NCBI RefSeq assembly: GCF_002761295.1
Contig: NZ_CP017881.1
Coordinates: forward strand, 1,921,750 to 1,985,749
Length of the DNA: 64,000 nt
Direction of reading: 5' to 3'
DNA from: Methanohalophilus portucalensis
Lineage (GTDB): Archaea; Halobacteriota; Methanosarcinia; Methanosarcinales; Methanosarcinaceae
Positions 1 through 64,000 of this stretch are shown piece by piece (position 1 is the stretch's first letter; every line of letters starts with the position of its first letter). The notes under the pieces were generated by a model. The model was not told the origin of the DNA. It did no database searches and saw nothing but the letters and a program-made list of their open reading frames with translations. The position numbers and the translations under genes were made by a program.

Positions 1-375
1 CCCTGCCCATAAAAAGTAATTCTACATAAAGGCCCAAAAGAAGGACAAAAAGGCCCAAACCATGATGGAAAAGCAGTTCAATATTGAAAAACGTGTTAAA
101 GTAATAAGTAGATCTTACACCAGACATAGCGGGGTACATAAAAAATATTGTCGACAAAAACTGTGCAAACAAAGCAAAACCCATTATGCGACAATGGAGT
201 TTAGTTTTATTATTACGAACAAGATATATTGAAACAAGTATAATAATTATCAGAATTGTTTGAACAATAAGGTTCAACATAAAATACCCCCTCCAAAGTG
301 CCTGATTGAATATTGGGACAAAATGATATAAAAAACTGCCTTACAATAGAAATACAAAAAAGAGGTATATAACAC
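1..375. other. Unassigned stretch upstream of dut
   Basis: No convincing gene is seen here. A 57-codon open frame at 62-235 (plus) has no recognisable motif and no clear ribosome-binding site. An 11-base direct repeat AAAGGCCCAAA lies at 28-38 and 49-59, 21 bases apart. A TATA-like element (gatataaaaaac, 325-336) and an AGAGGTA ribosome-binding site (361-367) serve the dUTPase gene starting at 376. Confidence 0.5.
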
Positions 376-894
376 ATGGCAATGCTATCAAGGAAAGAAC
401 TTAACAAACTACTGGAGGGTGAGCAGCCTCTTGTCGAAGGTTTTGTGGATAAAGAACTTCAGGTGCAACCCAATGGAATCGAACTTACACTTGAGAGTGT
501 GCACAGACTAAATGGAAAGGGCACCATCGATTTTGATAATTCAAAAAGGCAAATCCCTGAAAGTATACCTCTTGATTTTTATGAGGAATGGATTGACCTC
601 GAAAAAGGCATATACAAAATTATCTTCAATGAAATCGTTAATATTCCCAAAAATATTGCAGCACTCGCAACACCAAGGTCAAGCCTGATACGTGCCGGAG
701 CGACACTGGAAACTGCTGTATGGGATGCCGGATACCGTGGCAGAAGCGAATGTTTACTTGTTGTTTATAACCCTGATGGCCTGAAACTGCAAAAAAATGC
801 GCGTACGATACAACTTGTATTTTATACTCTGCACACAGAAGTTGATGAAGGATACAATGGTAAATACCAGAATGAGAATACCTGCTTACAATAA
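376..894 (+). CDS. dut: dUTPase / dCTP deaminase family protein
   Basis: The product probably removes dUTP by hydrolysis to dUMP and pyrophosphate, keeping uracil out of DNA and supplying dUMP for thymidylate synthesis. At 172 aa it matches the archaeal dUTPase/Dcd family. Visible signatures are the trimer active-site segment [11 protein letters not shown] (about residues 98-108) and the [10 protein letters not shown] segment after it, which carries the Asp and Tyr of the nucleotide pocket. Start ATG at 376 follows an AGAGGT ribosome-binding site; a second ATG lies two codons in. The archaeal family mixes dUTPases and dCTP deaminases, so bifunctional activity cannot be excluded. It stands alone on a TATA promoter, ahead of the aromatic-pathway gene. 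Confidence 0.85.
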
Positions 895-911
895 TTTTTT
901 ATAAAAATACA

Positions 912-927
912 TGTACATATATGTACA
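912..927 (+). promoter_or_regulatory. Double TGTACA palindrome before the aromatic-pathway gene
   Basis: TGTACATATATGTACA is a perfect 16-base palindrome made of two TGTACA boxes (912-917, 922-927) separated by TATA. It abuts the AGGAG ribosome-binding site (927-931) of the gene at 939. In Methanothermobacter the repressor TrpY binds TRP boxes with consensus TGTACA. An operator role here is an inference from that match and from the downstream pathway. Confidence 0.5.
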
Positions 928-938
928 GGAGAGTACAC

Positions 939-1730
939 ATGAGTGAAATTGGCAAATCCGTAAGAATCGAACGCATATTCGATCGTAATACACAAAACGC
1001 AATAATAATACCAATGGACCACGGAGTCGGAGCCGGGCCTCTAAGAGGACTGACAGATATGCCTACTACTGTAAATAAAGTCGCTGAAGGTGGTGCAAAC
1101 GCAGTATTGGGGCACATGGGTCTTCCCAAATACGGTCACAGAGGATATGGAAAAGACGTGGGATTGATAATCCATCTTTCCGGTTCAACATCCCTTGGAC
1201 CTGACCCAAATCACAAGGTACTGGTTACCACCATTGAAGAAGCAATAAAAGTTGGCGCTGATGCAGTATCAGTCCACATAAATATAGGTGCAGATGATGA
1301 AGCAAAGATGTTGCAGGACCTTGGTAGAATTGCAAAGGGCTGTGATGAGTGGGGAATTCCACTTCTGGCAATGATGTATCCCAGAGGACCCCGTGTAGCA
1401 TCAGAGCATGATGCAGAGTATGTGAAACATGCTGCAAGAGTTGGTGCCGAGCTGGGGGCAGATATCGTGAAAACAAATTACACAGGAGATATTGATTCAT
1501 TCAAAGAAGTCGTGGAAGGCTGCCCGGTACCTGTTGTTATAGCAGGCGGTCCCCAGATGGAAACAGAAGAAGACCTCCTGCAGATGATACATGATTCACT
1601 GGAGGCAGGTGGAAGAGGTGTTGCAATCGGCAGAAATGTATTCCAGTCCGAAGATCCGGTTGTTACCGTATCTAAAATATCCCGCATTGTACATGGAGGA
1701 GAATCTGTAGAAGAAGTACTCAATCGATAA
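939..1730 (+). CDS. 2-amino-3,7-dideoxy-D-threo-hept-6-ulosonate synthase (class I aldolase family)
   Basis: This is the first step of the archaeal DAHP-independent route to 3-dehydroquinate and aromatic amino acids: transaldol condensation of a fructose-1,6-bisphosphate-derived fragment with aspartate semialdehyde. The 263-aa TIM barrel has [11 protein letters not shown] near residues 24-34, the Schiff-base lysine segment [10 protein letters not shown] near 180, and phosphate-binding VIAGGP and [10 protein letters not shown] near the end. I chose ATG 939 because AGGAG (927-931) sits seven bases before it; an in-frame ATG at 921 lies inside the upstream palindrome and lacks a site. The same fold includes DhnA-type fructose-bisphosphate aldolase, which is the main alternative. 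The stop is followed by a structured 3' region (1748-1824). Confidence 0.85.
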
Positions 1731-1747
1731 AATTTGAAAAGAAGAGA

Positions 1748-1824
1748 GCAAGACCATGTAAGTGGTATGGCCAAATGAAGATATGTTAGGTGGTGGTGGT
1801 GGTACGATATGAAAATGGTCTTGC
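1748..1824 (+). other. Inverted repeat enclosing a (GGT)5 tract; possible structured 3' RNA
   Basis: GCAAGACCAT (1748-1757) and ATGGTCTTGC (1815-1824) form a perfect 10-bp stem around a 57-base loop. The loop contains TGGCCA and five consecutive GGT units (1789-1803), which could form a two-layer G-quadruplex. T-rich sequence (acttttttg, near 1858) follows. It lies in the 363-base gap between the aldolase-like gene and glyS. No open frame or tRNA fold is seen. It may be the end of the upstream transcript or a small RNA. The rest of the gap to 2093 is A/T-rich promoter-like sequence. Confidence 0.45.
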
Positions 1825-2093
1825 CTAATTATAGTGTATATACAGTCCTCTATAAATACTTTTTTGATAATATCATCATTATGATGAGAAATTATAAGAT
1901 ATATATACAAATGGATATGATCTAAAAATATTGACAGATCACACATTCCCAATAAATGAACAAATGTTATTGGATTTTAATTGTTCATAATTATAGTGCA
2001 ATTTTGAAATAGTTCGATAGAATTAAATGTCATGGAAATATGGAGAATGAGATCACTTTCATAGATATTATACCATTTATCGAGGATTAAATT

Positions 2094-3845
2094 ATGGACA
2101 AATATGAGCAGGTTATCGAACTGGCAAAAAGACGCGGATTCCTGTGGAACTCTTTTGAATTATATGGAGGTACTGCCGGATTCTATGACTACGGACCCCT
2201 GGGAAGTACCCTGAAACGCAGAATAGAAAACATTTGGAGACAATTCTATGTTGTCCGGGAAGGCTTCATGGAAATCGAAACTCCTACCATCGGCATAGAG
2301 GATATATTCGTAGCTTCCGGTCACGTAGGTGGTTTCTCCGACCCCCTGTGTGAGTGTGAACAATGCAAAGAGGCTTTTCGGGCAGATCACCTGATTGAGG
2401 ACTATGTAGCTGTTGCAGATGCATTGAGTAACGAAGAAGTAGATGAGATGATCAGCAAACATGGTATTTGCTGCCCGGAATGTGAGGGCAAACTCGGAAA
2501 AGCCAGAGAGTTTAACCTGATGTTTGAGACGAGTATAGGACCCGGTAATGGCAGACCCGGATACCTGCGTCCGGAAACCGCCCAGGGAATCTTCATTGAT
2601 TTCCAGAGGCTGGCGCGTTATTACAGGGAAAAACTGCCCTTCGGTGTAACCCAGATCGGTAAGTCATACCGTAATGAGATATCCCCGCGACAGGGTGTCA
2701 TAAGACTCAGGGAATTTACCCAGGCTGAGGCTGAAATATTCACCCATCCAGAAGAAAAAACACATCCCGAAATTACTGCAGTGGAGAATGACCTGATAAT
2801 ACTTTATTCCGATGAGGCACAGGAAAGAGGAAAACTGGAAGAAATGACAATCCGGGAAGCAATCGACAACAAAATCATTGCCCACGAATTCTTGGCCTAT
2901 CATATTGCCCTTACCAATCGTTTCCTCAAACGTATTGGTATTTCTCCCGATAAACTGAGATTCCGCCAGCATAAGAAAGATGAGATGGCACATTATGCAA
3001 TCGATTGCTGGGATGCCGAAATCAAAACAGCTCGTTTTGGATGGATAGAAACAGTGGGTATTGCTGATCGGACCGACTATGACCTAATTGCCCATACAAA
3101 TATGAGCAAAAACGAGCTGGCTGTCTATATTGAATATGATGAACCTAAAATGGTGAAAAAATTTGCCGTAAAACCAGATATGGGAAAACTCGGACCCCTC
3201 TTCAGGAAAAAAGCAAAGGATGTTGCAGAAGCTCTCAAACAACTTGGGCATGAAGAATTTGAAAAAGATGGCGATATAAACGTAGTAGTCAACGGCGAGG
3301 AAGTTTCAGTACCAAAAGACGTTGTTTCAGCTGAAGAAGTGGAAGAGAAAATAAGCGGGGAAACTGTGGTACCCCATGTTATCGAACCTTCCTATGGTAT
3401 CGACAGGATATTCTACACATTACTGGAACATGCTTATGAAACCGAAATGGCCCCTACAGCTGAAGAAGAAAAGGAAGAAGAGCGTATTCTTCTCAAATTT
3501 AAGAGTGAAATTGCCCCTATTCAGGTAGCAGTCCTTCCACTTATGAAAAACAGTTATGAACTGGTCAGTAAAGGCAGGCAGGTCGTAAGTAACCTTAAGG
3601 ACATAGGATTGATGGTGGCTTATGATGATTCAGGAACCATCGGAAGAAGATACCGAAGGAATGATGAAATAGGCACCCCATATTCGGTAACTATTGACTA
3701 CGACACCCTTGAAGATAATACTGTTACAATTCGTGAAAGAGATACCATGAAACAGGTTCGAACCCCTGTAAGCGATCTTGAAGGAAACCTGGAAAAATTA
3801 ATCAGTGGAAATATGGTGTTTGAGGAGGCCGGAAGCCCCCTCTAA
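2094..3845 (+). CDS. glyS: Glycyl-tRNA synthetase (homodimeric type)
   Basis: This enzyme charges tRNA-Gly with glycine in the cytosol. The 583-aa protein is the class II alpha2 form used by archaea and eukaryotes. It opens with the catalytic-domain signature KRRGFLWNSFELYGG, followed by GFYDYGPLG and the insertion that carries CxxC pairs (CECEQC near residue 88 and CCPEC near 126), probably a zinc site. Motif 2 is in IGKSYRNEISPRQG. Motif 3 is in PSYGIDRIFYTLLEH near residue 430. The C-terminal anticodon-binding domain has VAVLPLMKN and TIGRRYRRNDEIGTPY. ATG 2094 follows a GAGGAT site. The gene is complete and unremarkable. Confidence 0.95.
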   Translation: MDKYEQVIELAKRRGFLWNSFELYGGTAGFYDYGPLGSTLKRRIENIWRQFYVVREGFMEIETPTIGIEDIFVASGHVGGFSDPLCECEQCKEAFRADHLIEDYVAVADALSNEEVDEMISKHGICCPECEGKLGKAREFNLMFETSIGPGNGRPGYLRPETAQGIFIDFQRLARYYREKLPFGVTQIGKSYRNEISPRQGVIRLREFTQAEAEIFTHPEEKTHPEITAVENDLIILYSDEAQERGKLEEMTIREAIDNKIIAHEFLAYHIALTNRFLKRIGISPDKLRFRQHKKDEMAHYAIDCWDAEIKTARFGWIETVGIADRTDYDLIAHTNMSKNELAVYIEYDEPKMVKKFAVKPDMGKLGPLFRKKAKDVAEALKQLGHEEFEKDGDINVVVNGEEVSVPKDVVSAEEVEEKISGETVVPHVIEPSYGIDRIFYTLLEHAYETEMAPTAEEEKEEERILLKFKSEIAPIQVAVLPLMKNSYELVSKGRQVVSNLKDIGLMVAYDDSGTIGRRYRRNDEIGTPYSVTIDYDTLEDNTVTIRERDTMKQVRTPVSDLEGNLEKLISGNMVFEEAGSPL

Positions 3846-3921
3846 TACTTTCAATCCGCTTTGCTAAGCTATTAATAAAAATTGTTTGTTATTTCCCCTT
3901 TAAAGATAAGTAAAGGGTAAT

Positions 3922-6186
3922 ATGGTAAAGTACATACAACATCCCCTGATTAAACCCGATTCTGTCGAACAACGTCTCTACCAGCTTGACCTGGCAGGCA
4001 AAGCACTATCTTCCTCTACACTGGTAGTCCTTCCCACAGGACTGGGCAAAACAATAGTAGCTCTGCTTGTCATGGCGTCAAGACTGGAGGCTACGGGAAA
4101 AAAGGTGGTGATGTTATCACCCACAAAACCACTGGTCGAACAACACGCAGCTTTTTTTAGCCAGATGTTAAACCTGGAACCTGAAGAAGTGATGACATTT
4201 ACGGGAAATCTTCCTCCTGCAAAGAGAGAAAATATGTGGGAAAGAGGTAGGGTAATAGTATCCACGCCCCAGGTTATAGAAAACGACCTGCTCACAAAAA
4301 GGATCAGTCTTCAGGATGTGGCCCACATAACATTCGATGAAGCTCATCGTGCTGTTGGAAACTATTCATATACCTACATTGCAGAGGAATACTTCAACCA
4401 GGCAAAAGAACCCTTGTGTCTGGCAATTACCGCAAGCCCGGGAAGCTCAGATGAAAAGATAGCAGAGGTCTGCGAAAGTTTGCATATCGAAAAAGTGGCA
4501 GTCAAAACAGAAGATGATTCTGATGTTGCCCCTTATATCCACCATAAGAAAGTCGAATGGGTTCACTTAAAACTGCCCGATGAAATGCAAAGGCTCAAGG
4601 ATTTGCTCGATAAAGTTCTGGAAGACAGGATTCAAAAACTGGATGAAGTTGGATACAGACTGCCCTACGGGAAAAAAACCTCAAAAAAGGAACTACTGGG
4701 ACTTCAAAGAAAAATGCAGGGCCAACTCAGAAGTGGAAACCCTGATCCTTCTGTATACAGTTCCATATCCCTCATGGCAGAAATCCTCAAAGCAGGCCAT
4801 GCAATAGAAGTCATTGAAACCCAGGGAGTAGGGGCTCTTGCCAAATATGTGGACCGCCTGGAGAGGGAAGCCTGTACAAAGGGAGCAAGTAAAGCTTCTA
4901 AAAGACTAATGGAAGACCTGTCCATGAGGCAATTATCCCATCGTCTTAAAGAGTGCGGTGCAGAGCATCCCAAACTTGAGACAGTGTGTAACATTGTAAA
5001 AGAAGAATTAATCTCCAATCCAGATTCAAGAGTTATCGTTTTTACCAATTTCAGGGATACAGCAGAAATGGTAACAGATGCACTATCGGAGATTGAAGAT
5101 ATAAATCCAGTGAAATTCGTAGGCCAGAGTTCAAAATACAAAGACAAAGGCCTGACCCAGAAACAACAGGTCGAAATTATCGATCATTTCAAACAGGGAA
5201 ACTTCAATGTACTTGTTGCAACTTCCGTTGCTGAAGAGGGACTGGATATACCTGCAACAGACCTGGTTGTTTTTTATGAACCAATCCCTTCGGAAATACG
5301 CAGTATCCAGAGAAAGGGGAGAACCGGCCGCAAACATGCCGGCAGGGTTGTAGTTCTGGTAACAAAGGGAACCCGGGACGAAGGCTACTACTGGAGCAGT
5401 GCAAACCGGGAAAAGAAGATGCAGGGAAATATCAGACAACTCCAGGAAACACTGTCCACAGAAGAACAAGATAATCCTTTCATTAAAGAAAAGCAGCGCA
5501 GTCTTGAAGATTTTGACAACAGTGCAGAACCTGCAGATGACACCGGGCCGGAAGTCGTGGCGGATCAAAGAGAGATACGCAGTACTGTAACACGCAATCT
5601 ACAAAAAGCAGGTGCAGCCCTTAGTGTAAAAACCCTCGAAGTGGGAGATTACGTTGTCAGTGAGAATGTCGCTATTGAGAGAAAGGAAACCGTGGATTTC
5701 GTGAATTCACTTATTGAGGGGAAGCTCTTCGAGCAGATTTCAAACCTGACACGCACTTATGAGAAAAACATCCTGATTATCGAAGGAGAGGGACTATTCA
5801 ATGCCCGCCGTATCAATCCATCTTCCATTTACGGTGCAATGTTATCAATATCAATGGATTTTGAAACAACTATTCTCCATACCAGAGATGCAGAAGAAAC
5901 AGCAGCTCTCATAATCCAGATAGCTAAAAGACACCAGGGGAAGGATAAAAAACCTATCAATCCTCACGGGAAAAAAGCTGCTCCAATCCTTTCAAAGCAG
6001 CAGGAATATATTGTATCCGCAATTCCCCAGCTTGGGCCACAGGCAGCACGCAACCTGCTTGAATATTTCGGGTCTGTTGAGGCTGTAATGAAAGCTTGTG
6101 AAGAAGAACTCAGGGAAGTGAAACTCATTGGTCCTAAAACCGCTGCACGTATAAGAGAAGTGGTTTGTAGCGAATATAAAGGATAA
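3922..6186 (+). CDS. hef: Hef-type helicase/nuclease (SF2 helicase plus ERCC4 nuclease)
   Basis: Hef processes stalled replication forks and branched DNA; it is the archaeal counterpart of FANCM/XPF. The 754-aa protein has an N-terminal SF2 helicase with Walker A LPTGLGKT near residue 38, a DEAH box near 138, and motif VI QRKGRTGR near 463. An XPF/ERCC4 nuclease domain near 545-680 carries the catalytic IERKETVDF motif near 582, and a tandem helix-hairpin-helix domain closes the protein (LGPQAARNLL, LIGPKTAARI). Length and domain order match complete Hef; both the helicase and nuclease motifs are intact. ATG 3922 follows AAAGGGT. Confidence 0.93.
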   Translation: MVKYIQHPLIKPDSVEQRLYQLDLAGKALSSSTLVVLPTGLGKTIVALLVMASRLEATGKKVVMLSPTKPLVEQHAAFFSQMLNLEPEEVMTFTGNLPPAKRENMWERGRVIVSTPQVIENDLLTKRISLQDVAHITFDEAHRAVGNYSYTYIAEEYFNQAKEPLCLAITASPGSSDEKIAEVCESLHIEKVAVKTEDDSDVAPYIHHKKVEWVHLKLPDEMQRLKDLLDKVLEDRIQKLDEVGYRLPYGKKTSKKELLGLQRKMQGQLRSGNPDPSVYSSISLMAEILKAGHAIEVIETQGVGALAKYVDRLEREACTKGASKASKRLMEDLSMRQLSHRLKECGAEHPKLETVCNIVKEELISNPDSRVIVFTNFRDTAEMVTDALSEIEDINPVKFVGQSSKYKDKGLTQKQQVEIIDHFKQGNFNVLVATSVAEEGLDIPATDLVVFYEPIPSEIRSIQRKGRTGRKHAGRVVVLVTKGTRDEGYYWSSANREKKMQGNIRQLQETLSTEEQDNPFIKEKQRSLEDFDNSAEPADDTGPEVVADQREIRSTVTRNLQKAGAALSVKTLEVGDYVVSENVAIERKETVDFVNSLIEGKLFEQISNLTRTYEKNILIIEGEGLFNARRINPSSIYGAMLSISMDFETTILHTRDAEETAALIIQIAKRHQGKDKKPINPHGKKAAPILSKQQEYIVSAIPQLGPQAARNLLEYFGSVEAVMKACEEELREVKLIGPKTAARIREVVCSEYKG

Positions 6187-6188
6187 GA

Positions 6189-6671
6189 TCAGGAATTGGA
6201 TCTTATCCTTTCCAGAATATTCATTCCCCTCTCGATAAGATCAAAAGCGTCTTCTACACGCCGGGGGTCTGATTCTGATTGAATGTTTTTTGCTATTTCA
6301 ACAAGTTTGGATTCAATCAATTGTTCAAGGGGACTTGAGCCCTTCCTTTCACCATGCAATGAATCAGATACTGGTTCCTGAAGGTTGGTGTGTGGTTGCG
6401 ATGGAGCAACTTTTGGTTTATTTTCAACAGTTTCTGTTTCAAATTCCTCTTTTGATACTTCTGTTTCAACAGAAGGAATCGTTTCCTCTACCTTTTCATC
6501 CTGATCTTCTTCCCCCTCTTCTGCAACGTTACATAGAGGACATAGGACCTGCCCCTGATAACGGAATAAAGGAGATCCACAAGTATCACAATGTTGTGCA
6601 AGCATTGTGCCACCAAGCTCAAGCAATTTGGAAATTCTTCTTATTTTAGCATCGTCATCATTTCTTCCCAT
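6189..6671 (-). CDS. UPF0148 / autoantigen-p27-like zinc-ribbon protein
   Basis: Function is unknown. The N-terminal part resembles the Sjogren's/scleroderma autoantigen p27 (UPF0148) domain: KIRRISKLLELGGTML followed by a zinc ribbon, CDTCGSPLF and CPLCN. The middle is very acidic and low in complexity. The C-terminus (residues about 115-160) is a predicted helix ending LIERGMNILERI. I prefer ATG 6671 over the upstream GTG at 6680, since a GTGAT ribosome-binding site lies just before it. It is convergent with hef, two bases apart. Confidence 0.72.
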   Translation of the reverse strand: MGRNDDDAKIRRISKLLELGGTMLAQHCDTCGSPLFRYQGQVLCPLCNVAEEGEEDQDEKVEETIPSVETEVSKEEFETETVENKPKVAPSQPHTNLQEPVSDSLHGERKGSSPLEQLIESKLVEIAKNIQSESDPRRVEDAFDLIERGMNILERIRSNS

Positions 6672-6891
6672 TATTATCACATCACAACTAAAAGAATAAT
6701 ATGTAGCCGGAATACAGCATTCAGTACAAAGAGGTAATAGTCCACCCAGGAATTTAAATCTGACTGAATAGAACCAACAACTTTCATAAGATAATATTCC
6801 AGCAAACGGGTAAGTTTTTATATGAGATTATTAGTTAGACATACAGAACTAACCCTTATTTTATGCCCCTAATTAACTCAAGGTGATCAAA

Positions 6892-7164
6892 ATGCTGTCT
6901 GTTAATACTAAAGATGTTATAGAGCAATGCACACAGGTACTGGAGCACATAGCAAACGATAATTCAGTCCCAAGAAATATCAGGCGCTCCGCCACCGAAG
7001 TCGTGGAAAAATTAAACGATGACAGTGAAGCCCTTTTCCTGAGAGCTTCTTCAAGTATATCCATTCTTGAAGACATCAGTAATGACCCCAACATCCCCCT
7101 TCATACCCGTACATTAATCTGGAATGTAGCAAGTCAGCTTGAAACAATACCTGTGGATGAATAA
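6892..7164 (+). CDS. UPF0147 family small helical protein
   Basis: This 90-aa archaeal protein has no assigned function. It shows the family pattern: a repeat-like pair of helices with [16 protein letters not shown] and [20 protein letters not shown], resembling a HEAT-type hairpin. ATG 6892 is chosen because AGGTGATC (6881-6888), complementary to the 16S 3' end, precedes it. It begins a same-strand run with the translin-like gene, SepRS, endonuclease V and DUF169, so co-transcription is likely. A TATA-like tttttatatg lies at about 6812-6821. Confidence 0.75.
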
Positions 7165-7209
7165 TTCACCAGGTATCTTTTTTTAATATCTAGATAATCC
7201 CCAGGAAAC

Positions 7210-7845
7210 ATGGATTCTATTACAGGCACCCTTATTGGAAATTTTGAAGAAAAGGATGCTGCACGGGAAAAAGGTCTGGCCCTGTCACGTAAACTTGTTA
7301 GAGCGTGCCGTACAACTACTATCGCAATTCATCGCAAAGAAAGGGATACTGTCAAAAAGAATCTCCTGACTGCTCGTAATTATCTCCGGGAAATGAATGA
7401 AACCCTGGGAAAATACCCTGAAATATATTACAAAGGACCTGTGGGACAGGCACAGCAGGAATATGCAGAATGTATTATCACCTATTCTTTATTATGTGAA
7501 AATAAGACACTTGAAGAATTGCCAACCCCCCAACAGATGGAAGTCGAAGATTCAGCCTACCTTAATGGCCTTGCAGAAGCAGGCGGAGAATTGAGAAGGC
7601 ATGTACTTGATCTGATAAGAGAAGACAAGCCTGCAGAGGGGGAAAAATATTTACAGATAATGGATAACATTTATTCACTTTTAATAATGTTTGATTACCC
7701 TGATGTAATTACCGCAAATCTCAGACGTCACACGGATGTACTCAGATCCCTGAATGAAAAGACCAGAGGAGATCTGACCCATGCATTACAGCAATATAAA
7801 TTCCAGAAATTAATGATGAATTCGCAGGAAATAAATCAAATTTAA
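7210..7845 (+). CDS. Translin-family protein
   Basis: This 211-aa, nearly all-helical protein resembles archaeal translin homologues: EKGLALSRKLVRACRTTTIAIHR near the start, then YAECIITYSLL and YLNGLAEAGGELRRHVLDLI, then LRRHTDVLRSLNEKTRGDLT. Translins form ring-shaped oligomers that bind RNA or single-stranded DNA; the eukaryotic translin/TRAX complex (C3PO) trims RNA, including tRNA processing intermediates. I cannot confirm a nuclease active site here. It sits between UPF0147 and SepRS with short spacings and an AGGA ribosome-binding site, so a tRNA- or RNA-linked role is a reasonable inference. Confidence 0.78.
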   Translation: MDSITGTLIGNFEEKDAAREKGLALSRKLVRACRTTTIAIHRKERDTVKKNLLTARNYLREMNETLGKYPEIYYKGPVGQAQQEYAECIITYSLLCENKTLEELPTPQQMEVEDSAYLNGLAEAGGELRRHVLDLIREDKPAEGEKYLQIMDNIYSLLIMFDYPDVITANLRRHTDVLRSLNEKTRGDLTHALQQYKFQKLMMNSQEINQI

Positions 7846-7857
7846 AAGGGAACTCAT

Positions 7858-9477
7858 ATGAAATTCAATCCTGATAAAATAAGAGAAGATGCCAGCGAAG
7901 ATTTTGACAGGGCCTGGAACGATAGCGCAAAGTATGTCAAAAAGCCTCTGTTCAATGAACGCTACCCTATAACATCAATCAACTATGGTAAACCTCATCC
8001 TGTTTATGATACTATTGCGAAACTAAGGGAAGCCTACCTTCGGATGGGTTTTGAGGAAATGATGAATCCCATCATTGTTGATGAACAGGAAGTGCACAAA
8101 CAATTCGGACATGAAGCACTGGCCGTACTTGACAGATGTTTCTACCTGGCAGGACTTCCCCGGCCAAATGCCGGCATATCCGATGAGCGTATATCTAAAA
8201 TAAAAGAAATGCTGGGAGATCTTTCCACAGAAGATATTGATATGATACGAAAGGTCCTGCATGCCTATAAGAAAGGAGAGATAGAAGGTGACGATCTGGT
8301 TCCCGAAATGGCCGCAAAGCTGGACGTGTCAGATTCCCTCATAGTCGAAGTCATAGATCAGGTGTTCCCGGAATTTAAGGAACTGACACCAAAAGCAGGC
8401 AAACGTACCCTGCGCAGTCATATGACCTCCGGCTGGTTTATCAGCCTCTCAGAGATTCTCAAGCGCCGTGAACCCCCATTCAATTTGTTCTCCATCGACA
8501 GGTGCTTCCGCCGGGAACAACAGGAAGATGCTGCCAGGCTTATGACCTATTATTCAGCGTCCTGTGTTATAATGGATGAGGATGTGACCGTAGATTACGG
8601 CAAAGCTGTTGCCCAGGCCCTGCTATCACAATTTGGTTTTGAGAAATTCCAGTTCAGGCCTGATGAAAAACGCAGTAAATATTACAGTCCAGATACCCAG
8701 ATAGAGGTATTTGCATACCATCCAAAACTTGTAGATTCCAATACCAAATATTCGGATGGATGGGTAGAAATTGCTACTTTTGGAATATATTCCCCGATAC
8801 CTCTTTCAAAATATGATATTCCCTATCCTGTGATGAATCTGGGCCTCGGGGTTGAAAGGCTTGCCATGATCATCCATGAGGCCACTGACCTGAGGGGAAT
8901 GAGCTATCCACAGATGGAATTGTACTCTGAATGGGAGATGTCCGACAGCGAACTTGCCAGACATGTCGAAATTGACATGATACCCGAAACATCTCAGGGG
9001 AGGGAAATATTCGAAGCCATTGTTGAGCAGTGTCAGGTCCATGCATCCGAACCAAGCCCCTGCGAGTTGCCTGCATGGGAAGGGGAAATTGAAGGGCACA
9101 ATGTAAAGGTTTCAGTCATTGAACCCGAAGAAGACACTAAACTCTGTGGCCCGGCTGCTTTTAATGAGATTGTAATTTACAATAACGACATCCTGGGATT
9201 GCCAAATAATAAGAAATGGAAAAAAGCATTTTCCAATCATTCAGCAAGGACCGGTGTCAGGTTTATTGAAGCACTGGCGGCAAAGGCAGCAAGCGAGGTC
9301 GAAGATGCTGTTGCAAAAGACGATACTGAAATTGAAACACGTGCAAGAATAATAAAGACACCTGCAGAAATCAACATAAAACTATCCCCCCTTGCCCAGC
9401 GTTATGTGACCGGCAAAAACAAGAAAATAGACATAAGGGGACCTGTGTTTACCACGATAAAGACAGAAATTTCATGA
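7858..9477 (+). CDS. sepS: O-phosphoserine--tRNA(Cys) ligase (SepRS)
   Basis: SepRS attaches phosphoserine to tRNA-Cys; SepCysS then converts it to Cys-tRNA. This is the methanogen route to cysteine, and the tRNA-Cys substrate lies in the rRNA operon at 20398-20469. The 539-aa class II synthetase has the SepRS start MKFNPDKIREDASEDF, then YPITSINYGKPHPVYDTI, motif 2 in FSIDRCFRREQQEDAARLM (near residue 215) and motif 3 in MNLGLGVERLAMIIHEATDLRG (near 327). The C-terminal anticodon-binding part follows. Its stop TGA overlaps the ATG of the endonuclease V gene (ATGA at 9474-9477), so the two are probably translationally coupled. Confidence 0.95.
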   Translation: MKFNPDKIREDASEDFDRAWNDSAKYVKKPLFNERYPITSINYGKPHPVYDTIAKLREAYLRMGFEEMMNPIIVDEQEVHKQFGHEALAVLDRCFYLAGLPRPNAGISDERISKIKEMLGDLSTEDIDMIRKVLHAYKKGEIEGDDLVPEMAAKLDVSDSLIVEVIDQVFPEFKELTPKAGKRTLRSHMTSGWFISLSEILKRREPPFNLFSIDRCFRREQQEDAARLMTYYSASCVIMDEDVTVDYGKAVAQALLSQFGFEKFQFRPDEKRSKYYSPDTQIEVFAYHPKLVDSNTKYSDGWVEIATFGIYSPIPLSKYDIPYPVMNLGLGVERLAMIIHEATDLRGMSYPQMELYSEWEMSDSELARHVEIDMIPETSQGREIFEAIVEQCQVHASEPSPCELPAWEGEIEGHNVKVSVIEPEEDTKLCGPAAFNEIVIYNNDILGLPNNKKWKKAFSNHSARTGVRFIEALAAKAASEVEDAVAKDDTEIETRARIIKTPAEINIKLSPLAQRYVTGKNKKIDIRGPVFTTIKTEIS

Positions 9478-10145
9478 AAATATTATCCTATTCGGCTTTA
9501 TAGTGGTTCAGAAATCTGCAGGAAGAAATAGGTAGACAGGTAGTCACCACTGATGGGTTTGAAAATATAAAACTTATTGGGGGTGCGGACTGTACCTATT
9601 TCAAAGATCTTGTAATATGCTGTATTGTCGTACTAAAATATCCCACAATGGAATTTGTCGAAAGGACAGTTCATATTGGAAAAATAAGTTTTCCTTATAT
9701 ATCGGGATTTTTTTCATTTCGTGAGGGAGAAGGGACAATAAGAGCCTACCAGAAGCTCAGCCACAAACCTGATCTGCTTATGATCAATGCCTGTGGTACC
9801 ACCCATCCTGCAAATGCCGGATTTGCCTCTCATATTGGAGTGGTCCTGGATAAGCCTACAATAGGGATTACAAAAAGAATTTTTTGCGGCAGGGCAAAAA
9901 TACCACAAAAAGGAAATGAAGCCCAGCCATTATATCATGGAAGAAAACAAAAAGGTTGGCTCCTTAAAGTATTGCCCGAAACAAAACCAATCGTAATTAC
10001 AGTCGGACATCTGACGTCCACCAGGAGTTGCCTGGATATCACAAAAAAGTGCCTGAAAGGAAACAAAATGCCTGAACCATTAAGGATTGCTCATCGATGT
10101 GCAGGAGAAGAGAAAAAGAAATGGGGTAAAAGCAGTGGTACATGA
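9474..10145 (+). CDS. nfi: Endonuclease V with in-frame TAG (candidate pyrrolysine codon)
   Basis: Endonuclease V cleaves next to deaminated bases such as hypoxanthine. From ATG 9474, which overlaps the SepRS stop, the frame reads MKILSYSAL, then TAG at 9501-9503, then WFRNLQEEIGRQVV and on to the full family sequence. The catalytic-Asp motif LIGGADCTYF lies after the TAG but before the first downstream ATG (9648); no ATG, GTG or TTG lies between. Later motifs are FPYISGFFSFREGEG (catalytic Glu kept), THPANAGFASHIGVVLDKPTIGI and VITVGHLTS. If TAG is pyrrolysine the protein is 223 aa, the normal length. The usual second Asp (VDGxG) is Asn here (INACG), so activity is uncertain. A decaying gene is the alternative. 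Confidence 0.7.
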
Positions 10146-10764
10146 GTGGATAAAAAACATAAAGAGCATTATGGATGAAGGAAGTCCGGTTTGTATTACT
10201 TTCCAGAACAGCACGAAAGGGGACGTATCTGAGAAACTCTTCTGCGAAATCATTACCGATGCAAGATATGGAAAACAATCCCTGATTAGGACACAACGAT
10301 GCAGAGTCGGCAAGTTCATCCTTGGCAAAAGCAATGAACCCCCGGCTGAATATTATTTTAATTCAGGTAGATACGCATCATACGAAATCGCAGAAAATGC
10401 GGTCCTTTCCCTAAGCCGGCTTGAAAAAGAATACGGGAGTTTGAAAATCGAACCTCTTTCAAAAAACAGCTCAAAATTTGATCTTTGTATTTTGTATCTG
10501 AGACCTGAAAAAGCAATGCGAATAATCCAGGCGATAGCCTATTACAATGGAACTCCAGCAGACATTCAAACAATCGGCGCAGCTTCTGTATGCAGTGATT
10601 GTGTAGCAGGGACCCTGAATAAAGGAATAGCCCTGTCTTTTGGATGTAAGGGATCCAGAAAACACAGCAAGTATAGCAGCGAAGAAGTACCTATCGGAAT
10701 ACGCTATGACATGCTGGAAAAAGTAGAAAAGGCACTGGGAATTATCCCGGATACCTTTGATTGA
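10135..10764 (+). CDS. DUF169 (COG2043) family protein
   Basis: Function is unknown. The protein matches the DUF169 family of methanogens and anaerobes: an N-terminal SPVCITFQN strand, Cys-containing RTQRCRVGKFILG, the central FDLCILYLRPEKAMRIIQA, then ASVCSDCVAG and SFGCKGSRKHSKYSSEEVPIGI. Several conserved cysteines suggest a metal or redox site. The start is ambiguous: TTG 10087 overlaps endonuclease V by 59 bases, GTG 10135 follows a GGGGT ribosome-binding site, and ATG 10171 begins just before the conserved block. I use GTG 10135. It is the last gene of the UPF0147-to-DUF169 run and converges on DUF473. Confidence 0.72.
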   Translation: MVHEWIKNIKSIMDEGSPVCITFQNSTKGDVSEKLFCEIITDARYGKQSLIRTQRCRVGKFILGKSNEPPAEYYFNSGRYASYEIAENAVLSLSRLEKEYGSLKIEPLSKNSSKFDLCILYLRPEKAMRIIQAIAYYNGTPADIQTIGAASVCSDCVAGTLNKGIALSFGCKGSRKHSKYSSEEVPIGIRYDMLEKVEKALGIIPDTFD

Positions 10765-11154
10765 TCAACGGGCATCATAGAAGGAAATTTCTTCGGCATC
10801 AACAAGGGTAATCTGCCCTATCTGATTGGAGAGCACTTTCCTCACCCTTGCCACACATTTAGATTGCAGCTGGATACGTATCATGGTCATTTCCCTTTCC
10901 TCGTAAAAATTATCCGTACCGTTGATTATACGATGCGTAGAAACCTGATGCTGCATTAGTTTTACGATAATACCCTTTGTGCCTGCAGTCAAATCCTGTG
11001 TACTTGTGGAAGTAAGGAAAATATTTTCTCCTACGTTCAGATTCAGTGTCGTGAAAAAATTATGAGGACTTCTAATCTCAATAGTCCTTAAGCCATGATT
11101 TTTAAGATCTGTAACTACATCGTGAGAGATTCCGGTTAAAGCAACATATTCCAT
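10765..11154 (-). CDS. DUF473 family protein
   Basis: This 129-aa protein is typical of DUF473, found in methanogens and Archaeoglobus and without known function. Visible are MEYVALTGISHDVV, the motif LRTIEIRSPHNFFTT, GENIFLTSTSTQDLTAGTKGIIV and REMTMIRIQLQSKCVARV. The beta-rich pattern suggests a small barrel. It is five bases downstream of the PAC2 gene; the PAC2 stop overlaps a GGTGATC ribosome-binding site for ATG 11154, so the two are one transcription unit. Its stop abuts that of DUF169. Confidence 0.72.
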   Translation of the reverse strand: MEYVALTGISHDVVTDLKNHGLRTIEIRSPHNFFTTLNLNVGENIFLTSTSTQDLTAGTKGIIVKLMQHQVSTHRIINGTDNFYEEREMTMIRIQLQSKCVARVRKVLSNQIGQITLVDAEEISFYDAR

Positions 11155-11159
11155 TTAGA

Positions 11160-11903
11160 TCACCCATACATCGGGAACTCTTTTCTGGCGGAAGATGGCT
11201 GTTCTGTGGTCCGCACATCTTCTGCAAGTTTCTGCATCTCAACTTCAATCTTCTCAGCCTGCTCGATGAGACTTTCCGTATCTATTGAGTAATCACACAG
11301 GTCATTTAGGATCTTTATTACAGCTGCAGCAGCCCTTGGATCCGGATTCTGGGTTTGTGTAGCCCCAAGAAGACTGATGGCAGGAAGTTTACGCATAAAG
11401 CATTCCGCCATAATACTGCCGGAAATTCCCGATATTGTACCCATCTGGAAGATTTCCACTTTTTCTTTTATGCGCTCCAGCATTTCCTCAGTTGTAGCAG
11501 CACCGAAGACAATAGGCTCTTCACTCGCAGTAGCAATTCCGGCAATTGAAATGATTTCCTTTACATTTACTGACTGAGCCCAATCAACAAGGGCCTTACT
11601 TACATCATAGGAAATAGAAGGATTGATGGGGATATCCGACACAACCATTATTAGATTGAGATCCGGATTTTCATATATCCTTACAGGCATATTGATTACA
11701 CCCTCATAGAGCACGGCTATAGGAGGGAAATAACGAGATTCTATGGAACCTATATATTCCATATCGAGTTCTTCAATTATTTGCTGACTTGCAATATTAC
11801 CCACAAGCCCGATACCCGGGAACCCTTCTATTAAAATAGGTTCTTCGGATTTTACCTTCTCTGTGATAATATGTACATCACTTTTGTAATCTGTTTCCGA
11901 CAA
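11160..11903 (-). CDS. PAC2-family proteasome assembly chaperone homologue
   Basis: The protein belongs to the PAC2/COG2047 family, relatives of eukaryotic proteasome assembly chaperone 2. Signatures are PILIEGFPGIGLVGNIASQ (residues about 22-40), YIGSIESRYFPPIAVLYEG, VSDIPINPSISYDV, and GAATTEEMLER followed by GTISGISG. The C-terminus is a helical tail. A TTG at 11903 with AGGTGG six bases ahead is the likely start; GTG 11912 overlaps that site. Its job in archaea, which assemble proteasomes without obvious PAC help, is not settled. It is cotranscribed with DUF473. Confidence 0.78.
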   Translation of the reverse strand: MSETDYKSDVHIITEKVKSEEPILIEGFPGIGLVGNIASQQIIEELDMEYIGSIESRYFPPIAVLYEGVINMPVRIYENPDLNLIMVVSDIPINPSISYDVSKALVDWAQSVNVKEIISIAGIATASEEPIVFGAATTEEMLERIKEKVEIFQMGTISGISGSIMAECFMRKLPAISLLGATQTQNPDPRAAAAVIKILNDLCDYSIDTESLIEQAEKIEVEMQKLAEDVRTTEQPSSARKEFPMYG

Positions 11904-12005
11904 AAAAACCACCTGCGTTTAGAAATCTAATATAAACTATACCAACTAGCATAGTATATGTTTATACTGATAGATAAGTCCTGCCCGAAATGAAACATAT
12001 AAAAT

Positions 12006-12146
12006 TTATAATTTCTTTTCTTTCAGGTTTATATCTTCATCCTGCTGGTGTGACATCAATATTGCAGATTTTAAGAAAAAGGCCGTTAAAAGCACTGCCA
12101 GTGCAAAGAAAAGTAGTGCAATAATAACAATTGTCAGTGGATCCAT
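12006..12146 (-). CDS. 46-aa single-pass membrane peptide downstream of mtd
   Basis: An ATG at 12146 opens a 46-codon frame. It starts MDPLTIVIIALLFFALAVLL, continues as one long hydrophobic helix (about residues 4-30), and ends in a short charged tail rich in Lys, Asp and Glu. The layout is N-terminal anchor plus cytosolic tail. It begins 27 bases after the mtd stop, with a T-rich stretch (a possible mtd terminator) between, and no good ribosome-binding site is visible. The clear hydrophobic block followed by a polar tail argues for a real gene. I do not recognise the family. Confidence 0.5.
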   Translation of the reverse strand: MDPLTIVIIALLFFALAVLLTAFFLKSAILMSHQQDEDINLKEKKL

Positions 12147-12173
12147 GTCTTAAAAATAAAAAAGAAAGTGAGT

Positions 12174-13010
12174 TTACACTTTCTGTGGTTTCTCATAAAG
12201 TTTTGTTTTCTGAAGCTGGACACCCTTCTTGGAATGAGGCTGCCTGAACACAGAATCATTGGCTTTCTCAATTTCCCTGGCTTCAATTGCAAGCTGTGCG
12301 GCTGCACGCATGAGTTCATGGCCTGTTGCTGCAGTGAGAGCAACATCTTCAATCTCTTTAAGGATAAAGCAGGCTGGCATGTTTACTTCTGCGACTTTGC
12401 TTGCCATGTGGAGAGATGCAAGACCTTTTGCTTTAGCGTAAGGGTTATTGAAACCTGCACGTTCAATGCATTTTTGTGGTTTTGCAAGAATGTGTGGAAG
12501 TTCAAGGTCTGCACCGGATTTGCCTTCATCGACCTGGGCAGTTACTGCATCAAGTTCTTCCTGAAGAAGTCTGACAACACCACAGGTAGAGAGGACCTTC
12601 ATTGCATCAGAGTTAAAGGAGGCCATTTCAACAGCATCTAAGAACTCTGTCTTGGCACCGATAAGAGGATCAACGGTCATTATAATGTAACCGAAACCTG
12701 CATCCTCAAGAGCCTGTCTGTCATCTTTCTTGGTAGGTCCGTCAGAGACGACAATACATGGATAATCGTTCCATAACTCACGGGCAGATTTGGGACCCGG
12801 TGCACTTGCGTTGGGGCTGATCATTACAACAAAGTCAGGCTCCCACGCCTTCAATTCTTCAGTAGAAGCTGCTGTTTCCTTGTCCATTTTGGGGCCAGTA
12901 CCAAACACGCGGGTGCTGATACCTTCCCTGGCTGCAATTTCATCCTGTACAAGGTCAATGACCTGGCTCATACCCAGGTTACCCAATTTGATAAATCCTA
13001 CTTTTACCAT
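12174..13010 (-). CDS. mtd: F420-dependent methylenetetrahydromethanopterin dehydrogenase
   Basis: Mtd interconverts methenyl- and methylene-H4MPT (or sarcinapterin) with coenzyme F420, a central C1 step. In methylotrophs it runs in the oxidative direction. The 278-aa protein shows the family start MVKVGFIKLGNLGMSQVIDL, DFVVMISPNASAPGPKSARE, GFGYIIMTVDPLIGAKTEFLD and the conserved tail EIEKANDSVFRQPHSKKGVQ. ATG 13010 follows a GTGAT site. A TATA-like aataatatatg (minus strand, about 13043-13053) and the palindrome CTACGTAG (13031-13038) lie upstream, in the divergent gap shared with serB. Confidence 0.96.
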   Translation of the reverse strand: MVKVGFIKLGNLGMSQVIDLVQDEIAAREGISTRVFGTGPKMDKETAASTEELKAWEPDFVVMISPNASAPGPKSARELWNDYPCIVVSDGPTKKDDRQALEDAGFGYIIMTVDPLIGAKTEFLDAVEMASFNSDAMKVLSTCGVVRLLQEELDAVTAQVDEGKSGADLELPHILAKPQKCIERAGFNNPYAKAKGLASLHMASKVAEVNMPACFILKEIEDVALTAATGHELMRAAAQLAIEAREIEKANDSVFRQPHSKKGVQLQKTKLYEKPQKV

Positions 13011-13182
13011 ATAATCACAGAGGGAAAATAACTACGTAGCATATATTATTTTTGGAATTACACATAACAGTACTAAATTGTTAAATAAGAATGGAAATAG
13101 CGGACCTTTTTATCCGAAAAAGTTAAAAGCAATGTGACTAATCTACAGCCATATTTCCTACATACCTCTATTATTATCTCAA

Positions 13183-13866
13183 ATGATCAGGTTTGATGAA
13201 GTGACTTTAGCCAGCAATTCTAACAGAAAATTTTCTAAACTGATTATTTTTGATATGGACAGCACCTTAATAGATGCTGAGTGTATCGATGAGCTTGCAC
13301 TTGCTGCAGGAGTGGCAGACAAAGTTGCACAGATTACAGATCGCACAATGAGAGGAGAACTTGATTACCATCTGGCTCTTCTGGAAAGAGTGAAACTCCT
13401 TAAAGGTCTGGAAATAACAAAGGCAAAGGAAGCGGTTGAAAAGATCGAACTAATGCCCGGTGCAAAAGAGCTCCTTGAGCATGTACAATCAATTGGATAC
13501 AAAACTGCAATGTTATCCGGTGGATTTACTCTGTCCTCGGACAGGGTTGCAAAATTACTCAACATCGATTACGTATATGCCAACACTCTAGAGGTGAAAA
13601 ATGGATATCTGACAGGTGTAGTGTCTGGTCCTATGACACAAAACCTTTCAAAGGAAGTTGCCTTTGAAGAAATTGCCAGAAAGAATGGCTTCCTACCCGA
13701 AGATTGTATCGTGGTAGGAGATGGGGCAAATGATGTCTGTATATTTAAGAGAGCAGGTTATTCAATTGCATTCAATCCAAAACCAATTCTCCATCAACAT
13801 GCAGATGTCATAATTTCGAAGAAGGACCTTAGGGCCTTAATCTCCGTGATTGATTCACTACAATAA
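13183..13866 (+). CDS. serB: Phosphoserine phosphatase
   Basis: SerB makes serine from phosphoserine. The protein is a 227-aa HAD-family enzyme with motif I FDMDSTLID (nucleophile Asp24, acid Asp26), motif II MLSGGFTLSSDR, Lys in NLSKEVAFEEI and motif IV VVGDGANDVCIFKRAGYSIAF. The cap region carries the SerB-type AECIDELA helix. Phosphoserine is also the SepRS substrate, so SerB and SepRS (7.9 kb) draw on the same pool. No ribosome-binding site is seen before ATG 13183, so the transcript may be leaderless or have a short leader. The coiled-coil gene follows. Confidence 0.93.
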   Translation: MIRFDEVTLASNSNRKFSKLIIFDMDSTLIDAECIDELALAAGVADKVAQITDRTMRGELDYHLALLERVKLLKGLEITKAKEAVEKIELMPGAKELLEHVQSIGYKTAMLSGGFTLSSDRVAKLLNIDYVYANTLEVKNGYLTGVVSGPMTQNLSKEVAFEEIARKNGFLPEDCIVVGDGANDVCIFKRAGYSIAFNPKPILHQHADVIISKKDLRALISVIDSLQ

Positions 13867-13944
13867 AGTGGATCCTGAAGTATCGTGCATTAGAAATGCA
13901 TGAAATGCCAGCTACATTTGCTGGACCGGGAGGATAAATCGAAC

Positions 13945-14799
13945 ATGCAAAAAGAACTGAAAGACAAAAGGAAAGATCTGAGGGACACCTCTGAAGAACA
14001 CAAGAATAAACGTAATGAACTTAATGCACAGGCAAGTACACTTGCATCAAAACGCAATGAGCTCAACAAAAAGACCAAAGATCTTATCAACGAAGCACAG
14101 GAATATAAAAAACTTCGTGATGAAAACAACGAAAAAGTTCAGGAATTCAAGGATCTTCGTGATAAGACCAACGAAAAGGCAAATGAACTTTTTGGAAAAG
14201 TTGATGAGCTCAGAAGTGCCAATAATCTTACAGGACCATCCCTGAAAGAGATTCGCAAGGATATCGACAGGCTGGAATTCTCACAGCAGACCGAAGTTCT
14301 TACACCATCAAAAGAAAAAGAACTGGTCAACAAGATATCCGAACTCCGGAAACTTTACGATACAAAGAAAAAGCAAATTGAAAGTAATACTGAGCTAAAT
14401 GACCTGCTTACGGAAGCACAGGAAATCAGGGAAGAGGCTTCCGGCTACCATACAACCCTTTCTGAATATGCTCAGAAAGCTCAGGAATATCATGACAAGA
14501 TGATTACCACTTTCAAAGAAGCGGATAAGATACGCGCGGAATCCGATACTGCACATAAAGAGTTTGTACAAATCCAGGAAAAAGCAGATGAAGAGCACAA
14601 GGCTTTCATTGCAGCTCAGAAGGAAATCCGGGATATTGACAAAGAACTTCGCAAACTCAAGAAGAAAGATGGTGGCAAGAAAGGCGCAGATATGGAAGAA
14701 GTCCGTAAGGATGCCGAGGATATATTTGATAAGTTCAAATCCGGCGAGAAACTTACTACAGAAAACCTCATGACTCTCCAGAAGTCCGGTCTTCTATAA
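13945..14799 (+). CDS. Long coiled-coil protein (COG1340-like)
   Basis: The 284-aa product is almost entirely charged heptad-like helix, e.g. KELKDKRKDLRDTSEEHKNK and RNELNKKTKDLINEAQEYKK. It resembles the archaeal COG1340 coiled-coil proteins often found after serB. No membrane segment or enzyme motif is visible. A structural or SMC-like tethering role is only a guess. ATG 13945 has GGGAGG (13928-13933) upstream; an earlier in-frame ATG at 13900 has none. A weak break in helicity occurs near DELRSANNLTGPSLKEI, about a third of the way in. Confidence 0.75.
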   Translation: MQKELKDKRKDLRDTSEEHKNKRNELNAQASTLASKRNELNKKTKDLINEAQEYKKLRDENNEKVQEFKDLRDKTNEKANELFGKVDELRSANNLTGPSLKEIRKDIDRLEFSQQTEVLTPSKEKELVNKISELRKLYDTKKKQIESNTELNDLLTEAQEIREEASGYHTTLSEYAQKAQEYHDKMITTFKEADKIRAESDTAHKEFVQIQEKADEEHKAFIAAQKEIRDIDKELRKLKKKDGGKKGADMEEVRKDAEDIFDKFKSGEKLTTENLMTLQKSGLL

Positions 14800-14845
14800 G
14801 AATGGAAATAATTATCAGGGGAAACCCTGATTATATTTTTATATA

Positions 14846-15979
14846 TCATTTAAGGACGTATTGATTTCTGTAATTATCATCCCGCATAAGACAGGTTTTT
14901 GCTTTATATACAGAATCTTTCCGGATTCTATCCCATATTATATTTATTTTTTCTTCATGTATGTTACCTACCGAAATTGGTATGCATGCACATGGACTGA
15001 CATTTCCTTCAGGGGTTATATGCAACCATTTTTTGCCAGCAAAGCATCCCATTTTGCGCAATACATGAGGAACCGAAAATACACGAGGTCCACTCATGTT
15101 ATTCGAACGTTCAATAAAATCATTGAATTTTTGCATGTCCCCGGATGATAGAAGGTCATCCTTATGATCTAACCATCGGCCAGTTGGTACGATCTCAAAA
15201 AAGGTAATTTCATGTACACCCATGTCCTTTGCAAGTTGGTAGAAATCGTCCAGCTCATCGATATTAGAAGGAGAAATTACAACATATATATTTACCATTA
15301 ATCCGACATCAAGGGCTTTCTCTATAGCAGACATAGCAGCCCTGTAAACACCTGTCCTGCCACGCATCCTGTCATGGTTTACTTCAAATGCACTGTCCAG
15401 ACTTACACTGAGCATATCCAGGCCTGCTTCTTTTAATGACAGGGCTTTTGCAAAATCCAGACCTACGCCGGAAGTAAACATACCGCTTATTGCTTTCTCA
15501 TTATCAACATAGTTAATGAGATCTTCAAGTCCTTCGTATAACAGAGGTTCACCCCCATCAAAAATAATTAGAGTCGAACCCATTTCCAGACACTGGTCAA
15601 TAGCATTTCTTACAACCTCAGGAGAAAGAGATGCCCTGTTATTTGTATTAGGCAATGCACAATGCAGACACCTGTTGGGACATTCCTCGGTGATGGAAAT
15701 TGTCACCTGTTCAGGAACCATTTTCCCCCTCATATACCCCATCTGACTGGAAACCAATCTGTCAAAAGCCTTTCCTGGGATAGGGGGCATCCAGGTGGAA
15801 AATACAAGAGACTCACCATTTACAAGGGCCGGTTTAGAACCATCGAACATGTCCATCATATCTGATAGCAGCGGTTTCACTGCTTTTGATGCAAGACCTG
15901 AGGTATGCATATTGACACGTCCGTTTTCAACAGTAGCATAAACCTTGAAGAAGGGATTTTTATAAAAATCGTATTTCAT
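14846..15979 (-). CDS. Radical SAM/SPASM-like protein of the prenyl cluster
   Basis: The 377-aa protein has an N-terminal domain of about 90 residues, then the radical SAM cluster motif CPNRCLHC (the CxxxCxxC iron-sulfur site), FDGGEPLLY and MLSVSLDS, and a C-terminal cysteine region (GCFAGKKWLHITPEGNVSPC, then CIPISVGNI) like an auxiliary-cluster SPASM/twitch domain. The reaction is unknown. ATG 15979 is preferred: AGGTGATC, formed at the stop of the upstream reductase gene, precedes it. It is the third gene of a UbiA-reductase-radical SAM operon, so a modification of the same prenylated product is the best inference. Confidence 0.82.
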   Translation of the reverse strand: MKYDFYKNPFFKVYATVENGRVNMHTSGLASKAVKPLLSDMMDMFDGSKPALVNGESLVFSTWMPPIPGKAFDRLVSSQMGYMRGKMVPEQVTISITEECPNRCLHCALPNTNNRASLSPEVVRNAIDQCLEMGSTLIIFDGGEPLLYEGLEDLINYVDNEKAISGMFTSGVGLDFAKALSLKEAGLDMLSVSLDSAFEVNHDRMRGRTGVYRAAMSAIEKALDVGLMVNIYVVISPSNIDELDDFYQLAKDMGVHEITFFEIVPTGRWLDHKDDLLSSGDMQKFNDFIERSNNMSGPRVFSVPHVLRKMGCFAGKKWLHITPEGNVSPCACIPISVGNIHEEKINIIWDRIRKDSVYKAKTCLMRDDNYRNQYVLK

Positions 15980-15990
15980 GTTACCACAGA

Positions 15991-17148
15991 TCACCTGTTT
16001 CTCAGGAATGCACTGAAACCAAGAAGCGATGACGGTTTCTTTTTTAGCATGAAAAGAGAGACCTGTAATGCTTTTTGAAGAGATGAACCCTGGAGGAAAG
16101 ATAGGTCCTCCTGTTTGAAAACTTCCATCATACTGTTTATCTCACTATCATCCATTTTGCGGAGAGTTTCAAGCGCCATTCTACCCAAATAATATTCGGT
16201 CCTGTATTCCTTTGCCCACATACGTGAATAACGGGACAGGAAACGTGAGGAAGTATTTGCCTCCTGTATACTTTCAGCAGCAACTTTTCCACACATTTTG
16301 CCTCCGTGTATGGAATAGCCAATGCCAGATTGTCCGGATGCACCTCCTGTAAGCATAATACCATCAGCAACCATCTGGTTGGGAATAGTAGCGATAGGAT
16401 CCCCTCCGGTTTTCACTTCACCTATGCGTAAATTTGACAAACCCTTCATGCGCTTGAATTTATCCACCCACCTATCAAAAAAGGAAGATACATCCCTGCC
16501 ATGCCTTCTTACATAGACACCCAGGGTTGCCCTGTCGCCTCCACAGGGAGAATAAGTTGATTTCCATCCGGGAGCCACGCTTCCCACGAAATATTCAAAC
16601 ATGTCCGGCTCACCAATCCCCTCACCTTCTACCTCTGCCTCCATAGCCCAACCTATGTCATCCGGATGTTTCATTGCAGAAAGGCCACAAAGAGAAGCGA
16701 GTTTGGAATTGATCCCATCTGAGATTATTACAAGTTTTGAATCGAAGGTGCCCTGCGAAGTACTCACAGAAACCCCTTCATCATTTTTCAATACATTATA
16801 TGCTTCAACTGATGTCGCAATATCAACACCTGAATCCCTGGTTTTCTGTATGTAGTACCGGTCAAATGCAGGGCGGTCCAGAAAATAAGCGGGACTTTCG
16901 ACTTCCACATAGGATCCGGAAGGGGCTACAATATTAGCCCCTCTTAAATTTTTGAGGACATAGGAACTATCCACATTTTCGCCGGCCCTGTCAAACATTC
17001 CTTTAAAAAAAGTGTTAGCAGGATGTGTGTTTTCACCTAATACGTTTTGTTTGTCCATTAAAAGGACATCCAAACCCTGCTCTGATGCTACCCTGGAAGC
17101 AGCTAAGCCGGCAGGGGAAGCACCGATCACAATGACATCAGCATCCAT
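15991..17148 (-). CDS. Geranylgeranyl-reductase-like FAD oxidoreductase
   Basis: This 385-aa flavoprotein belongs to the GGR family, which saturates isoprenoid double bonds. The FAD-binding start is VIVIGASPAGLAASRVASEQ, and the second FAD motif is GGASGQSGIGYSIHGGKMCG near residue 285. The aromatic YxWxFP motif typical of archaeol-type reductases is not evident; the corresponding region reads PGWKSTYSPCGGDRATLG, so the substrate may be different. GGTGAT precedes ATG 17148 and spans the stop of the UbiA gene, indicating coupling. Given its partners, reduction of a prenyl chain on a UbiA product is likely. Substrate identity is inferred. Confidence 0.8.
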   Translation of the reverse strand: MDADVIVIGASPAGLAASRVASEQGLDVLLMDKQNVLGENTHPANTFFKGMFDRAGENVDSSYVLKNLRGANIVAPSGSYVEVESPAYFLDRPAFDRYYIQKTRDSGVDIATSVEAYNVLKNDEGVSVSTSQGTFDSKLVIISDGINSKLASLCGLSAMKHPDDIGWAMEAEVEGEGIGEPDMFEYFVGSVAPGWKSTYSPCGGDRATLGVYVRRHGRDVSSFFDRWVDKFKRMKGLSNLRIGEVKTGGDPIATIPNQMVADGIMLTGGASGQSGIGYSIHGGKMCGKVAAESIQEANTSSRFLSRYSRMWAKEYRTEYYLGRMALETLRKMDDSEINSMMEVFKQEDLSFLQGSSLQKALQVSLFMLKKKPSSLLGFSAFLRNR

Positions 17149-17154
17149 TATAAA

Positions 17155-18096
17155 TCACCATAGAATATTCACATAACCCTCAGAAACTATAGACAGAATT
17201 ACATCAATTATCAGGGAGCCAAACATTACGCCCCTGTAGCGAGAACCCTGAAGGAAAAGCATTCCTCCTCTTTCTGGCATAGGATTTTTGATGAAATCAA
17301 TAGACTGGATAATCATCCACATCCCCGCAAGAATTGCCCCTGTGAAGAAAATAGGACCAAGTTGTGCCGTCCAACCTATTATGAGAGAAGAAATTACACC
17401 TATAATCCAACAGGCAGTCACCAATTTAGATGTCGCAGGTACACCAAATACTACAGGGAATGTAGGCGCACCTTTAGCCCGGTCACCTTCCACATCCCTG
17501 GAGACACCGGAAAGAGTAAATCCCCAATCGGTAACACACATCATAATACCCAGGAATATCCCGGGAAGGGGGAGAATAGAAGTGTCCGCACCCTTTAGAA
17601 TTCCCGCAGGATCAAATGCAAGCCAAATACCAATCGGTACAAGCCCATATGCAATACCCACTGGTACGAAACTTAAGTAGGTAGATCTTTTAGCAAATTT
17701 TGAATATATGCTTATAGTACTAACTGCTATCACAAGTACCACAAAAGACTCGGGATTCAGGTACAAGGCAGCTATTGATGCAATAACTACAAGGACAAAG
17801 GCATATTTGAGCCCCTGTTCCTGCGTGAGAGTAGAAGATGCGATGGGCCTTTCGGGCAGGTTTATCTTATCTATATCAATATCACAACAGTCATTGAACA
17901 CATAAGAACTTGTTATCGCAGCATAACCACCAATAATTGCAATAATGAAAGGTAAAACCGAAGGTAGATCTCCGGCGTATATATATGATGCAAGCAATGC
18001 ACTTGCTGCCGGCAGGGCAAGATCCATATCAGCTATTTCAGGCCTGAGTAGTTCCAGATAGGGGTTGCGAGACTTCGATCCAGTTGTAGATACCAA
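17155..18096 (-). CDS. UbiA-family prenyltransferase
   Basis: This integral membrane enzyme transfers a polyprenyl group from its diphosphate to an acceptor. About eight to nine hydrophobic segments are visible. The first Asp-rich motif is NDCCDIDIDKINLPERP (near residue 90); the second region reads DWGFTLSGVSRDVEGDRAKG. It is distinct from the DGGGP synthase at 62430-63269, whose motif is [20 protein letters not shown] 18105 or TTG 18096 can start it; GGTGAT sits four bases before the TTG. First gene of the operon with the reductase and radical SAM protein. The acceptor could be a phenazine or another lipid quinone-like head group (inference). Confidence 0.82.
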   Translation of the reverse strand: MVSTTGSKSRNPYLELLRPEIADMDLALPAASALLASYIYAGDLPSVLPFIIAIIGGYAAITSSYVFNDCCDIDIDKINLPERPIASSTLTQEQGLKYAFVLVVIASIAALYLNPESFVVLVIAVSTISIYSKFAKRSTYLSFVPVGIAYGLVPIGIWLAFDPAGILKGADTSILPLPGIFLGIMMCVTDWGFTLSGVSRDVEGDRAKGAPTFPVVFGVPATSKLVTACWIIGVISSLIIGWTAQLGPIFFTGAILAGMWMIIQSIDFIKNPMPERGGMLFLQGSRYRGVMFGSLIIDVILSIVSEGYVNILW

Positions 18097-18144
18097 GTAA
18101 ATCACCCGGGATTAGATTCAAATCCGTGATTTCTGTCAGTTTAG

Positions 18145-19620
18145 TTAAAGATTTTCATCGGGCATTTCATCTAAAGGAATGGCATTCTTCTTGAGATCTT
18201 CATAAAGGGGATGAACAGTGTACTGTTTTGGAAGACTCAAATAGAATACTCCATTCCTGTTTTTATTAATAAGTTCTATTACGTTTTGCAGCGCCACACC
18301 TATTGCACCCGGATCCATTTCATCAGGGATTTCCGCATTGAAAGGATATACTTCAGAGAGTTCAACGGGATATGCTCCAAACGGAGGCTTGAAATTCAGG
18401 ACATGATCATAAGTTGCTTCGCCTTTCACGGACTTTGAGCGTATAAGAATTTTACCATCCAGATTAAAGCGGCCAAGTCTTTCTTTAAATCGTGCAACTT
18501 CCGGTCTTTTTGAGGATTCGGGACCAGTATAAAAGAAAGTGGATTTGGAAAACGGATCAAGTCCTTCAAGCCAGGGACTATAATTGTACAATCTTTTAAG
18601 GGCCGACAACATTGAGGGATGACTCCTGCACCGCTGTTCCACAAGCTCTAACAAATTACCTTCCCTTATTGCCTGCTTGATGTTGCGAATTTCGGCAAAC
18701 GTCACGTAAAGATTGTGTCTTGCCAATAATTCTTTGGAGTTGGAAGCAGATTTTATTTCCGATGCAGTATGAGCAGAACAAACGGGACAATTACATGGAA
18801 GATACTGAAGATCTTTAAGGTGAGATGTTCCGGCAACCGTTATATAGCGGCCTGCTTTTGCATAAAGGGCATAAGCTGCTGAATCAAATAAGTCACATCC
18901 CATTGCTACAGCAAGAGCAAACATCATTGGATGACCAGCCCCAAATAGATGGACCGGTTTTACAGGATCAAGGCCCTTTTTGGAAGAAATAACAACATCT
19001 ACCAGATCCGCATAACGGTAGGATTCCATAAGTGGAACCACAGCTCCGATAGGATATACATCAAAGGCATGTTTTGAAAGGGTTTTCGCACTGTGTACCC
19101 TGAGATCCATATGAGTGGAGCCCTGTACAGGACCCGCCAAAAGCATATCATCCGTTACAATTTCTCTGGCTGCAATCACTCTTTCAAGGGTCGTTTCAAG
19201 TTCGTCTTCTGCCCTTTTGTAAGAGACATCCGGAGGAGTTGGGATATCAAGGGGAACTGCAATATCAGAACCAATGTTTTTTTGGAACGCTATTATCTGC
19301 TCGTTTGTTACTTCAACATCCCCATAAACGGATAGTTGAAAAGAACCTGAATCTGTCATGATGGGACCATCAAAATCCAGAAGATGATGCAGGCCTTTTT
19401 CCAGTGCTACGTTCCTGAGTTCGTCCTTGCGAGAAATGATATATGAATTTGTAATAAGTATTTGCGCACCAAACTGATGCATTTCAGAAGAGGGTATTGT
19501 GTTTATGTTGGGATTGATAACTGGCATAACCGTTGGTGTTTCAACAACACCATGTGGTGTATGCAGTCTACCAATACGGCCAGCTGCGTCTTTTTGCAGT
19601 ATTTCGAATACAGCGGTCAT
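18145..19620 (-). CDS. tgtA: Archaeosine tRNA-guanine transglycosylase, short form
   Basis: TgtA replaces G15 in the tRNA D-loop with preQ0, the first step of archaeosine formation; ArcS at 34557 completes it. The 491-aa protein has the catalytic barrel (ILITNSYIISRKDELR, MTDSGSFQLSVYGDV) and a zinc site CNCPVCSAH. C-terminal domains C1/C2 follow, but the protein stops near PLYEDLKKNAIPLDEMP, about 90 residues short of the 582-aa Pyrococcus enzyme, so the terminal PUA domain is missing. There is no ribosome-binding site at ATG 19620; a TATA-like atatatactatc about 25 bases upstream suggests a leaderless mRNA. Confidence 0.92.
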   Translation of the reverse strand: MTAVFEILQKDAAGRIGRLHTPHGVVETPTVMPVINPNINTIPSSEMHQFGAQILITNSYIISRKDELRNVALEKGLHHLLDFDGPIMTDSGSFQLSVYGDVEVTNEQIIAFQKNIGSDIAVPLDIPTPPDVSYKRAEDELETTLERVIAAREIVTDDMLLAGPVQGSTHMDLRVHSAKTLSKHAFDVYPIGAVVPLMESYRYADLVDVVISSKKGLDPVKPVHLFGAGHPMMFALAVAMGCDLFDSAAYALYAKAGRYITVAGTSHLKDLQYLPCNCPVCSAHTASEIKSASNSKELLARHNLYVTFAEIRNIKQAIREGNLLELVEQRCRSHPSMLSALKRLYNYSPWLEGLDPFSKSTFFYTGPESSKRPEVARFKERLGRFNLDGKILIRSKSVKGEATYDHVLNFKPPFGAYPVELSEVYPFNAEIPDEMDPGAIGVALQNVIELINKNRNGVFYLSLPKQYTVHPLYEDLKKNAIPLDEMPDENL

Positions 19621-19734
19621 GGGAGCAATAGATACCGGTGATAGTATATATGTGTATTTGAATGGTAATGGAAAAATGTGTAAAGGAGGAAGACAATATA
19701 TCCCAGTTCAGTCTTTATTGTAGCAGGTGAAAAA

Positions 19735-20076
19735 ATGATTATTCCCGAACCTATAAAATGCGAAATAGAATATAAAGGAGGAGTGGACAACCTTTATAAA
19801 AAAATGCCTCCTGAAGATGAATTCAAGAGATGGAGTGAGATTCACCATGCATTATCATCCCCACTCAGGTTGAAGATACTATATATGGTAGCCAGGCAAC
19901 CCCTTTGTGTATGCATAATAAAGCATATTCTGAAAGTATCTGATTCAAAGTTATCATACCACCTTTCAATATTAAGTGGAAGTGGTATTATTAAAGGAGC
20001 CAGAGAAGGAAATTGGATAATATATAGTGCTACTGAAGAAGGCAAACAGATGATTGAAGGAATATCAGGGAAATAA
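19735..20076 (+). CDS. ArsR-family winged-helix regulator
   Basis: This 113-aa DNA-binding repressor has the winged-helix core HALSSPLRLKILYMVARQPL, recognition helix region VSDSKLSYHLSILSGSGII and wing REGNWIIYSATEEGKQ. The segment PLCVCIIKHIL matches the ELCVCDL metal-binding motif of ArsR, with both cysteines, so it probably senses arsenite, antimonite or another thiophilic metal. AGGTGA precedes ATG 19735. No efflux or arsenic gene is beside it in this window. It converges on the 5S end of the rRNA operon; the 170 bases between hold only A/T-rich sequence. Confidence 0.85.
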   Translation: MIIPEPIKCEIEYKGGVDNLYKKMPPEDEFKRWSEIHHALSSPLRLKILYMVARQPLCVCIIKHILKVSDSKLSYHLSILSGSGIIKGAREGNWIIYSATEEGKQMIEGISGK

Positions 20077-20246
20077 ACCAGATTCCTTTATTGAATTCAT
20101 TCGATCTATCTTTACTCTTCCTCCACTTTACCTTTCAACATCAGGCTATCATAATAGATTAGATCTGGTATTGATTCCTCTACCATGTAAATACTTGCAG
20201 GAAATTAATTTTAGATTATATTATTGAGAATAAGTAAGAATTAATA

Positions 20247-20381
20247 AGTTGAGTCAGCAGCGATGCATATTTCCCAAAGGCTCTCGCACTTTAGTACAGT
20301 ATACAACGCTGGCAGGCTTATCTTCTGTGTTCGGGATGGGTACAGGAGTTACCCTGCCGCTATGGCCGCTGTCCTCAACTT
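20247..20381 (-). rRNA. rrf: 5S rRNA
   Basis: The terminal stem pairs AAGTTGAG at the 5' end (20381 side) with CTCAACTT at the 3' end. The interior carries the archaeal 5S signatures CGGCCATAGCGGCAGGG and CCCATCCCGAACACAGAAG, then GCCTGCCAGCG. At about 130 bases it is slightly longer than the usual 120. Transcribed last in the operon, after tRNA-Cys. Ends are estimated from the stem. Confidence 0.9.
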
Positions 20382-20397
20382 ATAGGAGATGGATGAA

Positions 20398-20469
20398 AGC
20401 CAAGGCCCGGATTCGAACCGGGATGGAATCGCTCTGCAGGCGATTGCGTAGCCGCTCCGCCACCTTGGC
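20398..20469 (-). tRNA. tRNA-Cys (GCA)
   Basis: The 72-base cloverleaf has acceptor GCCAAGG/CCTTGGC with discriminator T, anticodon GCA in CCTGCAGAG, and T-arm GGTTCGAATCC. CCA is not encoded. It lies between 23S and 5S in the same operon. It is the substrate of SepRS, encoded at 7858-9477. Confidence 0.95.
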
Positions 20470-20551
20470 ACATTGGGCATGTGCGAAGCGTGATTCTATG
20501 ACGCAACCGTCATAAACTTTGCGTTTCATCTGACCGTGTATTTATACATTA

Positions 20552-20579
20552 CATACCTGATTTCGCCTGGAATAAGCAA
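20552..20579 (-). other. 23S processing stem, 3' strand (bulge-helix-bulge)
   Basis: The RNA strand pairs with 23503-23530. Outer helix TCAGGTATG with CATACCTGA, central four pairs GGCG/CGCU (one wobble), inner helix of 12 pairs with one G-U, and three-base bulges AAA and UAC on opposite strands. This is the canonical splicing-endonuclease substrate that releases pre-23S. Confidence 0.88.
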
Positions 20580-23502
<2,923 letters not shown>

Positions 23503-23530
23503 TTGCTTACTCCAGTAAGCGTCAGGTATG
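23503..23530 (-). other. 23S processing stem, 5' strand (bulge-helix-bulge)
   Basis: The RNA strand, 5' to 3', is CATACCTGA, CGCU, bulge UAC, then 12 bases of inner helix ending AAGCAA. It pairs with 20552-20579 as described for that feature. It lies between tRNA-Ala and mature 23S. Confidence 0.88.
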
Positions 23531-23621
23531 CAACTTATACACGATCTCATCGTGCTCTCCTTGGTCAGAAAGAGCACATCCATCCTTCCCGGGCAAAATT
23601 ACTTGCCTGGTGCATTAAATA

Positions 23622-23694
23622 TGGACTTGCTGGGATTCGAACCCAGGGCCTCTGCCTTGCAAAGGCAGCGATCTTCCAACTGATCTACAAGCCC
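23622..23694 (-). tRNA. tRNA-Ala (TGC)
   Basis: The 73-base cloverleaf sits in the 16S-23S spacer: acceptor GGGCTTG/CAAGTCC with discriminator A, anticodon loop TTTGCAA (anticodon TGC), T-arm GGGTTCGAATCCC. No encoded CCA. Its position between 16S and 23S is the usual archaeal arrangement. Confidence 0.96.
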
Positions 23695-23726
23695 TTGGTC
23701 TCCCAACGATGTTGGATTATATGATT

Positions 23727-23754
23727 GCAATGGCAGTTTTTCGGTTTCTGATCG
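23727..23754 (-). other. 16S processing stem, 3' strand (bulge-helix-bulge)
   Basis: The RNA strand is CGATCAGAA, ACCG, bulge AAA, AACTGCCATTGC. It pairs perfectly with 25359-25386: 9 pairs, a central four (ACCG/CGGU) and 12 pairs, with three-base bulges AAA and GAA on opposite strands. It is a textbook archaeal pre-16S excision site. Confidence 0.92.
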
Positions 23755-23770
23755 AAAGTTTTTTTTGCTT

Positions 23771-25246
<1,476 letters not shown>

Positions 25247-25358
25247 TTTAATTATTTCTAGCACACCTTTTGAAGGTTAAAGGAAATTGTTGGCAGGGTA
25301 CCTATTAAACAACATGGATGCTGATTAAAGGCCCTGCACAGTGAATTCTTAATACTAA

Positions 25359-25386
25359 CGATCAGAATTCACCGAACTGCCATTGC
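25359..25386 (-). other. 16S processing stem, 5' strand (bulge-helix-bulge)
   Basis: The RNA strand is GCAATGGCAGTT, CGGU, bulge GAA, TTCTGATCG. It is the partner of 23727-23754. Part of it also takes part in a competing local hairpin (25341-25372). Confidence 0.92.
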
Positions 25387-25700
25387 GTGAGTCAGACAGA
25401 ATTGTTATCTCCTGTCTCCATTAAAATGAAGGTGATTATGTTTCCACACATGTTCTGTGCGGGAACTCATGAATAATGTTTTTGGTATATAAACCTTCTG
25501 ATCCGGCCAAGCCGGAACAATTCACACGACAAACCAGCGAGGTTTGCGCATGATACAGGTTAATAGAAAGCAGCCCTAAAATATCATCATAATATATATA
25601 GATTTCGTGATAAGGCATTTCACATGGATTTCCGGAATCCAAACATAAATAACGCGCAAATATAAATAGTAGAAAAGCAAAGTAATTTGCGGGATTTATT
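25387..25700. promoter_or_regulatory. rRNA operon leader and divergent promoter region
   Basis: This gap holds no credible gene. On the rRNA (minus) side it has stable hairpins: AGACAG/CTGTCT (25394-25417), TCCGGC-loop-GCCGGA (25502-25516) and CAAACC/GGTTTG (25530-25546). TATA-like elements on the minus strand are ctatatatatt (about 25588-25598) and ctatttatatt (about 25660-25670); either could drive rRNA. On the plus strand aaatataaatag (about 25657-25668) is about 35 bases before the leuA ATG at 25701. The two promoters overlap, so rRNA and leuA initiation may interfere. Confidence 0.5.
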
Positions 25701-27243
25701 ATGTATGCGAAGAACCAACTGAGGGATCGCTTTTTACAGCGCTGAATCGATTAGAAATAAAGAAATAACCATTTTTGATACTACTCTTCGCGACGGGGAA
25801 CAAACCCCTGGTGTATCCCTTACCCCAAAACAGAAGCTCAGTATTGCAACTCAGCTTGATAAGCTTGGGGTAGATACGATTGAAGCAGGTTTTCCAATAG
25901 CATCCGAAGGGGACAAAGAATCGGTACAATCAATAGCCAACGCGGGCCTTACTTCAGAGGTCTGCGGTCTTGCCCGGGTGCTTACAAAGGATATCGACGC
26001 CTGTATAGACGCAGGGGTAGACATGGTGCACACCTTCGTCTCCACATCGGACATCCAGAGGGAACATACCATACACAAAAGTCGTGAAGAAGTACAACAA
26101 ATGGCCACCCAGGCCGTGGGATACATAAAAGACCACGGACTGAGATGTATGTTTTCTGCCATGGATGCCACAAGAACTGACCTCGATTATCTTGTAGCAA
26201 TCTACGGGGCAGCAGAGGAAGCTGGTTGTGATATTATCAACGTGCCGGACACGGTGGGCGTAATGTCCCCGTCGGGCATGTATAACATGATAAGTTACCT
26301 TCGCCAGCAGATCAGTATTCCAATAGACACACACTGCCACAATGACTTCGGGCTTGCTGTGGCAAACAGCCTGATGGCAATCGAAGCGGGCGCCAACCAG
26401 GCACAGGTAACGATTAATGGTCTTGGTGAAAGAGCCGGCAATGCAGATTTGGCGGAAACGGTCATGAGCCTCAAATCCATATACGGTGCCAGTTTGAATA
26501 TCAATACAGAATATATCGTTGAAACTGCCCGAATGGTTGAACGTTATACATCTGTTCCTATTACAGCCCATCGACCGGTTGTTGGCGAGAATGCGTTTGC
26601 GCATGAGTCAGGAATCCATACCCACGGTGTCCTCGAGAATTCTGACACCTTCGAACCAGGCATAATGACCCCGGAGATGGTAGGCCACACGCGCCGTATT
26701 GTGCTGGGCAAACATGCCGGCAAACATGCAGTACGCAAATCCCTTGAAGCTGCCAACCTTAACCCCAACGATGAACAACTCAATCACATTATAGAAAAGG
26801 TCAAAACAATAGCAGACAAGGGCAAACGACTGACAGATGCCGACCTCTATGCGATTGCCTGTGCAGTGATGCATAAACCAATGGGCAAACCTGCAATAGA
26901 CCTCAAAGAGCTATCTGTAATGACGGGTAATGTCACAACTCCGACAGCTGTTGTAAAGGCACTGGTAAATGATGAGGAGAGAGTACTCTCCAATATCGGA
27001 ATCGGGCCGGTCGACGCAGCACTGAAAGCAGTTACAGGAATAATCGGAGAACACGCCACCATAAGCATCCATGACTTCCGTATTGAAGCAATAACCGGAG
27101 GTTCGGATGCCGTTGCAGAAGTAATTGTTGGTGTACAGGATGAAAAAGGACGGATAGTATCCGCACGTTCGGCAAGCGCAGATATTGTATATGCATCCGT
27201 AGAAGCACTCGTAACCGCTATTAACATGCTCCTCCAGAAGTGA
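25701..27243 (+). CDS. leuA: 2-isopropylmalate synthase, N-terminus frameshifted
   Basis: LeuA condenses 2-oxoisovalerate with acetyl-CoA, the first step to leucine. Family motifs are [38 protein letters not shown], the metal/active-site segment [12 protein letters not shown] and [19 protein letters not shown]. The C-terminal regulatory domain is present (about residues 385-510). The catalytic TTLRDGEQ frame has no start codon and runs back to a TGA at 25720. ATG 25701 opens the neighbouring frame; removing one T from the T5 run at 25731-25735 would join [11 protein letters not shown] to the catalytic frame. So there is either a sequencing error or a real frameshift. Citramalate or homocitrate synthase are less likely paralogues. 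tatD follows in an operon. Confidence 0.82.
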
Positions 27244-27248
27244 GGAAC

Positions 27249-28007
27249 ATGTTACCTTATTTTATTGATTCACACTGCCACCTTGATTTTTCCAAGTTCA
27301 ACAAGGATCGTGAAGAGGTTATCCATCGTGCAAAAGAAGCAGGGGCCTGCGAAATGATCAACTCGGGTGTTGACCTGAAAACCAACTTTTCAACCCTTGA
27401 GCTGGCCAAAATCCATGAATGCATCCACCCAACAATAGGGTTAAGCCCCATGCTCGCCACCAATCCCGATAAAGACAGGCTACTGGAAGTCCTTTCCCAG
27501 CTTGATGAGTATGCCTCCCAGGCTATCGGCATTGGAGAAGCAGGGATGGACTATTATCACTGCACCGATGAAACTTTACGTAAAAAACAGAGGGAAGTAT
27601 TTAACCAGGTCATCACGATTGCAGAGAACCATGCAAAACCGCTGGTTATCCATGGCAGGGATGCAGAGGATGAAGCGTTTGCAATGGCGGGTCATCTGGA
27701 CAGAGTGATTTTTCACTGTTATGGAGGATCCCTTGAAACAATGAAAAAAATAACTGATGCCGGCCACTATATATCCATACCTACACTGGTTTGCTTCTCC
27801 AGCCATCACAAAGAGATCGCTGCCACAGTACCTGAAGAACTCATGTTGATAGAAACAGACAGCCCTTATCTTTCACCGCGTAAAGGCCGCAATGAACCCA
27901 CATTCCTGGTCGATTCCATAAATACAATCGCAGAAATAAAGGACATGGAACCTACCGATGTGGCAGAAATCACACGGAAAAATACCTATAACGCATTCAA
28001 AATCTAA
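27249..28007 (+). CDS. TatD-family metal-dependent hydrolase
   Basis: The 252-aa protein is a TatD-type TIM-barrel metallohydrolase, related to 3'-5' DNA exonucleases and D-aminoacyl-tRNA deacylases. Metal ligands are visible: DSHCHLDFSKF at the start, GIGEAGMDYY near residue 90, PLVIHGRDAEDEAF near 130, FHCYGGSLE near 155 and ETDSPYLSPRKG near 200. ATG 27249 with a GTGAGG site overlaps the leuA stop region, hence coupling with leuA. The true substrate is unknown. Confidence 0.82.
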   Translation: MLPYFIDSHCHLDFSKFNKDREEVIHRAKEAGACEMINSGVDLKTNFSTLELAKIHECIHPTIGLSPMLATNPDKDRLLEVLSQLDEYASQAIGIGEAGMDYYHCTDETLRKKQREVFNQVITIAENHAKPLVIHGRDAEDEAFAMAGHLDRVIFHCYGGSLETMKKITDAGHYISIPTLVCFSSHHKEIAATVPEELMLIETDSPYLSPRKGRNEPTFLVDSINTIAEIKDMEPTDVAEITRKNTYNAFKI

Positions 28008-28017
28008 AGGGATTTAC

Positions 28018-28653
28018 ATGAAAGTAATACAATGCAATGCCACCACCAATGATGCAAACTCCTACCTTATAAATGACAATATCCTCATCGATACCGGCCT
28101 GAATGGAGAAAGACTTGCCCGGGAAATTGAAAGTCATATAGACCTAAATAAACTGGAACTGATAATCCTGACCCACTGCCACTATGATCATACAGCAGCT
28201 GTGCCTCTGCTTGTGGAACTCAGTGGGGCAAAGGTTGGTGTCCACAGGGCAGATGAGCCCATGCTTGCGGATGATATGGGAAGTGTATCTACTTTCTTTG
28301 GGCAGAAAGCGCCTGTTATCGACCCGGATATTCTCTATGAAGACGGAGATATGATCAAATTAGACGAAATCGAAGCCCTTCAGATAATCCACACACCCGG
28401 GCACACACCAGGAGGCATATGTCTCTACGAACCTTTTTCCAAAAGCCTGTTCTCGGGCGACACAGTCTTTGCATCCGGCGGATTTGGACGCACGGATTTT
28501 GAAGGCGGTTCAGCCAGGCAACTCACAGAATCCATACAAAAGCTGGCAGAAATAGATGTAGAAACCCTCTATCCCGGCCATGGCCCGGTGGTAAAAAATG
28601 ATGCCAACCGCCAGATCCAGCTTTCAATGCGCGCATCCCGGACCATATGGTGA
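28018..28653 (+). CDS. Metallo-beta-lactamase fold hydrolase (glyoxalase II-like)
   Basis: The 211-aa protein carries the zinc motif THCHYDHTAAVP (HxHxDH, near residue 56), HTPGHTPGGICLY near 126, FSGDTVFASGGFGRTDF near 146 and LYPGHGPVV near the end. This is the full ligand set of the glyoxalase II / persulfide dioxygenase group. The start at ATG 28018 is 10 bases after tatD, with AAAGGGAT upstream. Physiological substrate unknown; thioester hydrolysis is a family-based guess. Confidence 0.85.
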   Translation: MKVIQCNATTNDANSYLINDNILIDTGLNGERLAREIESHIDLNKLELIILTHCHYDHTAAVPLLVELSGAKVGVHRADEPMLADDMGSVSTFFGQKAPVIDPDILYEDGDMIKLDEIEALQIIHTPGHTPGGICLYEPFSKSLFSGDTVFASGGFGRTDFEGGSARQLTESIQKLAEIDVETLYPGHGPVVKNDANRQIQLSMRASRTIW

Positions 28654-28662
28654 TCCATAACA

Positions 28663-30501
28663 ATGAAACACGATAAGAAAACATCAAAACCTCTCCCCAT
28701 GTCAAAAAAAGAAATGCATCAGAGGGGATGGGACACCCTTGACATAATCATAGTGACAGGCGATGCATACGTTGATCACCCTTCCTTCGGTGCTGCCCTG
28801 ATAGGCCGTCTCCTTGAGGCCAGAGGATTCAGAGTAGGAATAATAGCCCAGCCTGCCCACGATAAACCGGAAGAGTTTAAGAAACTTGGAAAACCGGAAC
28901 TTTTCTTTGCTGCAACTGCCGGCAACATGGACTCAATGGTATCCAACTATACGCCATCCCTCAAGCCACGTAAGCGTGATATGTATTCTCCGGGAGGCAC
29001 CCCTGGTATGCGACCGGACAGGGCGACCATTGTATATTCCAACCGCATACATCAGACATACCCGGATGCCCCTATTGTGATTGCAGGCGTGGAAGCCTCC
29101 CTGCGCAGACTGGCACAATATGATTTCCAGTCAGGAAAGGTAAGGAAATCAATTCTTGCAGATGCCCCGGCAGACCTTCTGATATATGGGATGGGCGAAA
29201 CCCAGACAGAAGAAATCGCACGCAGATTGCAGGCAGGAGAAGATATCAAACAAATAAAGGACATCCCCGGTACAGTCTGGAAAACCCCGGTGAAGACCTG
29301 GAAAGAAGAACTTAAAGGCATGGATTATATCGAACTGGAATCCTACACGACGGTTTCAGAAGAAAAGGAAGCCTTCGCCAGAAATTACAAAAACCTCTGG
29401 CAGCAGCAAAATCCGGGAAATGGGAAAATACTGGTCCAGCCCCACCCCAAAACTATCATTGTCCAGAATCCTCCGACAAAACTTCTTGAAACCCAAAAAC
29501 TGGATGAAGTTTATGAGTTACCTTACACAAGACAAAAACACCCCGCTTACAAAGAAGACATCCCTGCTATTGAGCCGGTGCGCTTCTCCCTCACTACCCA
29601 CAGAGGTTGCTTTGGTGCCTGTTCCTTCTGCGCCATCGCCCATCATCAGGGCCGCATGGTTAATTCCAGGAGTATTGAATCACTCTTAAGAGAGGCAAAA
29701 AGCCTCACCAAAATGAAAGATTTCAAGGGAAATATCAATGGAGTGGGCGGGCCCACCGCAAATATGTATTCAATGGAATGTTCCCGTTGGAAAGACAAAG
29801 GGGTGTGTACCGACAAGTTCTGCCTCTACCCCGAGGTCTGCCCGTCAATGAATACTGACCACAGCAAAAACATGGAACTACTAAATCGCCTGGAACAAAT
29901 TCCCGGGGTGAAAAAAGTTTTCATAACTTACGGTGTGCGCTATGACCTTGCCCTGACCCAACCTGAGTATCTGGAAATGATATGTAAAAAGCATGTCAGT
30001 GGAAGACTTGCTGTGGCACCGGAGCATTATTCAAAAAAAGTCACCGACAGCATGAGAAAACCCGACAGGGATGTTTTTGAAAAGTTTGTAGAAATGTATT
30101 CAGCAATCAACAAGAAACTGGGCAAAGAGCAATACCTCCAAACATATCTCATGTCCGGCCATCCGGGTTGCGGGCTAAAAGAGATGATCGAAACTGCCGA
30201 ATACATACGTGATAATAAACTGTATAGTGAACAGGTACAGGATTTCACACCTACCCCCATGACAGCATCCACCTGCATGTACCATACCGGAATTGATCCC
30301 TTCACCGGGGAAAATATAGAAGTTGCCACCTCCCGGAGGGACAAGAAGATCCAGCGCACAATCCTCCATTACAGGGACAAACGAAATCGCAAATATATTC
30401 TTGAAGCTTTAAAAACGGCAGACCGAATGGATCTTGTTGGTAACAGCTGGAAATGTCTGGTTTCCGGCAAAAGCGGCATGTGGGAATCCAAAAAGAAATG
30501 A
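28663..30501 (+). CDS. YgiQ-family radical SAM protein (UPF0313)
   Basis: This large radical SAM enzyme (612 aa) has an N-terminal region WDTLDIIIVTGDAYVDHPSF typical of YgiQ, GNMDSMVSNYTP, then the iron-sulfur motif CFGACSFCAIAHHQGR near residue 315 and CTDKFCLYPEVCPSMNTD, which is specific to the family. The C-terminal part contains TYLMSGHPGCGLKEM and DFTPTPMTASTCMYHTG. The reaction is not known. GGTGATCC at the preceding stop provides its ribosome-binding site. Fourth gene of the leuA-tatD-MBL run. Confidence 0.88.
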   Translation: MKHDKKTSKPLPMSKKEMHQRGWDTLDIIIVTGDAYVDHPSFGAALIGRLLEARGFRVGIIAQPAHDKPEEFKKLGKPELFFAATAGNMDSMVSNYTPSLKPRKRDMYSPGGTPGMRPDRATIVYSNRIHQTYPDAPIVIAGVEASLRRLAQYDFQSGKVRKSILADAPADLLIYGMGETQTEEIARRLQAGEDIKQIKDIPGTVWKTPVKTWKEELKGMDYIELESYTTVSEEKEAFARNYKNLWQQQNPGNGKILVQPHPKTIIVQNPPTKLLETQKLDEVYELPYTRQKHPAYKEDIPAIEPVRFSLTTHRGCFGACSFCAIAHHQGRMVNSRSIESLLREAKSLTKMKDFKGNINGVGGPTANMYSMECSRWKDKGVCTDKFCLYPEVCPSMNTDHSKNMELLNRLEQIPGVKKVFITYGVRYDLALTQPEYLEMICKKHVSGRLAVAPEHYSKKVTDSMRKPDRDVFEKFVEMYSAINKKLGKEQYLQTYLMSGHPGCGLKEMIETAEYIRDNKLYSEQVQDFTPTPMTASTCMYHTGIDPFTGENIEVATSRRDKKIQRTILHYRDKRNRKYILEALKTADRMDLVGNSWKCLVSGKSGMWESKKK

Positions 30502-30576
30502 ACATTTTCAAAGAAATTTTATATAACTATATGTATATATACTCTGCATATATATGTGGTCTGAGGGAGATAGTTC

Positions 30577-32043
30577 ATGCTTCAAAAGAAGCAATTCGAA
30601 ATACTGATGATAGATGACAAACCTGAAGACATAGATATTATCGAGAAGATGCTTCAGGCAGAGTATACCATAAAAAAGGCAAATTCAGGAATTGACAGTC
30701 TGGAGATAATGGAAAAAACAACTCCTGATGTGATATTGCTGGATATTAACCTGAATGATATCAGTGGCCATGAAATATGCAGAATCATTAAGCAACGCCA
30801 GGATACACGTGCCATCCCCCTGATCATCGTAACAGCCATTAACAATAGGGAAGAAAAAGTCAGGGCCTTCAATAATGGTGCGGATGATTTTGTCCTGAAA
30901 CCGGTTGATGAGTTCATACTCAAGAGCCGTATTGAGACCCTGCTAAAAGTAAAAGGGTTGCAGCAGCAGATCCTTCAGGAAAGGGACCTGGCACTCAAGT
31001 ATATAGACACGGCGGGTTCCATAATGATAATCCTGGACAGGCATATGAATATCAAGCTTGCAAACCAAAAAACTGCAAAGGTGCTGGGATATGAGACCTC
31101 CGTACTAAAGGAAAAAAACTGGATAGACAGTTTTGTTCCTGCAGAGGAAAAAATAAAGGTTAAGAAGCAATTCAAAAGACTACTCAATGAAGAAAGGGGC
31201 ATACCCGAATACCTGGAAAATCATATTATAAACCGCAAAGGGGAAAAAAGATTAATTCGCTGGCGCCAGACTGTTTTGAGGGATAATTTGGGAGAAGTTG
31301 GAGAAATAGTAGTTGCCGGCGAAGATGTTACTGCCCAAAAAGAAACTGAAGAGCAACTCAAAAAGGCCCATGAAGAACTAAAAACTATTGATCAGGTCAA
31401 AAAAGAATTCATTGCCAATACCAGTCATGAACTTCGCACCCCCATGATATCCCTCAAAGGCTTCAGCGACCTGCTCAGCAAAGAAAGGCTTGGAGAACTT
31501 GGCCCTGAACAGAAAAAAGCCATGGAGTCCATCTCTCGCAATTCGATATTTCTACACAGACTCATTGAGTCATTATTTTATGCAGATGATACAGCCAGAG
31601 ATAACATACGCTATTCCTTTAGCCCCCTGGATATAAACAAATTTTTAAAAGAAATACTACAGGATATTTCCATTCAAATCAGGGAAAAGGGAATTACTAT
31701 AGATACCTGCTTTGATGACAGAGTTTGTGAAATTCCTGGCAGCTATAATTACCTCAGACGAGTATTCCTCCACCTGCTGGATAATGCCATCAGGTTTTGC
31801 CCGGCAGATTCCACGATATCCATCACAACCCTGAAAGGGGGCGAAAATATCGATATATATATAGAATATGTGCCTGAATTACCAGACAAAATCGAATACA
31901 ATCGATCTACTCTTGAAGAGATGGACGATGCAGGGATACGTATTTGCAGGGAAATAATCGACACACACAAGGGGGAACTGAAAATAACAGAAAGCGAAAG
32001 TCTCACGCAAATTTTGGTGAAACTTCCGCCACAGCGAAATTAA
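30577..32043 (+). CDS. Response regulator-PAS-histidine kinase hybrid with degenerate ATP lid
   Basis: The 488-aa cytosolic signalling protein starts with a receiver domain (MIDDKPEDIDII, phosphoacceptor Asp in VILLDINLND, Lys in FVLKPVDEF). A PAS domain with PAC segment follows (about 140-255), then the dimerisation/His box FIANTSHELRTPMISLKGFS near residue 280. The ATPase domain keeps the N-box (VFLHLLDNAIRFCP) but lacks clear G1 (DxGxG) and G2 glycine motifs; the region reads IEYVPELPDKIEYNRSTL. ATP binding may be lost or unusual. No membrane segment. A GAGGGAG site precedes ATG 30577 and a TATA-like ttttatataact lies at 30516-30527. Confidence 0.85.
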   Translation: MLQKKQFEILMIDDKPEDIDIIEKMLQAEYTIKKANSGIDSLEIMEKTTPDVILLDINLNDISGHEICRIIKQRQDTRAIPLIIVTAINNREEKVRAFNNGADDFVLKPVDEFILKSRIETLLKVKGLQQQILQERDLALKYIDTAGSIMIILDRHMNIKLANQKTAKVLGYETSVLKEKNWIDSFVPAEEKIKVKKQFKRLLNEERGIPEYLENHIINRKGEKRLIRWRQTVLRDNLGEVGEIVVAGEDVTAQKETEEQLKKAHEELKTIDQVKKEFIANTSHELRTPMISLKGFSDLLSKERLGELGPEQKKAMESISRNSIFLHRLIESLFYADDTARDNIRYSFSPLDINKFLKEILQDISIQIREKGITIDTCFDDRVCEIPGSYNYLRRVFLHLLDNAIRFCPADSTISITTLKGGENIDIYIEYVPELPDKIEYNRSTLEEMDDAGIRICREIIDTHKGELKITESESLTQILVKLPPQRN

Positions 32044-33101
32044 CACATTGCCTTTTCAAGCAGCTCAATAAGATCTATGAGCTCACAGTCTTCTGCAGCC
32101 ATCTCAAGATTGGAGCGGCACAGGGGACAGGAAGTTACGAGTAATTCGGCCTTTTCTGGAATCTCATCCAGTCTTTTGGAGGCAAGGGAGCGGGAAAGAT
32201 CTGAGAAACTTCTCCTCACACCACCTCCGCCACCACAGCAACGTGCATTTTCATGGTGGGTGTCCATCTCCTCAAGATTGCATATACGCCTGATAACATT
32301 GCGAGGTGCCTCGTATATACCATGTGCCCTGCCTATATGACAGGGGTCGTGATAGGACACGGAAATATCAAGTTTGCGGATATCAAGTTCATCGAGTTTT
32401 TGTTCTAAAAACTCGGATAAATGAAGTACCTCAAACTCATCGGGATAATCCTTTTTCAGGGTAGTGTAGCAACCAGCACATCCTGTGATTATGGTTTTTG
32501 CCCCGCTCTTTTTAATCTGCTCCATGTTGTGCTCGATCAATTCGGAGGCATCAGAGCCTGTGCGAAGCAGAGGGGAACCACAGCATACCTCGTCCTGCAA
32601 AACACCCACCCCGAACTTCCTGAGGATGTCAAAGGTCTTGCGTGCAACTTCCGGATACCTGTATGCAGTCATACAGCCTGCAAAATAAACATATTCACAT
32701 TTATCAGGCAGTTCTTCCCTCACCGTTGGTTCTAGCCAGTGCAGGCGTTGCCGGGATTCGCGCAGGGGATTGCCCCATTCAACAGTGTCCTTTTTGAGTT
32801 TTTCCTGAGCCTTGCTGGCTCCGGCTTTGCGCACAACAGCTGCACGTGCATTTTCAACTATATCCGGAGGTGTTGCCCCTGAAGGGCACATTTGCTCACA
32901 TATCCCGCAGGTTGTACAGGTATCCAGGGAAAAACGGAAACTGTCATCAATATCCGAATCATCATCGATTTGCTGGGCGATGAGCATCCGGCCCCGTGCA
33001 TTGGTGGATTCCCAGCCATATTCATTAAATACGGGACAATAAGCCCTGCAGGTTCCACAGTGCACACATTTCAGGATTGACCTGCGATCTTCATCATTCA
33101 T
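32040..33101 (-). CDS. glcF: Iron-sulfur subunit of a glycolate/lactate dehydrogenase (CCG-domain protein)
   Basis: The 353-aa protein carries two 4Fe-4S motifs (CVHCGTCRAYCP, CTTCGICEQMCP) and two CCG modules: YFAGCMTAY with EVCCGSPLL, and SYHDPCHIGRAHG with ARCCGGGGGVRRSF. These are shared by GlcF and heterodisulfide reductase subunit D/B. It overlaps the flavoprotein gene by four bases (ATGA), so the pair forms one complex. It would pass electrons from 2-hydroxyacid oxidation to a membrane or cytosolic carrier. Its stop overlaps that of the sensor kinase. Confidence 0.85.
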   Translation of the reverse strand: MNDEDRRSILKCVHCGTCRAYCPVFNEYGWESTNARGRMLIAQQIDDDSDIDDSFRFSLDTCTTCGICEQMCPSGATPPDIVENARAAVVRKAGASKAQEKLKKDTVEWGNPLRESRQRLHWLEPTVREELPDKCEYVYFAGCMTAYRYPEVARKTFDILRKFGVGVLQDEVCCGSPLLRTGSDASELIEHNMEQIKKSGAKTIITGCAGCYTTLKKDYPDEFEVLHLSEFLEQKLDELDIRKLDISVSYHDPCHIGRAHGIYEAPRNVIRRICNLEEMDTHHENARCCGGGGGVRRSFSDLSRSLASKRLDEIPEKAELLVTSCPLCRSNLEMAAEDCELIDLIELLEKAMC

Positions 33102-34474
33102 TTATCCACCCCCAACTTGCCGGGATTGAGGATTCCTTTGGGATCAAGGGCTTTCTTGATAAGGGACATTACCGGGAGGGATGTAGGATGCTCAAGTTCC
33201 ATATAGTTCGAGCGTGCACCCCCAATGCCGTGTTCTGCGGAGACCGTACCCCCCAGTTCTATTGCCTGTCGGTAAATAAGGTCAGCAGCCCTGTGGAGCT
33301 TGTCCCATTCTTCCTCACTGAGCATATCTATACTCATACCGGTATGCAGATTGCCATCCCCTATATGACCATATATCATGATCGGAATTCCTACTTCATC
33401 GGATATCCTGTGTACATTCTCGATCATATCAGGTATCTTTTTTATTGGCACACCGACATCCTCTCCTACATAAACCCGATTGCGCAGGGGATCCAGGCGA
33501 CTTATTGCCGCCCCCACAATACGCCGGGCAGCCCAGATGCGATCACTTTCCTGTTCATCCCTTGCCGCACGTATGTCATCTGCAATCCCTTCACATACCT
33601 TTTTCACCATTTCTGAAGCCTCGGAGACCGCACCTTCTGAACCATCCACCTCAACCATGAGAATAGCACCTGCATCAGGGATATCAAGAGTCGGGTCATA
33701 GGATTTCAGGGCACGAATTGTGGTACTATCCAGTATTTCACAGGCTGATGGAATTGTTCCCGAGGAAAGGATACGCACAACCGCGCCTCCGGCTTTTTCC
33801 GCACTATCAAAGGAGAGGAGAATTACCAGCCTGGCGCGGGGCAGGGGATGAATCTTCAAAACTGCCTCAGTAATTATGCCCAGAGTTCCTTCAGAACCTA
33901 CCATCAGGGATGTCAGATCATAACCTGAAGCCATTTTTAGTGTTTTTGAACCGGTCCTGATGATGCTGCCGTCAGCAAGGACTACTTCAAGGTCCAGCAC
34001 ATAACGTTTCGTAGTACCATATTTTACGGAACGCATTCCACTGCCATTGTTCGCTATAAGTCCAGCCAGGGTACACATAGCAGTACTGCCCGGGTCGGGA
34101 GGGAAGAAAAAACCATATGGTTTCAGGGTTTCGTTTAGCCTGGAATGCACAACCCCGGGTCCGATGGTTACCTGCAGATTATCAATGTCTATATCGATAA
34201 TCTCATCCATTCCGCTCATATCCAGCACAATTCCGCCACGGACCGGTACTGCGCCACCTGCAAGACCACTGGCAGCACCCCGGGCCACCACAGGCATTTC
34301 ATTTTCAGAAGCAAGTTTTACTATCTTGCTTACCTGTTCTGAATTATGCGGGCGTACAACATATTCAGGACGACCCTTTACCTGGGATGCATCCGAAGAA
34401 TAGCAACAAATGTCCGAGGCCGAATTACTTACGTTTTTATCGCCAACTATCTCCTTCAGCCTGTTGAGAAGCAT
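33098..34474 (-). CDS. glcD: FAD-linked 2-hydroxyacid dehydrogenase (GlcD / D-lactate dehydrogenase type)
   Basis: The 458-aa flavoprotein is of the PCMH (FAD_binding_4) fold. It shows SKIVKLASENEMPVVARGAASGLAGGAVP, PDPGSTAMCTLAGLIANN and NNGSGMRSVKYGTTKRYVL for FAD binding. The C-terminal FAD-oxidase domain ends with MIYGHIGDGNLH and SAEHGIGGARSNYM. It oxidises D-lactate, glycolate or a related acid to the oxoacid. Partner is the iron-sulfur subunit encoded immediately downstream. The exact substrate cannot be read from sequence. Methanogens of this family are not known to grow on lactate, so a detoxifying or salvage role is possible. Confidence 0.85.
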   Translation of the reverse strand: MLLNRLKEIVGDKNVSNSASDICCYSSDASQVKGRPEYVVRPHNSEQVSKIVKLASENEMPVVARGAASGLAGGAVPVRGGIVLDMSGMDEIIDIDIDNLQVTIGPGVVHSRLNETLKPYGFFFPPDPGSTAMCTLAGLIANNGSGMRSVKYGTTKRYVLDLEVVLADGSIIRTGSKTLKMASGYDLTSLMVGSEGTLGIITEAVLKIHPLPRARLVILLSFDSAEKAGGAVVRILSSGTIPSACEILDSTTIRALKSYDPTLDIPDAGAILMVEVDGSEGAVSEASEMVKKVCEGIADDIRAARDEQESDRIWAARRIVGAAISRLDPLRNRVYVGEDVGVPIKKIPDMIENVHRISDEVGIPIMIYGHIGDGNLHTGMSIDMLSEEEWDKLHRAADLIYRQAIELGGTVSAEHGIGGARSNYMELEHPTSLPVMSLIKKALDPKGILNPGKLGVDK

Positions 34475-34556
34475 ATACGTTCAACCTGTGATGTATTGAT
34501 CAATATTATGTGATTGAGTAGAAAACGTTTACATCTATATAGTTCTATTCTATGCC

Positions 34557-36389
34557 ATGACCAGATACTTTGAAGTCCACCAGCGAGATGGGGCTGCAAG
34601 AACGGGAAGCCTCTATCTTAACAACACAATCCCTACACCAACGGTAATTGACACTTCTTCCCTCAAACCAGAAGGAGAGGGAGATATAATATACCCGGGC
34701 AACCAATGGCATTTCGGTAGTGGAAAAGCAGCAACACAAGCCACCCTGAATTTAAGGGAAAATGTGGAGAAAGATAAACTCATAATCATGCCTTCCTGCA
34801 CATATTCGCCCATGGTGGCAGGAGATGTTACCTGTGAAAAGATTGATGTGCCAGCTGATGAGGGACCCACGGGTATAGCCTATTCAGAAAGAGACCCGGA
34901 AAATACCCGGGACCTCTATGTGGCAGACGGCATCGGCTGCCATGAAGGCAATCCTCGCAGGCTACTGGCCGAGTTAATGCAGATCAGGAAGAACATTGCA
35001 CCGGATTCAGCCCTTTATGCACCGAATACCGCCCTGCCGGAAAATGTTGCCATGCTGATTTACCTGGGAGTGGATATCCTGGATACGACAAGGGCAACTA
35101 TCGCGGCCTTTGAAGATAAATACATGACACCAGCCGGTTTTATCCACCTGGACAGACTTGCAGAATTGCCCTGCTGCTGTTCCCATTGCAGTGGCATGAG
35201 TGCAAAAGAAGTAAAGGATATGGATAAAAAGCAACGCGCCCGCCTACTTGAAAAACATAATATCGCTACTCTTGAAGCAGAGGTAGCCCTTGTCAGACAA
35301 CGGATACGCAGTGCCTCTCTCAGGGAATATGTGGAAGGAAGATGCCGTCATGACCCCGCCCTTGTGGCAATGCTGCGTTTGAGTGATGTAGAATACGATT
35401 TCCTCGAAGAGAGAACAGCCCTTTTCAAACCCGCACCCCTGCTTGCAACAACCTCTGAATCCCTGACAAGGCCTGAAGTTGTACGCTTTGCCCGACGAGT
35501 ACAGCAGCGATACACACCACCAGAAAAAGATATCCTGCTACTTTTACCCTGTTCGGCCCGCAAACCTTACTCTATTTCTATGACCCATTCCAGATTCCGC
35601 AAGGCACTTGGTAAGAATCTTAAACTTGTGCAGGAAGTCATAATTACCTCACCCCTGGGAATAGTACCCCGGGAACTGGAAGTCACATATCCTGCAGCAC
35701 ATTATGACACCACAGTAACGGGCTACTGGGATGCAGAGGAACACAGATGGGTAGAGGAATGTCTGGAGGACTTCCTGCTAAAACATCCTTACAAACATAT
35801 TGTAGCGCATGTGGAAGATGAATATCGCAGTATATGTGAGAACGTGTCCAAAAAACTCGGATTGGAAATAACTTACACCTCCGACGGAAATGTGACGTCT
35901 CCAACCTCCCTGCACAAACTTGAAGATACAATGAAAGAATTATGTAGCGGGCTCAGCTACAGAGGAGATTACAGACGGGACATGCTAAAAGCCATTGCAG
36001 ATTACCAGTTTGGTGCAGGTTCAGGTGAAAAACTATTACCCCCTGATTCAAAAATAAAAGCCCCTTTCCCCCGCTACCAGGCATTCCTGGATAAGGAACA
36101 ACTCATAACCCTGATACCCGAAAATGGTACGATAGCCCTGACCATCGAAGGAGCTAAGAGGATTATTGAAACAGGAGATTATGTTGTAAATATCGATGAT
36201 TTCGTGCCACGCGGTTCAATACTGGCACCTGGAGTCATCAATGCCGATGAGCGGATTCGCCCCAATGATGAAGTATTCATATGCGGAGATAAAGCATTCT
36301 GTGTTGGACGTGCTGCTATGAGCGGCCCCGAGATGATACACTCCAGCCGGGGAATTGCTGTGGATGTAAGGCACGTCAAAAAATTGTAA
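34557..36389 (+). CDS. arcS: Archaeosine synthase (ArcS, TgtA2)
   Basis: ArcS converts preQ0 at tRNA position 15 to archaeosine or its lysine adduct, following TgtA (18145-19620). The 610-aa protein retains a TGT-like N-terminal barrel that lacks the usual transglycosylase Asp context (starts MTRYFEVHQRDGAARTG), a cysteine-rich LPCCCSHCSGM zinc site near residue 205, the ArcS-specific LLPCSARKPYSISMTH near 332, and a C-terminal PUA domain (VVNIDDFVPRGSILAPGV, DEVFICGDKAFCVGRA). Length and domains are complete. Weak or absent ribosome-binding site at ATG 34557. Confidence 0.93.
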   Translation: MTRYFEVHQRDGAARTGSLYLNNTIPTPTVIDTSSLKPEGEGDIIYPGNQWHFGSGKAATQATLNLRENVEKDKLIIMPSCTYSPMVAGDVTCEKIDVPADEGPTGIAYSERDPENTRDLYVADGIGCHEGNPRRLLAELMQIRKNIAPDSALYAPNTALPENVAMLIYLGVDILDTTRATIAAFEDKYMTPAGFIHLDRLAELPCCCSHCSGMSAKEVKDMDKKQRARLLEKHNIATLEAEVALVRQRIRSASLREYVEGRCRHDPALVAMLRLSDVEYDFLEERTALFKPAPLLATTSESLTRPEVVRFARRVQQRYTPPEKDILLLLPCSARKPYSISMTHSRFRKALGKNLKLVQEVIITSPLGIVPRELEVTYPAAHYDTTVTGYWDAEEHRWVEECLEDFLLKHPYKHIVAHVEDEYRSICENVSKKLGLEITYTSDGNVTSPTSLHKLEDTMKELCSGLSYRGDYRRDMLKAIADYQFGAGSGEKLLPPDSKIKAPFPRYQAFLDKEQLITLIPENGTIALTIEGAKRIIETGDYVVNIDDFVPRGSILAPGVINADERIRPNDEVFICGDKAFCVGRAAMSGPEMIHSSRGIAVDVRHVKKL

Positions 36390-36409
36390 AATGCCCGGGA
36401 GGGGCAACA

Positions 36410-36895
36410 TTGCTGTTTAGAAGATTCGAAGGAAGGGATTTTGCCGAAGTGCTTCAGATTGAAATGGAGGCATTCGAAGACCATGACCCCTACACCTACA
36501 TGAATTTTTATGAAATGAACCCAAAAGGTTTTCTTGTTGCTGAAAGCGGGAAAAACATTACTGGTTTTGTAATGGGATATCGCAGTAGTGAACAGGAAGG
36601 GAGGATATTTTCCCTTGCCGTTAAAAAAGAATTTCAGAAAAGGGGAATTGGTCAGGCATTATTGCAGGTAATACAGAGACATTTCCGCAACCGTAATGTA
36701 AGATATGTGCGCCTGGAAGTTCGTGCCAGCAATAAAAAAGCCAGGAGTCTTTATAGTCGCATGGGGTTTATCGACTGCTGGTATGAACCGGGTTATTACA
36801 TCGATGGGGAGTGCGGAATAATTATGAAGAAATATCTATGTCCCGCAGGTTTGCATGAAGATTTATTGACAGACAATTGGCCTGTCATATCTTAA
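36410..36895 (+). CDS. GNAT-family N-acetyltransferase (RimI-like)
   Basis: The 161-aa protein has the GNAT core: FRRFEGRDFAEVLQIEMEAF at the start, IFSLAVKKEFQKRGIGQALL (acetyl-CoA loop QKRGIG) and LEVRASNKKARSLYSRMGF, as in RimI-type N-terminal protein acetyltransferases. The start is TTG at 36410: GGGAGGGG lies five bases before it and no ATG is nearby. It follows arcS by 20 bases and is probably cotranscribed. Substrate unknown; protein N-termini are the common choice for archaeal single-GNAT enzymes. Confidence 0.85.
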   Translation: MLFRRFEGRDFAEVLQIEMEAFEDHDPYTYMNFYEMNPKGFLVAESGKNITGFVMGYRSSEQEGRIFSLAVKKEFQKRGIGQALLQVIQRHFRNRNVRYVRLEVRASNKKARSLYSRMGFIDCWYEPGYYIDGECGIIMKKYLCPAGLHEDLLTDNWPVIS

Positions 36896-36902
36896 GTTCC
36901 TT

Positions 36903-37187
36903 TCAATTACTATGTGAAACCCCATGTCCCGATCTCTCGGCAAATTCCTGCATCCTGATAGAGGTCCTGCTCACACTGGATATCTCATCTTCTGATATGA
37001 TGGATGCCAGATGATTACCGAGGATAAAGATTGCATGCTTGTGTTCTGCTTTGCTTCGATGGATGTGAACAGGACTTATGGAGAGGGAGTTATAATCCTC
37101 AAAATCATGCTCTACACCCTGATCTTCCAGATACCTTTTGATTTGGGCCATCAAAGTATGCAACTGGATCAGTTCATCTTTGTGCAT
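36903..37187 (-). CDS. UPF0058 family His-rich protein
   Basis: This 94-aa archaeal protein has no known function. It shows MHKDELIQLHTLMAQIKRYL followed by a His-rich stretch, PVHIHRSKAEHKHAIFILGNHLA, which suggests metal binding. A TTTAAATT box about 27 bases upstream gives a very short leader, with AGGTTGT as a weak ribosome-binding site. Single gene. The 218 bases between it and the next gene hold its promoter and nothing else recognised. Confidence 0.75.
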   Translation of the reverse strand: MHKDELIQLHTLMAQIKRYLEDQGVEHDFEDYNSLSISPVHIHRSKAEHKHAIFILGNHLASIISEDEISSVSRTSIRMQEFAERSGHGVSHSN

Positions 37188-37405
37188 TGTAACAACCTGT
37201 ATTATATCAATTTAAAGCAGCATAGACTCAGAAATAGAATCTAAATGAGTTAGATAAAACCATTCCCTACGGAAAGAAGTTGCTTTGTTGTACTATATAC
37301 TATTTTCTATTTAATTACAACTAATAATGATTAACAACGCCTGTATCTAAAGATATAGGATCCAGCTTTGTTAAAAAATAATCTAAAAATAATTCCTAAT
37401 TGGTC

Positions 37406-37999
37406 TTAAAAAAGTGTATTTCCTAAAAGCATTGCCACAAGTGCAGCAAATGGTATAAAAAGGTTGTCATGGCGGGAAATAGAACATTCCGTGACCATAC
37501 CGGCCACACTACCAATAACAGCCAGCGCTCCAACAAAATAAAATCCTACTATAGAAGACAGGATTATTCCTCCGATGGTACCCTCCACTGTCTTAAATGA
37601 GCCGGGCAGCCGCAACCTTCCCAGACGACCAATCAGCGGTGCTACTCCATCACCCAGAGCCAGGACCACCATGGAAGCATAACATATACCTGCATCTACA
37701 AAATAACTCAGACCAATAAGGACAAAGAAAGACAGAATGTAAAAAAGGGGGTCCAGTGCGAACACTTCCTTTTCCCTGCTCCTCCATAAAAGACCATATA
37801 CATACCTTATCTTTTCAGCCGGTTTGATAGCTTCCATTATGAGAAAAATAATTGTTGCACCCGCAAGTGCCAGTGCGGCATATTCCCTGCCATAAATATC
37901 CGCGATAAAGGGAACCGCCACTCCCGACATATGCACTATTTTGCGTAAAGGAAGGGGTTTTTTGCCACATAAGGGATTATTATTATAAGCTGCCATCAT
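37406..37999 (-). CDS. Dolichol-kinase-like (SEC59/COG0170) membrane protein
   Basis: This is an integral membrane protein of about 197 aa with five to six hydrophobic segments. It resembles the CTP-dependent dolichol/phytol kinase family, sharing PLPLRKIVHMSGVAVPF, ALGDGVAPLIGRLGR and LPGSFKTVEGTIGGII (nucleotide-binding region). A role in polyprenol phosphorylation for N-glycosylation or lipid recycling is inferred. The open frame reaches 38176, but conserved sequence begins near ATG 37999. No ribosome-binding site is present; a TATA-like aaactatatc about 27 bases before that ATG suggests a leaderless mRNA. Confidence 0.75.
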   Translation of the reverse strand: MMAAYNNNPLCGKKPLPLRKIVHMSGVAVPFIADIYGREYAALALAGATIIFLIMEAIKPAEKIRYVYGLLWRSREKEVFALDPLFYILSFFVLIGLSYFVDAGICYASMVVLALGDGVAPLIGRLGRLRLPGSFKTVEGTIGGIILSSIVGFYFVGALAVIGSVAGMVTECSISRHDNLFIPFAALVAMLLGNTLF

Positions 38000-38203
38000 C
38001 TGGAATCTGGCAGGTAAGCGGATATAGTTTGCTATTGGAAACCCGATATAATCATACATGATGTTACAAATTGCTATTTCAGATGAAATGTGGGAAAATA
38101 TACCATCCGAGGATGAGATTATTATATGATTATTTTGTATTATTAGCACAATTCTGGATACAAGATGCCATCTCATCCAGTGATTTGATTTGCCGGTGAT
38201 AGA

Positions 38204-38686
38204 ATGGAAGGAAAAGTTTGGAAATTCGGAGATGACGTGGATACTGACGCGGTTATCCCGGGAAGATTTCTGGTCCTAAACACCCCTGAAGAACTTGCAG
38301 CGCATGCGTTCGAAGGAGTGAGATCAGATTTTGCAGAAAATGTAAAGGAAAATGACATAATCGTTGCTGGAAGCAATTTTGGCTGCGGATCATCCAGAGA
38401 ACATGCACCCCTGGCATTAAAAGGGACAAAGGTTGGATGCGTTATTGCAAAATCCTTTGCAAGGATCTTTTTCAGAAACGCAATCAACATCGGTGTACCA
38501 TTACTGGAATGTGCTGATACAGACAATATAGATGAGAATGATAAACTTAAAGTGGATATTTCCACCGGTGTAATCGAAAACCTGTCCAAAGGAGAAAAGT
38601 ACCAGGCAACTCCTCTCCCTGATTTTGTAAGAGAGATTGTAAATGCTGGTGGACTAATAGAGTACACACGAAAGATAATTGATTAA
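38204..38686 (+). CDS. leuD: 3-isopropylmalate dehydratase small subunit
   Basis: LeuD swivels onto the iron-sulfur large subunit to isomerise 2- to 3-isopropylmalate. The 160-aa protein has GDDVDTDAVIPGRFLVLN, AGSNFGCGSSREHAPLAL and VIAKSFARIFFRNAINIG. The specificity loop after PGR reads FLVL, closer to the YLV pattern of isopropylmalate isomerases than to the YLRT reported for methanogen homoaconitase, so LeuD is preferred over HacB. GGTGAT precedes ATG 38204. It is followed at 27 bases by leuB. leuA lies at 25.7 kb; the large subunit is not in the window. Confidence 0.85.
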   Translation: MEGKVWKFGDDVDTDAVIPGRFLVLNTPEELAAHAFEGVRSDFAENVKENDIIVAGSNFGCGSSREHAPLALKGTKVGCVIAKSFARIFFRNAINIGVPLLECADTDNIDENDKLKVDISTGVIENLSKGEKYQATPLPDFVREIVNAGGLIEYTRKIID

Positions 38687-38713
38687 TCTTAATAATAACG
38701 GAGATAATTAACA

Positions 38714-39841
38714 ATGACCCAATATAAAGTGCCTGTAATTCCCGGAGATGGCATCGGCCCGGAAATTGTAGCAGAAGGAATGAAAGTTATAGATGCCGCA
38801 GGAGAAAAATTCGGATTCGATGTGGACTGGATAAATTATCCGCAAGGTGCTGACCATTACCTTGAAACCGGGGAACTTATGAGCGAGGACACGCTCAAGG
38901 AACTGTCCGACTATTCCGCCATATACCTGGGTTCGATAGGAGACCCTAGGATTGCTCCGGGTGTGCTCGAGAAAGGTATCCTGCTTGCTGCACGTTTTTA
39001 TTTTGACCAGTATATTAATCTACGTCCAATAAAACTTCTCGAGGGAGTATGGACTCCTATAAAGGATAAAACTCCTAAAGATATTGACTTTACAGTGGTA
39101 AGGGAAAACACTGAAGATTTCTATATCGGAATCGGTGGAAGGTCCAAGAAGGGGACCAGCAAGGAAATGCTTGAGGTCTCACGTTCCCTGTACTCCGCGA
39201 AATTTGACCTTGACATAGAAACCGACAGCGAGGAAATTGCCTATCAGATAGGAATGATCTCCAAAGAGGGTACCAGAAGGGTTATCGAGTATGCCTTTGA
39301 CCTTGCAGAAAAGCGTGACAAACATGTAGCTTCAGTGGATAAGGCAAATGTGCTCTCCGATATCTATGGATTCTGGAGAGAAGAATTTGAAGATGTAGCT
39401 GCCACACACCCCGATGTTGAAACAGATTTCAACTATGTTGATGCTATTACCATGTGGTTTGTCAAAAATCCCGACTGGTTTGATGTAGTTGTGACCCCAA
39501 ACATGTTCGGGGATATAATCACCGATTTGGGCGCAATGATACAGGGAGGACTGGGACTTGCACCCGGTGGAAACATCAATCCCGAAGGAACCAGCATGTT
39601 CGAACCAATCCACGGTTCTGCACCCAAGTACAAGGGACAGAACAAGGTCAACCCTATCGCCACAATATGGGCCGGTTCCATGCTGATAGACCAACTCGGA
39701 GAAACCGAAGCTGGTGCAAGTATTGTTTCTGCAATTGAACAGAATATAATAGAAAACAATGTCAAAACCTATGATATGGGAGGCAACTCTAAAACCTCCG
39801 ATGTGGGAGATGACATAGCAAGAATAATACTTGAAGAATAA
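38714..39841 (+). CDS. leuB: 3-isopropylmalate dehydrogenase (isocitrate/isopropylmalate family)
   Basis: This NAD-dependent oxidative decarboxylase is 375 aa. Signatures are [16 protein letters not shown], the substrate loop [31 protein letters not shown], and the metal/NAD region [21 protein letters not shown] with [19 protein letters not shown]. The placement directly after leuD supports the leucine pathway. Homoisocitrate dehydrogenase (coenzyme B pathway) is the main alternative and cannot be ruled out from sequence alone. GGAGAT precedes ATG 38714. Confidence 0.87.
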
Positions 39842-39946
39842 GTGAATTTTCAGGGAGGTTTGCTGATGGGGTAATGCATACCTCCCTTTTCAGGCACCTG
39901 ATAAACAGGTGCAGAACGTAAGTTCACAGGTGGGAAGGGTACGCAT

Positions 39947-41425
39947 ATGCATAGCACTGAATCAGTTTGTCCGGAATGTAAGAAAATCATAGAAGCCAGT
40001 ATATTTGAAAATAATGGCAGAGTATTGATGGAAAAAGAATGTCCGGAGCATGGCAAGTTCGAAGAAGTCTACTGGTCGGATACCAGCCTGTACCGAAAAT
40101 TCCAGAAATATCGCCATGAAGGAAATGGAGTTTCAAACCCGCTGACTTCAGATGATGAGGGTTGTCCCTTGAATTGCGGACTTTGCCCGTCCCATAAAAC
40201 AACAACCCTTCTTGGAAACATCGATGTTACAAACCGTTGTAACCTCAATTGTCCAATCTGTTTTGCCAATGCAAAAACCCGTGGCTTCATTTATGAACCT
40301 AGTTTCCAGCAGATAGAAGAGATGCTAAAAACCCTGAGGGAAGAAAAACCAACTCCATGCCCGGCAATACAATTCTCAGGCGGAGAACCAACTGTCAGGG
40401 ATGATCTGCCCGCCATGATCCAGAAGGCAAAAGAACTGGGATTTGTCCAGATTCAGATTGCTACAAACGGCGTCAGAATAGCAAAAGATATTGAATTTGT
40501 CCGAAAACTGAAAAATGCGGGATTGCATACAATATATCTCTCCTTTGATGGGGTCAAAGAAGAAACTTACCAAAAGATACGTAATTTCAATGCCCTTCCT
40601 GTAAAAGAAAAAGCAATAGATAATTGCCGTGAAGCAGGCATCCAAAGTATTGTTCTCGTACCCACTCTGGTTAAAGGGGAAAATGATGATCAACTTGCTG
40701 AAATCATTCGGTTTGCCGCCGATAAGCTGGATGTGGTGAAAGGAATCAACTTTCAGCCTGTGGCATTCACCGGTAGAATCGACAGGCAAAGCAGGGAAAA
40801 GCAAAGATTTACCATTCCTGACCTGATAAAGGGACTTGCAGATCAGACCTCAGGGGAGGTGCCCGAAACAGCCTGGTACCCAATACCCTTTGTTGTACCT
40901 ATCTCGCGTTTTATAGAAGGAATACAGGGGAAACACCTTCCCGAATTCACAGTCCATCAGCACTGTGGGGCCGCAACATACCTTTTTGTAGAGGAAGGTA
41001 GGATTATACCGATTACAGATTTCCTTGATGTTGAGGGATTCGTCGAATTGCTTGATGATGCCACACAGGATCTCAACGGTACAAAAGCCAGGAATCTTAT
41101 CAACCTTGCCAGGGTAGTCCGGGAAATCCCAAAACTGGTCGATCAGGAAAGGGCTCCCAAATCAATCAATGTTACAAAAATGCTGATTAACATAATAAAG
41201 GAAGGGGGACGGGAAGTAACCAGTCAATTCCACCGAAAAACTCTTTTTGTTGGAGCAATGCATTTCCAGGACCTCTATAATTTTGACCTGGAAAGAGTTT
41301 GCCGCTGTGGCATCCATTATGCCACACCGGACGGAAGGATAATACCTTTCTGTAGTTACAATACATTCCATCGGGATAAGGTAGAAGGACAATTCCTGAA
41401 ACCCTATGATATAAGTACAAAATGA
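39947..41425 (+). CDS. Tes-like radical SAM protein (MJ0619 family)
   Basis: The 492-aa protein matches the MJ0619/Tes group: an N-terminal rubredoxin-like part (CPECKK, CPEHGKF), GCPLNCGLCPSHKTTTLLGN, the radical SAM motif CNLNCPICFANA near residue 98, SGGEPTVRDDLP, and a C-terminal cysteine cluster (VCRCGIHYATPDGRIIPFC). Tes joins archaeal lipid tails into tetraethers; related proteins have been linked to pterin methylation. Which reaction applies here is not decided by sequence. AGGTGGGAAGGG precedes ATG 39947. The gene is solitary. Confidence 0.82.
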   Translation: MHSTESVCPECKKIIEASIFENNGRVLMEKECPEHGKFEEVYWSDTSLYRKFQKYRHEGNGVSNPLTSDDEGCPLNCGLCPSHKTTTLLGNIDVTNRCNLNCPICFANAKTRGFIYEPSFQQIEEMLKTLREEKPTPCPAIQFSGGEPTVRDDLPAMIQKAKELGFVQIQIATNGVRIAKDIEFVRKLKNAGLHTIYLSFDGVKEETYQKIRNFNALPVKEKAIDNCREAGIQSIVLVPTLVKGENDDQLAEIIRFAADKLDVVKGINFQPVAFTGRIDRQSREKQRFTIPDLIKGLADQTSGEVPETAWYPIPFVVPISRFIEGIQGKHLPEFTVHQHCGAATYLFVEEGRIIPITDFLDVEGFVELLDDATQDLNGTKARNLINLARVVREIPKLVDQERAPKSINVTKMLINIIKEGGREVTSQFHRKTLFVGAMHFQDLYNFDLERVCRCGIHYATPDGRIIPFCSYNTFHRDKVEGQFLKPYDISTK

Positions 41426-41437
41426 AAACCTATGATC

Positions 41438-42403
41438 TCACAGGGTTTTCATTGTTCCATAATCCATAATCGTTGAAACCGGCCGGGTAGTTACATCAAT
41501 ACCGTATTCTTCAACAACCGCCAGGGCGTTTACGCCTACAGAAACAACAATCCCCGACATGCCAATATCTACAGGTGCTCCCAGAACATTACCCGATTCG
41601 TTATCTATAGCAAGCAACCCGCCTATATCAGATTCATGCAATTGCTGGAAAAGAAGACGGGCATCTCCAGCAGCAGATTGTGGAATACTACGCATATTAG
41701 CCAGTATGGTACCAGAACCCGACTGAAGCAATCCTGTTACTGATGTGGATTGGCGCATCAAAAAAATCTTAATCGGATCTATAGATGTCCCCCTGTACGA
41801 AATAAGGTCTTTGAAAACCACTGGTTCATTGTTTTCCACGGAAAGAATCCCTCCAAAATTAGGCTTGACCGGAATGCCATGGCGCAGGAGGATTCCATCA
41901 AAAGTAATACTGCAGACTGTAGCAATCCCCACTTTCCCCGGTGGAACAAATATATCCTCCGAATCTTCTTCAAATATTCCCACCCTGGGACTTATTGAGT
42001 AATTAACAGCACTTCTCATCAAGTCAGCAGTTTTTTCAAAATCATCCTTGTCCACATAGGATACGTTTACTATCACATTCCCTTGCTTTGTTACGGGATC
42101 ATAATCTGTGCGATAGATCAGGTCCTCAATCCTTGTGATTACAAAATCAAGCCTGTCACCAATAAGGGCCTCTTCCAGTTCTTCCTTGCCTTTTAGTGTT
42201 ATGGAGCGACCTGTATAGCCGTGTTTTTCGGTAAAGCCACGCTCGTCCAGTATTCTGAGGTGATAGCGTACAGCCCTTTCACCAAGATTGTAACCCCTGT
42301 TGCGTAATTCGTCGGCAATGATACGGGCACCTACAGGCCTGTCACTTTCATTGATAATACGCATGATTTCGATAAGTTTTCTTTCGATCTGGGGGTCAGT
42401 CAT
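41438..42403 (-). CDS. nrpR: NrpR-type nitrogen-regulation repressor, single-NRD form
   Basis: NrpR represses nitrogen-assimilation genes in methanogens and is released by 2-oxoglutarate. The 321-aa protein has an N-terminal winged helix (ERKLIEIMRIINESDRPVGA, RAVRYHLRILDERGF) and one NrpR regulatory (DUF128) domain (VGIATVCSITFDGILLRHGI, KPNFGGILSVEN, ending VSTIMDYG). The Methanococcus protein carries two regulatory domains; the Methanosarcina NrpRI has one, as here. No partner NrpRII or target operator was recognised in the window. The upstream AGGATTCC segment lies close to the start. Confidence 0.85.
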   Translation of the reverse strand: MTDPQIERKLIEIMRIINESDRPVGARIIADELRNRGYNLGERAVRYHLRILDERGFTEKHGYTGRSITLKGKEELEEALIGDRLDFVITRIEDLIYRTDYDPVTKQGNVIVNVSYVDKDDFEKTADLMRSAVNYSISPRVGIFEEDSEDIFVPPGKVGIATVCSITFDGILLRHGIPVKPNFGGILSVENNEPVVFKDLISYRGTSIDPIKIFLMRQSTSVTGLLQSGSGTILANMRSIPQSAAGDARLLFQQLHESDIGGLLAIDNESGNVLGAPVDIGMSGIVVSVGVNALAVVEEYGIDVTTRPVSTIMDYGTMKTL

Positions 42404-42464
42404 AGGATTCCTCCGTTTTTATGGACATTATATTTAGCATATTTGCAATATGTAAATTGTGATA

Positions 42465-44144
42465 TTATAGACTTCCAGTCCTAATAATATATATAATCAG
42501 ACCCATACCGAAAATCCCGGCAGCAAGGAAACCAAGCAGACCAAATAACGGAACACCCCATACCTGGGGCTCCATACCGGTTTGTATAACCAGGGAAGAA
42601 CCAACTATAATAGCAGAAATAATAAGACTGAAAGCAAGCCGGTTGGAGGCAACGCTTATTTCCGAAAGGAGACGGTCGGTTCCTTCATGTTCAAATTTAA
42701 GATTCAGGTAGCCTTTTTCAGCAACCTCGAGAATGTGTGAAAGCTGCAACGGGGCACGACTGAGAAGCCTGCTTACATACCAGAGATTTTTGGAACTATT
42801 TTTGGCAATATTACGCGGAGAAAAGCGTTTTTTCATGAATTTACGTGCATAGGGCTCGGCGATCTCAGTTACATTGAAATCCGGGACCATTTGCATAGCA
42901 AACCCACTTACAGTCATTACTCCTTTAAAAAGCAGGGCAACATTTGGAGGTACCTGTATCTGATGTTTACGCAAAAGAGACAGCATTTCAGAGGAAACCT
43001 CTGTGGCGTCCACCTGATCCAGCGTGCGTCCATAATACTTGAAAAGAAAATGATCATAATCCGCTTTAAAGGAACGCACATCCAGTTTTTCATCAGCTAC
43101 TCCCAGATCACGCATAACCTCTATGTATTGGGTACTGTCCCCATTTGTTATGGCTATGAGGGCATCTATCAAAAGTCCACGCATATCTTCGGACAGATGG
43201 CCCGCCATCCCGAAATCCAGCAGGGCAATTCTTCCGTCTTCCAGGGCAAATATGTTGCCCGAATGGAGATCGGCATGGAAAAAACCATGTTCAAAAACCT
43301 GTTTCATAAAAGCTTCAGAAACATCTGTGGCAATTTTTTCCCGGTCCAGCTTCTCATTTGCCAGCTTTTCAAATTTGTTACATTTTATCCCTTCAATATA
43401 TTCGAGGGTCAGGATGCGATCACTGCTGTAATCATTGTATACACGGGGAATTACAATAACAGGATCGTTTTCAAAGTTGGACAGGAAGTGTTCGATATTC
43501 CTTGCTTCCTGAGTATAATCCATTTCCGAGTGAATGGACCTTGACAGTTCGTCTACAACTGCTACCGGATTATAGAGTTTTATTTCCTCAATATGCTGCT
43601 GGGCAAATCCGGCAAGACTGTACATGATATCCAGGTCAGCCTCAATAATGCGGCGAATACCGGGTCTCTGTATCTTTACAACCACCTCTTCCCCACTATG
43701 GAGGCGTGCTTTATGGACCTGACCTATGGATGCAGCTGCGACCGGCTTTTCATCAAAATCAGAAAAGAGTTCAGGTATATCCCTGCCAAGTTCAGTTTTG
43801 AGTACTGCTTTTACATCTTCCAGGGGAAAAGGAGGGACATCGTTCTGAAGCTTTGTAAATTCCTGTGCGTATTTCAGGGGAATCAGATCTTCCCGCATAC
43901 TGAGTAACTGTCCGAATTTGACATAGGTGGGGCCCAGTTCTTCAAGTACCTTACGTGCCCTTTCCGGCCGGGTATCAGTTTCCTTCTCCTTTCCAAACCG
44001 ACCCTTCACACGGCTGCGAACAGACCCCATTGACCAGAGGCCCATTTTATCCACAAAGTAACCAAATCCGTTAGATACGAGTACATCTATAATACGCCCG
44101 TATCGCTTGACCATTGAATATCTGTGAGAAATACCCGGTACCAT
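42465..44144 (-). CDS. ABC1/UbiB (AarF) atypical kinase
   Basis: The 559-aa protein belongs to the UbiB/ADCK family of atypical kinases linked to isoprenoid lipid or quinone metabolism. It has the family signature ELGPTYVKFGQLLSMREDLIP (KxGQ, near residue 75), Ala-rich loop PVAAASIGQVHKARL, GEEVVVKIQRPGI, catalytic HADLHSGNIFAL (near 292) and LLDFGMAGHLS. Two hydrophobic helices at the C-terminus anchor it (SLIISAIIVGSSLVI, LLGFLAAGIFGMGLI). In Methanosarcinaceae the relevant lipid could be methanophenazine (inference). It is last in a run with atwA and a phasin-like gene. Confidence 0.85.
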   Translation of the reverse strand: MVPGISHRYSMVKRYGRIIDVLVSNGFGYFVDKMGLWSMGSVRSRVKGRFGKEKETDTRPERARKVLEELGPTYVKFGQLLSMREDLIPLKYAQEFTKLQNDVPPFPLEDVKAVLKTELGRDIPELFSDFDEKPVAAASIGQVHKARLHSGEEVVVKIQRPGIRRIIEADLDIMYSLAGFAQQHIEEIKLYNPVAVVDELSRSIHSEMDYTQEARNIEHFLSNFENDPVIVIPRVYNDYSSDRILTLEYIEGIKCNKFEKLANEKLDREKIATDVSEAFMKQVFEHGFFHADLHSGNIFALEDGRIALLDFGMAGHLSEDMRGLLIDALIAITNGDSTQYIEVMRDLGVADEKLDVRSFKADYDHFLFKYYGRTLDQVDATEVSSEMLSLLRKHQIQVPPNVALLFKGVMTVSGFAMQMVPDFNVTEIAEPYARKFMKKRFSPRNIAKNSSKNLWYVSRLLSRAPLQLSHILEVAEKGYLNLKFEHEGTDRLLSEISVASNRLAFSLIISAIIVGSSLVIQTGMEPQVWGVPLFGLLGFLAAGIFGMGLIIYIIRTGSL

Positions 44145-44178
44145 GGTATCAAAAAAGAGATATTAGGGATGAATGGTA

Positions 44179-44547
44179 TCAGGACCACTCATCATCTTTT
44201 TCATGCTTGCCTTTTTCTTCAGAGGATGTATCCTCACCCATAGATTTTGCAAGCATCTTTTCAAGACGGTCGATTTTTTCTTCCAGGTTCTTTACATGTT
44301 CCTGGGTTGCAACATCAGATTTATTGACAGCTTCCTTGACCCGGGAGGACATCTTTTCCTCCATCTCTTCCTGCTGCTTTCTCTTGGATTCAATCAAGTC
44401 TGTCACGAACTTTTTACCTTCTTCCCTGTTAATTTCCCCACTCTCGACGAGGTCCTTAACATATTCATTAATCTTCTCTTCGGTCAGGGCATACAAACCC
44501 ACGGTAAAAAGCCCAAATTTTTTCATATAATATACAGGATCGTACAT
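44179..44547 (-). CDS. Phasin-like helical protein
   Basis: The 122-aa amphipathic, highly charged helical protein resembles polyhydroxyalkanoate granule-associated (phasin/COG3937) proteins: FGLFTVGLYALTEEKINEYV, LVESGEINREEGKKFVTDLI, then a coiled coil with HVKNLEEKIDRLEKML and an acidic tail. No polyhydroxyalkanoate synthase is in the window, so the name describes the fold only. GGAGGTTT precedes ATG 44547. It lies 34 bases upstream of the UbiB-like gene. Confidence 0.68.
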   Translation of the reverse strand: MYDPVYYMKKFGLFTVGLYALTEEKINEYVKDLVESGEINREEGKKFVTDLIESKRKQQEEMEEKMSSRVKEAVNKSDVATQEHVKNLEEKIDRLEKMLAKSMGEDTSSEEKGKHEKDDEWS

Positions 44548-44662
44548 TTTATTAAACCTCCAAGAGTATATTGTTTTTCAACGTATATAAAGAAAATGAA
44601 AATAAGCAGGAAAATGAATTACCACACAGCCTGAAAACTGTATCCGCATATAAATATCAGAA

Positions 44663-46381
44663 TCACTTTGAAAGCAGCCCTTCAATTCCCTTTCCAATGT
44701 AGGTGACACCGGTTGATTCTATGAATTTGTCACATACTTGGCGGGCATCCCCTTCTTCAACCAATGAACCTCCAGATAACAAAACTGCCCTGTGAGCAAC
44801 TTCTTTCACAAAATCCATGTGATGGCTGACAAAAACTATTGTCGTGCCAAACCTGCGATTTATTTCCTTGAGAGAATTGGTAACATCTCTAAGAGTAATC
44901 GGGTCAAGATCTCCAAAAGGTTCATCCAGCATGAGTATATCCGGAGATGTGGCAAGAGATACTGCAATATAGGACCTCACATGTTCCCCACCACTTATCT
45001 GTGCAGGTTTCTTTTGAAGTATGTCAGGAGAAAGATCCAGAGCATCAAATACAGGTTCTGCATATTTGGCCACATCGAGTTCCGGCCAGGCGGGGAATAA
45101 TTCAAGGTAGACCTGTGGCGTCAGTCCCATTTTTGAAAGGGATTGTTCTTTTTCTGCCTCTGCCATATCTGGCAACTGATAAATCGTATCCAACATCTTT
45201 TCAGAAATACCCAGCTTCTCTGCTTTTTGGCGGGCGTGTTCTATCGCACCCTGTCTTTTGAGCCTGAGTTTAAAGGCAATATGCTGTCCTATTGTGGAAT
45301 GGGGGGACAGCGTAAATTCCTGATGCATGATACTCATTCTGCGACGCATTTCCATTCTTTGCGGGCTGAAACGGGAAATATCAATCCAGTTATCCTCAAG
45401 AGAATAAAGGACCCTTCCGCTTTGAGGTTCGAGAAGGCCGGCAAGCATCCTTAGCAGGGTTGTTTTCCCACCTCCGGAAGGGCCTATCAAACCCAGTATC
45501 TCCCCCCTGTTAACAGAAAGAGAGATATTCTTCAGGTCCAAAACTTCCCCAACTCTCCAGAGAGAATAACGCTTGGCAAGATTTTCTGCCCTGACACAAA
45601 CCTCTTCTGAAAAAGTACCCAGAGGCTTTTTATCAGCAATTCCATGAAGGAACTTATCCAGAACTTCACCAGAGTCACCTGATGCCACAATTTTTCCTTC
45701 ATCAATGCAGAGCATATCATCGGCAAGGTAACTCAAAATTTCAGGAAGATGGGATACTACCAGAATAGGAATGTTGAGTTTTTCTTTCAGAAGAAGAATT
45801 ATGTCCAGTATTTGCTGTTTGGAATCCGGACCAGCCATTGTGACAGGCTCATCAAGAAGCAGCACGGATGGCCGGGATGCAAGCTGGCGGGCAAGAATCA
45901 GACGTTGTTTTTCTCCTCCACTCAATGCTCCGGAAAAATGCAGGGCCTTTTCCTTCAAACCCACAATACCCAGATAGGCCATTGCCTCTTCATACATTTC
46001 ATCATAAAGGGGGTGATCGTTATCCGGAAGGGCTTCGTAACCTTCCCTTGCATAATAAAGCCTGCGGATTATATTTTCAACTGCTTTACCGGACCATAGG
46101 CTGAAGTTGCGCTGAAGATGAAGGGCACTATTGCTCATCAAAAAACGTTGACCGGTTTGCCCCATATCAGGATTTATAACCTTTCCGTCGATCTCAATCG
46201 TTCCACTGTCAAAGGTTTCAATTCCACGCAGAATTTCCAGTAGCGTAGATTTGCCACTACCACTTTTACCTGTAATGCCAAGTATTTCGCCATTCTGTAC
46301 GGTAAAACTGATGTCCTCGAGTACCTGTTTTTTCCCGCAGGGAGAATCGTAAATTTTTGAAATACCTTTTACTTTAAGCAT
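44663..46381 (-). CDS. atwA: Methyl-coenzyme M reductase activation component A2 (tandem ABC ATPase)
   Basis: Component A2 is an ATPase needed for reductive activation of methyl-coenzyme M reductase. The 572-aa soluble protein is two fused ABC domains: first Walker A GKSGSGKSTLLE near residue 38, signature LSGGEKQRLILAR, Walker B VLLLDEPVT; second Walker A GPSGGGKTTLLRML near 303, signature ISGGEHVRSYIAVS and DILMLDEPFGDLDP. The family is restricted to methanogens and relatives. No membrane permease gene adjoins, as expected. GAGGTGG precedes ATG 46381; GGGP synthase and L40e lie upstream. Confidence 0.93.
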   Translation of the reverse strand: MLKVKGISKIYDSPCGKKQVLEDISFTVQNGEILGITGKSGSGKSTLLEILRGIETFDSGTIEIDGKVINPDMGQTGQRFLMSNSALHLQRNFSLWSGKAVENIIRRLYYAREGYEALPDNDHPLYDEMYEEAMAYLGIVGLKEKALHFSGALSGGEKQRLILARQLASRPSVLLLDEPVTMAGPDSKQQILDIILLLKEKLNIPILVVSHLPEILSYLADDMLCIDEGKIVASGDSGEVLDKFLHGIADKKPLGTFSEEVCVRAENLAKRYSLWRVGEVLDLKNISLSVNRGEILGLIGPSGGGKTTLLRMLAGLLEPQSGRVLYSLEDNWIDISRFSPQRMEMRRRMSIMHQEFTLSPHSTIGQHIAFKLRLKRQGAIEHARQKAEKLGISEKMLDTIYQLPDMAEAEKEQSLSKMGLTPQVYLELFPAWPELDVAKYAEPVFDALDLSPDILQKKPAQISGGEHVRSYIAVSLATSPDILMLDEPFGDLDPITLRDVTNSLKEINRRFGTTIVFVSHHMDFVKEVAHRAVLLSGGSLVEEGDARQVCDKFIESTGVTYIGKGIEGLLSK

Positions 46382-46409
46382 TTCCCCACCTCATTAAGGA
46401 AATCCATTT

Positions 46410-47153
46410 TTAACTTTTGATCGCAGAAACGAATTCAGCAATCTTTGCGCGGACATCGCCAGCATCTTCCACGGCAGTACCTGTCACGATCATATCCGCC
46501 CCTGCCTTTGCACAGGCAGCTGCAGCATTACGGTCACGGATACCTCCACCTACTATCAAATGTCCTTTATCGATGGCATGTTTCACAGCACCCACCATTT
46601 CAACTGGAACCGGTTCATCTGCACCCGAACCTGCCTCGAGATAAACATAGCGCATTCCAAAATAGGATCCTGCAAGAGCATAGGCTGCAGCAAGCTCCGG
46701 TTTTGTACGGGGGAGCAAACGTGCATCCCCTACCCACCCAACCGTGCCTCCTGGTTCCACTATCAGGTAGGCCATTGGAATGGGTTCAATGCCGAATTTG
46801 CGTACAAGAGGTGCACCCATCGCCTGGTTGGTAACAATATAGTTGATATCCCTGGAATTCAGCAGGCTCATGAAAAAAATAGCATCGGCATATGCGCTCA
46901 CACCTGCGGAATCGCCGGGGAAAAGAATAGTCGGCACATCAATTTGTTCTTTCATCAGCTGAAGGGTCTGGTCAAGAACCTGACCCATCGCTCCGGTGGA
47001 ACCCCCAATCATTATAGCATCGGTGCCTCCCTCAACGGCAGCTTTTGCAATCTCTGCCGCTCTTTCGGGTTTTTGGGAGGCGGGGTCTATAAGTGTCAGA
47101 TGGACACAACCGTCCCTCTTCACGATGTCATTGAGGTACTCTTCCACCTGCAT
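46410..47153 (-). CDS. Geranylgeranylglyceryl phosphate synthase
   Basis: GGGP synthase forms the first ether bond of archaeal lipids, joining sn-glycerol-1-phosphate and geranylgeranyl diphosphate. The 247-aa TIM barrel has HLTLIDPASQKPERAAEIA, AIMIGGSTGAMG, and YLEAGSGADEPVP with VGGGIRDRNAAAACAKAGAD (phosphate site), typical of the group. I chose ATG 47153: the longer frame upstream is the overlapping L40e coding region. The site AGGCTGATC is formed at the L40e stop, which is eight bases before this ATG. Its product is taken up by DGGGP synthase (62430-63269). Confidence 0.93.
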   Translation of the reverse strand: MQVEEYLNDIVKRDGCVHLTLIDPASQKPERAAEIAKAAVEGGTDAIMIGGSTGAMGQVLDQTLQLMKEQIDVPTILFPGDSAGVSAYADAIFFMSLLNSRDINYIVTNQAMGAPLVRKFGIEPIPMAYLIVEPGGTVGWVGDARLLPRTKPELAAAYALAGSYFGMRYVYLEAGSGADEPVPVEMVGAVKHAIDKGHLIVGGGIRDRNAAAACAKAGADMIVTGTAVEDAGDVRAKIAEFVSAIKS

Positions 47154-47161
47154 CAGACAGA

Positions 47162-47311
47162 TCAGCCTCTCTTTACTTCCTTGGATTTTACACGGAGATT
47201 TTTGTAACCACACTTTCTGCATTTAACAGCCCTTACAGCGTTACGGGCATTGCAATTCATGCAGATCTTCTTATTAAGTATACGTTCCTCAGCTTCGGGG
47301 AATCTTGCCAT
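47162..47311 (-). CDS. rpl40e: 50S ribosomal protein L40e
   Basis: This 49-aa zinc-ribbon ribosomal protein reads [20 protein letters not shown] at the start, then [19 protein letters not shown]. The four cysteines are in CMNC and CRKC. It matches archaeal L40e throughout. AGGTGA lies just before ATG 47311. It sits immediately upstream of GGGP synthase on the same transcript. Confidence 0.95.
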
Positions 47312-47399
47312 ATTCTCACCTTTGTAATGATTGTAATTAAATTAATAGTATCGGGCTGGCTAAATAGCCCTCAAAACATATAATTGTTTTGGGGAGGAA

Positions 47400-48830
47400 T
47401 CATCGATAATTCTTATCGATTTCCTCCAGCATCATCTCACGTACTGAACGGGCATCCGCACGACCACGTGTTTTCTTCATTACCTGACCCACAAGGAAGT
47501 TCAGGGATTTTTCCTTACCTGCAAAATAATCCTCCAGAGCATCAGGGTTTTCTTTCAAAACTTCCTCTACAGCCTGGTCGACCACATCGCCTTCTACCTT
47601 CAGCAGGCCCTTCTCCTTTACAATGTCCATCGGGGACCCGCCTTCATCAAGGATATTGCGTATGATCTCCACAGCTCCCTTTTCGGTGATTTTACCACTG
47701 AGTACCAACTCAATGATCTTTACCATATCTTCTACTGTAAAGGAAGCTATGTTGAGATCACGGTAATTGAGCTCTCCCTTGAGGACATCGGAAACCCATA
47801 CCGCTGCTGCGGCAGGATCTACCTGTGAGGCAACCTCTTCATAGAAATCCGCCACCCTGATGTCAGATGTAAGTGCTTTGGCATGGGTATCCACCATTCC
47901 ATAATCCGAAATGAACCTGCTGCGCCTGGCATCAGGCAGTTCGGGAAGGGTTTCAAGGATACCCTCAACCCAGCTTCCAACCCTCATGGGCACCAGATCG
48001 GGTTCGGGGAAATAACGGTAGTCGTGCTCTTCTTCCTTGGTCCTCATGGAAATCGTGACCCCACGAGCCTCGTCAAAGTGACGTGTTTCCATAACAACCT
48101 TTTCTCCCCGGCGTTTGATATTCTTCTGGCGCATGATCTCATAGAGCAGGGCCCTTTCGGCACCTTTGTGGGAAGAGATGTTCTTAACCTCTGTTCGGTC
48201 ACCGCCACCAATAGAGATATTGGCATCCACCCTCATCGAGCCCTCCAGGGTACTGTCGAAGACATCCAGATACTCAAGGATGTTACGCAGCTTATCCAGG
48301 AAACGTCTGGCTTCCCGTGGACTGCGCATATCCGGCTCGGAAACTATCTCAATCAGGGCCATGCCCGAGCGGTTGTAATCAATCAGTGTACCCTTGGACT
48401 TTTCAATGGAACCCATGTGCATCAGTCTGCCCGGATCTTCCTCCATATGAGCGCGCCTGATACGAACGACATGTTCACCGTCCTCACCTTCAATTACCAC
48501 CCTGCCGTCACTGACAATCGGGTAATCATACTGGGTGGTCTGGAAACCTTTTGGAAGATCAGGATAGTAGTAATTCTTACGATGGAACTGGGTTTGTTCC
48601 ACAATCTCACAGTTTAGGGCCAGTCCGATCCTGATAGCATATTCCACAGCCCTTTTGTTAAGCACCGGCAGGCAACCGGGAAGGCCCATACATACCGGAC
48701 ATACATGAGTATTGGGTTCTGAAGTATGATAATCAGTGGAACAGCCACAGAATAACTTGGTAGCAAGCTTGTTGAGCTGGACATGTATCTCCAGGCCTAT
48801 CATAACACCATCGGGGTTTTCGTATACCAT
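47400..48830 (-). CDS. gatB: Asp/Glu-tRNA amidotransferase subunit B
   Basis: GatB binds misacylated Asp-tRNA(Asn) (or Glu-tRNA(Gln)), phosphorylates the side chain and accepts ammonia from GatA. The 476-aa protein has the family start MIGLEIHVQLNKLATKLFC, zinc ligands in CGCSTD and CPVCMGLPGC, HRKNYYYPDLPKGFQTTQYD, the kinase region IRRAHMEEDPGRLMH and the helical plus tail domain with GQVMKKTRGRADA. GGTGG precedes ATG 48830, which abuts the gatA stop. Archaea use GatDE for Gln, so GatCAB most likely makes Asn-tRNA here. Confidence 0.95.
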   Translation of the reverse strand: MVYENPDGVMIGLEIHVQLNKLATKLFCGCSTDYHTSEPNTHVCPVCMGLPGCLPVLNKRAVEYAIRIGLALNCEIVEQTQFHRKNYYYPDLPKGFQTTQYDYPIVSDGRVVIEGEDGEHVVRIRRAHMEEDPGRLMHMGSIEKSKGTLIDYNRSGMALIEIVSEPDMRSPREARRFLDKLRNILEYLDVFDSTLEGSMRVDANISIGGGDRTEVKNISSHKGAERALLYEIMRQKNIKRRGEKVVMETRHFDEARGVTISMRTKEEEHDYRYFPEPDLVPMRVGSWVEGILETLPELPDARRSRFISDYGMVDTHAKALTSDIRVADFYEEVASQVDPAAAAVWVSDVLKGELNYRDLNIASFTVEDMVKIIELVLSGKITEKGAVEIIRNILDEGGSPMDIVKEKGLLKVEGDVVDQAVEEVLKENPDALEDYFAGKEKSLNFLVGQVMKKTRGRADARSVREMMLEEIDKNYR

Positions 48831-50252
48831 TTATACCACCTCTCCGGCCAATTTGGTATGATGATCGGTATTTTTCTCAAAAGAGTGGGCTGCTTTGATA
48901 ATAGTAGCTTCATCAAAGTAGTTCCCAATTACCTGCAGTCCTACAGGCAGACCTTCGGAAAAACCACAAGGGACTGATATGGAAGGTACACCTGCAAGAT
49001 TAATCGGGACAGTGTTGACATCCGAAAGATACAGGGAGAGAGGATCATCCATTTTTTCCCCTATCTTGAAGGCAGGAGTTGGCATTGTGGGTGCCATTAA
49101 TACATCCACGTCCTCAAAGGCTCTTTCAAAATCCTGTTTTACAAGAGTGCGAACCTTGAGGGCCTTTAGATAATATTTGTCATGATAACCCGCAGAAAGA
49201 GCATATGTTCCAAGCAGGATACGTCTTTTTACCTCTGCACCAAACTTTTCCTGCCGGGTCTTTGAAGCCATCATATGCCAGTTCTCCCCTTCTGAACGAT
49301 TACCATAGCGAGTGCCGTCAAAACGGGCAAGGTTGGAGGAGGCTTCACTCATTGCTATGATATAATACGCTGCCAGTGCATAGGGTGTGTTTGGCATGGA
49401 AACTTTCGTGTACTCAGCTCCCATATCCTCAAACTTGCCAATAGCATCCCATACCAGTTTCTGTACATTATCATCGATGCCTTCCCCGAAATATTCGGCA
49501 GGAACTCCGATCTTTAACCCTTCCACATCATCCTGCAGGGCATCAGTATAACCAGCATTATGTTTGACACAGGTTGAATCCCGGTTATCATATGTGCCGA
49601 TAACGTCCATCAGGGCTGCTACATCTTCCACACGATTTGCCAGTGGACCGATTTGCTCCAGGGAATTGGCATAGGATACAAGGCCGTATCTGGAAACTGC
49701 CCCGTAAGTCGGTTTCAGGCCCACAGCCCCACAAAAGGCCGCCGGACAGCGCACCGATCCACCTGTATCCGAACCCAGCGAGACAGGAACCTGCCCTGCA
49801 GCTACAGCAGCAGCACTACCCCCCGAAGATCCACCAGCTACTCTTTCTGAATCCCAGGGATTAAGAGTCGGGCCATATGTACTTGTTTCAGTGGAGGTCC
49901 CCATACCAAACTCATCCATGTTGGATTTACCGATTATCACTGCACCGGCCTTTCGCAATCTTTCGATCACATGAGCATCATAGGGTGGCACATAGCCATC
50001 AAGGATGGCAGAACTGCATGTTGTGGATAATCCCTTGGTGGAAATATTATCCTTGATTGCAATGGGCACACCTGCAAGAGGGCCTTCAATGTTCAGAGAG
50101 TCAACTTTTTTAGCCTGATCAATAGCATCTTCTGCAATACAGGTGAAAGCATTAATGTCACTTTTTTCTATTTTTTCCAGATAGGAGGCAACAACTTCCT
50201 CGGCTGAAGAGGAACCCATCTTATTTTTTATATCAGATAAACCATCCAGCAT
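48831..50252 (-). CDS. gatA: Asp/Glu-tRNA amidotransferase subunit A
   Basis: GatA is the amidase that releases ammonia from glutamine. The 473-aa protein shows the amidase Ser-Ser-Lys set: Lys in VPIAIKDNISTKG, the Gly/Ser-rich GGSSGGSAAAVAAGQ, and nucleophile Ser in SLGSDTGGSVRCPAAFCG. The start at ATG 50252 follows GAGGG and lies 10 bases after the gatC stop; the longer upstream frame is the gatC gene in another frame. It is part of gatCAB. Confidence 0.95.
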   Translation of the reverse strand: MLDGLSDIKNKMGSSSAEEVVASYLEKIEKSDINAFTCIAEDAIDQAKKVDSLNIEGPLAGVPIAIKDNISTKGLSTTCSSAILDGYVPPYDAHVIERLRKAGAVIIGKSNMDEFGMGTSTETSTYGPTLNPWDSERVAGGSSGGSAAAVAAGQVPVSLGSDTGGSVRCPAAFCGAVGLKPTYGAVSRYGLVSYANSLEQIGPLANRVEDVAALMDVIGTYDNRDSTCVKHNAGYTDALQDDVEGLKIGVPAEYFGEGIDDNVQKLVWDAIGKFEDMGAEYTKVSMPNTPYALAAYYIIAMSEASSNLARFDGTRYGNRSEGENWHMMASKTRQEKFGAEVKRRILLGTYALSAGYHDKYYLKALKVRTLVKQDFERAFEDVDVLMAPTMPTPAFKIGEKMDDPLSLYLSDVNTVPINLAGVPSISVPCGFSEGLPVGLQVIGNYFDEATIIKAAHSFEKNTDHHTKLAGEVV

Positions 50253-50262
50253 TTTTCGGCCC

Positions 50263-50544
50263 TCAGATGATCTTTGGAGTTTTAATGTAGCCTTCCTGTA
50301 TCTCTTCAGCATTTGCAAGAATATCATCCTGCTCCAGGGAACCTGTTGGCTTATCTTCCCTGAATACATTCATGACATCTGCAACGTGGTATGTAGGTTT
50401 GACATCCGATGTATCCACCTCATCCAGCTGTCCAAAATAATCCAGCACAGTGCTTAGTTCCGATGCAAATTCAAAAGCATCCTCCTCATCGATGTTGACC
50501 CGTGCAAGCCAGCCGATGTGTTCTACCTGTTCCTTTGTAATCAT
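50263..50544 (-). CDS. gatC: Asp/Glu-tRNA amidotransferase subunit C
   Basis: This 93-aa protein wraps GatA and GatB together. It has the family pattern ITKEQVEHIGWLARVNIDEE, LSTVLDYFGQLDEVDTSDV and REDKPTGSLEQDDILANA. GAGGCT lies before ATG 50544. First gene of gatCAB, a compact operon. Confidence 0.93.
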   Translation of the reverse strand: MITKEQVEHIGWLARVNIDEEDAFEFASELSTVLDYFGQLDEVDTSDVKPTYHVADVMNVFREDKPTGSLEQDDILANAEEIQEGYIKTPKII

Positions 50545-50615
50545 AATATGAAGCCTCTGTAAGCGTTATATAGCGTATGTGTTACACAAAAGGTAATGCT
50601 ATTAATATGTTCTTA

Positions 50616-51779
50616 TCAGGACTTTTTACTCCTGCGGTTTACACCATACATCTGTACCTTTTTCATCCTGGCAAGATTGAGCACCCTGTCCATCTCATAA
50701 TCCGCCAGGGGCCGGGCCTCCAGAAAACCATTTTCCACAGCTTCATTGAAGATCTCATAACCAATACTGGACCGGGCAAAAACCGTGGTGTAACCATCCG
50801 GAGTACCCACCCCCCCGAAACTTATATCGGAATTTTCTGCCGCCATGTCGGTACAGAACTTGCATGATGAAGACCTGTATTCATCAAATTCGGACAGAGA
50901 GAATCTGCTTATCTGACCTGCCTGCTCAAACTCGAACTTACCCTTACGGATCTTCATTGCCTCAATATCCGCAAGTCTCATGCCATGGGTTTCAACAAAA
51001 TCCTTGATGCCTTCATAAGAAAATGTGTCCATACAGAATAGTCCCAGACGCAACACATTGACTCTCATGAACAGATGCAAAAAACCATAGGGACTGCGCT
51101 GCATCTTGTGGACTGCGTCTATATTGCAACTTGGACCAACAAAAGCAATACTTCGCATACCCTGCTGAATAGCCTGCATCAACTGTTCCATTGTCATGCT
51201 GTGGGAATACATGCTACCAGAGGACTCAAGCACTTGTGCGCGGTCCTCAGCAATAATTGCAACCGGTTTCCAGGGTTGATCCTTTGAATGAGTGGTTACT
51301 ACCGCACAATCAATCAGACCTTCCTCCAATCCATAAGCCAGCAACGCCGTAACAGCACCCCCATCCTGCCCCTCATGCCGGTCAAGCAGGCTTTTGGCAC
51401 TGTATGCAAACCTGAGTTTACCCACAAGTTCCTCTTCTGTAGTAATCGTGCGAGGGCACTGGTTGTAACACACACCACATGATGTACATGGGCCCACAAT
51501 CCTGGGACGTTTATCCTCTATTGTTATGGATTCACAGGATGCAGCACATGCTCCGCAAAGGGTACAGATACCCGGCTTGATAACATCTTTGTTAAGTTTG
51601 CCAAAAGAAACACGTTTTTTCTCGTCAAGACTGCGTTTGAGACGTATAACACTTTTTTTCATCTCAGTAAATGTTTTCAGACATTCACTGGAGCAAAAAT
51701 AATAGGTTTCACCGTCATACTCCTTCTGGAAAGAAGTGTCTTCCTCGACCTCTTTTTTACAAATAGGATCCTGCTTCAT
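50616..51779 (-). CDS. YHS-ferredoxin-FrhB fusion protein (F420-interacting reductase)
   Basis: The 387-aa protein has three parts. Residues 1-45 are a YHS/TRASH-like metal-binding domain (DPICKKEVEEDTSFQKEYDG, then YYFCSSECLKTF). Residues about 70-120 hold two 4Fe-4S motifs, CTLCGACAASC and CTSCGVCYNQC. The rest is an FrhB/FdhB-type domain (GQDGGAVTALLAYGLEEGLID, FVGPSCNIDAVHKMQ, SCKFCTDMAAENSDISFGGVG), which uses F420 and flavin in hydrogenase, sulfite reductase and dehydrogenase beta subunits. The substrate is unknown. Start ATG 51779 has GGTGGAT upstream. Confidence 0.82.
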   Translation of the reverse strand: MKQDPICKKEVEEDTSFQKEYDGETYYFCSSECLKTFTEMKKSVIRLKRSLDEKKRVSFGKLNKDVIKPGICTLCGACAASCESITIEDKRPRIVGPCTSCGVCYNQCPRTITTEEELVGKLRFAYSAKSLLDRHEGQDGGAVTALLAYGLEEGLIDCAVVTTHSKDQPWKPVAIIAEDRAQVLESSGSMYSHSMTMEQLMQAIQQGMRSIAFVGPSCNIDAVHKMQRSPYGFLHLFMRVNVLRLGLFCMDTFSYEGIKDFVETHGMRLADIEAMKIRKGKFEFEQAGQISRFSLSEFDEYRSSSCKFCTDMAAENSDISFGGVGTPDGYTTVFARSSIGYEIFNEAVENGFLEARPLADYEMDRVLNLARMKKVQMYGVNRRSKKS

Positions 51780-51877
51780 TATATCCACCACAAAAACTGT
51801 CTACAATAGGATTTATTTGCACTATTATAAATTGATGGCAGAAAACTATAATTAATCTTACTACCCACCATGAGTAC

Positions 51878-52855
51878 ATGGATGCCCAGACCAAAGCCGA
51901 ATTACTGGCAACAGGAAGAGTGGCAATCGATGAAAACCTACTCGGAAAAACCATTGTTTCAAGTGCAGGACCTGGTGCCGGTAAAGTAGGTTTCTTTTTT
52001 AGTTCCGGAGGAATCCGGGTAAAACTTGGAGCAGATGCAAAATCCCCTTTAAAAGCGATTGAAAAGAATGGAAATATCTGTATCTACAAAGGTGAGAAAC
52101 TCCTTGCCTGCGGACAAATTGAAGAAGAATTGCTTCACTGTCCCGAGCAGGCGTATATCAATATGACAGAGACCTGTATATTTGACTGTAAATTCTGCCC
52201 GGTCCCTAAACTCAATGGCAGGGTCAAATCAGTGGAAGAAGTGCTGGATATGATAGAAAAAGCACATGATACAGGGAAGATGAAAGCCATATCCATAACT
52301 GCCGGGGTTGATGAGACAGTTGAAAAGGAAGTTGAAAGGGCAGTTGAGGTTGTCAGGAAATGCAAAAGATACCATGTACCCATCGGGGTTTCAGTATATC
52401 CCACAATCAATTCCAACAAACTGCTAAGAAAGGCCGGCGCAGATGAGATAAAATATAATGTAGAGACCATGGACCGCCAGCTTTACAGCGAACTCTGTGG
52501 CGACCAGGACCTTGATTTTATACTGGATTGCCTTTCCGAAGCTGTCCGGATGTTTGGCAAGAACAGGGTTTGTTCCAATTTCATAATTGGTTTGGGAGAA
52601 GATGATGAAACTGTAATGCAAGGAATACGGGAACTTGTACGCAGAGGTGTAGTTCCTATCCTGAGACCCGCAGCAAGCCATCCCCTCAGAAAGGGAGAGG
52701 TTAATATAGAGAGGCCTTCAAAGGAACGTCTCCTCAAACTCACCCGTTTCCTGAGAGAAGAACTGGATCAAGCCGGGCTTGATACAAGACTGTTCAGGAC
52801 AATGTGCCTGCCATGCACAGGTTGTGACCTGGGCCCTCATAGAGATCTGGGATGA
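51878..52855 (+). CDS. Radical SAM protein of unknown function
   Basis: The 325-aa protein carries the radical SAM cluster motif CIFDCKFCPVPKLNG near residue 101, preceded by a roughly 90-residue N-terminal domain (GKVGFFFSSGGIRVKLGAD, GNICIYKGEKLLACG). Further elements are ISITAGVDETVEKEV, IKYNVETMDRQLY and FIIGLGEDDETVMQG, which resemble BioB/HmdB-like enzymes. A C-terminal MCLPCTGCDLG cysteine triplet may hold a second cluster. No ribosome-binding site; a TATA-like actataatt about 30 bases upstream of ATG 51878 suggests a leaderless mRNA. Reaction unknown. Confidence 0.78.
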   Translation: MDAQTKAELLATGRVAIDENLLGKTIVSSAGPGAGKVGFFFSSGGIRVKLGADAKSPLKAIEKNGNICIYKGEKLLACGQIEEELLHCPEQAYINMTETCIFDCKFCPVPKLNGRVKSVEEVLDMIEKAHDTGKMKAISITAGVDETVEKEVERAVEVVRKCKRYHVPIGVSVYPTINSNKLLRKAGADEIKYNVETMDRQLYSELCGDQDLDFILDCLSEAVRMFGKNRVCSNFIIGLGEDDETVMQGIRELVRRGVVPILRPAASHPLRKGEVNIERPSKERLLKLTRFLREELDQAGLDTRLFRTMCLPCTGCDLGPHRDLG

Positions 52856-52951
52856 AAACCAGTAAATAAAAATTCATGCATATTGACACAATATGTCAAT
52901 GTGTGGAGATTAGGGAAAGTATTTATTGCAAAGGGATTCCAAGGGGTGACT

Positions 52952-53164
52952 ATGAGTCTGTTAGAAAAACTCTATAACATCAATGTGGGCTATATCATAG
53001 TAGCGGGGATTGCCCTGACTGCTCTGCTCTTTAAGTTCCTTCTCCAGTATGCCGAAGAAGGAAATTTTGTACTTGTTATATTGCTTGGTCTTGCTATTGC
53101 TTTTGTGGCCACATTAATTACCCGGGTACTCAAGAACCAGCGCTATTTGCAACAGCTTAAATAA
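52952..53164 (+). CDS. Two-helix small membrane protein
   Basis: The 70-aa protein has two hydrophobic helices (about residues 13-31 and 38-57), starting MSLLEKLYNINVGYIIVAG and ending with a basic tail, RVLKNQRYLQQLK. GGGGTGAC just before ATG 52952 supports this start over the longer upstream frame. No family recognised. It converges on the Mrr-type nuclease gene, three bases apart. Confidence 0.65.
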   Translation: MSLLEKLYNINVGYIIVAGIALTALLFKFLLQYAEEGNFVLVILLGLAIAFVATLITRVLKNQRYLQQLK

Positions 53165-53167
53165 CAT

Positions 53168-54160
53168 TCATTCCTTTCCCAGGCCTTTCAGGATTGCCTC
53201 CCTCCATTCAGAGGCGTTTTCCACATCATATATGTGCCTGGTAATACTTTCCTTTGATTCAAGGATTGCAAGTTTATCCTTGTGTAAAATTCCCTGTTTC
53301 TCAATCTCTGCCCCTGCAATATCCTTCAATCTGATAGTTTCGATATTGCCTTTATCCATCATGAGAAATCTGCGGTTGGTAAGCACCAGACAACCTTTTT
53401 TTTCCTATCCAAATTTCAGGAGGGTTTCGCCCCGCAGAAAAGAAGGACGAAACAATTCAAGATTCTCTGCAAAACTTTTCGGTTCCCTGATCGAAAGGGC
53501 CAGTACCTCAGGATTTTTCTCATCTATTACTATATAAAGTGAATTTGTATCCTGTTTCAAACCTATAATCGAACTTGCATCTATTCTCCTGATAAGTTCT
53601 TTTTTCTTTGAGAAAAGGGCAGTAGTTATTTTTTCAAAATAGATATGTTTCTTTGTGAGTACCAGCCAGATTTTGTTCCCTTCAATTGTTGCACTATGTC
53701 TTCCAAACACTTCCTCTCCGGTTTCAAGCACATCAACCCCCCGTCCTTTCCGGTGGAAACTCTCTCCTTCATCAGGACAATAATGATTAAGCATCTCAGT
53801 AAGCAGTGGACCTTCTATCAGCTTGAGATTGTGTTTTGCCCCTTCTTTCCTTCCTTCACCAGTAAAACTGGAAGTAGTAACAATAATTACTCCATCCACA
53901 TTTTCCCTGTAGGACAAACTGCCATATTCACGCACTTCCTTGACCCCCACAGGCCCTGAATAACGTTTGGCCTGGACAAGCCATCGATGGGAAAGACCAA
54001 AATTATCAATAGATATTTCGATATCTACACCACCGTCCCTGCTTTGTTGTGTCGAGCGGGTATTATAGCCCATTTTTTCAAAAAGGTGAGCTACGAGCCT
54101 TTCAAAATCATACGGGTCAATTTTGAGCAGTTGGTTAATTTCCCACATCAAATCATTCAT
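53168..54160 (-). CDS. Mrr-type restriction endonuclease with two PH-like repeats and an in-frame TAG
   Basis: Residues about 15-125 form an Mrr/restriction-endonuclease-like nuclease: FERLVAHLFEKMGY, catalytic Asp in SRDGGVDIEI and QAKRY in WLVQAKRYSGPVGVKEV. Then comes a PH-like repeat (GEEVFGRHSAT, WLVLTKKHIYFEKI). The frame meets TAG at 53405-53407 after GETLLKFG and continues as EKKGCLVLTNRRFLMMDKGN, a second PH-like repeat ending at TGA 53168. The second repeat mirrors the first (GE..., LVLT...), and its first strand lies before the only downstream start (GTG 53386), so one read-through protein of 330 aa, probably with pyrrolysine, is the best model. Start ATG 54160 overlaps the zinc-ribbon gene's stop. 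Confidence 0.72.
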
Positions 54161-54320
54161 CCACGGTATAGGACAGGCCACATTCTGGACAGGAATACGT
54201 TACTGTTGTGGTAGCATTTTTATTTTTATTCTCTATCCTATCCATCCACGTGCCACAGGTTACACATTTCTGATCGAATATTGTTCGGTTGCTTGATTTT
54301 TCACTATCTGCTTTTGTAAT
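54153..54320 (-). CDS. Zinc-ribbon protein with probable AUU start
   Basis: An open frame ending at TGA 54153 encodes two Cys pairs, QKCVTCGTWMD and TYSCPECGLSYTVDE, spaced like a zinc ribbon. It overlaps the nuclease ATG (54160), implying coupling. No ATG, GTG or TTG precedes the first Cys pair before an in-frame TAA. However, GGAGGGG (54326-54332) sits five bases before an ATT at 54320, so AUU initiation giving 55 aa is proposed. A TATA-like ATTTAAAG lies near 54383-54390 for this strand. A nucleic-acid-binding partner of the nuclease is a guess. Confidence 0.5.
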   Translation of the reverse strand: MTKADSEKSSNRTIFDQKCVTCGTWMDRIENKNKNATTTVTYSCPECGLSYTVDE

Positions 54321-54379
54321 ATAAACCCCTCCAGGATAGGGAATTGTTGGTTGTGCACTATTTGTGAATAACCATACAA

Positions 54380-54395
54380 ACCTTTAAATGTATGC
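54380..54395. promoter_or_regulatory. Shared TATA region of divergent nuclease and thioredoxin genes
   Basis: CTTTAAATG on the plus strand and CATTTAAAG on the minus strand form a nearly symmetric A/T element. It is about 85 bases from the thioredoxin ATG (54472) and about 65 from the zinc-ribbon start. One element may serve both directions. Transcript starts are not known. Confidence 0.4.
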
Positions 54396-54471
54396 AGTAC
54401 AATCGCTAATTAGTAATTAATCAGAATCACAGATATAGCTTATGAAATATCTAAATAATGCGAGGGGAAGC

Positions 54472-54864
54472 ATGGACGAACTCGAAGAAATAAGGAAGAG
54501 AAGAATGGAAGAGATAAAGACAGATCTCGAAAAGACCAACTGGCCTGCAGAAGCCATGATTGTATCAGATGCCGATTTTGAAGACTTTGTAAGCCGCTAT
54601 CCGCTTGTTGTAGTGGACTGCTGGGCAGAATGGTGTGGTCCCTGCAAAAAAGTCGGACCGATAATAGACTCCCTTGCCGGGCAGATGCAGGGAAACGTTG
54701 TTTTTGGCAAACTCGATACGGACCAGAATCAGGTTACTGCGAGAAAATTCCAGATCACTGCAATTCCAACCCTTCTTGTGTTCAAAAATGGACAACTTGC
54801 AGACCGAATGGTAGGTGCATTGCCACAGGCAAGCATACAGGAAAAAATTAAATCATACCTCTGA
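54472..54864 (+). CDS. trxA: Thioredoxin
   Basis: The 130-aa protein is a thioredoxin with an extra N-terminal charged helix of about 25 residues (MDELEEIRKRRMEEIKTDLE). The active site is AEWCGPCKKVGPII near residue 53, with the cis-proline segment ITAIPTLLVFKNGQLADRMVG. It reduces protein disulfides. ATG 54472 has GAGGGG upstream; an earlier ATG at 54442 lacks one. Methanogenesis marker protein 14 follows 12 bases later, so they are probably cotranscribed. Confidence 0.9.
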   Translation: MDELEEIRKRRMEEIKTDLEKTNWPAEAMIVSDADFEDFVSRYPLVVVDCWAEWCGPCKKVGPIIDSLAGQMQGNVVFGKLDTDQNQVTARKFQITAIPTLLVFKNGQLADRMVGALPQASIQEKIKSYL

Positions 54865-54876
54865 GGGACAGATTTT

Positions 54877-56313
54877 ATGTCACACAAACCCAGGATGGCC
54901 GAAACTCCTTCCGTAAGACTGATAGACCTGAAATCAAAATCCAATTCCTACTTCATAGTGGCTTCTGTAGAAGTGGGCAATACGACCACCAAATGCATCC
55001 TGACGGCCACAGACCTTGAAAAGGGTACAACATACCATGTGGTGAAAACCGTAAGGATGACAAGGGATGTAAGACAACCAAAACCTGGAGAAGAAGTATT
55101 CGGCAAGACACTTACAGGAGTGGAATTAAGCCGTGAATCTGTGGCAGAACTTGTCAAGAACACTCTCCTGGAAGCTGTCAAAAAAGCCAACCTCGACATA
55201 AAAAAGGATGTTCATTTCGTTGTCCGGTCCACCGGAGTGGTGGCCGGATTCGATGCACCGGAAGAAGTGGGAGAATTTATCAAAGCTCTTGCAGACGGTT
55301 GCCTTATGGCGGGCGTACCTCCTAAGAATATGACACCTCCGATGTCTCAGGATAACATAAACCCCAGGTTCCAGAAGTTCAGCAAACTCAATAAAGTTAT
55401 TTTTGATGGTGCAGTTGCCAGTGTCCTTCCTCCCACCGGGGCCACAGGTGTGGAAATCGTGGCCAATGAAATGGAGGGAGAACTTGCGACCGCCGGTATT
55501 AAAGAAGGAGCGAAATGGGTGGATGTGGATTTCCGTAATCCCTGTTTATCGATGGATTTTGGAACTACACTTGACGGGCGTGTCATCAGCCCGGAGGAGC
55601 CCTATGCAAAGACCATTGGCAACTTCTGTGGCTATGCAGGAGCTATTCCCGATGCTATAATCCGTGGAACCCAGCTTGTGGACTTGGAACTGGGAACCGC
55701 TCTGGATGTCTTTGATGAAAAGCCTCCGGGAATGATTACCATGTTCCTGAAGGGGAAGAAAATAAAGGAATATGCAAACCGCTTAATAGAAAAAATATCT
55801 ATCGAAAAGGTACCTGAAAATGTCACCCGTTATGGAAGTGTCCCTGTTAATCCTGCCGCTGCAGCTGAAATCGGAGTCGTGCTTATCGGATGTGATGTGG
55901 GTACCAATGGTTCAAAAATGGATGAATTAACAGAACTGGGTGCACAGATTTACAAAGAAGAGGGACTCAAGGTCCTGTTCGCAGTAATCGATGAAGTGAT
56001 GGCAGGTGTAATCTACCGCCTTGTGGAAGTGGCACAGAAAGAAGGAGTTGTATTTCCTGAAACTTCCATTGGAGTCACCGGAAGGGCCGGCATATCAGGA
56101 GATAAACCCAAACTTGTGCTTGAAAAACTGGAAACACTGGGGTTGGGAGATAAAATCGAAGAAAAAGTCGTATTTGTCGATGATGGGCTTGCAAGGGGTG
56201 CAGCAGTTATGGCACGATGTATGAACTCACTGGGAACTCCCCATAATCCCCTGGGTGGCCATACAGGTGGAAAATGTATCCTCAAGGACAGGATCAAGTT
56301 GCAGAGCCAGTAA
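54877..56313 (+). CDS. Methanogenesis marker protein 14
   Basis: This protein is found only in methanogens and relatives and its role is unknown. The 478-aa sequence has features of the ASKHA (actin-like) ATPase fold, related to reactivation factors: a phosphate-1-like loop FIVASVEVGNTTTKCILTAT and later SMDFGTTLDGRVI and VIGCDVGTNGSK-type Gly-rich loops. A role in reactivating a cofactor-dependent methanogenesis enzyme is a family-based guess, supported by the thioredoxin gene just upstream. GAGGGA precedes ATG 54877. Confidence 0.85.
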   Translation: MSHKPRMAETPSVRLIDLKSKSNSYFIVASVEVGNTTTKCILTATDLEKGTTYHVVKTVRMTRDVRQPKPGEEVFGKTLTGVELSRESVAELVKNTLLEAVKKANLDIKKDVHFVVRSTGVVAGFDAPEEVGEFIKALADGCLMAGVPPKNMTPPMSQDNINPRFQKFSKLNKVIFDGAVASVLPPTGATGVEIVANEMEGELATAGIKEGAKWVDVDFRNPCLSMDFGTTLDGRVISPEEPYAKTIGNFCGYAGAIPDAIIRGTQLVDLELGTALDVFDEKPPGMITMFLKGKKIKEYANRLIEKISIEKVPENVTRYGSVPVNPAAAAEIGVVLIGCDVGTNGSKMDELTELGAQIYKEEGLKVLFAVIDEVMAGVIYRLVEVAQKEGVVFPETSIGVTGRAGISGDKPKLVLEKLETLGLGDKIEEKVVFVDDGLARGAAVMARCMNSLGTPHNPLGGHTGGKCILKDRIKLQSQ

Positions 56314-56315
56314 TT

Positions 56316-56984
56316 TCATTTTTCGGAGAGGGTTTTTAGAGCCTTCTCCATTGCTTTTTTATGTAACTCCGCCGAATCATGAATTCCTCCCAGCTGCCCT
56401 CTGACGGCCCTGCAAGGGTATTGCTGGATTAACAAACCTGCCTTTGCCGGGGCATCCTCAACTGTTGTACCGATTAGTTTTTCCGCCATTTTCCATGTGC
56501 TGCCGCAGGGTGCACCTTTCAGGACCCGGACATCCGATATATAGCCGTTTTTAGTGGAGACTTCGAATTCCGGAAGACCGAATACGCTGGAATATGGTGC
56601 TGTTTCTTCCTTCTCCGGAAGGGTACAGCATATCTCATCCACCTCGATATGGATACCATATTCCGAAGATATTCTATCCAGTTCGACAAGCGGGGCCCGG
56701 GAAGAGCCTCCGGGTACGATCAATGAGGACACACCGGCTTGTCCTGCCATGCGGGCAATCACCGGTGTAATATCGGGATGCAAAGAGTAAGTTATTATGG
56801 TATCTGCATTGAATACATCCGGATTGATATCCAGTCTTTTTACAAATTCTTCCGGCTCATCCAGGAAATGGGGTAGCCTGGCAGGCAGGGAGGCAGTTTT
56901 GACTGTGAAATCCGAATATTGATGAAGCGTTTCTATCAATCTGTTGCCGTACTTACCCCTTGTAATTACTCCTATAATCGTCAT
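56316..56984 (-). CDS. DUF166 family protein
   Basis: This 222-aa archaeal protein has no established function. It shows the DUF166 pattern: GVITRGKYGNRLIETL, LPARLPHFLDEPEEFV, TIITYSLHPDITPVIARM, ICCTLPEKEE and VRVLKGAPCGSTWKMAEKLIG with conserved cysteines. No ribosome-binding site is seen; a TATA-like aatataacta about 30 bases upstream suggests a leaderless mRNA. It converges on marker protein 14 with a two-base gap. Confidence 0.78.
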   Translation of the reverse strand: MTIIGVITRGKYGNRLIETLHQYSDFTVKTASLPARLPHFLDEPEEFVKRLDINPDVFNADTIITYSLHPDITPVIARMAGQAGVSSLIVPGGSSRAPLVELDRISSEYGIHIEVDEICCTLPEKEETAPYSSVFGLPEFEVSTKNGYISDVRVLKGAPCGSTWKMAEKLIGTTVEDAPAKAGLLIQQYPCRAVRGQLGGIHDSAELHKKAMEKALKTLSEK

Positions 56985-57045
56985 ACACTGGAAATGGAGA
57001 ATAAGTAGTTATATTATTTACCATAAATATTACGCAGGTGAAAAT

Positions 57046-57174
57046 ATGGATGATATAGATCAATCAAAGGTATATTTTGTATGCAATACATGCAGCTTCG
57101 TATTTCAGGCAGACCCCAACTTCATGCCTATAAAATGCCCCCAATGTGGCAGTGAAGATACCGTCCGTACCTGA
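57046..57174 (+). CDS. 42-aa zinc-ribbon protein
   Basis: The small protein MDDIDQSKVYFVCNTCSFVF continues to KCPQCGSEDTVRT, giving CxxC...CxxC spacing of a rubredoxin-like zinc ribbon. AGGTGA precedes ATG 57046. It lies nine bases before tmk, in the same transcript. Specific function unknown. Confidence 0.75.
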   Translation: MDDIDQSKVYFVCNTCSFVFQADPNFMPIKCPQCGSEDTVRT

Positions 57175-57183
57175 GAGATGTAA

Positions 57184-57783
57184 ATGAAAGGAAAACTTGT
57201 CACAATTGAAGGGATCGACGGGTCGGGCAAGACCACCATAATGGAATACCTGAAACAAAATCCCGTTTATTCGGATATTATTTTTACACGGGAACCTACA
57301 AAAGACTGGATCGGCCAGGCTGTAATGCGGGCAATCCAGTCGGACGTTGATCCCCTTGCAGAGCTCTTATTGTTCACAGCCGATCATGCAGAACACATCC
57401 GAAATACGATCAAACCTGCAATTGAAGCTGGCAGAGTGATAATTTCAGACAGGTACTCAGACAGCAGAATTGCCTATCAGTCATCCACCCTTAAGGAAAG
57501 GTTCGATGAGCCGGTGGAGTGGATCAAGCAGTTGCATAAGGGTTGGACAGTTGTGCCGGACCTTACTTTACTGCTTGATATCGACCCCAAAATTGCCGTT
57601 TCAAGATGTAACAGTCGTGACGCACAGACCAAGTTTGAAAAGGTGGATTTCCTTTTGGGGGTTCGCAATGTATTCCTGCAACTTGCAGAAGAAAATCCTC
57701 AGCGATTTGTAATCATCGACGCATCACAGAGTCTGGAAAAAGTGAAAAAGGAAGTAGATAAAGCCATCCAAGAACTTGAATGA
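57184..57783 (+). CDS. tmk: Thymidylate kinase
   Basis: Tmk phosphorylates dTMP to dTDP. The 199-aa protein has the P-loop EGIDGSGKTTIMEYL, the DR(Y) motif IISDRYSDSRIAYQS near residue 92, and the LID region with VSRCNSRDAQTKFEKVDF. It works downstream of dUTPase (376-894) in the thymidine branch. GAGATG lies upstream of ATG 57184. All motifs are intact. Confidence 0.93.
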   Translation: MKGKLVTIEGIDGSGKTTIMEYLKQNPVYSDIIFTREPTKDWIGQAVMRAIQSDVDPLAELLLFTADHAEHIRNTIKPAIEAGRVIISDRYSDSRIAYQSSTLKERFDEPVEWIKQLHKGWTVVPDLTLLLDIDPKIAVSRCNSRDAQTKFEKVDFLLGVRNVFLQLAEENPQRFVIIDASQSLEKVKKEVDKAIQELE

Positions 57784-58014
57784 TCAAAGCTCATTGGAGT
57801 CGGCAAATTCGATAAGGGCCTCTCCCAGCTGTCTTGCATATTTGGGATTGAGATTAAAACGACCCCGTTTCTGGCCCCCTCTTTCCTTTGCAATTTCCAC
57901 ATATTCTTTTTCATACTTTTCACTGGTTTCAAGTGAGATGGTAAGATACCATCCCCCACCCATTTTTATTTCATGATACGCTGCTTCAACATCCTCAAAT
58001 GTATCTTCATCCAT
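57784..58014 (-). CDS. 76-aa acidic protein, unknown
   Basis: The protein starts MDEDTFEDVEAAYHEIKMGG and contains GWYLTISLETSEKYEKEYVE and GRFNLNPKYARQLGEALIEF. No family is recognised; the strand-helix pattern suggests a small alpha/beta domain. AGGTGAT before ATG 58014 supports the start. Convergent with tmk: its stop directly follows the tmk stop. Confidence 0.65.
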   Translation of the reverse strand: MDEDTFEDVEAAYHEIKMGGGWYLTISLETSEKYEKEYVEIAKERGGQKRGRFNLNPKYARQLGEALIEFADSNEL

Positions 58015-58032
58015 AGTTATCACCTGATTTTT

Positions 58033-58740
58033 TTATCGTAGTTGTTTTACTGGTATAACTTGTTTGTGCACTGCCGTTGCGACAAGTGCACCTGAAATCC
58101 CGGCGTTTTCAAGTTCTGCAATATCTGCCATATCCCGCACACCACCCCCCAGCAGAAGGGGATGGCGGGATATTTTAGCAAGATGGGAAAGCATATCAAT
58201 GTCCATCCCTGAAGAGGTGCCTACACGGTCCAGATCAAGATAAATTATGTCTTTTAAGGGTAACTCATTGAGTATTTCTATTGCCCGATCAGGATTTTCA
58301 GGGACATCCGATGATTTAGACAGTAATTGACCATTTTTGCGATCAATGCTCACACTTATGCGGCCCGGATACCTGACTGCCAGATTCCTGATCACATCCA
58401 TTGAAGCCGTTTCAGTACCCAGCACCAGAGTATCGGCAATTCGCAGCCATTTATCCGCATCCTCCTGCCTGTCTACACCAGCGTCCAACATGACATTAGA
58501 TGTGGATGAAAGGAATTTTAATTCATCAATATTTTCTTTGTTTTCTCCTTCCCCCTGCAGGATATTGAGGTCGGCAATATAGACTTCCCGCGGATTGAGA
58601 GCTTCTATTATACCACAGGGACGGGAAATATCACATACCTGACTGGACAGATGAACCGCCTGATAGTTTTTCCGGTCACCTCCCCGGGCATGGACTGCAA
58701 TACCATTATATATATCCAATACAAAGACAATTCGAAACAT
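58033..58740 (-). CDS. HisA-like phosphoribosyl isomerase paralogue (COG1411)
   Basis: This 235-aa TIM barrel is related to HisA but diverged. The two catalytic Asp positions look kept: VFVLDIYNGIAVHA near residue 9 and ISVSIDRKNGQL near 133. Phosphate-binding loops are LLLGGGVRDMADI and GALVATAVHKQ. The substrate is probably not the histidine intermediate. It is divergent from mfnB across 46 bases, so a role in methanofuran synthesis is possible. A TATA-like tttttatagg about 30 bases before ATG 58740 suggests a leaderless mRNA. Confidence 0.78.
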   Translation of the reverse strand: MFRIVFVLDIYNGIAVHARGGDRKNYQAVHLSSQVCDISRPCGIIEALNPREVYIADLNILQGEGENKENIDELKFLSSTSNVMLDAGVDRQEDADKWLRIADTLVLGTETASMDVIRNLAVRYPGRISVSIDRKNGQLLSKSSDVPENPDRAIEILNELPLKDIIYLDLDRVGTSSGMDIDMLSHLAKISRHPLLLGGGVRDMADIAELENAGISGALVATAVHKQVIPVKQLR

Positions 58741-58786
58741 ATTTAATATGACACTTTATTCCATCCTATAAAAAAGAGGCCATTAC

Positions 58787-59488
58787 ATGAAACTGCTGGT
58801 TAGTCCTATTAATAACGAAGAAGCAATCTCCGCCCTAAAAGGCGGTGCAGATATTATCGATGTCAAAAATCCAAAGGAAGGCTCTCTTGGTGCCAATTTC
58901 CCGGGAGTGATCAAAGGAGTAAAGGATACTGTAGGGAAGCAAAAACCCATCAGTGCGGCTCTAGGGGATTTTAACTACAAACCCGGCACCGCTGCCCTTG
59001 CTGCCTATGGTGCAGCAGCTGCAGGTGCGGATTATGTAAAAATTGGCCTGTATGATATCCAGACCGAGGAACAGGCCTATGAGATGCTTGCAGGAATCAC
59101 CGAAGCTGTCAGGACAATGGACAATGTTCCGAAAGTTGTCGCATGTGCATATTCCGATTATGCGAGAATCAATTCCATCGATCCGGCTCTCTTACCGGCA
59201 ATTGGTGCAAAGGCAGGAGTTGACCTGGTCATGGTTGATACGGGGGTAAAGGACGGACGTTCCACCTTCGAGTTCCTCAATGAAGCACAGCTTAAGGATT
59301 TCGTTGAAAAAGCACATGCAAATGGTCTGGAAACGGCTCTGGCAGGCAGCATCAAATTCGATGATATAGAAGCAATAAAGAACATCAAGCCGGATATCCT
59401 GGGTGTCAGGGGTATTGTCTGTGGCGGGGATCGTAGTACATCCATCAAGCAGGAACTTGTAGAACAGCTTCGTGCCCGCCTTAGCTAA
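58787..59488 (+). CDS. mfnB: (5-formylfuran-3-yl)methyl phosphate synthase
   Basis: MfnB condenses two glyceraldehyde-3-phosphate molecules to the furan precursor of methanofuran. The 233-aa TIM barrel starts [20 protein letters not shown] and keeps the residues implicated in MJ1099 catalysis: Asp25 and Lys27 in [13 protein letters not shown], Lys85 in [10 protein letters not shown], Asp150 and Lys154 in [18 protein letters not shown] precedes ATG 58787. It shares a promoter gap with the HisA-like gene. Cdc48 follows 16 bases downstream. Confidence 0.93.
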
Positions 59489-59504
59489 TATTTTTGGACC
59501 AAGT

Positions 59505-61682
59505 ATGGTCTCCTCCAATCCAACCATCAATAAAATCGAAGTATGTGTGGCAGAGGCATACCACCGTGATGCGGGAAGAGGTATTGCCAGACTTAACAAG
59601 GACCTGATGGAAAAGGTTGGAGCAATCAGTGGAGATATAATATCTATTCAGGGTAAGCGTAAAACCTATGCCGTTGTATGGCCCGGCTACCTCGATGATG
59701 CAGGAAAAGCCATCATCAGAATTGATGGTAACCTGCGTAATAATGCAGGTATAGGTATCGATGATAAAGTAACTACCAAAAAGGTTGAAGCAAAAGACGC
59801 CCAAAAGATCACTCTTGCTACAAACCAGACCATACATTCCAAAAATTACTCACGTTATATTCACCGTATCCTGGAAGGCAGACCACTGGATCGTGGACAA
59901 AAGATACGTGTGGAAACCGTCAACACACCGATGGCGTTTGTGGTAACAGCTACCCAGCCGACAGGCCCTGTGATTGTTACCCGCAATACCAGACTGATGC
60001 TGAAGGAAAAACCTGCAGAACAGTTAGCAGGAGATGAACAGGTTTCCTATGAGGATATAGGGGGACTGAAACGGGAGATCGGCCTGATGCGGGAGATGAT
60101 CGAACTACCCCTGCGTCATCCTGAACTATTCCAGAAACTCGGGATCGACCCCCCGGCAGGCATGATGCTTTATGGACCTCCCGGTACCGGGAAAACCATG
60201 ATTGCAAAGGCTGTCGCAAGTGAAACCGAAGCCAATTTCCTTTCCATAAGTGGCCCCGAGATCGTTTCAAAATACTACGGTGAAAGCGAACAAAAGCTCA
60301 GGGAAATTTTCGATGAGGCTGAAAAGGAAGCCCCTTCCATTATTTTTATTGATGAAATCGATTCCATAGCTCCCAAAAGAGATGAGGTCCGGGGTGAAGT
60401 GGAAAGACGTGTGGTTGCCCAGTTGCTTTCCCTCATGGACGGCCTGAAATCACGCGGAAAAGTTATAGTAATAGCTGCGACCAACCGACCCAACTCCATT
60501 GACCAGGCCCTGCGAAGGGGAGGACGCTTTGACCGGGAAATTGAAATTGGGATTCCGGATAGGGAAGGGCGGCTGCAGGTACTTTATGTGCATACAAGAG
60601 GTATGCCCCTTTCTAACAGTGTAAACCTGGAAAGGATAGCAGATACTACATACGGTTTCGTCGGAGCTGATCTTTCCTCACTCTGCAAAGAAGCTGCCAT
60701 GCATGCACTGCGCAGACTCATGCCCCGGCTGAAAATTGAAGATGAAATCCCTCCGGAAATTATGGATGAACTCACAGTCAATGCGATTGACTTTGAAGAA
60801 GCACGCAAAAATGTTGAGCCCTCCGCCATGAGGGAAGTTTTCCTTGAAATGGCAGATACCCTCTGGGATGATATCGGGGGTATGGAAAAAGTCAAACAGG
60901 ATCTCATAGAAGCTGTGGAATGGCCCCTTAAATATCCGGAACTGTTCGAAATAACTGCCACCCGCCCTCCCAGGGGAATTATGCTTTACGGGCCATCCGG
61001 CACAGGAAAGACCCTGCTAGCCCGGGCAGCAGCCAAGGAAAGTAATGCCAATTTCATAAGCATAAAGGGACCGGAATTACTAAGCAGATATGTAGGGGAT
61101 TCCGAAAAAGCGGTCCGAGAAACTTTCCGCAAAGCACGGCAGGCATCTCCTTCAATCGTTTTTTTCGATGAAATCGATTCGATTGCACCCAAAAGACTGG
61201 GTAACTTTAGCGGGGAAGGGGGTGAGAGGGTAATTAGCCAGATTCTGACCGAGATTGATGGCATAGAGGAATTAAAGGATATTGTCATAATTGCCGCCAC
61301 CAACCGCCCTGAAATGGTGGACCCGGCACTGCTCAGGCCGGGGCGTTTTGACAGACTAATACATGTAGACTTGCCTGATTCAGCCGGAAGGGAAGCAATT
61401 TTTGATATTCACCTGAAGGGCAAACCCCTGTCAGAAGATGTGAATATACATGAGCTTGCAGGACTTACGGATGGTTATTGCGGGGCTGATATTGAGGCTA
61501 TTTGCAGGGAAGCTTCAATGTTTTCAATCAGGGAAAATGTCCGGCCTGCTATGAAGCGGGAGGATGTGAAAACGATAGCTTACTCAATTCGCATCAACAA
61601 TCAACACTTCAGGACTGCGATTGAAAAACTCAAAAATGCAAAAGCCGGTTGTGAACATAAAGATACGGAAACCGAAAACTAA
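59505..61682 (+). CDS. Cdc48/VCP-type tandem AAA ATPase
   Basis: The Cdc48 unfoldase hexamer extracts proteins for degradation. The 725-aa protein has the N-domain ([16 protein letters not shown]-like start, Asp-Pro barrel), D1 with Walker [10 protein letters not shown] near residue 224 and Walker B IIFIDEID near 281, and D2 with Walker [10 protein letters not shown] near 495 and [14 protein letters not shown] near 551. D2 Walker A has Ser for the usual Pro. The C-terminal tail is short. ATG 59505 is preferred over GTG 59472, which lies inside mfnB. Complete gene. Confidence 0.95.
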
Positions 61683-61755
61683 AAGTCAAACAGTACAAAA
61701 CTACTTTAAATTGTAAACCAATTTTATTCTGTACTTTTTATAACGGGGAGGTAAC

Positions 61756-62433
61756 ATGTTGAGACAGAGGTTTATAATGGATACCACCGGGCTTACCGAT
61801 ATTCAGGCCCGCCAGTCACTGGGACAGGATACCATCTGCGCAGGTATGAAAGAAATTCTGGACCTGATAGCCGATGCCCGGCTGCATCTGCAGATCAGCT
61901 GCTATGTCCCCTTTCCTTCCGTTTATAATGAACTTCAGGAATTTGCCAATAACAATAATTGTGACCCTGAAGTAGTGGCAAAGATCGATACCTGGCTTGT
62001 CAAGAAAACCCCTGACAGGTATGAGGTACAGATACCCTCCCGAATCTTCCACGAATACGTATCCTACATGAGGGAGAGGATCAACAAAGGCATGAATGTG
62101 GCAGAGGAAGCAATACGTGAGGCTTCCCGCGAATGTCTTATCCAGAATTCACAGGCAGAAACCAAACAAATAGTGGAGAGGGATATCGATCGCGAAGTAG
62201 TGGGTTCCGTTGTGAACAAATTCCGCAACAAATACCGCTCAGCCCTGCGTTACGGAATACTGGACAGTGCACCGGATATCGATGTGCTACTGCTGGCAAA
62301 AGAACTTGATGCAGCCGTAGTTGCCAAGGATTACGGGATTCAGAAATGGGCCGAACAATTGGGAGTGAGGTTTGTTCCCGCCGAAACATTTCCCCGGATG
62401 TTGCAGGAATATCTCAGACATAAATCCCGTTAA
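61756..62433 (+). CDS. RNA ligase partner protein (PIN-domain, UPF0278)
   Basis: The 225-aa protein matches the RNA-ligase-partner family, PIN-fold proteins often encoded next to an archaeal RNA ligase. Acidic PIN positions are [10 protein letters not shown] near the start, a [10 protein letters not shown] Glu, and [20 protein letters not shown] with [14 protein letters not shown]. No RNA ligase gene adjoins here. GGGAGG precedes ATG 61756. Its TAA overlaps the TAA of DGGGP synthase by two bases, convergent. Confidence 0.83.
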
Positions 62434-63269
62434 GCACCTGCCACAAAGGCAAACAATGCCATGAACATAGCCAGTTTGAAGCGTTTGGAGGAAAGGACCG
62501 GGTCATTTTTCAGCACTGAGTAGACAGCCGCTATAAAAAGAAGGTCAGCAATACCCACCAGAGGAAGGTAATATTCACCCAGCATGGAATTCAGGTAAGG
62601 GTAAGGACTGGCAGCAATCCCTATCAGGGCAAGAACCGAAGCTACAAGTCCTGCCTGTTTTTTCCCAATGAGAATGGGGAGAGTGGTTGCTCCTGCTTTT
62701 AGGTCTCCCTCCATATCCTCGATATCCTTCACAATTTCACGTGCAATTGTAGCCAGGGTTGCAAGCAGGAATAATACCGACAGGGCATACAATCCTTCTA
62801 TCCCAAATACAGCGGCACCGAAAAGAAAAGTGGAACCTGTCAGGTAACCCACCGCAGCATTGCCAAAAAAGGGAGTAGTTTTAAGATTGCGGGCATACAG
62901 GACAAGCAAGAAAGAATTTAAAAGCGCTATTAAAGCACAGACCAGATTAATGAACCAGGCAATGGTTATTCCGACAATGAAAAGGAATGCAGCAAAAAAA
63001 AGAGCCTGTTTCTTACTTACCCTTCCAGAGGGAATTGGCCTGTCAGGCCTGTTTATAGTATCAATAGCCACATCGAAATAATCATTAATGGTATTGCCGG
63101 CCCCTGTTACGAGCATTACTACAATTCCCACACCCCCTGCCTCAAAAAATGGAAGGGCCTGAAAGGATTGTTCAAAAATGATTCTAAAAGCGATCAGCAC
63201 GCCGATAACTGCGGCAAAGGCTGCCATTACACAATTGGCAATACGCATTAATTGAAGATAAGCGTGCAT
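62430..63269 (-). CDS. Digeranylgeranylglyceryl phosphate synthase (UbiA family)
   Basis: DGGGP synthase adds the second geranylgeranyl chain to GGGP. The 279-aa membrane protein has about nine hydrophobic segments, the first Asp motif [21 protein letters not shown] near residue 63 and the second Asp region [20 protein letters not shown] near 182, as in the archaeal lipid enzyme. It is distinct from the UbiA homologue at 17155-18096. nadA is 15 bases upstream on the same strand. Confidence 0.9.
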
Positions 63270-63284
63270 TAAACCGGCCCGCCT

Positions 63285-64000
63285 TTATGCTCTTCCTGCT
63301 TCTAGCATGCGATCAAGTGCTTTTTTGGCCTGCGCTGTGACCTTTTCCTCTACTCTGACCTCATATTCTTCATTTTCCAGACAAGCCAGAACAGATGCAG
63401 GGTCGATGGTTTTCATATCCGGACATATAGCATATTCGGAGCAGGGGTAAAAGTGCTTATCCGGATTTTCCTTGCGCAGGCGATGGAGAAGGCCGTTTTC
63501 CGTAGCTATAATGAATTCTTTTGAACCAGAAGAGGAGCAGTGTCTTGTCATTCCTGTAGTACTGAATATGTGATCGGCTTTTTCAAGTATCTCACGCCTG
63601 CATTCCGGGTGGGCCAGAATCTCAGCGTCTGCATGGGATATTTTGGATAAATGCACATCTGATTCAAGCATATGATTATGGGTCGGACAGTAGCCATCCC
63701 AGAAAATAATTTCTTTATCAGTATTTTTGGCCACATGATCCCCCAGGTTTTTGTCAGGAATGAAAAGTACTTTCGAGCAATCCAGTGAGTTGACAACTTC
63801 CACCGCATTGGCGGAGGTACAGCATACATCACTCTCTGCTTTCACCTCTGCACTGCTGTTTACATAGGACACAACCATCGCATCGGGATGTTGTTCTTTG
63901 GCTTTCCTCACCTCATCTGCAGTAGCCATTGCCGCCATCGGGCAGCGGGCAAACATGTCCGGAATGAGGACTTTCTTGTGGGGACTCAGGATAGCAGCGC
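63285..64000 (-). CDS. nadA: Quinolinate synthase, 5' part outside window
   Basis: NadA makes quinolinate for NAD from iminoaspartate and DHAP, using a 4Fe-4S cluster. The visible 238 C-terminal residues include KKVLIPDMFARCPMAAMATA (first cluster Cys), VVSYVNSSAEVKAESDVCCTSANAVEVV (second cluster Cys in CCTS), YCPTHNHMLESD, ILAHPECRREILEKADH and CSEYAICPDMKT (third Cys). The frame runs off the window edge at 64000 without a start. It is upstream of DGGGP synthase. Confidence 0.93.
   Translation of the reverse strand, partial: AAILSPHKKVLIPDMFARCPMAAMATADEVRKAKEQHPDAMVVSYVNSSAEVKAESDVCCTSANAVEVVNSLDCSKVLFIPDKNLGDHVAKNTDKEIIFWDGYCPTHNHMLESDVHLSKISHADAEILAHPECRREILEKADHIFSTTGMTRHCSSSGSKEFIIATENGLLHRLRKENPDKHFYPCSEYAICPDMKTIDPASVLACLENEEYEVRVEEKVTAQAKKALDRMLEAGRA

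Follow-up and report, generated by a model that had tools for sequence, protein, structure and literature searches.

In the methylamine methyltransferases MtmB, MtbB and MttB, UAG is read by tRNA-Pyl and PylS, and the pyrrolysine that results is catalytic and conserved. Kivenson et al. (Science 2025) are reported to argue that in some archaea every TAG codon is read as pyrrolysine. Outside the methyltransferases, the tRNA-His guanylyltransferase (Thg1) of Methanosarcina acetivorans, as a secondary account has it, carries pyrrolysine at a dispensable position, which is there put down to neutral evolution (PMC2933860, citing Heinemann et al. 2009). Going by that account, this kind of recoding, at a dispensable site of a non-methyltransferase protein, is already known and not new. 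A 2013 screen for pyrrolysine genes took in M. mahii, and the word endonuclease is absent from its text (PMC3639795). What is new is a nuclease gene of Methanohalophilus portucalensis as a well-supported, not yet proven, predicted pyrrolysine protein. The gene very probably encodes a single protein of 330 residues with pyrrolysine from UAG 252, a codon of probably near-neutral AAG to TAG origin that lies in a probably recombined segment.

The gene lies in the window, by which we mean the whole analysed stretch of 64,000 nucleotides (contig NZ_CP017881.1, positions 1,921,750 to 1,985,749). Translation gives a frame of 330 codons on the minus strand (54160-53168) with a single in-frame TAG at codon 252: an ATG and 250 sense codons are followed by the TAG (53407-53405), 78 sense codons and a TGA (53170-53168). 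The first-pass annotation had described a frame that passes the TAG and runs on without a gap to the TGA at 53168, and the translation bears this out. The features of the locus are as follows.

53168..54160, minus strand: the whole gene, an Mrr-type nuclease and two PH-like domains (translation, orthologue frames)
53789..54127, minus strand: Mrr_cat nuclease domain, residues 12-124 (Pfam PF04471, E 1.4e-30, and alignment)
53456..53710, minus strand: first PH-like domain, residues 151-235, seven predicted strands and a helix (AlphaFold model, repeat homology)
53180..53422, minus strand: second PH-like domain, residues 247-327, with the TAG inside it (model; weak bPH_3 match)
53405..53407, minus strand: in-frame TAG, codon 252, predicted penultimate residue of strand 1 in the second PH-like domain (translation, orthologues, model)
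53384..53386, minus strand: GTG, the first possible internal start past the TAG, at residue 259 within predicted strand 2 (frame and model)
54153..54320, minus strand: conserved zinc-ribbon gene of 55 residues directly upstream, whose last bases overlap the ATG of the nuclease gene (relatives compared)
53161..53520, minus strand: the roughly 360 bp surrounding the TAG, near-identical to Methanohalophilus sp. RSK (pairwise divergence)

Searching 186 genomes of the order recovers the gene as a single frame, matched over most of its length, in 59 genomes including that of the window, with identities from 97% in other Methanohalophilus down to about 35% in another family. A TAG at codon 252 occurs in only two of them, the window genome and Methanohalophilus sp. 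RSK (G110). Because the gene is one frame in 59 genomes and the TAG is confined to two, the continuation of the frame is, on sequence comparison, not due to chance. Four other Methanohalophilus have AAG (Lys) at this codon, and the aligned position is mostly Lys or Arg elsewhere, with isolated instances of Ser, Ile and Gly among the orthologues listed. Homology with the TAG-free orthologues thus holds in frame on both sides of a site where they have a sense codon, as expected of a gene that encodes pyrrolysine. No orthologue split into two genes was found among the 186 genomes; the parts are fused in every full-length case, rather than always being separate genes. One distant orthologue (G118:C67:2547-3539) has an in-frame TGA within its second PH-like domain; this copy, either a pseudogene or an assembly error, has its TGA elsewhere than at codon 252 and was set aside from the comparison.

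The suggestion that similar repeats flank the TAG holds up in both profile-profile comparison and structure prediction. Residues 143-243 and 240-330 align with a score of 27.1 (E 1.5e-4), compared to at most 14.9 in 40 column-shuffled profiles. An AlphaFold model built from 48 orthologues (mean pLDDT 82.7) predicts two complete PH-like units of seven strands and a helix, at residues 151-235 and 247-327, with a pTM of just 0.53 that makes the mutual placement of the domains unreliable. In the model, the second domain opens with a hairpin of strands 247-253 and 256-261, followed by five strands and the helix, and residue 252 is the second-last of strand 1, adjoining the turn at 254-255. The earlier proposal that the UAG residue lies in a loop between strands of the second repeat is therefore right as to its nearness to a turn; the residue is predicted at the end of strand 1, not in mid-loop. 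That this first strand precedes any internal start also stands, as it spans residues 247-253 and GTG 53386 is residue 259. Prediction of the joined sequence yields a complete second PH-like domain that needs residues upstream of this GTG, and thus sequence from both sides of the TAG. Because the first internal start falls in strand 2, a single read-through protein would be the sensible product. The C-terminal part alone, predicted without an alignment, gives a pLDDT of 49 and a model too poor for use. The domains are PH-like by fold only, as the match to bPH_3 (PF14470; 21.0-21.3 bits) is below the curated cut-off of 23. A Foldseek search matched the model to Rtt106 and FACT, at their tandem PH domains, with a TM near 0.3 and an rmsd mostly of 7-9 A; a histone-related role was dropped on these values, which indicate a likeness of tandem PH fold only.

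The genome has the means to read UAG as pyrrolysine. PylS is encoded at 1215942-1216658 (367.9 bits; cut-off 178), a tRNA-Pyl with a CTA anticodon is present, and pylT, pylS, pylB, pylC and pylD are clustered on one strand, with PylB, PylC and PylD named from translation and gene order rather than by a family model. PylS is also found in all seven other Methanohalophilus searched. As positive controls, two mtmB genes hold the classical TAG (context GMAV*GPETS). Use of TAG as a terminator was estimated with a simple gene caller from the window and twelve 20-kb stretches (about 300 kb). The 258 gene endings comprise 126 TAA, 124 TGA and 8 TAG, a deficit of TAG relative to the 18% expected from its share of the three stop trinucleotides (P about 6e-14). 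Three of the eight TAG endings are mid-gene, inside one domain or a conserved frame: those of the nuclease, a PAS histidine kinase and a DUF7289 gene. An extension was counted as read-through only where it carried on the same domain or an orthologous frame; coding-like extensions of at least 70 codons are also seen after about 10% of the genes that end in TAA or TGA, and as neighbouring genes yield such extensions, a long in-frame extension alone is no evidence. Both pylB and a transposase end at or near TAG in this genome. For pylB (8879-9940, minus strand, in 20-kb stretch L072), 39 further open codons run from the TAG into pylC.

The PAS histidine kinase (L078:10510-12144, minus strand) has its TAG inside the PAS domain (PAS_9), and its RSK counterpart (G110:C15:68759-70393) carries the TAG there too; within the genus, the kinase was found only in these two genomes (at E 1e-100 or better). 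Its dN/dS is 0.23 before the TAG and 0.14 over the 291 codons downstream, where dS is 0.31, so that purifying selection acts on either side. Judged by these substitution patterns, the kinase gives direct evidence of an evolutionary kind for translation of UAG outside the methyltransferases in both genomes, and is better evolutionary evidence for pyrrolysine than the nuclease gene. In the DUF7289/DUF7308 pilin-like gene (L076:15200-16612, minus strand), the TAG follows 104 codons and lies in DUF7289. Since the gene is uninterrupted and without TAG in five relatives, this TAG is probably a recent gain as well. A TAG-GAA-AAA context common to the nuclease and the kinase was considered and dropped, as mtmB has TAG-GGC and TAG-free relatives also have GAAAAA.

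The nuclease allele itself appears to have a mosaic history. Comparison of the window genome with RSK gives a dS that drops from 0.34 and 0.22 in the two upstream parts of the gene to 0.02 past the TAG. The 360 bp around the TAG differ at 5 positions, the lowest of all 360-bp stretches in an 8.5-kb comparison with a mean divergence of 5.9%, and other genome pairs show ordinary divergence in this segment. The segment was thus probably exchanged between two Methanohalophilus species by homologous recombination. Common to both TAG alleles are a codon 251 changed from GAA to GGA, a codon 252 changed from AAG to TAG, and two silent changes. Downstream of the TAG, they differ by one silent and one replacement change, too few to judge selection.

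The fused orthologues, the domain layout and the complete pyl genes support the view, put forward before any of these comparisons, of one read-through protein with UAG as a predicted pyrrolysine. On this explanation, tRNA-Pyl would decode UAG 252 and insert pyrrolysine with efficient read-through, and the predicted product would have 330 residues, with an Mrr-type nuclease at the front and two PH-like domains behind it. The codon would have arisen when AAG became TAG at a position in a surface turn that is tolerant of many residues, a change that would be near-neutral because the site is tolerant and UAG is hardly used as a terminator in this lineage; the TAG segment would then have crossed between the two species by homologous recombination.

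The alternative that deserves the most weight, though we regard it as doubtful, is that UAG is read both ways to a relevant extent, giving forms of 251 and 330 residues in a ratio set by the supply of pyrrolysine. It overlaps with the preferred explanation, which requires just that the long form be produced. Termination competes with pyrrolysine at UAG in Methanosarcina, where removal of the PYLIS element from mtmB raised the amount of truncated product, and pylB terminates at UAG in several species, so UAG may be a stop in such archaea (PMC2933860). No PYLIS-like stem-loop was found right after the nuclease TAG (folding z = +0.5), and an Rfam search there gave no match; the missing enhancing structure favours dual decoding, while PYLIS is itself known to be non-essential (PMC2933860). 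Some termination at UAG 252, yielding the 251-residue form, is likely. Against a designed isoform, however, this form would break off within the second PH-like domain with its first strand unpaired and thus looks defective, and four close relatives lack the TAG; it is probably without function. A stronger version, in which UAG acts as a metabolic switch that gives the two-PH form with methylamines and a shortened nuclease without them, and spread because it was useful, we consider very unlikely.

The remaining readings deny that one long protein is made from the sequence as it stands. That the TAG is a true stop, with the protein ending after one PH-like domain and the remainder a decaying remnant, is quite unlikely: TAG terminates in the standard code, and the downstream changes since it arose are too few to demonstrate constraint, but neither TAG species has a broken frame, TAG is strongly depleted among gene endings, the set of pyl genes is complete, and the histidine kinase, the other gene with a shared mid-gene TAG, is under clear purifying selection downstream. 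Two proteins, the first ended by the TAG and the second started anew at GTG 53386 or at the ATGs of residues 267-268, seem highly improbable. The GTG lies 18 bases past the TAG with an AAGG upstream of it, yet TAG-free relatives have the same A-rich stretch, AAGG and GTG, which therefore did not evolve as a start site; moreover, no orthologue in the genomes searched is split, and the second product would begin in predicted strand 2, without strand 1. As for a sequencing or assembly error, AAG and TAG are one base apart, but the independent assembly of RSK, another species, has the same TAG with the same neighbouring changes, which leaves this explanation scarcely credible.

What the protein would do is suggested by its nuclease domain, which scores 106.2 bits against PF04471 Mrr_cat (cut-off 21; E 1.4e-30, residues 12-124). 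The catalytic-type residues D42, G44, D46, Q63 and K65 are unchanged across the 48 aligned orthologues, and the PD-(D/E)xK-type set is intact (D46, Q63 and K65 invariant); because these residues are invariant, the conservation suggests an active enzyme. The domain resembles in sequence and fold those of Mrr_cat restriction endonucleases (PF04471), such as the nuclease domains of MspJI and AspBHI, whereas two PH-like domains here take the place of their known target-recognition domains and the gene sits in a conserved core locus. In most loci read, it is adjoined by a thioredoxin gene and by what we take, from its sequence, to be a methanogenesis marker gene, and the locus is not in a defence island. 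No known anti-phage defence system was matched beyond a generic nuclease, the PADLOC matches spanning residues 5-127 only. As the zinc-ribbon, thioredoxin and presumed methanogenesis marker genes adjoin it, the setting points to a resident gene rather than a mobile defence system. A weak NCBIfam match was discarded (E 0.009, far under its own cut-off).

In the zinc-ribbon frame (54153-54320), none of six close Methanohalophilus has an ATG, GTG or TTG between the prior stop and the conserved part. These species have an ATT directly after GGAGGGG; more distant relatives have an ATG. This gene may genuinely start at AUU.

The nuclease shares with MtmB, MtbB and MttB the predicted reading of UAG by the same tRNA-Pyl and PylS, and differs from them in that its pyrrolysine would occupy a variable surface turn. 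By analogy, the case most likely resembles Thg1, with neutral drift at a tolerant surface position. As far as the secondary account describes that enzyme, both are non-methyltransferase proteins with UAG in few relatives, here at a site tolerating K, R, S, I and G; pyrrolysine was physically observed in Thg1 and is predicted here, and, unlike that of Thg1, the nuclease allele is common to two species, apparently via a short exchanged segment. The rarity of TAG as a stop and the mid-gene TAGs apparently read as sense in ordinary genes recall the code attributed to Kivenson et al., under which the nuclease gene would be an expected example; in contrast to that code, at least two genes, pylB and a transposase, keep an ending at or near TAG in this genome, of which about 300 kb were sampled. 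In these archaea, such genes are split by gene callers that apply the standard code. The nuclease would add to the few pyrrolysine proteins with good support outside methylamine metabolism, and a UAG allele that coexists with UAG-free alleles in sister species, and seems to have moved by recombination, makes the neutral-drift view directly testable.
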